Part shown: one piece after another, positions 1 through 41,709 of the stretch
How positions within the stretch are numbered: position 1 is the first letter of the stretch
Layout of the letters: every line of letters starts with the position of its first letter
NCBI GenBank assembly: GCA_902586435.1
Contig: CACIHJ010000009.1
Location: 1-41,709 of the forward strand
Length of the DNA: 41,709 nucleotides
Source of the DNA: an uncultured Bacteroidota bacterium
Lineage (GTDB): Bacteria; Bacteroidota; Bacteroidia; Flavobacteriales; Flavobacteriaceae
Direction: 5' to 3'
Program-made: the position numbers and the translations under genes
Notes under the pieces: model-generated
What the model saw: only the letters and a program-made list of their open reading frames with translations
Databases searched by the model: none
What the model was told of the DNA's origin: nothing

Positions 1-543
1 TTGATTCCATATATGATTTTAACGAGTTTATAAAATCTATTAATATCGATATTATAATTACTGAGTTAATATTAGTTGATGGTGAAGCAAATGATATACT
101 TAAATCCATTAGATTAATGAGTAAAAAAATTCCAGTATTGGTATTTACTAATAAATCCCAGAAGTTACATGCAATAGATATTTTAAAAAATGGTGCTATT
201 GGTTATTTGTCAAAAAATTCAAAAAAAAGAAAAATTAAAGAAACTCTAGAAAAAATAGCTCTCCAAAACTTTAACTTTATTGAGACTAATAGTTTCACAA
301 GACTTAAAAATAATTTTAACGAGGATTATAATAAAATTAAAATGGATAGCCTATCAAAAAGAGAGATTCAAGTATTAAAACTGTTTATTAAAGGGAAAAA
401 AAAATGTTCAAATTTCAAATAAGCTTAATATAAACCAAAAAACTGTTAGCACATATCAGGGAAGGATAATGAAAAAGTTAGGAGTTGACTCAAAAGTCGA
501 ACTTTTTATTATGGCAAAAAATCATCTTATACAACCCGATTAA
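1..543 (+). pseudogene. LuxR/NarL-type response regulator, 5' partial, frameshifted in A9 run
   Basis: The reading frame is open from base 3, so the gene starts upstream of the window. The first part is a receiver-domain remnant: an LVD segment (likely phospho-acceptor Asp), a VLVFT strand with the conserved Thr, and GAIGYLSK with the conserved Lys. The loop after the Asp looks a few residues shorter than usual. The start of a LuxR helix-turn-helix follows (LSKREIQVLKLFIKGKK). In the A9 run at 396-404 the frame breaks and stops at 420-422. One base over, the rest of the HTH is intact (VQISNKLNINQKTVSTY, then RIMKKLGVDSKVELF) to a stop at 541-543. Removing one A restores the whole domain. Its 3' end overlaps the end of convergent dnaG by 17 bp. 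It could be a pseudogene, a sequencing error, or a gene rescued by slippage. Confidence 0.8.
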
Positions 544-2464
544 GCTTTGATGATATTACTTTTTTTAATCTAGAATAACTCATAACTTCTTGAAGAAGCT
601 CATCTTTATTCTTGTCTTTATTAATTTCTTGAAGTTTTTTAATTCTTGCATCAATAAGATATCTCCTTAAATTAAATAATGTCTCAATAACTAGCTGACT
701 TAGATCACTTCCAATTTTCTTGACATAAATATTTCTTTTTTCCCAATCATGAAGTGAATGCTTATCATCAAAAATCAATATGTCAGTGGCTATTTTACTT
801 AAATCGCTATCCAATTCATTAATAAATTTATCATAGGAGAATTCATTTTGACTATTATATATCTCTATTAATTTTTTATATATTTTCTGAAATGGAGGAT
901 GTGCAAATTCAATTTCATCTTGTTGGAGATCAAGAAATATTTTCTCAAAAACTTTAGATTTGATATTCTTACTCTCTTCCTTGATTTCTCCATTATCATC
1001 TTCTGAAGCAATTGTATCTTCGTATGCTATCTCTTTCTCCCCATATTTCAAAAGGATTGTTATTATCTGTTTCTCCAACTCAAAAATATGGTTGTGTTTC
1101 TTGATTTTTTTTTCTTTTTGAATAACAGAAAGACTACTCTTCTGTATTTTCTTTCTATTTTTATTTAACCTATAATTATTTTTTTCTTCAATATTTAATG
1201 AATTAAAGAGTGTAGCTTCATCAATATCTAGAATTTGAGAACATTTTTTAATATATATTTCCTGCTTTAATCTATCCTGGATTTTAGATATAGACTTTAT
1301 TACACTTCTGATGACTTCAACTTTTTTATCTTCATCATTTAGCTCTTCATCATAAAATGAAAGTTTAAATTCAATAAAATCTTTTGAATTTTGACTAATA
1401 AAATCAAGTGTTTTTTCTTTTTTATTATTCTTTACAAAACTATCAGGATCCTCACCCTCTGGGAATGAGCATATTTTAACATTTAAACCTTTCTCTAATA
1501 TCATGTCAGTACTTCTTAAAGAGGCGTCAACTCCAGCTTTATCTCCATCAAACAAAAGGACAATATTAGAAGTTAATCTAGACACAAGAGTTATCTGATC
1601 TTCAGTCAATGATGTCCCTGAAGAAGCTAACACATTCTTTATTCCATTTTGATGAAATTGTAGAACATCCATATACCCTTCAACTAAAAGACATAAGTCA
1701 TCTTTAACAATTGACTGCCTTGACTCATAAATACCGTATAGGACTTTACTCTTATTATAAACTTCACTTTCTGGAGAATTAATATATTTTGCAATCTTTT
1801 GGGAAGACTTCATTATTCTTCCACCAAATCCTAAAACTCGTCCAGATAAACTTTTTATTGGGAATATAACCCTCTCTCTGAACCTATCAATTACCTTGCC
1901 TTCATTAAAAATTATTAAACCTGATTTTTCTAAATAAGAATCTTTAAATCCATTTGCCTTTGATTCTTTATAAAAAGAAGTTCCATTAGATAAACAAAAA
2001 CCCAAATCAAACTCATTTATAACTTCGTTTGACAGTCCTCTTTTAGTAAGATATTCTAGTGCACTTGAAGCTTCATTATTTAGATTTTCTTTAAAAGATG
2101 AAAGTGCAAATTTATTAATAATATAAAGACTTTCTATTTCATTTTTTTTATCGATATTTTGTGAGAAATTAGTAGTTTCTTCAATCTCAATATTGTATTT
2201 ATTTGCTATGTATTTTATTGATTCAGGATAGTTAAAGTGTTCATGCTCCATAAGAAAAGCTATTACATTGCCTCCTTTTCCACTGCTAAAATCTTTCCAT
2301 ATTTGTTTTGCAGGAGATACAACAAAACTTGGTGTTTTTTCATTTGTAAAAGGGCTAAGCCCTTTATAGTTAGCACCTGATTTTTTAAGTACTACAAAAT
2401 CTGCTATAACTTCTTCTACTCTAGCGAATTCAAAAACCTTATCAATTGTTTCTTTACTTATCAA
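527..2464 (-). CDS. dnaG: DNA primase DnaG
   Basis: Makes RNA primers at the replication fork, working with the replicative helicase. The 645-residue protein has an N-terminal CHC2-type region (about residues 30-75), a primase core, and a TOPRIM domain with the catalytic Glu in VEGYMD (E262) and the DGD metal site (D306, D308). The C-terminal 200 residues are lysine-rich and would be the helicase-binding part. The four zinc-ligand positions read S37, T40, D58 and S61 instead of Cys/His/Cys/Cys, while the surrounding fold motifs (PF-NEKTPSF, GKGGN-FLMEHE) remain. I recall the same loss in other Flavobacteria. An A9 run inside this gene (antisense near 1105-1113) keeps the frame, unlike the A9 run in the neighbouring regulator. 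It is the last gene of the minus-strand run, 31 bp after the polyprenyl synthase. Confidence 0.96.
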   Translation of the reverse strand: MISKETIDKVFEFARVEEVIADFVVLKKSGANYKGLSPFTNEKTPSFVVSPAKQIWKDFSSGKGGNVIAFLMEHEHFNYPESIKYIANKYNIEIEETTNFSQNIDKKNEIESLYIINKFALSSFKENLNNEASSALEYLTKRGLSNEVINEFDLGFCLSNGTSFYKESKANGFKDSYLEKSGLIIFNEGKVIDRFRERVIFPIKSLSGRVLGFGGRIMKSSQKIAKYINSPESEVYNKSKVLYGIYESRQSIVKDDLCLLVEGYMDVLQFHQNGIKNVLASSGTSLTEDQITLVSRLTSNIVLLFDGDKAGVDASLRSTDMILEKGLNVKICSFPEGEDPDSFVKNNKKEKTLDFISQNSKDFIEFKLSFYDEELNDEDKKVEVIRSVIKSISKIQDRLKQEIYIKKCSQILDIDEATLFNSLNIEEKNNYRLNKNRKKIQKSSLSVIQKEKKIKKHNHIFELEKQIITILLKYGEKEIAYEDTIASEDDNGEIKEESKNIKSKVFEKIFLDLQQDEIEFAHPPFQKIYKKLIEIYNSQNEFSYDKFINELDSDLSKIATDILIFDDKHSLHDWEKRNIYVKKIGSDLSQLVIETLFNLRRYLIDARIKKLQEINKDKNKDELLQEVMSYSRLKKVISSKLNRVV

Positions 2465-2495
2465 GCTAATCTATTTTTTATTTCAATATAGTAAA

Positions 2496-3467
2496 TTAAT
2501 TTTTCCTATTTATTAGATAGTCTAACATTAACTTTAATGATTCTCTAGACTTATTTTCTGGAAAATCATTAATAATTAATAAATTTTTTTCTTTTATATC
2601 TAGCATTTTGTTAAGAGCATACTTAAACCCACCATTTTGGTCAATAATTTCATATATCCTATTCTTATTTGTTTTAAGTCTGCTTTTATTTTTATAACAA
2701 TTAATAATAAAATTTTTATCTGAAACATTAACATTGTTAAGAGTATATATAAGGGGTAACGTAATTTTTTGATTTTTAATATCTAAAGCTGTAGGCTTAC
2801 CTATTCTCCTTGAACTATAGTCAAAAAGATCATCTTTAATTTGAAATATTAAACCCAAATTTAAGCCAAACTCCTCAACTCTACCTAGGTTTTTTAAGCC
2901 TGAAGAAGCTGCACCTAATTGACAGCATGCAGAGAACAGTGATGCCGTTTTCTTTCCAGTTAGGTCAAAATATTCTTCTTCTGTAATATTGAAATTTCTT
3001 GACTTTTGAATTTGAAGTAATTCCCCTTCACTCATTTTTTTTACTGCTTGTGAAACTATTTTTAATAGATCAAAATCGTCATTATCAATACATAGCAATA
3101 AAGATTTAGAAAGAAGAAAATCTCCAACTAGAACTGAAATTTTATTATTCCATAGAGCATTTAAAGATAAAAACCCTCTTCTTAATTTGCTATCATCAAC
3201 AATATCATCATGGATTAGAGTCGCTGAATGAATTAATTCTGAGATAATAGCTCCTCTGTATGATTTATTTGTTAAATTTTGAGTTGAGTACATTTTTGCA
3301 AACAATAATACTAGTATAGGCCTAATCTGTTTGCCTTTTCTATTTATAATAAAGTTTAGTATAACATTTAGAATAAAAACACCAGAATTAACAGAATCTG
3401 TGAACTCTTTTTCAAAAATCCGGAATTCATTTACAATAGGGTCTTTAATTTTTTCGACAATCTTCAA
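2496..3467 (-). CDS. Polyprenyl diphosphate synthase (IspA/IspB superfamily)
   Basis: All-trans prenyl chain elongation with isopentenyl diphosphate, giving the side chain of menaquinone. The 323-residue protein has both aspartate-rich motifs: LIHDDIVDD (residues 85-92) and QIKDDLFDY (209-217). The GKQIRP substrate-binding segment near residue 45 and the GKPTALDIKNQK loop are also present. The length and the small residues before the first motif fit a long-chain (octaprenyl or similar) rather than a C15 enzyme, but chain length cannot be read with certainty. It lies 10 bp after queA and 31 bp before dnaG on the same strand, so it is probably co-transcribed with them. Confidence 0.9.
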   Translation of the reverse strand: MKIVEKIKDPIVNEFRIFEKEFTDSVNSGVFILNVILNFIINRKGKQIRPILVLLFAKMYSTQNLTNKSYRGAIISELIHSATLIHDDIVDDSKLRRGFLSLNALWNNKISVLVGDFLLSKSLLLCIDNDDFDLLKIVSQAVKKMSEGELLQIQKSRNFNITEEEYFDLTGKKTASLFSACCQLGAASSGLKNLGRVEEFGLNLGLIFQIKDDLFDYSSRRIGKPTALDIKNQKITLPLIYTLNNVNVSDKNFIINCYKNKSRLKTNKNRIYEIIDQNGGFKYALNKMLDIKEKNLLIINDFPENKSRESLKLMLDYLINRKN

Positions 3468-3477
3468 AATATATTGT

Positions 3478-4527
3478 TTAGATTATCATCATTGCATCAC
3501 CATAAGAGAAAAAGTTATATTTTTTCTTTATTGCCTCTTTATAAGCTTTCATAATAAAATCTTTTCCTCCGAAAGCAGAAACCATCATTAATAAAGTTGA
3601 TTTTGGCATATGAAAATTTGTTATCATTGAGTTGGCTAATGAAAAGTCATAAGGGGGGTATATAAATTTATGTGTCCATCCGTCATAATCATTTAAAGTT
3701 CCAATAGATGAAACTGAACTCTCAAGACCCCTCATTACAGTAGTTCCAACTGCACAAATCCTTTTTTTGTTTTTTAGAGCAGTATTAATAATATCTGCAG
3801 TATCCTTTGATATCTTTAATTCTTCTGAATCCATTTTATGCTTAGAGAGATCTTCAACATCAACAGGACTAAAAGTTCCTAGTCCTATATGAAGAGTTAT
3901 CTCCGGTAGATAGACTCCTTTAATCTGAAGTTTTTTGATTAGATGTTTAGAGAAATGGAGTCCTGCAGTTGGAGCTGCAACTGCTCCTTCATGTTTAGCG
4001 TATATTGTTTGAAATCTATCCTTATCCTCTGCTTCTACAGCTCTATCAATATATTTTGGAAGTGGTGTTTCACCAAGCTCTTCAAGCTTACTTCTAAACT
4101 CATCATATTCTCCGTCGAAAAGGAATCTTAATGTTCTTCCTCTTGATGTGGTATTATCTATAACTTCAGCTACTAGACTTTCATCATCTCCAAAATATAA
4201 CTTGTTCCCGATTCTAATTTTTCGGGCTGGATCTACTAAAACATCCCATAATCTTTGCTCGTCATTTAATTCTCTGAGAAGAAAGACTTCTATTCTTGCT
4301 CCTGTTTTTTCCTTATTTCCAAATAATCTTGCAGGAAAAACTTTGGTATTATTAAGAGCAATAATATCACCCTCTTCAAAAAAATCAACTATATCCTTAA
4401 AGATAAGGTGTTTAATAGATTGATCAGATCTATCTAATAACATTAGCTTACATTCATCCCTCTCCTGTGATGGGTGTTTAGCTAATCTTGTCTTTGGTAA
4501 TTTATAATTAAAGTCTGATAGTTTCAT
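3478..4527 (-). CDS. queA: S-adenosylmethionine:tRNA ribosyltransferase-isomerase QueA
   Basis: Adds the epoxycyclopentanediol moiety from SAM to preQ1 in tRNA, the penultimate step of queuosine synthesis. The 349-residue protein starts with the family's typical [16 protein letters not shown] and contains [22 protein letters not shown] and the C-terminal [17 protein letters not shown] and YSYGDAMMI-like segment (read here as [11 protein letters not shown]). Its full length and intact motifs give high confidence. A near-ideal promoter sits directly upstream, so it probably starts a separate transcript (queA, polyprenyl synthase, dnaG) even though aroA precedes it on the same strand with a 58-bp gap. 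Confidence 0.96.
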
Positions 4528-4546
4528 AAAATATATATTAGGTTGG

Positions 4547-4578
4547 CAAATATAGCTTCATGAAGTAGGGAATGTCAA
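4547..4578 (-). promoter_or_regulatory. Bacteroidota-type promoter of queA with palindromic spacer
   Basis: On the minus strand TTG (4576-4578), a 21-nt spacer and TATATTTG (4547-4554) match the Bacteroidota -33/-7 consensus TTG-N17-23-TAnnTTTG. The predicted transcript start is about 14 nt ahead of the queA ATG. The spacer holds a perfect 10-bp palindrome, CTTCATGAAG (4556-4565), which might be an operator half-site or chance. Confidence 0.7.
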
Positions 4579-4585
4579 GTAAAAG

Positions 4586-5809
4586 TCAATTTATTTTAAA
4601 ACCCAGTGTTTTTAAATCTTCCCAATAATCTGGAAAAGATTTTGAAACAACATTAGGTGATTCAATAGAAACATTAATAATAACAGCTAAAGGGGCAAAT
4701 GATAAAGCCATTCTGTGATCTTGATATGTGCTTATTTTAACATTATCATTTAATTCCTGATTCCCTTTAAAATATATTTTATTTTCAGAAGTAGTTATAT
4801 CATTTACCCCTAGTTTCATAAATTCTTTTTTTAATGCTTCAATCCTGTCTGTTTCCTTAATCTTTAATGTATCTAATCCTGAAAGCTCACATTCAATACC
4901 AAGGCCTAAACAACTAACTGCAATTGTTTGGGCAAGGTCTGGAGTATCTGATAAATCTAATTTAAGTCTATCAGGAGGATTATTATTTTTATTTTTTGAA
5001 ATAATTATAGAGTCTTCTTTATATATGGTTTCAACTCCGAGTTTTTGATATATTTTTGATACAATAGAATCTCCCTGAATACTATCCTTTTTGAATATTT
5101 TTAGAGTTATCTCAGCATCCCTAGATAATGCTACAATACTATAAAAATATGATGCTGAGCTCCAATCAGATTCAACTTTAACCATTTTATTTAAAGACTT
5201 ATAGTTCCCTAATATTTCTATTTCATTGTTATTAATTACAACTTTACAACCAATTTTATCAATTAGTTTCTTAGTCATAAGTATATATGGTTTTGAAGTA
5301 ATATTTCCTTCTAAGTTTAATTTAATCCCATTATCTATTTTTACACCCAACATCATTAATGAAGAAATAAACTGAGAGCTAATGTTAGCTGGAAGTGAAA
5401 CTTCATTACCAATTAGATTTTTTCCAATAATCCTTAATGGAGGATAACCTTCTTTTTCCTTATATTCTATTTCAGCTCCCAAATCTCTTAAAGCATCAAC
5501 TAATATTCCAATGGGCCTATTCTTCATCCTATCTGAGCCTGTTAAAGTAATTTCGGAATTTAGTTTTGAGGCGTAGTAAGATGCCAAAAATCTCATTGCA
5601 GTTCCAGCATGATTTACATCAATTATTTTATCAGTATTAGCTAAAGCATCTACTAATGTTTTTGTATCGTCTGATTTTGAGAGGTTAGTAATTTTAAAAT
5701 CACTTGAATACTCTCTTAGCATTAAAAGCCTATTCGATTCACTCTTTGATCCACCAATTTCTATTACACCTTTTATAGATCTTTTATTTCTTGATAGATG
5801 ATAGACCAT
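4586..5809 (-). CDS. aroA: 3-phosphoshikimate 1-carboxyvinyltransferase (EPSP synthase)
   Basis: Transfers enolpyruvyl from PEP to shikimate 3-phosphate in the shikimate pathway to aromatic amino acids. The 407-residue protein carries the expected marks in order: GGSKSESNRLLML near the N-terminus, AGTAMRFL (PEP-binding loop, near residue 65), SSQFISSLMMLG, ESDWSSASYFY, DTPDLAQT, KETDRIEALKKE and DHRMALSFAPLA. It is about 20 residues shorter than the E. coli enzyme, as is common in Bacteroidota. Its ATG overlaps the TAA of the MazG-like gene by one base, which indicates translational coupling in an operon behind adk, obgE and the pyrophosphohydrolase. Confidence 0.95.
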   Translation of the reverse strand: MVYHLSRNKRSIKGVIEIGGSKSESNRLLMLREYSSDFKITNLSKSDDTKTLVDALANTDKIIDVNHAGTAMRFLASYYASKLNSEITLTGSDRMKNRPIGILVDALRDLGAEIEYKEKEGYPPLRIIGKNLIGNEVSLPANISSQFISSLMMLGVKIDNGIKLNLEGNITSKPYILMTKKLIDKIGCKVVINNNEIEILGNYKSLNKMVKVESDWSSASYFYSIVALSRDAEITLKIFKKDSIQGDSIVSKIYQKLGVETIYKEDSIIISKNKNNNPPDRLKLDLSDTPDLAQTIAVSCLGLGIECELSGLDTLKIKETDRIEALKKEFMKLGVNDITTSENKIYFKGNQELNDNVKISTYQDHRMALSFAPLAVIINVSIESPNVVSKSFPDYWEDLKTLGFKIN

Positions 5810-6138
5810 TAATTATTTATTTTTTTATTAGATAAATGTCTTTTTTTATCTCTTTTAGTTTTATTTTTTAGATTCTTATAAAATGACTTTTCTAAATCAA
5901 TTCCTGTTTGATTTGCTAAACAAATAAGCACAAACAGAACATCTGAAAGTTCATCTCCTAAATTATTTAACTCTTTACCCTTCTTTAAACTTTGCTCGCC
6001 ATATTGCCTTGATATAATTCTTGCAACTTCTCCAACTTCTTCAGTTAACAAAGCCATATTTGTCAACTCATTGAAATACCTAACACCATGTTTATTTATC
6101 CAATTATCTACCTCTTTTTGTGCATTTTTTATTTCCAT
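5809..6138 (-). CDS. MazG-like nucleotide pyrophosphohydrolase
   Basis: A 109-residue all-alpha NTP pyrophosphatase of the MazG/MS-type family, which hydrolyses nucleoside triphosphates to monophosphates and pyrophosphate with magnesium. The metal-binding glutamates are visible as EEVGE (E33, E34, E37), and the second site as GDELSDVL (E63, D66). A basic C-terminal tail (KNKTKRDKKRHLSNKK) follows the fold. It starts 10 bp after the obgE stop and is coupled to aroA by a one-base stop/start overlap. The exact substrate is not readable; a house-cleaning role on non-canonical nucleotides is the family inference. Confidence 0.85.
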   Translation of the reverse strand: MEIKNAQKEVDNWINKHGVRYFNELTNMALLTEEVGEVARIISRQYGEQSLKKGKELNNLGDELSDVLFVLICLANQTGIDLEKSFYKNLKNKTKRDKKRHLSNKKINN

Positions 6139-6148
6139 AGTTTTATTT

Positions 6149-7148
6149 TTAATTTAATATTTTCCATAAGCCTTCTTTTAGACTTTTTATTCCATTCATA
6201 TTTATTGATGAACCTATAAAATATGGAATTTTTTTAAAGTCTTTCTTGATAATAGCTTCTAATTCTGATAATAGTTCTTTATCCATAAGATCTGATTTAC
6301 TAAAGAAAATAGCAAAGTCTTTATCTATTAGTTCAGGATTATATTTTTTTAACTCATTATTTAATATCTCAAATTCTTTTTTTAAATCTTTTGCATCAAC
6401 AGGTATTACATAAAGTAAAATGGAATTTCTCTCTATATGTCTAAGGAAATAATGGCCTAGCCCTTTTCCTTCAGAAGCACCTTCAATTATTCCTGGAATA
6501 TCAGCCATAACAAATGTTCTGTAATCAGTCATAGACACAATACCTAGATTAGGTTTTAAAGTAGTAAATTCATAATTAGCTATTTTAGGTTTTGCGGATG
6601 TTACCACTGATAGAAGAGTTGACTTTCCAGCATTTGGAAAACCAACTAAACCAACATCAGCTAAAACTTTTAACTCAAGTGTTAGATTCATTTCTTTTCC
6701 TGAAATCCCTTTTTTGTGAATACCTGGGAGTTTGATTAGTTGATGATTTAAAGTGATAATTTCCTCTTCCACCAAGACCTCCTTGAAGTACAATTAATTC
6801 AGTATTATCTTTATTTATTTCTTCTATAACTTTTTCTGAAATACTATCTTTAATAATGGTTCCGTATGGGACTTCTACTATGACATCTTTCCCCTTAGGC
6901 CCTGACTTTCTTGCCCCACTTCCATCTCCTCCATTACCTGCTTTAAAATGCTTTTTAAATTTGAAAGTAAAGAGTGTCCATAGTTGTGGGTTTGCTCTAA
7001 TTATTACATGGCCACCTCTTCCACCATCACCTCCATCTGGACCTCCTTTGGGGATATACTTCTCTCTTCTTAAATGAGTAGATCCTTTTCCCCCGGATCC
7101 TGATTTAACACTTATCTTAACGTAATCAACAAAGTTATCTACAATCAT
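6149..7148 (-). pseudogene. obgE: GTPase ObgE, frameshifted in an A6 run (two-frame gene)
   Basis: Obg is a ribosome-associated GTPase needed for 50S assembly and is essential in nearly all bacteria studied. The first frame (7148 down to the run at 6710-6715) encodes the glycine-rich Obg domain ([34 protein letters not shown]) and ends out of frame at 6675. The second frame continues with [19 protein letters not shown], the P-loop GFPNAGKST, the [16 protein letters not shown] switch region and SKSDL (G4) to the stop at 6149. Removing one A after residue 145 joins the two into a 332-residue protein of normal Bacteroidota length with no missing segment. Its ATG overlaps the adk TGA by 4 bp. Everything outside the junction looks under selection, so a sequence error or recoding is more likely than true loss. 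Confidence 0.9.
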
Positions 7149-7726
7149 GGGAGATTAAAACTATCAATTAATTCAAAAAGTCTCTTAGTAATTTCATCAA
7201 CACTACCACTACCATCTACTTCAAAAAATTTTTTTTGATCTTTATAATATTTACTTAGAGTAGATGTTTTCATATTATATTCATTAAATCTATTTTGAAT
7301 TTTTTCAATATCTTGATCATCTGACCTATTACTGGTTTTACCTCTATCAATAATTCTAGAAATAAGCTCTTCTTCATCTACATCCAGAGCTATTGTTGCA
7401 TTAATCTGCATGTCAATTGATTTAAGAAATTTATCAAGAGACTCAGCCTGCGCAATAGTTCTTGGAAAACCGTCAAATAGGAACCCTTTAGATTGTGGGT
7501 TCTCTTTAATCTCATTCTCTAACATTTTAATAGTAACTTCATCGGGCACTAGTTCTCCTTTATCCATATAGGATTGAGCTAAGAGTCCGAGGTTTGAATT
7601 CTGAGATATATTTTTTCTAAATAAGTCTCCTGTTGAAATATGATAAAGTTTATACTTTTCACTTAAATATTCTGCCTGAGTTCCTTTCCCTGAACCTGGT
7701 TTACCAAAAAGCACGAAATTTTTCAT
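7145..7726 (-). CDS. adk: Adenylate kinase, short form
   Basis: Interconverts ATP plus AMP and two ADP. The 193-residue protein has the P-loop [10 protein letters not shown] (residues 8-17), the AMP-binding HISTGDLFR and FLFDGFPRT segments, and the DRGK...RSDD lid region. The lid is the short type without the roughly 27-residue zinc-type insertion. It is the first gene of the minus-strand adk-obgE-mazG-aroA run, and its TGA overlaps the obgE ATG. An exact -7 box (TATCTTTG) ends only 5 nt ahead of the ATG, so the mRNA should have almost no leader. Confidence 0.96.
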
Positions 7727-7731
7727 AATGA

Positions 7732-7739
7732 CAAAGATA
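7732..7739 (-). promoter_or_regulatory. -7 box of adk promoter, near-leaderless
   Basis: TATCTTTG on the minus strand is an exact match to TAnnTTTG and lies 5 nt from the adk start codon at 7726. I see no TTG at the usual -33 distance. If this is the promoter, the transcript begins at or within about 3 nt of the ATG. Confidence 0.55.
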
Positions 7740-7781
7740 TTTAAAATGTTTTGGATTCTTTATTTACTATAAACTAATGCT

Positions 7782-7789
7782 TATTTTTG
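7782..7789 (+). promoter_or_regulatory. -7 box of purK promoter
   Basis: TATTTTTG is an exact TAnnTTTG match, 15 nt before the ATG at 7805. It overlaps an upstream in-frame TTG at 7787, which argues against that TTG as the start codon. A TTTG exists further upstream (7750-7753), but at 28 nt it is outside the usual spacing. Confidence 0.5.
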
Positions 7790-7804
7790 CACAAAGAAAA
7801 TCAA

Positions 7805-8953
7805 ATGTTTTCGAGCAATAAAACAATTGGAATACTTGGGGGTGGTCAACTTGGTAAAATGACACTTGAAGTATCTAATAAATGGGGTATTAAAATATAT
7901 ATCTTAGATCCTGATGAAAACTGTCCATCCAAGTCATTATGTAGCAAATTTTTCCATGGTGATCTAATGGATTTTGAAACAGTCTATAATTTTGGTAAAG
8001 AAGTTGATATAATAACAATTGAAATAGAGAATATTAATGTTAAAGCATTAGAAAAGCTCAAAAAAGAAAATAAAATTATTTATCCTCAACCTGAAATATT
8101 AAAAATAATTCAAGATAAATCTCTTCAAAAAGAATTCTACTTAAATAATGGTATCCCTTCGACTCCATTTAAAGTATGTGCTTCAAAAGAAGAGATAGAA
8201 AGTGATATTTCTAATGGCAATAGAACTTATCCCTTTATATGGAAATCGTCTAAAATGGGTTATGATGGATATGGAGTTAAATTAATAAATGGTTATGGTT
8301 GTTTAGAAAAAATTCCTGATAAACATTGCATAATAGAAGATAAAGCTGAGATTGAAAAAGAATTATCTGTAATGGTAGTGTCAACTCCTTCAGGCGAACA
8401 AATTAATTATCCAGTAGTTGAAATGGAATTTAACTCTAAATCAAATCAAGTTGAATATATAATTTCGCCAGCTAGAATAAGTGATCAGTTAATGAGAAAG
8501 GCTGAAAATCTAGCTCTTGATGTCTCTAGATCTTATGGAAGTATAGGACTACTAGCGGTTGAAATGTTTCTAACAAAAAATGGAGATATCCTTGTAAACG
8601 AAGTAGCTCCTAGACCTCATAATAGTTATCACTTTTCTATTGAAGGCTCTGAAACAAGTCAGTTTGAACAACTAATTAGATCAATTCTTGATCTACCGAT
8701 TGGGAAAACAGACATTACTAATAACGCTGTAATGGTTAATTTGGTTGGTGAGAATAATACAAAAGGACCTGTATTTTATAAAAATTTGGATCAATTAATT
8801 GGAATCAAAGGTGTTAATCCTCATATTTATGGAAAAAAAGAGACAAGGCCAAATAGAAAAATGGGCCATATAACTGTAATTAATTCCAACATCGACGAAG
8901 CAATAAAAATTGCAAGAGAAATTAAACAGAATATTAAGGTTACATCAACTTAA
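7805..8953 (+). CDS. purK: 5-(carboxyamino)imidazole ribonucleotide synthase PurK
   Basis: ATP-dependent conversion of AIR and bicarbonate to N5-CAIR in purine synthesis. It is an ATP-grasp enzyme with IGILGGGQLGKM at the N-terminus (nucleotide-binding glycine loop), an IENIN segment, WKSSKMGYDGYGV, and the catalytic VNEVAPRPHNSYHF. An in-frame TTG at 7787 would add six residues, but it lies inside the predicted -7 box, so I take the ATG at 7805 (382 residues). It diverges from adk, and purE follows 11 bp later, giving the usual purK-purE unit. Confidence 0.95.
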   Translation: MFSSNKTIGILGGGQLGKMTLEVSNKWGIKIYILDPDENCPSKSLCSKFFHGDLMDFETVYNFGKEVDIITIEIENINVKALEKLKKENKIIYPQPEILKIIQDKSLQKEFYLNNGIPSTPFKVCASKEEIESDISNGNRTYPFIWKSSKMGYDGYGVKLINGYGCLEKIPDKHCIIEDKAEIEKELSVMVVSTPSGEQINYPVVEMEFNSKSNQVEYIISPARISDQLMRKAENLALDVSRSYGSIGLLAVEMFLTKNGDILVNEVAPRPHNSYHFSIEGSETSQFEQLIRSILDLPIGKTDITNNAVMVNLVGENNTKGPVFYKNLDQLIGIKGVNPHIYGKKETRPNRKMGHITVINSNIDEAIKIAREIKQNIKVTST

Positions 8954-8964
8954 AAAGAAAAGAA

Positions 8965-9456
8965 ATGGGAAAAGTAGCAATTATAATGGGAAGCAAATCA
9001 GATTTTGACGTAATGAATGAAGCTATTGAAATTTTAAAATCTTTTAAAATAACTGTTGAATACGATATTGTTTCTGCTCATAGAACACCAAACAAAATGA
9101 TTGATTATGCTCAAAATGCAGAAAAAAAAGGTATTAAGGTTATTATTGCTGGTGCTGGAGGGTCAGCACATCTTCCAGGAATGGTTGCTTCTATAACAAG
9201 TATTCCAGTTATAGGTGTCCCAATAAAATCAAGAAATTCAATTGATGGATGGGATTCTATCTTGTCAATACTCCAAATGCCTGGCGGGGTCCCGGTTGCT
9301 ACTGTTGCTCTTAATGGAGCTAAAAATGCTGGAATCTTAGCGGCACAAATTATAGGGACATTTGATTCTGAAATTAGTAAAAAAATTAAAGAATATAAAA
9401 AGGGACTTGAGGATAAGGTTATCGAAAGCAGCAAAAATCTTAAGAAGAATAATTAG
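8965..9456 (+). CDS. purE: N5-carboxyaminoimidazole ribonucleotide mutase PurE (class I)
   Basis: Moves the carboxyl group of N5-CAIR to give CAIR, the step after PurK. The 163-residue protein has the class I marks: MGSKSDFDVM near the N-terminus, SAHRTP with the catalytic His, GAGGSAHLPGMVAS, and the GIPVKS-type loop (here GVPIKSRNSIDGWDS). Its neighbour PurK supports class I rather than the AIR-carboxylating class II. Its last codons overlap the convergent rhodanese gene by 4 bp, with no terminator visible between them. Confidence 0.96.
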   Translation: MGKVAIIMGSKSDFDVMNEAIEILKSFKITVEYDIVSAHRTPNKMIDYAQNAEKKGIKVIIAGAGGSAHLPGMVASITSIPVIGVPIKSRNSIDGWDSILSILQMPGGVPVATVALNGAKNAGILAAQIIGTFDSEISKKIKEYKKGLEDKVIESSKNLKKNN

Positions 9457-9797
9457 TCTTTCGACCAATCATTATAACCTGATTTATAATGGTATATTTT
9501 CTTGAACCCTAGGTGCTCCATAATTAAGGAGGCTTTAGTACTCCTATTACCTGAGGCGCAATAGACTAAATAAGGTTTATCCTTGTCAAGCTTTGAAATC
9601 TTTTCAAGAAAATCTTTACCTCTAAAATCTATATTGATTGACTCTCCTATAGTTCCCCCATCAAATTCTATATCAGTTCTGAGATCGACTAATGTAACTT
9701 CTTGATTCATTAATTCAAAAACATTAGGTTTTTCTACTTCCTGAATTATCAGAGATTGTATTAAAACTAAAGATATTGTTAATAAAAACTTTAACAT
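9453..9797 (-). CDS. Secreted single-domain rhodanese-like protein
   Basis: A 114-residue protein with an N-terminal hydrophobic signal segment (residues 1-20, MLKFLLTISLVLIQSLIIQ) and one rhodanese domain. The active-site loop YCASGNRS contains the Cys that carries the persulfide, and DLRTDIEFDGGTI and DFRGKDF fit the domain core. It probably acts in the periplasm in sulfur transfer or thiol chemistry; the substrate cannot be told. It has its own transcription direction, converging on purE and diverging from gcvP. Confidence 0.85.
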   Translation of the reverse strand: MLKFLLTISLVLIQSLIIQEVEKPNVFELMNQEVTLVDLRTDIEFDGGTIGESINIDFRGKDFLEKISKLDKDKPYLVYCASGNRSTKASLIMEHLGFKKIYHYKSGYNDWSKD

Positions 9798-9855
9798 TTA
9801 ACAAACAATTTAATAATTAAATTTAATCAATATATATTTTTACAAAAAAATTTAG

Positions 9856-12684
9856 ATGTTTAGAGAGAATTTTTCAAAAAGACATATAGGACCTAACTCT
9901 TCAGAGCTAAAAAAAATCCTAAAAACAATTGGAGTTAAAAGTATTAAACATCTTTTAAAAGATACTATCCCTAAGTCAATTATAATCAACAAAAAGCTTG
10001 AATTGCCTGACTCAATAACTGAGCATGAGTTTCTTAAAGAAATAAAGTCATTATCCTCTATGAATAAGAAATTCAAAACCTACATAGGATTAGGTTATCA
10101 TGATACCTTTACACCATCTGTAATTCAAAGAAATATTTTAGAAAATCCTGGATGGTATACTGCATATACTCCATATCAAGCAGAAATTGCTCAAGGTAGA
10201 CTTGAAGCTTTATTGAATTTTCAAACAATGGTTTGCGATCTAACAAAGATGGAAATTGCAAATGCTTCCCTACTTGATGAAAGCACATCTGCAGCTGAAG
10301 CAATGACTCTTCTTTTTAATAATAGAACTGCTGAACAAAAAAAGGATGAAATAGTCAGCTTTTTTATAGATGATAATATTTTACCACAAACAAAATCAGT
10401 TCTTGAAACAAGAGCACTACCTATTGGAATTAAATTAGAATTTGGTGATATATCTAAAATACAAACTAAGAAATACTTTGGAACTATAGTTCAGTTTCCA
10501 GGAAAACATGGTGATTTAAAAAACTATAACCCTATTTTAGAGAAACTTCAAAAAAATGATATTAAGGTTGTTATCGCTGCTGATTTGATGAGTCTAGTTA
10601 TTGTAGAACCTCCAAAAGAAAATCTTGTAGATGTTGTTGTTGGAACTACTCAAAGATTTGGAATACCATTAGGATATGGAGGACCACATGCTGCTTTTTT
10701 TGCAACTAAGGAAAAATACAAAAGAAGTTTACCAGGGAGAATTATTGGATTAACTAAAGACGTAAATGGAGATAGAGCATTAAGAATGGCTTTACAAACA
10801 AGAGAGCAACATATCAAAAGAGATAGAGCTACATCCAACATCTGTACTGCTCAAGTTCTTCTTGCAGTAATGGCAGGTATGTATGCTGTCTATCATGGTC
10901 CAGAGGGATTAACAAAAATAGCCTCAAGTATCAATAAAAAAACTCAATTTTTATCTAAAAAGATTAGTTCATTAGGTTTAAACCAATTAAATAAATCTTT
11001 CTTTGATACACTACTCATTGAATGTGATTCTAAAAAAATAATTTCAATTTTTAAATCCAAAAAAATTAATGTTTTAAAAGTAGATAGTTCTAAAATTTCT
11101 ATTTCTATTAATGAAAAAACTCTTGAGAAAGATATAGAATCAATTATATCTGTATTCGAAAAGTACACTAACAAAAAAGCTAAATCTTTTGAGTTTCCTT
11201 CAAATATTAATATGGATAAAAAAATGGTTAGATCTTCTAAATTCTTGACTCATAAAGTATTTAACTCATACCATTCTGAAACTTCATTAATGAGATATAT
11301 AAAAAAACTAGAAAATAAGGACTTATCACTAACAAGATCAATGATTTCTCTTGGATCATGTACTATGAAGTTAAATGCTGCAAGTGAAATGATTCCGCTT
11401 AGCTGGGCAGAGTGGAATTCTATTCATCCCTTTGTTCCAACTGACCAAGCAAAAGGATACCATAATATAATTTCAAAACTTGAAGAGTATTTATCAGAAA
11501 TTACAGGTTTCTCTGCTACTTCTCTTCAACCAAATTCTGGAGCTCAAGGAGAGTATAGTGGTCTAATGGTAATAAAGTCCTATTTAAATGATATAGGTCA
11601 AGGGAATCGAAATATATGTCTAATACCTTCATCTGCACATGGAACAAATCCTGCTTCAGCTGTAATGGCTGGGTTTAAAGTTGTAGTTATAAAAACTGAT
11701 AAACATGGGAATATCGATCTTGATGATATTAAGGATAAAATAAATGAGTATAATAATAGCCTTGCTGCTTTAATGATTACTTATCCTTCAACACATGGAG
11801 TATTTGAATCAAATATTAAAACAATAACTAAGCTAATTCATAAATCAGGTGGGCAAGTTTACATGGATGGTGCAAATATGAATGCTCAAGTTGGGGTTAC
11901 AAGTCCCAATATGATTGGTGCAGATGTTTGTCACTTAAATCTTCATAAAACATTTGCAATACCTCACGGAGGAGGTGGCCCAGGTATTGGACCTATTTGT
12001 GTTGCCGATCATTTAAAAGAATATCTTCCATCCAATCCAATTATAAAAACTGGTGGAAATAAAGCTATACCAGCTATTTCTTCAGCACCTTGGGGATCTG
12101 CATTAGCATGTTTAATATCATACGGATATATTAGAATGCTTGGACCAAAAGGGCTAAGGGAATCAACAGAAATTGCAATTGTTAATTCAAATTATTTAAA
12201 AACAAAATTGGAAAAGAACTTTAATATATTATATTCAGGAGAAAAAGGTCGATCTGCTCATGAATTCATAATTGACTGTAGACCTTTTAAAAAATTAAAT
12301 ATTGAAGTAAATGATATTGCAAAAAGGTTGATGGATTATGGTTTCCATGCTCCAACAGTTTCTTTTCCTGTTCCTGGAACAATAATGATTGAACCTACAG
12401 AAAGTGAGAATCTAGATGAACTTGATCGATTCTCTGATGCAATGAATTCAATATATGAAGAGATTACAACTAATGAAATTTCCAGAGAATTATTGAGAAA
12501 TGCCCCACATACTCTTCAAATGGCTATTTCTGATAAATGGCCATATAAGTATTCAAGAGAAGAGGCTTGTTTTCCAAAGGAATACCTGAGAGAAGATAAA
12601 TATTGGCCATCGGTAAGAAGAGTTGATGATGCATTTGGGGATAGAAACTTGATTTGTACTTGCCCACCATTATCATCATTTTAA
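9856..12684 (+). CDS. gcvP: Glycine dehydrogenase (decarboxylating), P-protein
   Basis: The PLP-dependent P-protein of the glycine cleavage system, which decarboxylates glycine and passes the aminomethyl group to lipoyl H-protein. At 942 residues it is the fused (alpha plus beta) form in one chain, starting FSKRHIGPNSSELKKIL. The PLP lysine is in HLNLHKTFAIPHGGGGPG (K698). TPYQAEIAQGRLEAL, GVDV-type substrate loops and AAPWGSA-like SSAPWGSAL near residue 740 agree. The other gcv genes (T, H) are not in the window. The KAS III gene follows after 23 bp, suggesting one transcript. Confidence 0.96.
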   Translation: MFRENFSKRHIGPNSSELKKILKTIGVKSIKHLLKDTIPKSIIINKKLELPDSITEHEFLKEIKSLSSMNKKFKTYIGLGYHDTFTPSVIQRNILENPGWYTAYTPYQAEIAQGRLEALLNFQTMVCDLTKMEIANASLLDESTSAAEAMTLLFNNRTAEQKKDEIVSFFIDDNILPQTKSVLETRALPIGIKLEFGDISKIQTKKYFGTIVQFPGKHGDLKNYNPILEKLQKNDIKVVIAADLMSLVIVEPPKENLVDVVVGTTQRFGIPLGYGGPHAAFFATKEKYKRSLPGRIIGLTKDVNGDRALRMALQTREQHIKRDRATSNICTAQVLLAVMAGMYAVYHGPEGLTKIASSINKKTQFLSKKISSLGLNQLNKSFFDTLLIECDSKKIISIFKSKKINVLKVDSSKISISINEKTLEKDIESIISVFEKYTNKKAKSFEFPSNINMDKKMVRSSKFLTHKVFNSYHSETSLMRYIKKLENKDLSLTRSMISLGSCTMKLNAASEMIPLSWAEWNSIHPFVPTDQAKGYHNIISKLEEYLSEITGFSATSLQPNSGAQGEYSGLMVIKSYLNDIGQGNRNICLIPSSAHGTNPASAVMAGFKVVVIKTDKHGNIDLDDIKDKINEYNNSLAALMITYPSTHGVFESNIKTITKLIHKSGGQVYMDGANMNAQVGVTSPNMIGADVCHLNLHKTFAIPHGGGGPGIGPICVADHLKEYLPSNPIIKTGGNKAIPAISSAPWGSALACLISYGYIRMLGPKGLRESTEIAIVNSNYLKTKLEKNFNILYSGEKGRSAHEFIIDCRPFKKLNIEVNDIAKRLMDYGFHAPTVSFPVPGTIMIEPTESENLDELDRFSDAMNSIYEEITTNEISRELLRNAPHTLQMAISDKWPYKYSREEACFPKEYLREDKYWPSVRRVDDAFGDRNLICTCPPLSSF

Positions 12685-12707
12685 TTTAAATTAATTAATT
12701 TTACATC

Positions 12708-13763
12708 ATGAGTTTTAAAATTACTGGTTCAGGTAGTTATATACCGAAACTTACTAAAGTAAATGATGATTTTTTAGACTCTCAATTTTTTGATAAGAAT
12801 GGATCATCCTTTGAAAATTCCAACTCTGAAATAATTGACAAATTTGTTTCTATAACTGGAATAAAGGAAAGAAAATATGTATCAGAAAAATTAAACTCCT
12901 CAGATTTGGCAACTGAAGCTGCAAAAAATGCTATTAATGATTCTGGCATTGACCCTGAAACTATAAATTATATTATTGTCGCTCATAATTTTGGTGATAT
13001 CTCATGTAATAGTAATCAAATTGATAACCTTCCTGCATTGGCAACAAAGGTTAAAAGAAATTTAAATATAAAAAATCCAAAATGCATCGGATATGATATA
13101 CTTTTTGGATGTCCAGGATGGATTGAAGGAGTTATTCAAGCTAAATCATTTATACAATCAAATATGGCCAGCAAGTGTCTTATAATAGGTAGTGAGACTT
13201 TATCTAGAGTAACTGATTTAAATGATAGAGACTCTATGATATATGCTGATGGTGCTGGAGCAGTTATACTTGAAAGTAAAGACTCTCATTCTGGAGGTAT
13301 ATTATCACATTCCTCTGCAACCTATACCTCAGAAGGTGAAAATGAATTTCTTTTTTATGGAGTTGGAAATAAAATCAGTAATGAAAAATTTCTAAAAATG
13401 AATGGTAGGAAAGTCTATGAGTTTGCACTAAAAAATGTACCATTGGCAATGAAAGAATGCTTTGATGAGTCTAAGGAGAATATCTCTAGTCTTAAAAAAA
13501 TATTTATACATCAAGCAAATCAAAAAATGGATGAAGCTATTATCAAAAGATTTTACAGACTATATAAAACCCCTCCACCTGATAATGTTCTTCCAATGAA
13601 TATTCAAGAATATGGTAATAGTTCTGTAGCAACAATACCAACACTTTTTGATATCGTAAGAAAAAATAATTATAAAGGTCATAAAATAAGTGAAGGAGAT
13701 ATAATTATGTTTGCAAGTGTAGGAGCTGGAATGAATGTTAATGCTATAACTTATCAAGTATAA
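12708..13763 (+). CDS. 3-oxoacyl-ACP synthase III family (FabH-like)
   Basis: A thiolase-fold condensing enzyme of 351 residues. The catalytic triad is visible: Cys135 in DILFGCPGWIEG, His268 in IHQANQKMD, and Asn304 in YGNSSVATIP. SSDLATEAAKNAI and DGAGAVILE are further family motifs. It is longer and more divergent than housekeeping FabH, so it may be a specialised KAS III that starts a particular fatty acid or lipid rather than the main FabH. It is tied by a 3-bp gap to an MlaE-type lipid permease and its ATPase, which hints at membrane lipid work. The exact acyl substrate is unknown. Confidence 0.88.
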   Translation: MSFKITGSGSYIPKLTKVNDDFLDSQFFDKNGSSFENSNSEIIDKFVSITGIKERKYVSEKLNSSDLATEAAKNAINDSGIDPETINYIIVAHNFGDISCNSNQIDNLPALATKVKRNLNIKNPKCIGYDILFGCPGWIEGVIQAKSFIQSNMASKCLIIGSETLSRVTDLNDRDSMIYADGAGAVILESKDSHSGGILSHSSATYTSEGENEFLFYGVGNKISNEKFLKMNGRKVYEFALKNVPLAMKECFDESKENISSLKKIFIHQANQKMDEAIIKRFYRLYKTPPPDNVLPMNIQEYGNSSVATIPTLFDIVRKNNYKGHKISEGDIIMFASVGAGMNVNAITYQV

Positions 13764-13766
13764 TAA

Positions 13767-14504
13767 ATGAGACTCTTTTTTCACATCGGATTATACTTCT
13801 TGATGATAGGTAATACATTTAGAAAATTTACTAAATGGTCTGTACTAAAAATATTAATTTTTAAAGAAATTGATGACTTAATTATTCGATCTTTTGGGAT
13901 AGTTGCATTTATATCATTTTTTGTTGGTGGAGTTGTTGCTATTCAAACAGCGCTTAATATTGAAAATCCTCTTTTACCAGGAAACCTTGTAGGTTTTGCA
14001 ACTAGACAATCTGTAATACTAGAATTTGCTCCTACATTTATTTCTATAATTATGGCAGGAAAAGTAGGCTCATTTATAACCTCTAGTATTGGCACAATGA
14101 GAGTTACTGAACAGATAGATGCACTAGAAGTAATGGGTATAAATGCTCATAATTACCTTATTTTCCCAAAGATTGTAGCTTTATTATTATATCCTTTTCT
14201 TATAACTATTGCAATGTTTTTAGGAATAATAGGTGGATACATTGTTAGTATTTATGGAGGCTTCTCTACAAGCTATGATTTCATTCAAGGAATTCAGCTT
14301 GATTTTAGAGTATATCATCTTTTTTACGCCTATTCAAAAACTATACTTTTTGCATTTATCTTGGCTACTATACCTTCATATCATGGATACTATATGAAAG
14401 GTGGCGCACTAGAAGTTGGTAAAGCTTCTACAATTTCCTTTGTATGGACAAGTGTTGTTATAATAATTGTAAACTATATAATAACTCAATTACTCTTAGC
14501 ATAA
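13767..14504 (+). CDS. MlaE-family ABC transporter permease
   Basis: An inner-membrane permease of the MlaE/YrbE family, which moves phospholipids between membranes in didermic bacteria. The 245-residue protein has about five hydrophobic segments and the diagnostic GTMRVTEQIDALEVMG motif in its centre (near residue 110), with FVGGVVAIQTA before it and PKIVALLLYPFL after it. Its TAA overlaps the ATG of the ATPase gene by one base, so the two are coupled. No MlaD (MCE) gene is adjacent, so the partner must be elsewhere. Confidence 0.92.
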   Translation: MRLFFHIGLYFLMIGNTFRKFTKWSVLKILIFKEIDDLIIRSFGIVAFISFFVGGVVAIQTALNIENPLLPGNLVGFATRQSVILEFAPTFISIIMAGKVGSFITSSIGTMRVTEQIDALEVMGINAHNYLIFPKIVALLLYPFLITIAMFLGIIGGYIVSIYGGFSTSYDFIQGIQLDFRVYHLFYAYSKTILFAFILATIPSYHGYYMKGGALEVGKASTISFVWTSVVIIIVNYIITQLLLA

Positions 14505-15268
14505 TGATTAAAATAGAAAACATATCAAAATCATTTGATCAAGTTAAGGTTGTGGATAATATTTCAACAGTATTTGATAAAGGGAAAACAAACTTAATAA
14601 TTGGACAGAGTGGTTCAGGAAAAACCGTTCTAATGAAATGTTTGGTAGGTTTATTAAATATTGATAATGGAAAGATCTTCTTTGAAGATAAGTCATTTAA
14701 TAGTTTAAGCTTTTCAAATCTTTCTACTCTAAGGAAAGAGATAGGCATGGTCTTCCAAGGTAGTGCTCTTTTTGATTCAATGTCTGTTCTTGAGAATATA
14801 ATTTTTCCATTGAGAATGTTTTCAGACAAATCAGAAGATGAGATGATTTATAGAGGGAATGAAGTAATAAAAAGAGTAGATCTAAAAGACGCAAATAATA
14901 AATTGCCGTCTGAAATTTCTGGTGGAATGAAAAAAAGAGTTGCTATAGCTAGAGCAATTGTATTAAACCCTAAATATCTTTTTTGTGATGAACCAAATTC
15001 TGGTCTTGATCCAAAAACTGCTATTATAATTGACAACTTAATTAAGGAAATTACAGAAGAATATAATATAACTACAGTAATTAATACACATGATATGAAT
15101 TCAGTTATGGAAATAGGACAAAAGATAATTTTCTTAGTTAATGGAAGAAAAATTTGGGAAGGCACAAAAGAGGAAATCTTTGACACAGGTAATGAGTCTG
15201 TAGATAATTTTGTCTATTCCTCAGAGTTATTTAAGAAAGTTAAGGATATTCAAAAGAAAAGAAAATAA
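14504..15268 (+). CDS. MlaF-like ABC transporter ATP-binding protein
   Basis: The ATPase partner of the preceding MlaE permease. The 254-residue protein has Walker A GQSGSGKT (near residue 36), a Q-loop in GMVFQGSALFDSMSV that is typical of MlaF, signature SGGMKKRVAIARA, Walker B LFCDEPNSGLDP and the switch His in NTHDM. I place the start at the ATG at 14504, which overlaps the permease stop, rather than the in-frame ATG at 14444, because the ABC domain starts at MIKIENISKSF. It ends 9 bp from the convergent SDR gene. Confidence 0.94.
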   Translation: MIKIENISKSFDQVKVVDNISTVFDKGKTNLIIGQSGSGKTVLMKCLVGLLNIDNGKIFFEDKSFNSLSFSNLSTLRKEIGMVFQGSALFDSMSVLENIIFPLRMFSDKSEDEMIYRGNEVIKRVDLKDANNKLPSEISGGMKKRVAIARAIVLNPKYLFCDEPNSGLDPKTAIIIDNLIKEITEEYNITTVINTHDMNSVMEIGQKIIFLVNGRKIWEGTKEEIFDTGNESVDNFVYSSELFKKVKDIQKKRK

Positions 15269-15277
15269 GATATTAGA

Positions 15278-15952
15278 TTATTCTAGGTTACCTTTATCTA
15301 GTGTTATTATTTCTCCATTCCTTGTATTGTTTTGATCAAAAGCAAAATCTAGAATCTGTTTTGCCATTTCATCAGGCATTATTTTAGCTTCGTAGCCAGG
15401 AAAAGCTTCTGCTAACATTTTAGTTTTTACAGATCCTAAAGCTAGACAATTAAATCTAGGACGTGATCTGTATTCTTCAGCTAAAACTTCTGTTAAAGTG
15501 ATTAATGCGCCTTTACTACTTGCATAAGCTGATAAGCCTGGGAACTTCTTGCTTGTATTTACACCCCCGATACTACTAATATTGATTACCTGTCCATCAG
15601 TATTTATTATTGGCAATAAAGCCCTAGTAAGATTAGCTAGACCAAAAACATTAACATCATATACTTTTTTAAATGTATCATCAGTAGTATCTCTAAATTT
15701 ATCTTTAATTAATAAGCCTGCATTATTAATTAAAATGTCTATTGTTATATTTCCTGATGTTAAATTGTTTACTAATTCATTAATTTGATTTTGATTAGTT
15801 ACATCTACAGAGTAAGATCTTATACCTAACTCAGTAGCTCGTGAATTAATATTTCTTGATATTCCTATGACGTTATGCCCTTGCTTTTTTGATTCTTCAC
15901 AAATTGCAAAACCTATTCCTGAACTTGATCCTGAAACTAAAATTGTTTTCAT
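15278..15952 (-). CDS. Short-chain dehydrogenase/reductase (SDR)
   Basis: A classical SDR of 224 residues, NAD(P)-dependent, with the cofactor loop SGSSSGIGFAI near the N-terminus, LINNAG, the catalytic Ser in INISSIGG, and YASSK (Tyr and Lys). The substrate is not readable. It is short for the family, mainly at the C-terminus. It lies 25 bp downstream of the pyruvate dehydrogenase E2 gene on the same strand and may be read through from it, but no functional link is evident. Confidence 0.88.
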   Translation of the reverse strand: MKTILVSGSSSGIGFAICEESKKQGHNVIGISRNINSRATELGIRSYSVDVTNQNQINELVNNLTSGNITIDILINNAGLLIKDKFRDTTDDTFKKVYDVNVFGLANLTRALLPIINTDGQVINISSIGGVNTSKKFPGLSAYASSKGALITLTEVLAEEYRSRPRFNCLALGSVKTKMLAEAFPGYEAKIMPDEMAKQILDFAFDQNNTRNGEIITLDKGNLE

Positions 15953-15977
15953 ACTGGTAAAATTAGGAAATGCTAAT

Positions 15978-17231
15978 TCAAATTAATATAGATACAGGAT
16001 TCTCTATATATTCTTTCAATGTTTGTAGAAATGATGAACCTGTAGCACCATCAACTGTTCTATGATCACAAGCTAATGTTAATTTCATAGTGTTTCCAAC
16101 TACAATTTCTCCATCCTTTACAATTGGTTTCTGAATGATTGAACCAACGGATAGAATTGCAGAATTTGGTTGATTAATTATAGATGTAAAACTTTCTATT
16201 CCAAACATTCCAAGATTAGAAATAGTAAAAGTGCTACCTTCTATTTCAGCTGGGGTTAACTTTTTATTTTTAGCTCTTTCTGCAAAATCTTTTATCTCAT
16301 CATTTATCTGAGAAAAATTCTTTGAGCTTGCAAATTTTACGACTGGCACAATAAGACCATCTTCAACTGCAACAGCAATTCCTAGGTGTATATGTTCATT
16401 CACTTGTATTTTATCATCATACCATCTTGAATTAACTTTTGGATTCTTAACTAATGAGAGGGCTACTGCCTTAACTATAATGTCATTATATGATATCTTT
16501 TTATTTTGAGTATTGATGTATTGTTGTCTAAATGAAATCATATTATCCATTTCAAATTCAACAGTCAAATAATAATGAGGAGCGGTGAACTTTGATTCAG
16601 ATAATCTTTTTGCAATTGATTTTCTCATTGTGCTATTTGAAAGATCATACGATGACTCTTCAGTTGGCAAGATCATATTGTTTGTATTAACAAAGCTTGC
16701 TGGTTTATAATTTTCTATATCTCTTTTAACAATTCTACCATTATCTCCAGTACCTTTAACTTGATTAATATCTATTCCCTTTTCATGAGCAAGTTTATTT
16801 GCTAGAGGAGAGATTAAAACTTTTTCGCCAAGAGACTTCTCTGGCTCTTTTACAGGCTCTGGCTCTTTTACAGGCTCTGGCTCTTTTACAGGTTCTGGCT
16901 CTTTTACAGGTTCTGGCTCTTTTACAGGTTCTGGCTCTTTTACAGGTTCTGGCTCAGATTTTGATGCGTCAATTAAACTTGAAATATCTTCTCCTTTCTT
17001 ACCAATAATTGCAATTATACTATCAACAGGTGCAGTTTCACCTTCTTTAATTCCAATATGCAGTAGCTCTCCCTCATGGAATGATTCAAACTCCATAGTG
17101 GCTTTATCGGTTTCTATTTCAGCTAATATATCCCCTTCATTTACAGAATCACCTACTTTTTTGAACCATTTTGCAAGGGTTCCTTCCTCCATGGTATCAC
17201 TTAATCTAGGCATATTAATTACTTCAGCCAT
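15978..17231 (-). CDS. aceF: Pyruvate dehydrogenase E2, dihydrolipoamide acetyltransferase
   Basis: The core of the pyruvate dehydrogenase complex, which transfers acetyl from lipoate to CoA. Domains in order: one lipoyl domain (residues 3-80, lipoyl lysine K43 in ETDKATMEF); an extended linker of repeated PVKEPE hexapeptides (about 93-135); a peripheral-subunit-binding domain (about 138-172, SPLANKLAHEKGIDINQVKG); and the catalytic domain with DHRTVDGATG (H390, D394). It is followed 25 bp later by an SDR and preceded by pdhA with a one-base gap. The E1-beta gene and E3 are not here, so E1-beta must be encoded elsewhere, as often seen in Flavobacteriia. Confidence 0.94.
   Translation of the reverse strand: MAEVINMPRLSDTMEEGTLAKWFKKVGDSVNEGDILAEIETDKATMEFESFHEGELLHIGIKEGETAPVDSIIAIIGKKGEDISSLIDASKSEPEPVKEPEPVKEPEPVKEPEPVKEPEPVKEPEPVKEPEKSLGEKVLISPLANKLAHEKGIDINQVKGTGDNGRIVKRDIENYKPASFVNTNNMILPTEESSYDLSNSTMRKSIAKRLSESKFTAPHYYLTVEFEMDNMISFRQQYINTQNKKISYNDIIVKAVALSLVKNPKVNSRWYDDKIQVNEHIHLGIAVAVEDGLIVPVVKFASSKNFSQINDEIKDFAERAKNKKLTPAEIEGSTFTISNLGMFGIESFTSIINQPNSAILSVGSIIQKPIVKDGEIVVGNTMKLTLACDHRTVDGATGSSFLQTLKEYIENPVSILI
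16841..16948 (-). repeat. Six tandem 18-bp repeats in the E2 linker
   Basis: Six head-to-tail 18-bp units encode six PVKEPE hexapeptides in the flexible linker between the lipoyl and subunit-binding domains; a partial unit follows. The units are almost identical and differ by one synonymous C/T change that separates the first two units (plus-strand order) from the other four. Copy number is likely to vary by slippage without breaking the frame, because the unit is a multiple of three. Confidence 0.95.
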
Positions 17232-17232
17232 A

Positions 17233-18234
17233 CTAGTCTATTTTATGCTTAATAAATGGATAATCTTTTTGCTCATAAACAGAATCATACATTAATGATA
17301 AATCTGGGAATGGGGATGATTCTGCGAACTCCTCGCATTCCTTAATTTTCTTTTTAACCTTTTCATCAATTTTTTTAAGCTGTGCTTCTGATGCATATTT
17401 CTTTTTTAGGATAATATCCTTCACTTGAGATATTGGATCAATTTTTCTATACTCCTCGACCTCTTCTTTTGTTCTATATTGCTGAGCATCAGACATTGAA
17501 TGCCCTCTATATCTATAAGTTTTTGCTTCAACTAGAGAAGGACCATTTCCTTCTCGAGCATGAGTAATACACTTGTCTATTGACTCAGCCACTTTAACTG
17601 GATCCATTCCATCAACAGATAAAGAATGTATACCATAGGACTCTCCTAATTTCCATAATTCACTTTGTGCGGTCGTTCTGGATACTGATGTACCCATTGC
17701 ATAACCATTATTTTCGATTATATAGATTACTGGTAATTGCCATAATGCAGCTAGATTAATAGATTCATGGAATGTACCTTGACGGACAGCCCCTTCTCCC
17801 ATAAAACATAGAGTAACATTATCTCTTTTAAAATATTTATCTCCAAAAGAAATTCCTGTTCCTAATGGAATTTGTCCCCCTACTATTCCATGTCCACCAA
17901 AAAAATTATATTTTTTTGAAAAAATATGCATTGAGCCTCCTAATCCACTTGATGTACCAGTTGCTTTTCCATAAAGTTCAGCCATTACATATTTAGGGTC
18001 TTCACCTAGTCCTATTGAATGAACATGACTTCTATAAGAACTTATCATTCTATCTTTACCAATTTCTATAGCATGGAGACAGCCAGCTAAAATTGCTTCT
18101 TGCCCGTTGTATAAATGTAGAAAACCTCTTATCTTTTGTTGTATGTAAGAAGCTGCGAGTTTGTCTTCAAACTTTCTCCAGAGAAGCATTCCCTCATACC
18201 AATTTACATAAGTTTTACCTGTTATTTTCTTCAT
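17233..18234 (-). CDS. pdhA: Pyruvate dehydrogenase E1 alpha subunit
   Basis: Thiamine diphosphate-dependent decarboxylation of pyruvate together with E1-beta. The 333-residue protein has the alpha-subunit marks: YNGQEAILAG, SYRSHVHSIGLG, GGSMHIFSKKYNFFGGHGIVG, the TPP motif start MGEGAVRQGTFHE (E147), ENNGYAMGTS (N175-N176) and YRYRGHSMSD. The usual metal-binding Asp of the GDG motif is Glu here. The gene is followed by aceF after one base. The divergent murF lies 76 bp away across an inverted repeat that overlaps the likely promoter. Confidence 0.93.
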   Translation of the reverse strand: MKKITGKTYVNWYEGMLLWRKFEDKLAASYIQQKIRGFLHLYNGQEAILAGCLHAIEIGKDRMISSYRSHVHSIGLGEDPKYVMAELYGKATGTSSGLGGSMHIFSKKYNFFGGHGIVGGQIPLGTGISFGDKYFKRDNVTLCFMGEGAVRQGTFHESINLAALWQLPVIYIIENNGYAMGTSVSRTTAQSELWKLGESYGIHSLSVDGMDPVKVAESIDKCITHAREGNGPSLVEAKTYRYRGHSMSDAQQYRTKEEVEEYRKIDPISQVKDIILKKKYASEAQLKKIDEKVKKKIKECEEFAESSPFPDLSLMYDSVYEQKDYPFIKHKID

Positions 18235-18252
18235 GTTTTTTTGTTGCCAACT

Positions 18253-18278
18253 GTAATTTAGAGCCTACACTAAATTAC
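18253..18278. promoter_or_regulatory. 8-bp inverted repeat upstream of pdhA, candidate operator
   Basis: GTAATTTA (18253-18260) and TAAATTAC (18271-18278) are perfect inverted arms around a 10-bp spacer in the 76-bp pdhA-murF divergent gap. One arm overlaps a one-mismatch -7 box for pdhA (minus strand TACAGTTG, 18248-18255). This layout fits a dimeric repressor site controlling pyruvate dehydrogenase, but it could be chance in AT-rich DNA. Confidence 0.35.
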
Positions 18279-18310
18279 TCATTTCTTTAGTATATTGCAA
18301 TAAAATTAGA

Positions 18311-19588
18311 ATGGACATTCAAAATTTATATTCATTATTCCAATCCTCTAGTGGAGTGTCCATTGATTCAAGATCAATAAAAAAAGATCAGATTTTTTTT
18401 TCAATTAAGGGTGAAAATTTTGATGGAAACAGTTTTGCACTTGATGCTATTGATAAGGGAGCAAAATTTTCAATAGTTGACGATGCAGAATTAAGAAACA
18501 AAAATGATAAAATAATTTTTGTTGAAAACTCTTTAAAAGAATTACAGAATTTATCAAAATATAACAGATCAAAATCTGATGTAAAAGTTATTGGTTTAAC
18601 TGGCAGTAATGGGAAAACAACAACAAAGAATCTTATTTGCAGTGTTCTCTCTCAAAAATATAATACACTATGTACCCTAGGGAATCTTAATAATCATATT
18701 GGTGTTCCTCTTACTTTATTGAATATAAAACCAGAAACAGAAGTTGCTGTTATAGAAATGGGTGCAAATCATATTGGAGAAATTAGAAATCTTTGTCAAA
18801 TATGCATGCCTGATATTGGACTAATCACCAACTTTGGAAGTGCTCACCTAGAAGGGTTTGGTAATTTAGAGGGAGTTATTAAAGGAAAAACTGAACTATA
18901 TGAGTATTTAATTAAAAACTACGGTCATATAATAATAAATAATGATGATCAGATTCAAAAAAAAGAATGCAAAACTGATCTATATAGTTCATTTGGTATA
19001 GATAAAGCATCAGATTTTGTTTTTGAATATACTAAAGAGGATAACAAGCTAGTTCTTATAAATAATGACTATAAATATAATTGTAATATTTATGGTGATT
19101 ATAATTTCCAAAATATTGCATCTGCAATTAGTGTTGGCATATATTTAGATTTAGATAGTGATCAAATTCAAAATGGCTTAAGTAAGTTTCAAACAGAAGA
19201 GAACAGATCCGAAGTATTCGAATATCATGGAAATACAATTTATTTAGATGCATATAATGCAAATCCCACGAGTATGATTGCCGCGATTGATAATTTTAAT
19301 CAAGAAATTCAGGATAATAAGATTATGATATTGGGTGATATGCTTGAATTAGGTGACTTCTCTAGAGCTGAGCATGCAAAAATTATTGACTATCTATCTA
19401 AAATGAATGTTGAGGCAGTTTATTTAGTTGGCCAAATTTTTTCTTCTATAAATATTTCTGAATCCAAATTCAAAAAATTTGGTGATACAGAGGGGTTAAT
19501 TAAATCGTTAGACTTAACAAAAGTTAATAATAAAAATATATTAATTAAGGGGTCCAGAAGTATAGGGCTTGAAAAATTAATTAATTGA
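18311..19588 (+). CDS. murF: UDP-MurNAc-tripeptide--D-alanyl-D-alanine ligase
   Basis: Adds D-Ala-D-Ala to the UDP-MurNAc tripeptide, the last cytoplasmic step of the peptidoglycan precursor. The 425-residue Mur ligase has SIDSRSIKKDQIFFSIKGENFDG at the N-terminus (the MurE/MurF substrate domain), the ATP loop GLTGSNGKTTTKN (near residue 97), NLNNHIGVPLTLL, EMGANHIGEI, and DAYNANPTSM in the C-terminal part. AYNANP-SM distinguishes MurF from MurE. It stands alone on the plus strand, divergent from pdhA, and its 3' end overlaps the end of acs by 8 bp. Confidence 0.95.
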   Translation: MDIQNLYSLFQSSSGVSIDSRSIKKDQIFFSIKGENFDGNSFALDAIDKGAKFSIVDDAELRNKNDKIIFVENSLKELQNLSKYNRSKSDVKVIGLTGSNGKTTTKNLICSVLSQKYNTLCTLGNLNNHIGVPLTLLNIKPETEVAVIEMGANHIGEIRNLCQICMPDIGLITNFGSAHLEGFGNLEGVIKGKTELYEYLIKNYGHIIINNDDQIQKKECKTDLYSSFGIDKASDFVFEYTKEDNKLVLINNDYKYNCNIYGDYNFQNIASAISVGIYLDLDSDQIQNGLSKFQTEENRSEVFEYHGNTIYLDAYNANPTSMIAAIDNFNQEIQDNKIMILGDMLELGDFSRAEHAKIIDYLSKMNVEAVYLVGQIFSSINISESKFKKFGDTEGLIKSLDLTKVNNKNILIKGSRSIGLEKLIN

Positions 19589-21473
19589 CTGCTCCTTGTA
19601 TTATTTCTTTAACTATATCAGGATTTAACAAAGTTGATGTATCGCCCATATTTGATATATCATTGCTTGCAACTTTTCTCAAAATCCTTCTCATAATTTT
19701 TCCAGATCTAGTTTTAGGCAACCCACTTACAATCTGAATTTTATCTGGTTTTGCGATAGGGCCTATTACATTCCTAACAACATCTGTAATTTGATTTTTT
19801 ATATCATCATCTTCAGATTCAGGATTAACAATTACAAAGGCATAGATTCCTTCTCCTTTTATATCATGAGGATAGCCAACTACAGCAGATTCAATAACCT
19901 CACTATGTTCATTAATTGCATTTTCAACCTCAGCTGTACCCATTCTATGTCCAGATACATTAATTACATCGTCTACTCTCCCTAGAATTCTAAGATAGCC
20001 ATCATGATCTCTCTTAACTCCATCGCCTGTAAAATACATCCCTTTATATGAAGAGAAGTAAGTATTAATACATCTATCATGATCTCCATAGGTTGTCCTA
20101 AGTATTGAAGGCCAAGGTGATTTTATACATAAATTTCCTTGAACATTATTTCCTTCTAATTCATTTCCTTCAGCATCAACTATAACAGGGATTATACCCG
20201 GAAGGGGGAGCGATGCATGAGCTGGCTTATTGGGAGTAATTCCTGCTAATGCAGAGATCATTATCCCACCTGTCTCTGTTTGCCACCAAGTATCTACTAG
20301 TGGACAGTTCCCTTTACCAATATTATCATGATACCAATGCCATGCCTCTTCATTTATTGGTTCTCCAACTGATCCAATTACTTTTAATGATTCTAATGAA
20401 TTATTTTCTAAGGGTTCCAAGCCATGTGCTTGAAGAGCTCTTATTGCCGTTGGAGCAGTATAAAACTGATTCACTTTATGCTTATCTACTATATCCCAGA
20501 ATCTACTAACATTTGGGTATGTTGGAACGCCTTCAAACATTAGGCTTGTAGCTCCACATAAAAGAGGGCCATAAACTATATAAGAGTGTCCTGTAATCCA
20601 TCCTACATCTGCAGTACACCAGTATATATCATCTTTATCATACTGAAATACATTTGAAAAAGTATAGGCTGAATATACCATATAACCTCCAGTTGTATGA
20701 ACTACTCCTTTAGGTTTTCCAGTTGAGCCTGATGTATATAAAATAAATAGCATGTCTTCTGAATCCATCACTTCAGCTTTACATTCTGAAGATTTATCTG
20801 CAACTAATTCATGCCACCAAAAATCTCTATTTTCAACTAAGTTAACATCTTGATTGGTTCTTTTAAGCACAACTACCTTTTCAATCGAATTAGACTTTTC
20901 TAGAGCTTCATCAACAACTGACTTGACAGGTATAACTTTATTTCCTCTAAAATTTCCATCTGAAGTTATAACCATTTTTGCTTGACAATCATCAATTCTA
21001 TCAGCTAATGAAGTGGATGAAAATCCAGCAAAAACAACTGAATGAATTGCCCCAACTCTTGCGCAAGCTAACATAGCAATTGCTGCTTCAGGAACCATAG
21101 GCATATATATTATAATCCTATCCCCTTTTTTTATTCCAAGATCTTTTAAAGCATTTGAGAACCTACAGGTTTCTTCGTAAAGCTCCTGATAAGAAATTTT
21201 TTTTGTTTCTTCATCTGGATTATTAGGCTCCCAGATAATTGCGGTCTTTTCCTTGTTTTTGACTAGGTTTCTTTCAAAAATATTTTCTGTAATATTAAGT
21301 TTAGCGTCAATAAACCATTTAATACTTACTTTTTCAAAATCAGATTCTAAAACCTTTGACCAAGGTTTAATCCAATTAAATGACTCAGCAATTTTAGACC
21401 AGAATCCTTCTGGATCATTTTGACTTTTTTCATACTGATCAAAATATTCTGATAAAGATTTAATTCTTTGCAT
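19581..21473 (-). CDS. acs: Acetyl-CoA synthetase (acetate--CoA ligase)
   Basis: Activates acetate to acetyl-CoA through acetyl-AMP. The 630-residue protein has the adenylate-forming motif YTSGSTGKPKGVVHTTGGY, the WQTETGG loop, YFTGDGVKRDHDGY with the hinge Asp, GRVDDVINVSGHRMGTAE, and PKTRSGKIMRRILRK with the catalytic Lys (K592) that is the known acetylation site in this family. The WWQTETGG and overall length fit acetate or propionate; acetate is most likely given the symporter two bases upstream. It is the last gene of the five-gene minus-strand module. Confidence 0.96.
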   Translation of the reverse strand: MQRIKSLSEYFDQYEKSQNDPEGFWSKIAESFNWIKPWSKVLESDFEKVSIKWFIDAKLNITENIFERNLVKNKEKTAIIWEPNNPDEETKKISYQELYEETCRFSNALKDLGIKKGDRIIIYMPMVPEAAIAMLACARVGAIHSVVFAGFSSTSLADRIDDCQAKMVITSDGNFRGNKVIPVKSVVDEALEKSNSIEKVVVLKRTNQDVNLVENRDFWWHELVADKSSECKAEVMDSEDMLFILYTSGSTGKPKGVVHTTGGYMVYSAYTFSNVFQYDKDDIYWCTADVGWITGHSYIVYGPLLCGATSLMFEGVPTYPNVSRFWDIVDKHKVNQFYTAPTAIRALQAHGLEPLENNSLESLKVIGSVGEPINEEAWHWYHDNIGKGNCPLVDTWWQTETGGIMISALAGITPNKPAHASLPLPGIIPVIVDAEGNELEGNNVQGNLCIKSPWPSILRTTYGDHDRCINTYFSSYKGMYFTGDGVKRDHDGYLRILGRVDDVINVSGHRMGTAEVENAINEHSEVIESAVVGYPHDIKGEGIYAFVIVNPESEDDDIKNQITDVVRNVIGPIAKPDKIQIVSGLPKTRSGKIMRRILRKVASNDISNMGDTSTLLNPDIVKEIIQGAVN

Positions 21474-21475
21474 AA

Positions 21476-23143
21476 TTATTTTGGATATCTAATATTTTCA
21501 ACAAGCTGTTTAATTTTTTCAGGAGTAGGTTTAGTAAGTCTAGAAACAATTATAGCTATAATAAAGTTAATAAACATTCCAATAGTACCAATTCCTTCTG
21601 GTGAAATGCCAAATAAATAATTATCAGGAGTACCTGGACCTCCTAGTTGAGGCTTAAAGTAAAAGATATAAACTGCTGTAAATAGAATCCCTACAACCAT
21701 TCCAGAAATAGCTCCTTCTTTATTCATTCTCTTATCGAATATTCCAAGAATAATTGCTGGAAAGAAAGAAGATGCTGCTAATCCAAATGCAAGAGCTACA
21801 ACTTCTGCAACAAAGCCTGGTGGATTAAGCCCTGCTAATCCAGCTGCGACAACAGCAACAGCAATAGCAATTCTAGCAGCCCAAAGCTCCCCCTTTTCTG
21901 AGATTTTTGGATTAAGGTTTTTCTTTAATAAATCATGAGAGATTGAAGTAGAGATTACAAGTAATAGTCCTGCTGCAGTTGATAAAGCAGCTGCTAGACC
22001 TCCTGCAACTATTAGCCCTACTACCCAAGCAGGAAGATTAGCAATTTCAGGATTTGCAAGTACCATTATATCTCTATCAATTGATAATTCATTAATTTGA
22101 GGGTCTGCAACATATTGAATAACACCATCTTGATTTTTATCATCAAATTCCAGTAGGCCTGTATTCTCCCAATTTTTAAACCAATCTGGAACATCTGCAT
22201 ATCTTGCATTTGAGACTGTATTAATTAAATTGACTTTTGCAAAGGCTGCAACTGCTGGTGCAGTTGTATATAAAATTGAAATAAATAGAAGTGCCCAACC
22301 TGCAGATATCCTTGCATCTCTTACCTTAGGAACTGTAAAAAACCTAACAATTACATGTGGAAGCCCAGCTGTTCCAAACATTAAAGCAGCTGTAATAAAA
22401 AATACATTTATTAATGTTGTTCGATTTATATCAGTATATTTTTCAAATCCTAAATCAACGGATAATTGATTTAACTTTTCTAACAAATAGACCCCATCAA
22501 GCGTTTTGCTTCCAAATCCCACTTGAGGAATAGGATTGCCTGTAGCTTGAAGTGAAATGTAAATTGCTGGTACTGTAAAAGCAAATATTAAAACACAGTA
22601 TTGAGCTACTTGTGTATAAGTTATTCCCTTCATACCTCCAAGAACAGCATAAAAGAATACAATAGCTATACCAATTATTACTCCACTGTCATATGATATT
22701 TCAAGAAATCTTGAGAATGCAACTCCAACTCCTTTCATTTGTCCCACTACATATGTAAATGAAACAAAAATTGCACAAATTAATGCAATCAACCTTGCAT
22801 TACTAGAGTAGTATCTTTCTCCAATAAAATCTGGTACTGTAAACTTTCCAAATTTCCTTAAATATGGAGCTAAACATAATGCTAAAAGGACATAACCTCC
22901 TGTCCATCCCATCAAATATTGAGAACCTCCATAACCTGAAAAAGAAATAATTCCTGCCATTGATATAAATGATGCGGCTGACATCCAATCAGCAGCAGTT
23001 GCCATCCCATTAAGAACAGGGTTTATTCCAGCTCCAGCTACATAAAACTCTTTTGTACTTTGAGCTCTAGACCATATAGCTATAGCTATATATAAAGAAA
23101 AAGTAAAACCAACAAGAAGATATGTCCAAAATTGAGAATCCAT
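21476..23143 (-). CDS. Sodium:solute symporter large subunit (acetate symporter-like)
   Basis: A 555-residue SSS-family transporter with about 13 membrane segments, closest in look to the two-component acetate/propionate type (VC_2705-like large subunit) that pairs with a DUF4212 small subunit. Family marks include AADWMSAASFISMAGI (near residue 50), YGGSQYLMGWTGGY, FTYVVGQMKGVGVAFSR and GLAAALSTAAGLLL. Between membrane segments it has an extra-membrane insertion (about residues 305-362) with the calcium-loop-like D335-x-N-x-D-G-x-I. Flanked by the small subunit (one base) and acs (two bases), it most likely imports acetate with sodium. Confidence 0.9.
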   Translation of the reverse strand: MDSQFWTYLLVGFTFSLYIAIAIWSRAQSTKEFYVAGAGINPVLNGMATAADWMSAASFISMAGIISFSGYGGSQYLMGWTGGYVLLALCLAPYLRKFGKFTVPDFIGERYYSSNARLIALICAIFVSFTYVVGQMKGVGVAFSRFLEISYDSGVIIGIAIVFFYAVLGGMKGITYTQVAQYCVLIFAFTVPAIYISLQATGNPIPQVGFGSKTLDGVYLLEKLNQLSVDLGFEKYTDINRTTLINVFFITAALMFGTAGLPHVIVRFFTVPKVRDARISAGWALLFISILYTTAPAVAAFAKVNLINTVSNARYADVPDWFKNWENTGLLEFDDKNQDGVIQYVADPQINELSIDRDIMVLANPEIANLPAWVVGLIVAGGLAAALSTAAGLLLVISTSISHDLLKKNLNPKISEKGELWAARIAIAVAVVAAGLAGLNPPGFVAEVVALAFGLAASSFFPAIILGIFDKRMNKEGAISGMVVGILFTAVYIFYFKPQLGGPGTPDNYLFGISPEGIGTIGMFINFIIAIIVSRLTKPTPEKIKQLVENIRYPK

Positions 23144-23144
23144 T

Positions 23145-23387
23145 TTATTCTTTCAAATTATATTTTTCATCCAGTTTATTCATAAGGTATACATAGATAA
23201 AAATTAGTATTACAAAAATGTAGATTGAGCCTTGCTGGGCGAACCAGAAACCTAGAGGAAATCCTCCTAGATAAAAATTATTTAGATATTCTGCCATTAG
23301 TATACCAAATCCAAACGAACAGATAAACCATACTGATAATAGTATTCTTAGATAAAGAAGATTCCTTTTCCAATATTTCTTTTTCAT
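23145..23387 (-). CDS. DUF4212 sodium/solute symporter small subunit
   Basis: An 80-residue membrane protein with two hydrophobic segments (about residues 10-33 and 45-66) joined by the conserved NNFYLGGFPLGFWFAQQGSI stretch. YWKRNLLYLRILL at the start and YVYLMNKLDEKYNL at the end fit DUF4212. The family is found next to SSS symporters of the acetate type and is regarded as their small subunit. The start is 6 bp after the thioesterase stop, and the large subunit begins one base later. Confidence 0.92.
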   Translation of the reverse strand: MKKKYWKRNLLYLRILLSVWFICSFGFGILMAEYLNNFYLGGFPLGFWFAQQGSIYIFVILIFIYVYLMNKLDEKYNLKE

Positions 23388-23393
23388 AGCATA

Positions 23394-23867
23394 TCAAATA
23401 TTAAGTGGAGATTTACCCGGGATTCTCATATTATCTTTTGTTAGAATTTGAAAAGATTTTGACTTAGGTAATTTCTTAAAATGATTAAATGAATCCTCTG
23501 GCATTAATGTTAATTTTCTTTTAACCGTATCCATCATTGCAAAAGCAAGATCTAAATGAGCTAGATGTTCTCCTTTTTCATTATAAAAATCTTGAAAAAG
23601 TTTAAAAAACTTTCCATCTTCACTATATCCATCTATTTCAACTGTTACAGAAAATTTAACACCTATTTTAATCTCTTTGTAATAATACATTTGTTCGTAA
23701 AAAAGGATGGGGCCTATTTCGAGTTTGTCAAACTTTATTTTATTTAAACCCAAAGAATCAAAAAAGGAAACCCTAGTATCTGTTGAGTACTTGTTATAAG
23801 CATAGTTTGCGACATGCCAATTAGGGTCTAAATCAGTCCATGAAGCTTCGTATTGTTTTTTAAACAT
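23394..23867 (-). CDS. Acyl-CoA thioesterase, hotdog (4HBT-like) fold
   Basis: A 157-residue hotdog protein. WTDLDPNWHVANYAYNKYSTD contains the Asp and the H-x-NY segment typical of 4HBT-type acyl-CoA thioesterases, followed by VSFFDSLGL (the helix) and strands ending with LAFAMMDTVKRKLTLMPE. It should hydrolyse some acyl-CoA in the cytoplasm; the acyl group is unknown. Its place directly ahead of the acetate symporter and acs suggests a role in acyl-CoA turnover linked to short acids, which is an inference from position only. Confidence 0.85.
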   Translation of the reverse strand: MFKKQYEASWTDLDPNWHVANYAYNKYSTDTRVSFFDSLGLNKIKFDKLEIGPILFYEQMYYYKEIKIGVKFSVTVEIDGYSEDGKFFKLFQDFYNEKGEHLAHLDLAFAMMDTVKRKLTLMPEDSFNHFKKLPKSKSFQILTKDNMRIPGKSPLNI

Positions 23868-23886
23868 TTGGCAATTTAATTATTTA

Positions 23887-24384
23887 TTAGAAAAAATTTT
23901 CTTTGTACGTCCAGAAAATATTTAAATAGAAGAAGAGATAGCTTAAGGTTAAACAAAATTTTATCATACTTCCTGCAACTACTCCAACCAATGAGCCAAA
24001 TGCAGGTTTTAATGAATCCGAAAAACTTTTTTTACTGGCCATTTCACCAATTAAAGCTCCAATAAACGGACCAACCAAAATTCCAAATGGACCTATCATT
24101 ATAATTGCTAAAACAAGGCCAACAAAAGTCCCTACTTGTCCAGACTTTGTACCGCCAAGTTTCTTGACTCCTATAATTGGTATTAAATAATCAATTAATC
24201 CTATTGCAACTGCAACAGAAAGAGTTATTAAAACAAAATTTAAATTAAATTCTACAGCGTCTGTTAAGTTTATTATTAAGATAGCCAACCATGAAATAAA
24301 TGGACCAGGTATAACAGGAACAAAGCTTCCTGTAATACCAATTAAACAAAGAATCAAACCTGAAACAAATAAAATTATATCCAT
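23887..24384 (-). CDS. DUF456 integral membrane protein
   Basis: A 165-residue membrane protein with four to five hydrophobic, glycine-rich segments. GSFVPVIPGPFISWLAIL near the N-terminus and GPFGILVGPFIGALIGE in the middle are the DUF456 signature. Its function is unknown; the glycine-zipper-like segments suggest a small oligomeric membrane protein. It is the first gene of the minus-strand set leading to the thioesterase (19-bp gap), symporter and acs, so it may share their promoter, though I found no exact -7 box before it. Confidence 0.88.
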   Translation of the reverse strand: MDIILFVSGLILCLIGITGSFVPVIPGPFISWLAILIINLTDAVEFNLNFVLITLSVAVAIGLIDYLIPIIGVKKLGGTKSGQVGTFVGLVLAIIMIGPFGILVGPFIGALIGEMASKKSFSDSLKPAFGSLVGVVAGSMIKFCLTLSYLFFYLNIFWTYKENFF

Positions 24385-24417
24385 GAAGCTATTTAATCCA
24401 CAAGTTAATATTTTTTA

Positions 24418-24425
24418 TATATTTG
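24418..24425 (+). promoter_or_regulatory. -7 box of secreted paralogue 1
   Basis: TATATTTG is an exact TAnnTTTG box, 25 nt before the ATG at 24451, predicting a leader of about 20 nt. No TTG is present at 17-23 nt upstream, so recognition may rely on the -7 box or an added activator. Confidence 0.65.
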
Positions 24426-24459
24426 GCGCTTAATCATAAAACAATTTAAAATGAAAAAA
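24418..24459 (+). repeat. 42-bp direct repeat, copy 1 (promoter, leader and first codons)
   Basis: Identical base for base to 25201-25242. It begins with an exact -7 box (TATATTTG, 24418-24425), continues through a leader that includes GGCGCTTAATC, and ends in the ATG and lysine codons of the gene. 33 bases are non-coding. Confidence 0.97.
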
Positions 24460-25146
24460 ATAATTACACTATTACTAATCCTTTCATTGGGATATTCATA
24501 TTCTCAGAATATTTCTTGGAACAGAGTTGATCTATATGTTCCTGGAGATGAAGCTGGAGCTTATTTAGAAGCTATGGATGAGTTTTACTCAAATATTGAA
24601 ATGCCTGAAGGTGTATCGGTATCATTAGTATATTACTTTTACAAACCTGAAGAACAAAAAGCAACTCATGCAATCATATTTGCTGGACCAGTTGATGGTC
24701 TTATAGAGTTAAGACAAATTAGATCTGGGGAGGACTATGAAGCATTTTACGATGATTTGGACGTTTTGGATGCTAAAGTTGTTGCTAATACAGCAGGACA
24801 AAGCTTGATAAGAGTTAATACTGATGCTGAAAGGGGAGACTGGTCACAATCATGGCAATGGCAAGTTGACGATCAAACAATTTTTGCTACTGCTTTTGCA
24901 GAACTTATGGGAAGTTTCAAATCAGTTGAAACATATGTAGCACTTGGTGCAATAACTCAAGGAGTTAGCTCAGATGGTGAAAGTCATTATGTCTATTCAA
25001 ACCAAGGAAGCTTTGCTGATAATTTAAAAGGGGGGCCTCAAAACCAACCTGAAATTGAAGCATTTGAAAAATTTGGTAAAACTGTAGCTCCAATTTCAAC
25101 GTTTCTTGGAACAACAACTGAGATTACGGTTAAGACTTGGAATTAA
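24451..25146 (+). CDS. Secreted protein of unknown family, paralogue 1
   Basis: I do not recognise a named family. The 231-residue protein has a clear signal peptide (MKKIITLLLILSLGYSYSQ, cleavage likely near residue 19), so it is periplasmic or outer-membrane/secreted. The mature part reads as two similar halves, each with the order strand-helix-strand-strand-helix-strand: WNRVDLYV, an EAMDEFYSN helix, VSLVYYFY, THAIIFAG, a helix and SLIRV in the first, and WQWQV to ITVKTW in the second. That is the ferredoxin-like order of dimeric alpha/beta-barrel proteins (ABM or EthD type), but I cannot confirm homology. It is followed by a strong terminator and then by a paralogue with the same leader. 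Base use is less AT-biased than in the neighbours, which may mean high expression. Confidence 0.85.
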   Translation: MKKIITLLLILSLGYSYSQNISWNRVDLYVPGDEAGAYLEAMDEFYSNIEMPEGVSVSLVYYFYKPEEQKATHAIIFAGPVDGLIELRQIRSGEDYEAFYDDLDVLDAKVVANTAGQSLIRVNTDAERGDWSQSWQWQVDDQTIFATAFAELMGSFKSVETYVALGAITQGVSSDGESHYVYSNQGSFADNLKGGPQNQPEIEAFEKFGKTVAPISTFLGTTTEITVKTWN

Positions 25147-25177
25147 AAATTCAAAAATAATTTTAATTTAAAAAATA

Positions 25178-25201
25178 CCCTCTTTTCTAGAGGGTTTTTT
25201 T
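25178..25201 (+). terminator. Intrinsic terminator of paralogue 1
   Basis: The hairpin CCCTCT-TTTCT-AGAGGG (25178-25194) is followed by seven Ts (25195-25201). The last T of the tract is the first base of the -7 box of the next gene, so terminator and promoter share a base. Confidence 0.9.
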
Positions 25202-25208
25202 ATATTTG
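25201..25208 (+). promoter_or_regulatory. -7 box of secreted paralogue 2
   Basis: TATATTTG is an exact TAnnTTTG box inside the second copy of the 42-bp repeat, 25 nt before the ATG at 25234. The preceding gene's terminator occupies the place where a -33 element would be; no TTG is present there. Confidence 0.65.
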
Positions 25209-25242
25209 GCGCTTAATCATAAAACAATTTAAAATGAAAAAA
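25201..25242 (+). repeat. 42-bp direct repeat, copy 2 (promoter, leader and first codons)
   Basis: Identical to 24418-24459 over all 42 bases; identity ends right after six As of the lysine codons. The flanking bases differ on both sides, so the copy boundaries are sharp. Confidence 0.97.
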
Positions 25243-25932
25243 CTATTATTTATTTCTTTAGCTTTTTTAGCATCATATAATATTGCTCAAGCTCAAGAAC
25301 AGATTTATTGGTCTGAAGTATCTATGGAAGTTGAACCTGGAGATCAAGCACAAGTTTACGAAGCAGTAAATAATTTCTATTCAAATCTAGAATTTCCTGA
25401 GAATGTAAGTGTTCAGCTTATGGCATGGCAGGCTAAGACAGAATGGAGAGAAGGTACACACTTCTTAAATTTTGCTGGCTCTGTAGAAGGTATGGCAAAA
25501 TTGAGAGAACTTAGATCAGGAGATGCATATGATGAATATGTTAGTAGCCTTTCGAAAGTTGCAAAAGTAGTTTCTGTTAGAAATGGGAATACATTAATTC
25601 GAGTTCCTGGAGAAAACGGAGACTTTTCTGCACAAGAATGGTCTTTTGCAGTTAAGAATCAAGCCGCTTTTGGTCAAGCTTTTGTTGAATTAACAAAAGA
25701 TTTTAAAAATGAAGGAATGTACTACTCATTAGGTCAGTATACTTCTGGAGGTGGTCTTTCAACTCACTATATTTATTCAACACATAAAGACTATGCCCAA
25801 GAGATGACATCAGGCCCAAAAAATGAAAAAGAAGCTGCTGCTTTTCAAAAGTTTTTTGATGCAGTAGAATCAATTTCTACATTTAGAGGATCTGAAACTT
25901 CAACACAATTGGCAACTTGGCCTTCTAACTAA
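25234..25932 (+). CDS. Secreted protein of unknown family, paralogue 2
   Basis: A 232-residue paralogue of the preceding gene, clearly homologous along its whole length but well diverged (by eye about one third identity). Shared blocks include PGD-A, FYSN-E-PE-VSV, GTHF/ATHA, FAG-V-G, LR--RSG--Y, LIRV and ISTF-G. The signal peptide is MKKLLFISLAFLASYNIAQAQ, cleaved near residue 21. It has the same two-half, ferredoxin-like secondary structure pattern. The protein divergence contrasts with the identical upstream 33 bp. It ends before its own strong terminator, and the glycerol operon follows. The function is unknown; a surface or periplasmic binding role is only a guess. Confidence 0.85.
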   Translation: MKKLLFISLAFLASYNIAQAQEQIYWSEVSMEVEPGDQAQVYEAVNNFYSNLEFPENVSVQLMAWQAKTEWREGTHFLNFAGSVEGMAKLRELRSGDAYDEYVSSLSKVAKVVSVRNGNTLIRVPGENGDFSAQEWSFAVKNQAAFGQAFVELTKDFKNEGMYYSLGQYTSGGGLSTHYIYSTHKDYAQEMTSGPKNEKEAAAFQKFFDAVESISTFRGSETSTQLATWPSN

Positions 25933-25953
25933 TTTATTAGAACATTTAAAAAA

Positions 25954-25980
25954 GCCCTCCTAAAAGAGGGCTTTTTTTTT
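25954..25980 (+). terminator. Intrinsic terminator of paralogue 2
   Basis: The stem GCCCTC/GAGGGC with loop CTAAAA (25954-25971) is followed by nine Ts. It separates the secreted pair from glpK, whose ATG is only 24 nt further on. Confidence 0.92.
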
Positions 25981-26004
25981 ATTAAATTGCATAAAGCCTT
26001 AATT

Positions 26005-27489
26005 ATGGATAAAAAATTTGTTTTAGCAATTGATGCAGGAACTACAAGTTCTAGAGCAATTCTATTTGATAAAAATGGCAAAATTAATGGTGTAGCTCAA
26101 TATGAGTTTACTCAAATCTTTCCAAAAGAAAGTTGGGTAGAACATGATGCTGAAGAAATTTGGGATACTCAATTAAAAGCGATAAATGATGTGTTAAATA
26201 ACTCAAATATTGATATTAATCAGATTGATTCTATTGGAATAACTAATCAAAGAGAGACTACTGTTATATGGGATAAAAAGACAGGAAAGCCTGTTTTTAA
26301 TGCAATTGTATGGCAAGATAGGAGAACAGCTGATTTTTGTGAAGAGCTAATTAAAGAAGGAAAAGATAAAGTTATTCTTGATAAAACAGGCTTGGTTATT
26401 GACGCATACTTTTCTGGAACTAAAATAAAATGGATTCTTGATAAAGAAGAAGAATATAGGTCAAAGGCTAATCAAGGTGAATTAATTTTTGGAACAATTG
26501 ACACATGGTTAATATGGAATCTAACCAAAGGAGAATATCATGTAACTGATCCAAGTAATGCTAGTAGAACTTTGTTGTATAATATTCATGATGATAAATG
26601 GGATGAAGAGCTATTATCTATTTTTAATGTTCCTAAAAATATATTACCTAAAGTTATCGATTCATCTTCATTAATAGTGAAGACAGATAAGAGTTTATTT
26701 GGAGACAGTATACCTATTAGCGGAATAGCGGGTGACCAACAAGCTTCTCTTTTTGGACAATTATGTCTTAATCCAGGTGATGTCAAAAACACCTACGGAA
26801 CTGGATGTTTCTGCGTTATGAATACTGGAGATAAAGTAGTTAAATCAAAAAATAAAATGCTTAGCACTATTGGATGGAGAATTAATGGAAAAATAACATA
26901 TGCTCTAGAAGGAAGTGTTTTTGTTGCAGGGGCATTAGTTCAATGGTTGAGAGATAAACTTGAAATTATTTCAGAGTCATCTGATATTGAAGAATTAGCA
27001 AAAACTGTTGATACAAATGGTGGGATTACATTTATACCTGCATTATCAGGTTTAGGCGCCCCTTACTGGGACCCATTTGCCCAAGGTGCTGTTTTTGGAT
27101 TAAATAGGGGGACTGAAAAAGGCCATATTGCTCGAGCAGCCCTAGAATCTATTGCACTTAGAACAAGAGATATCATAATTGAGATGCAAAAAGATGCTGA
27201 GATTGAATTTAAAAACCTTAAAGTTGATGGAGGGGCTAGTAATAACGATTTATTGATGCAAATTCAATCTAATCTGCTAGGCAACAAAGTTGTTAGACCA
27301 AAAACAACTGAAACAACTGCAATGGGTGTCGCATTCATGGCTGGTCTAGCAACAGGATTTTGGTCAGATATTTCTGAACTAAATAACCTTTGGGAGATGG
27401 ATAAAACATTTAGTCCTAATAAAGATTTTGATTCAAAATCAATAATTGATTTATGGGATAAAAGGATAGTTAAGACACTTTCAGATTAA
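26005..27489 (+). CDS. glpK: Glycerol kinase
   Basis: ATP-dependent phosphorylation of glycerol to sn-glycerol 3-phosphate. It is a FGGY-family kinase, 494 residues from the ATG at 26005. Motifs: AIDAGTTSSRAILFD (phosphate 1 loop), GITNQRETTV, NAIVWQDRRTADFC, GTIDTWLIWNLT, GDQQASLFGQ, KNTYGTGCF and KVDGGASNNDLLMQ. An in-frame TTG at 25987 lies just after the preceding terminator and would add MHKALI; the ATG fits the family start (MDKKFVLAIDAGTTS). It overlaps glpD by one base (TAATG) and heads the glycerol operon. Confidence 0.97.
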   Translation: MDKKFVLAIDAGTTSSRAILFDKNGKINGVAQYEFTQIFPKESWVEHDAEEIWDTQLKAINDVLNNSNIDINQIDSIGITNQRETTVIWDKKTGKPVFNAIVWQDRRTADFCEELIKEGKDKVILDKTGLVIDAYFSGTKIKWILDKEEEYRSKANQGELIFGTIDTWLIWNLTKGEYHVTDPSNASRTLLYNIHDDKWDEELLSIFNVPKNILPKVIDSSSLIVKTDKSLFGDSIPISGIAGDQQASLFGQLCLNPGDVKNTYGTGCFCVMNTGDKVVKSKNKMLSTIGWRINGKITYALEGSVFVAGALVQWLRDKLEIISESSDIEELAKTVDTNGGITFIPALSGLGAPYWDPFAQGAVFGLNRGTEKGHIARAALESIALRTRDIIIEMQKDAEIEFKNLKVDGGASNNDLLMQIQSNLLGNKVVRPKTTETTAMGVAFMAGLATGFWSDISELNNLWEMDKTFSPNKDFDSKSIIDLWDKRIVKTLSD

Positions 27490-29039
27490 TGAATAGAGAT
27501 ACTAATTTAGATAAAATTCAAAGTTTTAATAGACAATGGGATATAGTAATCATTGGAGGTGGAGCTTCTGGTCTTGGAATTGCAGTAGATGCTTCAAAAA
27601 GAGGTTATAGGACTTTACTTCTTGAAAAAAATGACTTTGGAAAAGGTACATCTTCTAGAAGTACAAAGCTAATTCATGGAGGTGTTAGATATCTTCAAAA
27701 TGGAGATATTTCTCTAGTTATTGAGTCTCTTAGAGAGAGGGGGATTTTAAAAAAAAATGCGCCTCATCTAGTTAGAGATCTTAGTTTTGTTATTCCCACA
27801 TATGACTGGTGGAGCAGTCCTTTTTATGGAATAGGTCTTAAAATATATGATATGATGGCTGGATCATTAGGTCTTGGTAAATCTCTTATTCTATCTAAAG
27901 AAGAGACTATTAAATTAATACCTAATGTAAATAAAAAGGGTTTAAGAGGAGGTGTGATATATCATGATGGACAATTTGATGATACTAGAATGGCAATTAG
28001 TCTTGCTCTAACGGCAAATGACCAGAACGCTTGCTTAATTAATTATTGTGAAGTAATAGGTCTTACAAAAGAAGATAATCTTGTTACTGGTCTAGAATTT
28101 AAAGACACAATAAAAAATCAAACCTATGAAATTAAAGCCAAAGTAATAATTAATGCTACAGGTGTATTTGCTGATAAAATAATTAAAATGGATCAACCTA
28201 AATCAAAGAAATTGATTAAACCAAGTCAAGGAGTCCATATTGTTTTAGAAAAAAAGTTTCTAGATAGTCAACATGCAATAATGATACCTCAGACAACTGA
28301 TGGAAGAGTTTTATTTGCAGTTCCATGGAAAAATTATGTCGTTGTAGGAACAACGGATACACAAATTACAGATACATTAGATGAGCCAAAACCATTAAAA
28401 GAAGAAATTAATTTCATCCTTAATAATGCATCTAAGTATATGACTATTAAACCATCTAAAAAAGATATTAAAAGTGTTTTTACAGGTCTAAGACCCCTTG
28501 CTGCAACAAGTAATAAAAAGTCAACTAAAGAAGTATCTAGAAGTCATAAAATTAATATATCCACTACTGGTTTAATTAGCATCTTAGGAGGCAAATGGAC
28601 TACATATAGAAAAATTGCTGAGGATGCAGTGGATGCATCAATATCATTAGGAGGACTAAGGAAAAGAAACTGTAAAACAAAAAATTTGCGTATTCATGGA
28701 TTTAGAAAAAAAGTGGATTGGGATGACCCTCTTCATGTATATGGATCTGATTCAAGAAAATTGAAATCTTATGGAAGTCATAAAGATAATGCCTCGCTAT
28801 CAAAGAAATTTTTTATTTCTAATAGTATTATTCATTGGTCAGTTAAAAAGGAAATGGCAATGACAGTTGAAGATGTTTTAGCTAGAAGAACTAGATGTTT
28901 GTTTTTAGACTCTGAGGAATCTTTAAGAATTGCCCCTCAAGTAGCAAAAAAAATGGCAGAGATTATGGAAAAAGATAAGGCATGGGTAGATGAAGAATTA
29001 AAAAAATTTAATACATTAAGCAAAAATTATAAAGCATGA
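27489..29039 (+). CDS. glpD: Glycerol-3-phosphate dehydrogenase, FAD-dependent
   Basis: Oxidises glycerol 3-phosphate to dihydroxyacetone phosphate, passing electrons to the quinone pool at the inner membrane. The 516-residue protein has the FAD-binding IVIIGGGASGLGIAVDA near residue 20, the family motif GTSSRSTKLIHGGVRYLQ, YHDGQFDDTRMA, and the C-terminal ILGGKWTTYRKIAEDAVD, followed by the TVEDVLARRTRCLFLD DAO_C signature. Its start overlaps the glpK stop and its stop overlaps the glpF start (ATGA), so the three are coupled. Confidence 0.97.
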   Translation: MNRDTNLDKIQSFNRQWDIVIIGGGASGLGIAVDASKRGYRTLLLEKNDFGKGTSSRSTKLIHGGVRYLQNGDISLVIESLRERGILKKNAPHLVRDLSFVIPTYDWWSSPFYGIGLKIYDMMAGSLGLGKSLILSKEETIKLIPNVNKKGLRGGVIYHDGQFDDTRMAISLALTANDQNACLINYCEVIGLTKEDNLVTGLEFKDTIKNQTYEIKAKVIINATGVFADKIIKMDQPKSKKLIKPSQGVHIVLEKKFLDSQHAIMIPQTTDGRVLFAVPWKNYVVVGTTDTQITDTLDEPKPLKEEINFILNNASKYMTIKPSKKDIKSVFTGLRPLAATSNKKSTKEVSRSHKINISTTGLISILGGKWTTYRKIAEDAVDASISLGGLRKRNCKTKNLRIHGFRKKVDWDDPLHVYGSDSRKLKSYGSHKDNASLSKKFFISNSIIHWSVKKEMAMTVEDVLARRTRCLFLDSEESLRIAPQVAKKMAEIMEKDKAWVDEELKKFNTLSKNYKA

Positions 29040-29782
29040 TAACTAATCCTTATATAGCAGAATTTATTGGTACAGCTATTCTATTATTTCTTGGAAATGG
29101 AATTGTTGCTAATGTTAGTTTGAATAAAACTAAAGCATCTAAACAGATGACGCCTTGGATTTTAATTACTACAGCATGGGGTCTTGCTGTTTTTACTGCT
29201 GCATTTATAACTGGTCAATTTAGTGGAGCACATCTTAATCCAGCAGTTACTCTAGGTCTTGCATTTGCAGGAAAATTTTCTACAGAACTTATCTGTGGGT
29301 ATATTATATCACAGTTACTGGGTGGAATATTTGGTAGTTGGCTAGTTTATATTATTTATATAGATCATTATAGAGAAACTTCAGATGAAAGCTCTGTAAT
29401 GGGAACATTTTGTACTTCTCCAGCAATAAGAAACTACAAGAATAATTTCTTTAGTGAGTTAATGGGAACATTTGTTCTTGTTTTTGGTGTTTTATATATG
29501 GCCAAACCAAATATAATTATTGAAGGCACAAGTGTTGAAAATTTTGGAATTGGTGCACTGGAAGCCCTTCCTGTAGGATTATTGGTTTGGGTAATTGGAT
29601 TAAGCTTAGGAGGAACTACCGGATATGCAATAAACCCTGCAAGAGATCTTGGTCCAAGAATTACTTATCAACTTCTTCCAAGAAAAAATAAAATCTCTGA
29701 CTGGGCTTATAGTTGGGTACCTGTTTTAGGGCCTTTATGTGGTGGTGCTCTAGCTGGATTATTATTTGTATTTCTTCAATAA
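29036..29782 (+). CDS. glpF: Glycerol uptake facilitator (aquaglyceroporin)
   Basis: Passive glycerol channel of the MIP family in the inner membrane. The 248-residue protein has six hydrophobic segments and both NPA boxes: SGAHLNPAVTLG and GYAINPARDLGPR, the latter with the Asp after NPAR that marks glycerol channels over pure water channels. AEFIGTAILLFLGNG at the N-terminus is the usual first helix. Its ATG overlaps the glpD TGA. It feeds glycerol to GlpK and GlpD. Confidence 0.96.
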   Translation: MITNPYIAEFIGTAILLFLGNGIVANVSLNKTKASKQMTPWILITTAWGLAVFTAAFITGQFSGAHLNPAVTLGLAFAGKFSTELICGYIISQLLGGIFGSWLVYIIYIDHYRETSDESSVMGTFCTSPAIRNYKNNFFSELMGTFVLVFGVLYMAKPNIIIEGTSVENFGIGALEALPVGLLVWVIGLSLGGTTGYAINPARDLGPRITYQLLPRKNKISDWAYSWVPVLGPLCGGALAGLLFVFLQ

Positions 29783-29789
29783 TTATTAA

Positions 29790-30554
29790 TTGGAAAAAAA
29801 TAAATTAAAACAAATTGCATTAATTACTGGTGCAACCTCAGGTATAGGAGAAGCAACAGCAAAAAGATTAGCTAATCGCTTCTCTTTAATTCTTTGTGGA
29901 AGAAGAGAAGAAAAGCTTTTTGAGCTTTCTAACTCTCTTTCTAATTTAACAACTGTAAAGACATTAACCTTTGATGTAAGAAATAAGGATGATGTTATAG
30001 ACAAGCTTAAAGGATTAGAAGGTGAATGGAAAAACATAGCCATTCTAATAAATAATGCAGGAAATGCTCATGGACTTGATTTTATCCATGAAGGAGACAT
30101 TGAAGACTGGGATATGATGATTGATACTAATGTAAAAGGATTGCTATATGTATCTAGAGAAGTTTTACAGACAATGGTTAAGAACAATAGTGGTCATATA
30201 ATTAATATTGGTTCAATTGCTGGCAAAGAAGTTTATCCTAAAGGGAATATCTATTGTGCTTCAAAATTTGCTGTTGATGCTATATCTCAAGGAATGAGGA
30301 TTGATTTAAATAAGCATAATATAAAAGTATCTCAAATAAATCCTGGTCTAGTAGAAACAAACTTTTCAATGGTTAGGTTTAAGGATGATGAGGAAAGATC
30401 AAAAGCAGTATATAAAGATGTTAATCCCCTAGTTTCTGAAGATATAGCTAATGTAATTGATTATGTTATATCAAGTCCAGAGAATGTTAACATCAGTGAT
30501 ATTACTGTACTTGCAAAATCTCAAGCATCTTCAACGGTAATTAATAGAGATTAA
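29790..30554 (+). CDS. SDR family oxidoreductase, YdfG-like 3-hydroxy acid dehydrogenase
   Basis: An NAD(P)-dependent SDR of 254 residues: cofactor loop TGATSGIGEATAKRLA, GRREEKL, NNAGNAHGLD, INIGSIAGKEVYPKG with the catalytic Ser, YCASKFAVDAISQGMR (Tyr, Lys), INPGLVETNFS and the C-terminal QASSTVINR. This pattern is like YdfG-type serine/3-hydroxy acid dehydrogenases. The only start in reach is TTG at 29790, because the glycine loop begins about ten codons later and no ATG lies between it and glpF. It sits 7 bp after glpF and ends at a terminator, so it belongs to the glycerol transcript; the substrate is not known. Confidence 0.88.
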   Translation: MEKNKLKQIALITGATSGIGEATAKRLANRFSLILCGRREEKLFELSNSLSNLTTVKTLTFDVRNKDDVIDKLKGLEGEWKNIAILINNAGNAHGLDFIHEGDIEDWDMMIDTNVKGLLYVSREVLQTMVKNNSGHIINIGSIAGKEVYPKGNIYCASKFAVDAISQGMRIDLNKHNIKVSQINPGLVETNFSMVRFKDDEERSKAVYKDVNPLVSEDIANVIDYVISSPENVNISDITVLAKSQASSTVINRD

Positions 30555-30571
30555 TCTAAAAAGAAAGATAA

Positions 30572-30599
30572 AAAAAACCCTTCGAATGAAGGGTTTTTT
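30572..30599. terminator. Bidirectional terminator between the glycerol operon and the SnoaL-like gene
   Basis: The stem CCCTTC/GAAGGG with loop GAAT (30578-30593) is flanked by an A run on the left and a T run on the right. It can therefore end transcripts from both sides, the plus-strand SDR and the minus-strand lipoprotein gene. Confidence 0.9.
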
Positions 30600-30617
30600 A
30601 ATTATTTACAAGAATTA

Positions 30618-31115
30618 TTATCCTTCATCAGATGGAGGGAGTATATCTCTGTTATATACAATAATTAAATCAACCAATCCATCAGTAATTCTTAAATCAA
30701 GCATTTGTGATGAATTTGATTCAACACCATCAATAGTTTGTGTGGTAACATGTGCTGCTATAACCCATGTTTCTGCATTTTTCACACCTACATAAGGCAT
30801 CCCCCAGAAAGGGTTAAATGAAGGGTTTGTTTGATCAAACCATGATTGAAGAGACTCTAACTGTTCAGCTCTTCCCTCAGTTTGTCTTCCATCAGCATGC
30901 CAAATTTGAATATCTTCAGACATTAAAGACTTAATGGCTTCGATATCTTGAGCATTATGAGCGTCCATAAATTGATTATAGACATCAGTTGATTCTGATG
31001 GTCCAGCAACAAAAGTTTCATCTCCTTCTCCTCCAGCCCAAAAACCATGGCCTTCAGTAACAGGAGCATTACATCCAATAGCAATTAATGCTAATAATAG
31101 TATAAGTTTTTTCAT
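30618..31115 (-). CDS. SnoaL/NTF2-like (DUF4440-type) lipoprotein
   Basis: A 165-residue protein with a lipoprotein signal (MKKLILLLALIAIGC, lipid-bearing Cys at residue 15) and a cystatin-like NTF2 fold: an N-terminal helix YNQFMDAHNAQDIEAIKSLM, then DIQIWHADGRQTEG and a C-terminal sheet ending VDLIIVYNRDILPP. The fold hosts many enzymes and binding proteins; no specific function can be given. A Gly-rich mature N-terminus (GHGFWAGGEGDE) precedes the fold. It stands alone, divergent from the azurin gene, and shares the terminator with the glycerol operon. Confidence 0.82.
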   Translation of the reverse strand: MKKLILLLALIAIGCNAPVTEGHGFWAGGEGDETFVAGPSESTDVYNQFMDAHNAQDIEAIKSLMSEDIQIWHADGRQTEGRAEQLESLQSWFDQTNPSFNPFWGMPYVGVKNAETWVIAAHVTTQTIDGVESNSSQMLDLRITDGLVDLIIVYNRDILPPSDEG

Positions 31116-31180
31116 AATATTAATTTTAGTTAATACTTAAAGATAAAGTTAAATTATTATGTTATAAGAGTTTTGTGTAA

Positions 31181-31188
31181 TAAATTTG
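31181..31188 (+). promoter_or_regulatory. -7 box of azurin-like gene
   Basis: TAAATTTG is an exact TAnnTTTG match, 14 nt before the ATG at 31203. It lies within an upstream in-frame extension (TTG at 31173), which favours the ATG as start. No clear -33 TTG is seen. Confidence 0.55.
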
Positions 31189-31202
31189 TCAAAACTATTG
31201 AT

Positions 31203-31703
31203 ATGAAATCTACAAACTTTTATTTTATCATTGCAGTTCTTTTGTTATCATGTAATCAAAAGCCAAAAAAAGAGAAATTTCAATATGAACGTATTCAAGA
31301 AAATTCTTCTGAAGTTATCCAAAATAATAATATCGGAAACACAATTATCTTAAACTCTAATGATGCAATGCTCTTTGACAAAAAAGTAATAAAAGTTAGT
31401 TCTGGTGAACAAGTAACACTTACATTAAATCATGTAGGACAAATTGCCAAAGACTTCATGGGACATAATTTTGTATTATTAAAAAAAGGTGTTGATGTTG
31501 ATGACTTTGGACAAAGAGCAATATTAGCTAGAGATAATGATTATATTCCAGAAGGTGATGACATTATTGTTACTACAAAAATGTTAGGTGGAGGGGAGAC
31601 TGATACAATAGTTTTTGATGCACCTGAACCTGGAAAATATATTTTTATATGCACATTCCCAGGACATTATCAATTGATGCAAGGAGAATTTATTGTTCTT
31701 TAA
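31203..31703 (+). CDS. Azurin-like blue copper lipoprotein
   Basis: A cupredoxin electron carrier. From the ATG at 31203 it has 166 residues with a lipoprotein signal (lipobox Cys17 in LLLSC) and a charged linker, then the azurin domain. The type 1 copper ligands are all visible: H88 in MGHNFV, and C150, H155 and M159 in ICTFPGHYQLM. The mature N-terminus would be lipid-anchored, probably on the periplasmic side. It likely shuttles electrons to a cytochrome oxidase or peroxidase encoded elsewhere. It ends 3 bp before the opposite-strand tRNA. Confidence 0.92.
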   Translation: MKSTNFYFIIAVLLLSCNQKPKKEKFQYERIQENSSEVIQNNNIGNTIILNSNDAMLFDKKVIKVSSGEQVTLTLNHVGQIAKDFMGHNFVLLKKGVDVDDFGQRAILARDNDYIPEGDDIIVTTKMLGGGETDTIVFDAPEPGKYIFICTFPGHYQLMQGEFIVL

Positions 31704-31706
31704 ATG

Positions 31707-31781
31707 TGGGTGATGGCAGATTCGAACTGCCGACCCCTACCCTGTCAAGGTAGTGCTCTAAACCAACTGAGCTAATCACCC
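31707..31781 (-). tRNA. tRNA-Val(GAC)
   Basis: Read on the minus strand this is a complete 75-nt cloverleaf. The acceptor GGGTGAT pairs with ATCACCC; the D arm is GCTC/GAGC; the anticodon stem CTACC/GGTAG holds the loop TTGACAG, so the anticodon is GAC (valine GUC/GUU); the T arm GGCAG/CTGCC holds TTCGAAT. The discriminator is A, and CCA is not encoded. It could be mistaken for tRNA-Asp (GTC), but the loop reads TT-GAC-AG. Confidence 0.96.
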
Positions 31782-31821
31782 GATGGTTGGCTAAATTAAT
31801 AAAATCTTTATATTTATAAAC

Positions 31822-32436
31822 ATGAGGTATTTGACAAAGAGTGATTTTAATAAGATGGAAAAAATCTTTAGAATTAATCTTATAAATTCATGCACAGGAT
31901 ATAAATCAGCAAACCTAATTGGAACAAAATCAAAATCTGGCATAGAGAATCTAGCTGTATTTAGCTCAGTAACACATCTTGGAAGTAATCCTGCAGTGCT
32001 AGGTTATATCTTAAGGCCAACTACAGTGCCAAGAAATACATATAAAAATATTAAAGAAACAGGTTTTTTTACTGTGAATCACATTACAGAAAGTATTATA
32101 GAAGATGCCCACCATACAAGTGCAAAATATCATGAAGACATATCAGAATTTGATAAAACAAAATTAATATCTGAATATAAAGATAATTGGACAGCTCCTT
32201 ATGTAAAGGGTTCTCCAGTTCAAATAGGATGTAAATATTTAAATGACTACTTCATTAAGGAAAATGGAACAATACTAGTTGTAGCCTCAATGGAGACTTT
32301 ATATTTTAATGATGAATTAATTACAGAAGATGGATGGCTTAGACTTGATAAGGAAAATGTTGTTACAATAAATGGTTGTGATGGTTATGCTCTACCTAAA
32401 TTGATAAATAGATTTGAATTTCAAAGACCAAAATAA
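31822..32436 (+). CDS. Flavin reductase-like (FMN-binding split barrel) protein
   Basis: A 204-residue protein of the flavin reductase/DIM6-NTAB type. RINLINSCTGYKSANLIGT, IENLAVFSSVTHLGSNPAVLGYILRP and TYKNIKETGFFTVNHI are the strands that bind FMN in this family, and SPVQIGCKYL follows. It may be a flavoprotein oxygenase or flavin:NAD(P)H reductase; the substrate is unknown. Its stop abuts the ATG of the O-methyltransferase with no spacer, so the two are co-translated. A near -7 box (TATATTTA) lies just upstream. Confidence 0.88.
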   Translation: MRYLTKSDFNKMEKIFRINLINSCTGYKSANLIGTKSKSGIENLAVFSSVTHLGSNPAVLGYILRPTTVPRNTYKNIKETGFFTVNHITESIIEDAHHTSAKYHEDISEFDKTKLISEYKDNWTAPYVKGSPVQIGCKYLNDYFIKENGTILVVASMETLYFNDELITEDGWLRLDKENVVTINGCDGYALPKLINRFEFQRPK

Positions 32437-33078
32437 ATGGATTTTGTAGATAAAAAGATAATGGAGTATGTTATTAATAATTCTGAAGATGAACCAGAAT
32501 TACTTAAAGAACTTGCAAAAGAGACTTATCAGAAAATTCTTCAACCTAGAATGCTTAGTGGACATCCTCAGGGCAGAATTTTAAGTCTTTTATCTAAAAT
32601 AATTAGACCTAAAAGAATTTTAGAAATTGGAACTTACACAGGATATGGAACAATATGTCTTGCTGAAGGATTAGGTAAAGATGGGAAGATAATTACAATA
32701 GATAAGAATGAGGAAATAGTTAAATTTCAAAATAAATATTTTGATAAAAGCGGCTTCAGAGATAAAATCATTCAACTAAATGGAGATGCTCTAGATTTAA
32801 TTGAAACATTAGATGATAAATTTGATATTATTTTTCTTGATGCTGACAAAGAAAATTATATTGAATATTATAAATCTATTTCAAATAAATTGAATAATGG
32901 AGGTATTCTAATATCAGATAATGTTTTATGGAGTGGAAAAGTTCTTGAATCAAACAAATCAGATGATATAGAAACTAAGGTCTTAAATGAATTTAATCAA
33001 ATATTAAAAGATGATAAGAAGTTTGAAACTATAATTATACCTATAAGAGATGGGATATCAATATCTAGATTAATTTAA
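32437..33078 (+). CDS. SAM-dependent O-methyltransferase (caffeoyl-CoA OMT family)
   Basis: A 213-residue class I methyltransferase with the SAM loop RILEIGTYTGYGTICLAEGL (near residue 65), IITIDKNEE, metal site IFLDADKENYIEYY, and SDNVLWSGKV. It matches the metal-dependent O-methyltransferase family (OMT3, COMT/CCoAOMT) with the usual bacterial length. The methyl acceptor is unknown; bacterial members often act on catechols. Its end overlaps the end of the convergent tatA by 9 bp. Confidence 0.92.
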   Translation: MDFVDKKIMEYVINNSEDEPELLKELAKETYQKILQPRMLSGHPQGRILSLLSKIIRPKRILEIGTYTGYGTICLAEGLGKDGKIITIDKNEEIVKFQNKYFDKSGFRDKIIQLNGDALDLIETLDDKFDIIFLDADKENYIEYYKSISNKLNNGGILISDNVLWSGKVLESNKSDDIETKVLNEFNQILKDDKKFETIIIPIRDGISISRLI

Positions 33079-33345
33079 ATCTCTTTTTATTGAATCCGTA
33101 ATATCATCAATGTCTTTTTTAATATCACTAACGCTACTATTTAATTCTTTGGATATTTTTTTAGATGGGTCTTTATAGTTTGTATTTTTTTGAATTTCAG
33201 ATTTTATCTCATTAGTTGCTTGCCTAACCTGGGTCATTCCCTTGGCTAAACCTTTAGCAATTGAGGGGATTCTGTCAGCTCCAAAAACTAGAAGTACTAT
33301 AAAAAAAACAAAAACTAATTCTGCACCACTTATAAATAGTATCAT
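33070..33345 (-). CDS. tatA: Twin-arginine translocase TatA/TatE family subunit
   Basis: A pore-forming component of the Tat pathway for folded proteins. The 91-residue protein has a short N-terminal membrane helix (residues 5-20), the conserved F-G hinge (F21-G22), an amphipathic helix (RIPSIAKGLAKGMTQVRQATNEI) and a charged, coiled C-terminal tail rich in Lys and Asp. TatC is not in the window. It is the last gene of the minus-strand group, 17 bp after the second CarboxypepD_reg-like gene, and converges on the O-methyltransferase gene. Confidence 0.93.
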   Translation of the reverse strand: MILFISGAELVFVFFIVLLVFGADRIPSIAKGLAKGMTQVRQATNEIKSEIQKNTNYKDPSKKISKELNSSVSDIKKDIDDITDSIKRDLN

Positions 33346-33362
33346 ATTAATATCAAATCTAA

Positions 33363-34142
33363 TTAATTATTCAACCTCTTAAAATTTTTTTTTAAATATT
33401 CTAAAACTATTGAATGATTACCTGCTTTAAAGTTATCATATAAAGGATAATTCTGAACTGCTGAACTAACAAAATCATGAATTTTATTCTCTTCTAGATT
33501 AAATTCATCTATAAAATATTTTTCTCCATAAAAAGTTATAATCCTGTCAGCTGTATTTAATTGTGACAGATACTTAATTTCTTTTCTTTTCAAATCATAA
33601 TAACCAGTCATAGCTTTATATATAAGATCTAAATCCATCCCTCCAGTTAGAGGCATTAATAAAAACTTTGTTAGCACCTCTCTATCTGAGAATATCCTTT
33701 CTTTTCGAACTCCAGTAAAACCTGGAATTCCAACATCATCAAAATTATATTGATCTGAAATACCAGAATTTCTCATATCGTCAAGAATATTTCCTGAAAG
33801 ACCACTTGAGGTTACTATAACTTCATCTAATTCATTTACAAATTCATCTAAAAAGATGTTTAATAATATTGCATCATATAATTCTTCATTCACTATAATC
33901 TTCTTTCTAGCAAACTGAATTCCAGAAAACACAATTTCATCTTTTAGACTAGCTCTAATCTTAAACCTACCATCAGAATTGGTAATTGTTGCTTCCCCAT
34001 TTGAGTTGTTTAGAACATGGATTCCCTCAATAGAAAGATTATTATTGTTCCGAATATAACCTTCAATTATTTTTTCTTGAATGTCTTGAGAAAATAGAAA
34101 TCCAGTAAAAAAAAGAAAAACTATTGTAAAGTAAACTTTCAT
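33363..34142 (-). CDS. Secreted CarboxypepD_reg-like protein B
   Basis: A 259-residue protein with a signal peptide (MKVYFTIVFLFFTGFLFSQ), then a carboxypeptidase-regulatory-like domain (about residues 22-105). That domain holds the fold's usual GYIRNNNN, EGIHVLNNSNGEATITNSDGRF and LDEVIVTSS, the last being the plug-linking motif seen in SusC-type receptors. The C-terminal 150 residues match nothing I can name, and there is no TonB-dependent barrel. The ATG overlaps the TGA of the paralogous gene before it. It may be a periplasmic or outer-membrane partner protein of the SusC type; this is not certain. Confidence 0.8.
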   Translation of the reverse strand: MKVYFTIVFLFFTGFLFSQDIQEKIIEGYIRNNNNLSIEGIHVLNNSNGEATITNSDGRFKIRASLKDEIVFSGIQFARKKIIVNEELYDAILLNIFLDEFVNELDEVIVTSSGLSGNILDDMRNSGISDQYNFDDVGIPGFTGVRKERIFSDREVLTKFLLMPLTGGMDLDLIYKAMTGYYDLKRKEIKYLSQLNTADRIITFYGEKYFIDEFNLEENKIHDFVSSAVQNYPLYDNFKAGNHSIVLEYLKKNFKRLNN

Positions 34143-34861
34143 TCATTAATTTCTTTATATCTAATACTTTCGTTTAGAAGGAAGTCAATTAATAAAAATT
34201 GATTTTTTTCAAGAAGAATATCTACTGAATTAGGTCTACTATCTATATATATTAAAAAATCGACGATTTGAGAAGAAGCAAGAAGTAAACTTTCTGTAAA
34301 AAAATCATCCTCAAATAAATATGGAATAACCTCACTAGCTAAAAGACTTTCTTTTTCTTCCTCAGATTTTGAATCAATAATTGTTTTTAAAAGTTTAAAT
34401 ATGTTTACAAAATCAACACCATTTTTTAATTGTCGAGTTTCAGTTAGATTATTTTGAACTCTAGTAGACTTGTCAGCTATATAGTCAAACCCTTTAAATT
34501 CTTCTTCTTTTAAATCAAGAAACTTTTCAGTATTATCAGGTGTTATTACAACCTCATCTAACTCTTGAATTCTTTCATTTATTTGTATAGTTAATCTTTT
34601 GTTTTTAATAATTTCATCAGTTATTCTAACTGTTCTTATAATATATTGAACAGAAGAAAAAATTATTTCATCTCCTTCTCTTGCATAAATTTGAAATTCT
34701 CCTAGATCATCAGTAATAGTTGTATTTTGAGAAGTATTATTTATAACATTAGCAGCTACAACATTAATGTTCCTATATATTACCTTTCCTTGAATTAATT
34801 CTCTATCTTGATTATATGCAAATTGTAATGAAAGAAAAAGAAAAAGGATTTTTATTCTCAT
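34139..34861 (-). CDS. Secreted CarboxypepD_reg-like protein A
   Basis: A 240-residue protein with a signal peptide (MRIKILFLFLSLQFAYNQD) and the same regulatory-like domain (about 22-110): GKVIYRNINVVAANVINN, TTITDDLGEFQIYAREGDEIIFSS and LDEVVITPD. The C-terminal half is helix-rich and acidic, not like the one in protein B. It ends by overlapping the start of B by 4 bp (ATGA), so the two are translated together. It lies 14 bp after yaaA. A divergent duplicate pair with a likely joint role; the function is unknown. Confidence 0.8.
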   Translation of the reverse strand: MRIKILFLFLSLQFAYNQDRELIQGKVIYRNINVVAANVINNTSQNTTITDDLGEFQIYAREGDEIIFSSVQYIIRTVRITDEIIKNKRLTIQINERIQELDEVVITPDNTEKFLDLKEEEFKGFDYIADKSTRVQNNLTETRQLKNGVDFVNIFKLLKTIIDSKSEEEKESLLASEVIPYLFEDDFFTESLLLASSQIVDFLIYIDSRPNSVDILLEKNQFLLIDFLLNESIRYKEINE

Positions 34862-34875
34862 AACAATTACTATTA

Positions 34876-35631
34876 TTATCTAATAAACACAGGTTTTAAT
34901 TCATCGGTAGTATCTTTTTCACTGTAGGAGTATCCGCCATAGTTAAAACTTAAAATCTCATTTGCTGATTTCACATCATTATCAATTATAAATCTAGACA
35001 TTAAGCCTCTTGCCTTTTTTGCATAGAATGATATAATTTTAAGCGTACCATTCTTAAAATCTTTAAACTGAGGAGAGATTATTTTATTAGAGATCTCTTT
35101 TGAATTAAGAACAGAAAAATATTCATTACTTGCTAGATTAAGTATTATTTCATCTTTATCAAGTTCACTTTTAAGTTGATTGGTGACTTTAGAAGCCCAA
35201 AAGTCATATAGGTTTTTACTTCCATTTACTGAAAATTTTGTTCCCATTTCTAATCTGTATGGTTTGATATGATCAAAAGGTGATAGAATACCATAAAGAC
35301 CTGATAAAATCCTTATCACATCATTTACCAATTTATGTTTTCTTTCTTCTATAGTGTTTATATCTATTCCATCATAAACATCTCCGTTAAAGGCAAAAAT
35401 TGCCTGTTTAGACTGATTGGAATTATTTTTAAAGTCTTGATTTCTATTCCAATTTAACTCTCCTAGTTTAGGAGAAATTCCCATTAAATTACATAGTGAC
35501 TCAATTGATTCTTTTTTTAACTCATTGTTTATTTTGATTGCATCATCATTAAAGAATGGCTTAGAATTGATTGAGGTTTGAACTTTATCTTCAAAGTTCA
35601 ACGATTTGGCTGGCGATATTATAATTTTCAT
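34876..35631 (-). CDS. yaaA: Peroxide stress protein YaaA
   Basis: YaaA lowers free iron and limits oxidative damage in E. coli; the fold binds DNA. The 251-residue protein starts MKIIISPAKSLNF, the diagnostic family start, so I choose the ATG at 35631 and not the in-frame ATG at 35685, which would overlap rluD. NWNRNQDF, AIFAFNGDVYDGI, RILSGLYGILSPFDHIKPYRLEMGT, FYAKKARGLMSRFII and FNYGGYSYSE are family motifs. It lies 13 bp after rluD in the PASTA-rluD-yaaA operon. Confidence 0.94.
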   Translation of the reverse strand: MKIIISPAKSLNFEDKVQTSINSKPFFNDDAIKINNELKKESIESLCNLMGISPKLGELNWNRNQDFKNNSNQSKQAIFAFNGDVYDGIDINTIEERKHKLVNDVIRILSGLYGILSPFDHIKPYRLEMGTKFSVNGSKNLYDFWASKVTNQLKSELDKDEIILNLASNEYFSVLNSKEISNKIISPQFKDFKNGTLKIISFYAKKARGLMSRFIIDNDVKSANEILSFNYGGYSYSEKDTTDELKPVFIR

Positions 35632-35644
35632 TTTTTCTTCAAAT

Positions 35645-36682
35645 TTATAATTTTTTATGTTTAGAATAAAGTTCCCACTTATCAATTACTTGACTTATGT
35701 CATTTGGGATCTTTGAATCAAATGATATATTTTTTTTAGTTTCTGGATGAATAAAACCTAAAGTTTTAGCATGTAGAGCCTGTCTAGGAAGAATTTCAAA
35801 GCAGTTTGCAACAAATTGTTTGTATTTTGAAAAGACTGTTCCTTTTAAAATTTTATCTCCTCCATACCTTACATCGCTAAATAGAACATGACCTAAATGT
35901 TTCATATGAACTCTAATTTGATGTGTTCTTCCAGTTTTTAACTTACAGCTAACTAATGTAACATATCCAAACCTCTTTATAACCTTATAATTGGTTATAG
36001 CTTCTTTACCCCCATCTCTGTCCTTATATACAATCATTTGTAATCTATTTTTTGGATTCCTCCCTATTTGTTCATTAATTTCTCCTGAATCATTTTTGAC
36101 ATCTCCCCAAACTAGTGCGTAGTATTCTCTTTCAACTGTTTTATTAAAAAATTGCTTAGCTAGAAATTTCATTGCTTTTTCAGTTTTTGCAATTACCAAT
36201 AAACCTGAAGTATCTTTATCAATCCTGTGAACTAGTCCAGGTCTATCAGATGAATTTTTTGGAAGATTTTTAAAATGATATAATAGACCATTAATTAGAG
36301 TTCCTGAGTAATTTCCATGACCTGGATGAACAACAAGGCCTGCGGGTTTATTTATTATTATTATTGATTCATCTTCAAAAACTATATCTAGATCAATATT
36401 CTCTGGAGTTAAAAGATTTTCATATGGCGGATGAGTGAACAAGATTTTTATTTTATCTCCTCTTTTGACTTTATAACTTGATTTTACTGGATCTTCATTA
36501 ACTCGGATATAACCCTCCTTTGCAGCTTTCTGGATTTTGTTTCTAGTAGCATTTTCAATTCTATTCATTAAAAATTTATCAATTCTTAATGGTTCTTGTC
36601 CTTTATCTACATTAAATGAATAGTGTTCATGAAGTACCTGATCAATTTCAGCCTCTTTAATTCTATTTTTTTCCATTACCAA
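35645..36682 (-). CDS. rluD: RluD-family ribosomal RNA pseudouridine synthase
   Basis: Isomerises uridines in 23S rRNA. The 345-residue protein has an S4 RNA-binding domain (about residues 30-85, RIDKFLMNRIENATRNKIQKAAKEGYIRVN) and the synthase domain with IINKPAGLVVHPG and the catalytic Asp155 in GLVHRIDKDTSGLLV, then KTGRTHQIRVHMKHLGH. Two close start codons exist (36682 and 36676). The start overlaps the end of the PASTA gene by 20 bp (14 bp for the second start), so the pair is probably coupled. The exact target uridines are inferred from the family. Confidence 0.93.
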   Translation of the reverse strand: MVMEKNRIKEAEIDQVLHEHYSFNVDKGQEPLRIDKFLMNRIENATRNKIQKAAKEGYIRVNEDPVKSSYKVKRGDKIKILFTHPPYENLLTPENIDLDIVFEDESIIIINKPAGLVVHPGHGNYSGTLINGLLYHFKNLPKNSSDRPGLVHRIDKDTSGLLVIAKTEKAMKFLAKQFFNKTVEREYYALVWGDVKNDSGEINEQIGRNPKNRLQMIVYKDRDGGKEAITNYKVIKRFGYVTLVSCKLKTGRTHQIRVHMKHLGHVLFSDVRYGGDKILKGTVFSKYKQFVANCFEILPRQALHAKTLGFIHPETKKNISFDSKIPNDISQVIDKWELYSKHKKL

Positions 36683-37253
36683 GGATTAATTCTAGTTTAG
36701 ATCCTCTTGATACAGCATCACCAACATTTATTTTTTCTCCATTATATTTAATCTCTAGGACCATGTCTTTACCTATATTGTCAATATAATCAAAGCCAGA
36801 AACTTCAAAACCAAGTGCGTTAAGTATTGACTCTGCATTTCTTTTTGTTATTTGAATAATATTGGGGATTGAAACTTTTTGATAGTCAGAAGGGTTAACA
36901 TTTAAATATATCTTTCTGTTTTTCTTTACAAATTCCCCTGCACCTGGAATTTGAGATAGTATTGAACTAACAGGTATGTCAGAAAAATATTTTGAAGAAT
37001 CCAAAACCTCAGATTTTAGTTTTTTCTTTTTTAATATTTTACTTGCATTATCTAAAGTGATTCCAGTCAAGTCAGGAACTTCAATATATCTATTATGTTT
37101 TGTATAAATCTTTACTGAAGTAAAGACTATATAAAATATTATAAGTATCATTATGATCGAAGCAAAGAGATGCTTAATTATAGAGTTACTTTTTAAAAGC
37201 TTTAAATACTCTCGAAAAATTACTTTAATAAAATTTATAATCTTTTCTTTCAT
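36663..37253 (-). CDS. PASTA-domain membrane protein
   Basis: A 196-residue membrane-anchored protein from the ATG at 37253. A cytoplasmic basic segment is followed by one transmembrane helix (about residues 25-50, HLFASIIMILIIFYIVFTSV). Three PASTA-like repeats come next: YIEVPDLTGITLDNASKIL..., VSIPNIIQITKRNAESIL..., and a shorter third. Unlike PASTA kinases or PBPs, no catalytic domain is present. Such stand-alone PASTA proteins sit next to rluD and ddl in Bacteroidota, and binding to peptidoglycan or muropeptide is the usual guess. An in-frame ATG at 37310 would add 19 residues but lacks support. Confidence 0.88.
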   Translation of the reverse strand: MKEKIINFIKVIFREYLKLLKSNSIIKHLFASIIMILIIFYIVFTSVKIYTKHNRYIEVPDLTGITLDNASKILKKKKLKSEVLDSSKYFSDIPVSSILSQIPGAGEFVKKNRKIYLNVNPSDYQKVSIPNIIQITKRNAESILNALGFEVSGFDYIDNIGKDMVLEIKYNGEKINVGDAVSRGSKLELILGNGKK

Positions 37254-37350
37254 TAAATAAGGGTTTTTTAAAAAAACTAATTCAATATATTGGGTAAATA
37301 TACTAAACACATTAATTTTCTTTTATTATAATGAAGTACATTTACAAAAT

Positions 37351-38325
37351 ATGAAGAAGAATATTGGTATAGTATATGGAGGATATTCATCAGAATATAA
37401 AATTTCTATAAAAAGTGGTGAATTTATTTTCAAGATTTTAAACAATAATCCTGATTGGAATGTATATAAAGTCTTATTATCCAAAAATAGCACATCTGTT
37501 ATCTTACTGGATGATAAAATTGAAGAAATTAATCATGATGACTTTAGTTTTAAGCATGATGGTAATAGAGTAAAATTTGATGCTATATACAATATAATTC
37601 ATGGTTCTCCTGGGGAAACTGGAGAATTTTCATCTTTATTAGAAAAAATTGGTATTCCGCAAACTTCTTGTAGTTCAGATATATGTAAACTTACTTTTGA
37701 CAAACATGAATATGTTAAATTTATTAATTCACTTAATTTAAAAACAGCAAAACAATTCTTTATAAAAAAAGGACAAGAATATAACGTTAGTGACATAGCT
37801 GAAAAGTTAGGTATTCCATGTTTTGTTAAGCCAAATAAGTCTGGTAGTAGTTTTGGTGTATCAAAGGTTAAAAATAAAGATTTACTAAATGATAAAATAA
37901 ATTATGCTTTTCAAGAGGGAGATGAAGTTCTGGTGGAATCATTTCTTGATGGAAAAGAAGTATCTGTTGGTGTAATAAATATAGATGGACAAAGAACTAT
38001 TTTGCCTATTACTGAAATAAGGAGTAAAAATGAATTCTTTGATTTTGATGCTAAATATAATGGTGAATCAGATGAAATAACTCCTGGAGAACTAAAAGCT
38101 AGTGAGTTAGATGATATTCATAAAATGATAAATACTATTTATGATAATATCAATCTTAGTGGAATTACTCGGTCTGAGATAATTCTAGTTGATGGAATCC
38201 CTCACCTTGTTGAAACTAATACGATTCCAGGGTTTACAGAACAAAGTATAGTTCCTCAACAAATTAAAGCTGCTGGGCTATCAATTCATAAAGTCATTGA
38301 AAGTCAAATTAAATCTTTACTTTAA
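37351..38325 (+). CDS. ddl: D-alanine--D-alanine ligase
   Basis: Makes D-Ala-D-Ala for peptidoglycan, the substrate that MurF (18311-19588 here) adds. It is an ATP-grasp enzyme of 324 residues: GIVYGGYSSEYKISIKSG at the start, IIHGSPGETGEFSSLLE, FVKPNKSGSSFGVSKV, LVESFLDGKEVSVGV, RSEIILVDGIPHLVETNTIPGFTEQS. The metal-binding Glu/Asn (ETNTIPG) is intact. The start is preceded by a one-mismatch -7 box (TACATTTA, 37337-37344), giving a very short leader. It diverges from the PASTA gene and is followed by coaD after 21 bp. Confidence 0.95.
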   Translation: MKKNIGIVYGGYSSEYKISIKSGEFIFKILNNNPDWNVYKVLLSKNSTSVILLDDKIEEINHDDFSFKHDGNRVKFDAIYNIIHGSPGETGEFSSLLEKIGIPQTSCSSDICKLTFDKHEYVKFINSLNLKTAKQFFIKKGQEYNVSDIAEKLGIPCFVKPNKSGSSFGVSKVKNKDLLNDKINYAFQEGDEVLVESFLDGKEVSVGVINIDGQRTILPITEIRSKNEFFDFDAKYNGESDEITPGELKASELDDIHKMINTIYDNINLSGITRSEIILVDGIPHLVETNTIPGFTEQSIVPQQIKAAGLSIHKVIESQIKSLL

Positions 38326-38346
38326 TAATTATAATTACATTTAAAT

Positions 38347-38802
38347 ATGAAAACAGCAATTTTTCCTGGTTCTTTTGATCCAATTACTCTTGGTCATAAA
38401 GATATAATTGAAAAAAGTTTAAATATTTTTGATTCTGTAATAATTGGTATTGGTCAGAACAGTGAAAAAAAATATATGTTTTCTGCTGAGAGAAGAAAGC
38501 AATTTGTAGAGGAGACTTTTAAATCTATCAATAATATAGAGGTAAAGATATATGATGAATTAACTGTTGACTTTTGCAAAAAAAATAATGCTGATTTTAT
38601 AATTAGAGGATTAAGAAATGTTTCAGACTTTGAATTTGAAAAAAACATAGCTCTTACAAATAGAAAGTTAGGTGAAATTGAAACTGTGTTTTTATTGACT
38701 TCAGCTAAAAACTCTTTTATAAGTAGTGGTATTGTTAGAGACTTAATAAAAAATAATGGGGATTATAGCTTATTTATTCCTGAGGGACTTAATATTAAAT
38801 AA
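38347..38802 (+). CDS. coaD: Phosphopantetheine adenylyltransferase
   Basis: Transfers AMP to 4'-phosphopantetheine in coenzyme A synthesis. The 151-residue protein has PGSFDPITLGHKDIIEKSL with the T-x-G-H nucleotide motif, the RGLRNVSDFEFEKNIALTNR stretch and TSAKNSFISSGIVRDL at the C-terminus, all intact. It follows ddl by 21 bp on the same strand. Its last 8 bp overlap the end of the convergent Nudix gene, and there is no terminator between them. Confidence 0.96.
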   Translation: MKTAIFPGSFDPITLGHKDIIEKSLNIFDSVIIGIGQNSEKKYMFSAERRKQFVEETFKSINNIEVKIYDELTVDFCKKNNADFIIRGLRNVSDFEFEKNIALTNRKLGEIETVFLLTSAKNSFISSGIVRDLIKNNGDYSLFIPEGLNIK

Positions 38803-39391
38803 CTTCAGAGACTATTCCTTTAATATTCTCATATGCATTTTCAAGAATTTTAGAAATTCTTTTTTTTGATATCCATTCAACTGATGTTATCCCCTCTTCT
38901 TCTTGTGGCATTAATTCTCCTTTATAATCTGATCTCATTCTGAACCAGTATGTTCTCTTTAATCTATAAGTTTTTCCATTATTAAAAATATGATACGTTT
39001 CACCTATTTTACCTATTACAATCAAATCTGCAACACCAGTCTCCTCTTTAACTTCTCTTTGTGCAGCCTCAATTATCAGTTCATTTTTTTCAATCCCCCC
39101 TTTAGGAAGATCCCATTTTTTCTTTCTGTATATAAATAAAAACTTATCATCATTCCTTTGAACCAAACCTCCAGCAGCATCCTTAATTGGGAACTTTTTA
39201 GTGAAAATTTTCCAAAGCTTTTTCATATTCTTATGATATATATATACGGATTTTGTTTTCTTAGACTTTATAGCTTTTAAAATCTGATTTTTGCTAGAAA
39301 ATTTAATGTATATAAGTGGATTAGAATCAGTTGATTTTTTAATTTCTGAAGTAAGAATTAATGGCTTTTGATTAAAAAAAACTTTATACAT
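38795..39391 (-). CDS. Nudix hydrolase
   Basis: A 198-residue Nudix protein. The box GGIEKNELIIEAAQREVKEETGV (about residues 100-122) matches Gx5Ex7REuxEExGu, with the metal-binding Glu residues in place. It hydrolyses a nucleoside diphosphate linked to some group X. The N-terminal 75 residues before the domain start with MYKVFFNQKPLILTSE, which I recall as a common start in Flavobacteriia relatives. The ATG at 39391 is only 9 bp from the pyrE start on the other strand, and pyrE's -7 box covers this start codon. Confidence 0.9.
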   Translation of the reverse strand: MYKVFFNQKPLILTSEIKKSTDSNPLIYIKFSSKNQILKAIKSKKTKSVYIYHKNMKKLWKIFTKKFPIKDAAGGLVQRNDDKFLFIYRKKKWDLPKGGIEKNELIIEAAQREVKEETGVADLIVIGKIGETYHIFNNGKTYRLKRTYWFRMRSDYKGELMPQEEEGITSVEWISKKRISKILENAYENIKGIVSEVI

Positions 39392-39394
39392 TTG
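39368..39394 (+). promoter_or_regulatory. Promoter of pyrE, near-leaderless, overlapping the Nudix start
   Basis: TTG (39368-39370), a 16-nt spacer and TACATTTG (39387-39394) form a near-consensus promoter, one base below the usual 17-23 spacing. The box ends 6 nt from the ATG at 39401, so the transcript would start within about 3 nt of it. Confidence 0.55.
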
Positions 39395-39400
39395 CTTAGT

Positions 39401-40039
39401 ATGGTATTTGACAAAATTATTGCAAAAAAAACTATTAATTATCTTCTACAAATTAATGCAATAAAATTAAATACAAAAACCCCCTTCACCTGGGCTAGTG
39501 GGATTAAATCTCCAATCTACTGTGATAATCGACTGATTCTTTCAAATATTGAAATTAGAGATTACATCGCTAATCAAATGGCTAATATAATTTCAAAGTC
39601 TTTTTCAGGTAATTATATAGTAGCTGGAGTTGCAACAGGTGCAATTGCAATTGGAGCTCTAGTTGCTGAGAGATTAAAAAAACCATATATATATGTTAGA
39701 CCAAATCCTAAAGGTCATGGTTTAAAAAATCAGATTGAAGGTTCTTTACCAAGTGGATCCAGTGTCATTGTAATTGAGGATTTGATTAGCACAGGTATGA
39801 GTAGTTTAAATGCAGTCAATGCTATAAAAGGAGCAAGTTCTAGTGTAAATGCAATGTTATCTATTTTTTCCTATAGTTTTGACTTTGCAATTGATAGATT
39901 CAAATCTGAAAAAATTAATTTAATATCTCTAGCCGATTATAATATTCTAGTTGAGATTGTTAAAGAACAAGAAATTATTAATCATGATGAAATTGAGAAA
40001 CTGGAAAGATGGAGAGAAGATCCTGAAAATTGGATGTAA
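39401..40039 (+). CDS. pyrE: Orotate phosphoribosyltransferase
   Basis: Converts orotate and PRPP to OMP in pyrimidine synthesis. The protein of 212 residues, from the ATG at 39401, has FTWASGIKSPIYCDNR, VAGVATGAIAIGALVAERL, YVRPNPKGHG and the PRPP loop VIVIEDLISTGMSSLNAV. An in-frame ATG at 39368 would run 24 bp into the Nudix gene, but the -7 box at 39387 makes the later ATG the better start. It ends 2 bp before the end of the convergent birA. Confidence 0.95.
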   Translation: MVFDKIIAKKTINYLLQINAIKLNTKTPFTWASGIKSPIYCDNRLILSNIEIRDYIANQMANIISKSFSGNYIVAGVATGAIAIGALVAERLKKPYIYVRPNPKGHGLKNQIEGSLPSGSSVIVIEDLISTGMSSLNAVNAIKGASSSVNAMLSIFSYSFDFAIDRFKSEKINLISLADYNILVEIVKEQEIINHDEIEKLERWREDPENWM

Positions 40040-40041
40040 AA

Positions 40042-40776
40042 TTATAGCAATATTTTAATTCTATTACTTTGATACTCTTTAGCCTCCATTCCATTAATCT
40101 TCAAATTTATAGAACCTGATTGGTTTACATTTAACACCTTACCTTCAAAAGTTTTATTATTTAAAAAAAATTTACAATAATCTTTGCCGTATAATCTTGA
40201 ATTATAAAGACTCATAATACTTTCAAAATCCCTATCGATTAGTATTTTTAAATAATACCCTATATTTTTTATTAATTTATCAAGTATTTCTTCTAGTCTA
40301 ATTTCGTTACCTATAATTGATTTAATTGATGTGGCATTAGTAATGCCTCTAAACACAGTTTGATTGACATTTATACCTATGCCTATTATACTATTATTAA
40401 ATGTATCTCCTTTAATATTATTCTCAATCAATATACCTGATATCTTTTTTTGTGCTGACAAAATGTCGTTTGGCCATTTAATATAATTGTTATTTTGAAT
40501 ATATTGGTCTATTGTATCAATGATTGAAAGTGATACAACAAAATTTATATAACTACTTTGTTGTACGGTTAAAACTTTAAACTCTTTATATAAGCTGATT
40601 AACAGGTTTTTACCTCTAGTTGAGGTCCATTTATTTTTATATTGCCCTCTTCCTTTGTATTGGTATTCTGCCCAAACAATATCTCCAGAAACAATTTTTC
40701 CTGATTTAATAAGCGTTTTAACTTTGTCATTAGTTGAACTAGTGGCATTAACTTTGATAAGATTATAGTGTCCCAT
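40042..40776 (-). CDS. birA: Biotin--[acetyl-CoA-carboxylase] ligase, catalytic domain only
   Basis: Attaches biotin to the carboxylase carrier protein. The 244-residue protein has NATSSTNDKVKTL, the biotinyl-adenylate loop KGRGQYKNKWTS (GRGQ in place of the usual GRGRxG), YIKWPNDILSAQKKISGILIE and GIGINVNQ. There is no N-terminal helix-turn-helix, so it is a group I enzyme without the biotin-repressor function. The C-terminal domain after residue 190 holds an SH3-like segment. It converges on pyrE (2-bp gap) and diverges from rsfS. Confidence 0.92.
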   Translation of the reverse strand: MGHYNLIKVNATSSTNDKVKTLIKSGKIVSGDIVWAEYQYKGRGQYKNKWTSTRGKNLLISLYKEFKVLTVQQSSYINFVVSLSIIDTIDQYIQNNNYIKWPNDILSAQKKISGILIENNIKGDTFNNSIIGIGINVNQTVFRGITNATSIKSIIGNEIRLEEILDKLIKNIGYYLKILIDRDFESIMSLYNSRLYGKDYCKFFLNNKTFEGKVLNVNQSGSINLKINGMEAKEYQSNRIKILL

Positions 40777-40790
40777 AATTTTAAAAATAA

Positions 40791-40798
40791 TAAATTTG
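40791..40798 (+). promoter_or_regulatory. -7 box of rsfS promoter
   Basis: TAAATTTG is an exact TAnnTTTG match, 17 nt before the ATG at 40816. No TTG is found at the usual -33 distance. It probably drives rsfS and ftsH together. Confidence 0.55.
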
Positions 40799-40815
40799 GT
40801 AAAAGAATTTGATAA

Positions 40816-41187
40816 ATGTTAGAAACTAAATTGCCTCAGAAAAAACTAGTTGAAAAAATTGTCTCTAGTATTGATGAAGTTAAAGGCATTGATGTGGATC
40901 TACTTGACCTAAGGAAAATAAATAATACAGTATGTAGATTTTTCATTATTTGTACAGGAACATCTAATACACATGTATCAGCAATAACAAGTTCTATAAA
41001 AAAAAATGTTAGTAAGGAGCTTAAAGAAAAACCTTATAGTATGGAAGGTCTAGAGAATCACGAATGGGTTTTAATCGATTATGTTGATGTTGTTGTACAT
41101 ATTTTTCAGCAAAATATCAGAGAATTTTACGATATTGAGAATTTATGGGGGGATGCTAAAATTTCAAGAAATAAAATAAAAGTCTAA
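40816..41187 (+). CDS. rsfS: Ribosome silencing factor RsfS
   Basis: Binds L14 on the 50S subunit and blocks subunit joining during starvation. The 123-residue protein has IDEVKGIDVDLLDLRKI, the conserved FFIICTGTSNTHVSAI, the GLENHEWVLIDYVDVVVHIF segment and a final YDIENLWGDAK, matching the usual family length. It follows the -7 box at 40791 and is followed by ftsH with a 3-bp gap, a pairing common in Flavobacteriia. Confidence 0.95.
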   Translation: MLETKLPQKKLVEKIVSSIDEVKGIDVDLLDLRKINNTVCRFFIICTGTSNTHVSAITSSIKKNVSKELKEKPYSMEGLENHEWVLIDYVDVVVHIFQQNIREFYDIENLWGDAKISRNKIKV

Positions 41188-41190
41188 ATA

Positions 41191-41709
41191 ATGGCGACAA
41201 AAAAGAAAACAAATACACCAAAAAATAATTTTTATTGGATTTATGCTTCAATAATCTTTTTGATAATTAGCTTAGGCTTTTTTGGAGGAGATAAAGGTTT
41301 TCAAAACATCCAACCTACAGATATTTCTTCTTTTGAGAATTTTTTAGCTGATGGTGATGTTAATAAAATTACGATAATTAATCAGCGATATGCAAGAGTT
41401 AGTATTAATGAGAAAGCCCTTAGCAAAGAAATCCATAGGAAGGTTAAAACAAAAAATTTTTTAGGACAAGATAATCTTATTGGCCCACATTATCAATTCG
41501 AAATTGGAACTCCAGAATTATTTGAAAAAAAATTACAGGAAATAAGAGATAAAGAAAGTTTATCATTTAATGTTGAGTTTCAAACTCTAGAGAATAGATG
41601 GCTTGATGTATTAGTTGGATTCCTTCCTATATTAATAATAATTGGTATCTGGATATACCTTATGAGAAGAATGTCTGGAGGTGGAGCAGGAGGTGGTGGA
41701 CAAATTTTT
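41191..41709 (+). CDS. ftsH: ATP-dependent zinc metalloprotease FtsH, 3' truncated by window end
   Basis: Only the first 173 codons are here, from ATG at 41191 to the last base of the window; the frame is still open. Visible parts: a basic N-terminus (MATKKKTNTPKNN), a first membrane helix (about 15-30), a periplasmic domain starting with QPTDISSFENFLADGDVNKI, a second membrane helix (about 138-156, VLVGFLPILIIIGIWIYLM) and the glycine-rich linker GGGAGGGGQIF. The AAA and M41 protease domains must lie beyond. The sequence pattern is typical of FtsH; other AAA proteases lack this N-terminal layout. It is probably co-transcribed with rsfS. Confidence 0.94.
   Translation, partial: MATKKKTNTPKNNFYWIYASIIFLIISLGFFGGDKGFQNIQPTDISSFENFLADGDVNKITIINQRYARVSINEKALSKEIHRKVKTKNFLGQDNLIGPHYQFEIGTPELFEKKLQEIRDKESLSFNVEFQTLENRWLDVLVGFLPILIIIGIWIYLMRRMSGGGAGGGGQIF

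Follow-up and report, generated by a model that had tools for sequence, protein, structure and literature searches.

An unnamed family of fused two-half proteins, probably of alpha/beta-barrel fold, encoded directly upstream of glpK in a genus of Flavobacteriaceae

The stretch of DNA analysed here (the window, 41,709 nucleotides) belongs to a flavobacterial genome bin of 1.02 Mb in 24 contigs that is 84% complete. Two adjacent open reading frames on the forward strand, gene 1 (P0001; 24451..25146, 231 amino acids) and gene 2 (P0002; 25234..25932, 232 amino acids), coincide with a pair singled out in the original prediction, and each encodes a protein of two halves. They are followed on the same strand by glpK, which specifies a glycerol kinase of the FGGY family (26005..27489; the open reading frame list begins at a TTG at 25987), glpD for glycerol-3-phosphate dehydrogenase (27489..29039; DAO and DAO_C), a glpF-type aquaporin gene (29036..29782; MIP), and, 3′ of the aquaporin gene, a short-chain dehydrogenase gene (29790..30554). 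Upstream of gene 1, the opposite strand encodes a DUF456 protein, a thioesterase, a sodium:solute symporter and acetyl-CoA synthetase, so that the pair does lie, as predicted, between an acetate module on the acetyl-CoA synthetase side and a glycerol module on the GlpK/GlpD side. Of 16 distinct glpK neighbourhoods, 13 have a homologue of the short-chain dehydrogenase on the upstream side of the family gene(s) too, an arrangement absent from the window. Likewise absent from the window is a glycerophosphodiesterase-like lipoprotein gene (cluster 14) that follows the glp operon at nine loci in eight genomes. A third family copy of the same genome lies on contig C1, flanked by anmK and nhaD clusters. 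The names anmK, nhaD, folC, glycerophosphodiesterase, thioredoxin-like and threonine dehydratase were assigned by eye from the sequences.

Beyond the glp genes, the window holds a plastocyanin/azurin-type copper protein gene at 31203-31703 (+; PF00127, E 4e-14) and, at 30618-31115 (-), a SnoaL-like (DUF4440) gene whose product has, by eye, a lipoprotein-type leader. SnoaL-like genes recur near family genes, also at L043, L044, L046, L068 and L070, and L068 has two of them, 39 and 42 bases ahead of two family genes. Exported SnoaL-like lipoproteins were considered as a partner of the family and set aside, strong matches being present in only 6 of 44 stretches (39 of them with a family gene), which is too few.

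The products of genes 1 and 2 are cysteine-free paralogues that are 42% identical. Both start with MKK, followed by a hydrophobic stretch and then SQ or AQ, and probable signal peptides were read by eye from the sequence at residues 1-18 of gene 1 (24451..24504, +) and residues 1-20 of gene 2 (25234..25293, +). Both leaders look right by eye, and the signal peptides of the original prediction support export without proving it. No type IX C-terminal sorting domain family is among the matches of either window protein, and 'secreted', as they had been described, is for this reason probably better read as periplasmic. Conservation was followed in alignments of 42 rows (A1), of the 21 closest members (A2) and of 74 rows (A7), the last composed of 35 of the 42 rows of A1, 18 of 22 selected members and all 21 of a further set, with further matches from a 397-genome sample left out. 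In gene 1 the N half (24505..24828, +) carries a conserved T72-H73 (His codon 24667-24669) and the C half (24829..25143, +) carries H179 (codon 24985-24987); the corresponding histidines of gene 2 are H76 (codon 25459-25461) in the N half (25294..25617, +) and H178 (codon 25765-25767) in the C half (25618..25929, +). By gene 2 numbering, H76 is present in 42/42 rows of A1 and 72/74 rows of A7, and H178 in 36/42 and 60/74, respectively. K2 is invariant in all 74 aligned members, and the glycines G118 and G172 are kept in 68 and 70 of the 74 rows. Apart from one histidine and two glycines, few positions are kept family-wide in A7, whose rows fall as low as 13% identity to gene 2. Seven orthologue pairs indicate purifying selection (dN 0.10-0.19, dS 0.8-1.9, dN/dS 0.06-0.15), with dS near saturation.

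A tree was built from 42 members, minus the short L047_12017 and plus seven others; genome G172 is absent from it. Members from the genus of the window fall into four groups, each tied to its own chromosomal place: a glpK-side group of 18 rows (17 different), which contains gene 2 and has support of 81/61 as a whole and 99/97 for 14 rows; a second, diverged group that is also on the glpK side (7 rows, 100/100); a group at the anmK-nhaD locus (12 rows, 100/99); and a group preceding a thioredoxin-like gene (5 rows, 99/100), which contains gene 1. The original prediction had treated the pair as one unit, a view that the tree does not uphold. Recent tandem duplication giving two genes that act as a pair would account for their adjacency and for the identity of 42 bases around their start codons, and is nonetheless extremely unlikely given the low identity of the proteins and the different loci of their nearest relatives. 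Gene 1 groups with L043-L046 (99/100), loci with no glp genes in view. In four other genomes of the genus its orthologue precedes two genes, one thioredoxin-like and one threonine dehydratase-like, and three of these four loci also have DUF456 nearby. Gene 2 groups with L019/L058 and L060 (100/99), which lie upstream of glpK, and in genome G161 both gene kinds are present on separate contigs. Membership of separate, locus-tied groups marks genes 1 and 2 as old paralogues of two different loci, and the pair would most simply have formed by the joining of these loci rather than by duplication.

Expression signals can be recognised for both genes. Intrinsic terminators are predicted after gene 1 (25177..25195, +; folding z-score -3.4, terminator-like on the other strand too) and between gene 2 and glpK (25948..25977, +; z-score -4.1), and a scan counted three terminator-like sites where shuffled sequence gave 1.1 +/- 1.2. 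The promoter-like TATATTTG, the 5′ leader and the first codons of gene 1 make up 42 bases (24418..24459, +) that recur identically before and into gene 2 (25201..25242, +); when 32 of these bases were looked for across the genome bin, at up to three mismatches, no place beyond these two came up. TATATTTG stands 25 bases before the ATG of both genes, and TATATTAG or a similar sequence precedes a number of relatives; sequences of this type we take to be a Bacteroidota promoter element. Within its own group, gene 2 has a leader similar to the ones in L060 and L062, and the orthologues of gene 1 have a different leader. The identical 42 bases, together with the different leader of the gene 1 orthologues, suggest recombination, in which, on the simplest reading, gene 1 took over the promoter and leader of gene 2. 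By codon adaptation to 26 ribosomal-region open reading frames, gene 2 comes 5th among the 42 window open reading frames and gene 1 comes 22nd, and the third copy ranks first of 12 in its stretch; since the reference frames themselves score only 0.65-0.77, this measure hardly discriminates. The prediction of abundant products therefore keeps the terminators and promoter-like starts in its favour and loses codon usage as an argument for both genes.

The association with glycerol genes was first counted in neighbourhoods chosen for holding a family gene, which biases the count, and a recount was started from glpK. The glpK gene is present in 19 of 25 genomes of the genus, and 17 of these 19 (16 genomes, L019 and L058 being the same contig, plus G172) have a family gene immediately before it, in the same orientation and at a distance of 35-80 bases. 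One of the remaining two lacks upstream sequence and the other has no family gene there. The upstream gene belongs to the group of gene 2 in 14 of 16 genomes; in G170 and G160 a gene of the diverged group stands directly before glpK and the member of gene 2's group one gene further away. In G151 the contig ends before glpK, and in G155 (L083), whose GlpK is 93% identical to that of the window, about 160 bases separate DUF456 from glpK with no family gene between them. The family gene is thus linked to glpK in one genus, and a member that nearly always stands just before the glycerol-use genes of close relatives is therefore a real, conserved piece of these bacteria. Among 15 genomes from other families, three have glpK and none has a family member, and comparison with the genes of the genus itself revealed no glp gene in the 15 neighbourhoods taken outside it; of 31 neighbours outside the genus, 10 were scanned with Pfam.

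The distribution of the family is narrow. With gene 1 as query, 22 of the 25 genus genomes (its own included; bins of 0.8-1.3 Mb) have one to four matches, and none of 15 genomes from other families of the order has a member. The 42-row profile matches 47 of 397 genomes from the taxonomic family of the window, with up to six matches per genome. Thirty of the 47 do not exceed 2.4 Mb, a count that carries no claim of enrichment, since sizes are listed for only a minority of the non-matching genomes; the 15 genomes with at least three matches all stay within 2.2 Mb. Presence in 22 of 25 genus genomes and the small size of all 15 multi-match genomes indicate that the gene is probably useful in small marine genomes. 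A sample of 395 genomes from the phylum gave three matching genomes per profile, all from the taxonomic family of the window and one of them a weak N-terminal match. Plasmid collections and viral contigs held no relative, and a scan of genome contigs with a single protein gave one locus. A family member in another genus (G715:C9:7307-7981) is broken by several stop codons, which shows that copies do decay and that matches are not always intact genes.

Similarity between the two halves, a central element of the original prediction, was borne out by comparing them as profiles with hhalign (N half, gene 2 residues 21-128; C half, 129-232; rows with 40 or fewer residues in a segment omitted). With 42 rows the halves align over 88 columns with a score of 39.2 (P 6.6e-7), against 9.4 for a reversed C half, 15.8 for the best of 60 column shuffles, and 19-31 for four circular shifts of the C half, in which long stretches stay intact. 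The 74-row alignment raises the score to 53.1 over 96 columns (P 3.8e-10), and the 21 closest rows give a weak match (22.7, 35 columns, P 0.0021, probability 13%). The Thr-His of the N half aligns on the Thr-His of the C half. From these profile comparisons, the two halves of each protein are judged homologous and the internal duplication real.

The fold was examined with one AlphaFold model per gene, both built from the same three sequences, with gene 1 modelled as the mature protein. An alignment of the halves made with MAFFT (A5) for a half-domain model had misaligned Thr-His motifs and was dropped in favour of mature gene 1. Model quality is low (gene 2, pLDDT 52 and pTM 0.45; gene 1, pLDDT 49 and pTM 0.37), and the relative placing of the halves is unreliable, with TM of 0.3-0.4 to full-length matches. 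Both low-confidence models nevertheless give the order strand-helix-strand-strand-helix-helix-strand twice, gene 1 having an extra four-residue helix in its C half. The top Foldseek rows are WhiE-ORFI, 3f44 and 2pgc (ranks 3-5) for gene 2 and 2pgc (E 9.0e-6) for gene 1; 2PGC, 3f44, WhiE-ORFI and coproheme decarboxylase are within the first 22 rows for both. VIA-align placed gene 2 residues 22-121 on the ABM protein 9lmm (Z 10.5, 2.5 A, 94 residues) and residues 129-228 on PA0709 (Z 8.8, 3.4 A, 93 residues), the sole C-half row of 50. The best result for the gene 1 model was its N half on ABM at Z 8.4, which is borderline because a Z below 8 can reflect a common arrangement. An ABM-like alpha/beta-barrel fold in each half is therefore probable on these models, in line with the ABM/EthD-like fold first proposed; the models are of low confidence, and other ferredoxin-like folds match them as well, including ACT domains, ribosomal protein S6 and peptidase lid domains.

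The family is an unnamed one, and its fold class is probably a known one. As originally claimed, its members match no named family convincingly: none was found in Pfam or NCBIfam for the window proteins or any of 42 members, and profiles A1, A2 and A7 retrieved only chance rows from PDB sequences, mostly antibody heavy chains (best E 0.027, an antibody). Scattered Pfam and NCBIfam rows among the 42 members (DUF4624, AIRC, purE, TraH and others; E 0.0046-1) were below cut-off, and a shikimate dehydrogenase row in NCBIfam (E 8.5e-4, one member of 74) was taken as chance. The window proteins match no ABM, Dabb, EthD or NIPSNAP profile in Pfam. These four are not among the 11 families matched by the 42 members, and ABM, Dabb and EthD are not among the best 25 of 33 Pfam families for the 74 members (for NCBIfam the best 25 of 27 were considered). 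Only L198, one member of 74, passes the NIPSNAP cut-off, by 0.7 bits (23.0 against 22.3, E 9.3e-5) and over part of the C half; profile comparison did not confirm this match. Searches among open-licence PMC papers yielded no description of the family, its Thr-His signature or its place before glpK.

It is against this background that the genes could be seen as plain ABM, Dabb or NIPSNAP members, too diverged for the models of those families and with nothing new beyond export, a reading that appears unlikely. The L198 match, matches to NIPSNAP at E up to 0.5 in 6 of 74 members, and a Thr-His at a similar place in two Dabb sequences (L105 and L107, by eye) speak for such an origin. Profile comparison of each half, recommended in the original prediction, gave a mixed answer. 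Against ABM, the 42-row halves score 14.5 and 14.7, inside a null with a maximum of 17.25 in 82 comparisons; with 74 rows the N half reaches 22.6 (P 8.5e-4, the null being from 42-row halves only) and the C half 12.6. Against Dabb, the C half slightly exceeds the null maximum at 19.6 with 42 rows and falls to 15.4 with 74, whereas the N half scores 12.0 and 10.8; as a yardstick, the Dabb and ABM profiles score 40 against each other. From the 30 loci taken for each family, 9 of Dabb and 5 of ABM were left out of these profiles because their strand or length was unclear. The halves score 10.1 and 15.7 against a NIPSNAP profile of 12 sequences only (2 of 14 loci were unused, and 2 others had no full-length read), and the full-length family profile scores 20.1 (P 0.034) against six tandem NIPSNAP proteins, a small set. 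At profile level, then, the family is linked to ABM, Dabb and NIPSNAP suggestively at most, or not at all.

Comparison with known systems places the proteins more closely. Tandem NIPSNAP proteins (PF07978), represented in a 99-genome Bacteroidota sample by three open reading frames with two matches each (G260, G233 and G194), resemble the family in their two-part chain, with two NIPSNAP matches in 242-283 amino acids, and in a hydrophobic leader, seen by eye in reads L215, L216 and L219; they differ in that half-profile scores against 12 NIPSNAP sequences are at noise level. The claim that no exported fused member was known does not hold, given these proteins, and the fused exported architecture is therefore not new in kind within the phylum. 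The marine metagenome protein 2PGC (JCVI_PEP_1096685590403, 203-206 residues), which we take to be a two-domain alpha/beta-barrel, resembles the family in length and marine source and as a top Foldseek match, yet is only 10-13% identical, with TM of 0.33-0.37 and no sequence-profile match at E up to 10. ABM proteins (PF03992; SnoaB, PA0709, 9lmm) provide the best fold matches of the halves, at Z 8.4-10.5 on low-confidence models. They are single-domain, mostly cytoplasmic dimers, whereas family members are fused, carry a leader and lack a Pfam match. Dabb stress-responsive A/B-barrel proteins (PF07876), despite the similar Thr-His, are set apart by the profile scores given above. A table in PMC3608174 lists an ABM protein from a periplasmic fraction, with a Tat prediction and without a note of cleavage.

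In ABM, Dabb and EthD proteins the barrel is made by two chains. Fusion of two homologous ABM-like half-domains would allow one chain to form the barrel, in an exported and probably periplasmic protein. Its pocket, to which the N half would contribute its nearly invariant Thr-His (H76 in gene 2) and the C half the counterpart H178, may hold a small organic compound, and conversion of that compound would most likely be cofactor-free, by histidine acid-base chemistry. Gene 2, beside glpK, would act on a compound encountered when glycerol or glycerolipids are used, and gene 1, as an old paralogue, would have another partner compound. Judged from the glp context, the compound may be a glycerol or glycerolipid product, and the glycerophosphodiesterase-like gene after the operon in eight genomes can be cited here. 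The reading preferred, tentatively and at somewhat less than even confidence, is therefore a periplasmic single-chain barrel that binds and most likely converts a small compound of glycerol or glycerolipid use; pocket, chemistry and role in glycerol use are all conjectural. It is favoured by the alignment of Thr-His on Thr-His, the retained histidine, the same order in both models, the linkage to glpK and the low dN/dS. The poor models, the merely suggestive profile links and the restriction of the glp link to this genus count against it, and a glp role is further weakened by G155, which keeps glpK without the gene, by the terminator that parts gene 2 from glpK, and by G170 and G160, where the diverged group is next to glpK.

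A periplasmic binding or scavenging protein of the same fold, which would take up a hydrophobic or aldehyde-like compound in its pocket only to hand it on or to stop it from doing harm, is possible and nearly as likely as conversion; several paralogues would then cover several compounds. Up to six matches per genome and the paucity of family-wide kept positions fit this role, as do the terminator and promoter-like start before a catabolic operon, an arrangement by which exported binding proteins are frequently produced in excess of their transporters. Against it, a histidine retained in 72/74 rows, including some of 13-20% identity, is more readily understood as an active residue than as part of a binding surface, and no transporter is constant across the different loci (names partly by eye). 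Coproheme decarboxylase, chlorite dismutase and DyP peroxidase also consist of ferredoxin-like halves, and a haem protein related to them would explain the conserved histidines, the similar length and the Foldseek ranks of coproheme decarboxylase (6 for gene 2, 15 for gene 1). This role is very unlikely: no PDB sequence match supports it, and the histidine pattern differs. The haem-binding histidine of the coproheme decarboxylase/chlorite dismutase superfamily is in the C-terminal half, whereas the best-kept histidine of the family is in the N half and that of the C half is missing in 14/74 rows.

The broadest formulation sees the proteins as periplasmic enzymes of a new family, each a single-chain alpha/beta-barrel, with locus-fixed paralogues of which one serves an undescribed periplasmic step of glycerol or glycerolipid use in streamlined marine Flavobacteria; as a whole it is rather doubtful. 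The regular place before glpK offers a first testable hypothesis on the role of the family, and the fused exported form would widen the alpha/beta-barrel superfamily outside the cytoplasm. A further tandem pair in the same genome (L213, contig C7; 721-1479 and 1501-2268) encodes proteins of 253 and 256 amino acids with leaders and without a Pfam match at E 0.01. The pair reached E 4.1e-6 with the 74-row profile and gave no match once signal peptides were excluded from the profile, and was not accepted as part of the family. It resembles, by eye, L075_10782 and L070_6040, which sit in stretches that hold family members, and possibly represents another exported two-half family.
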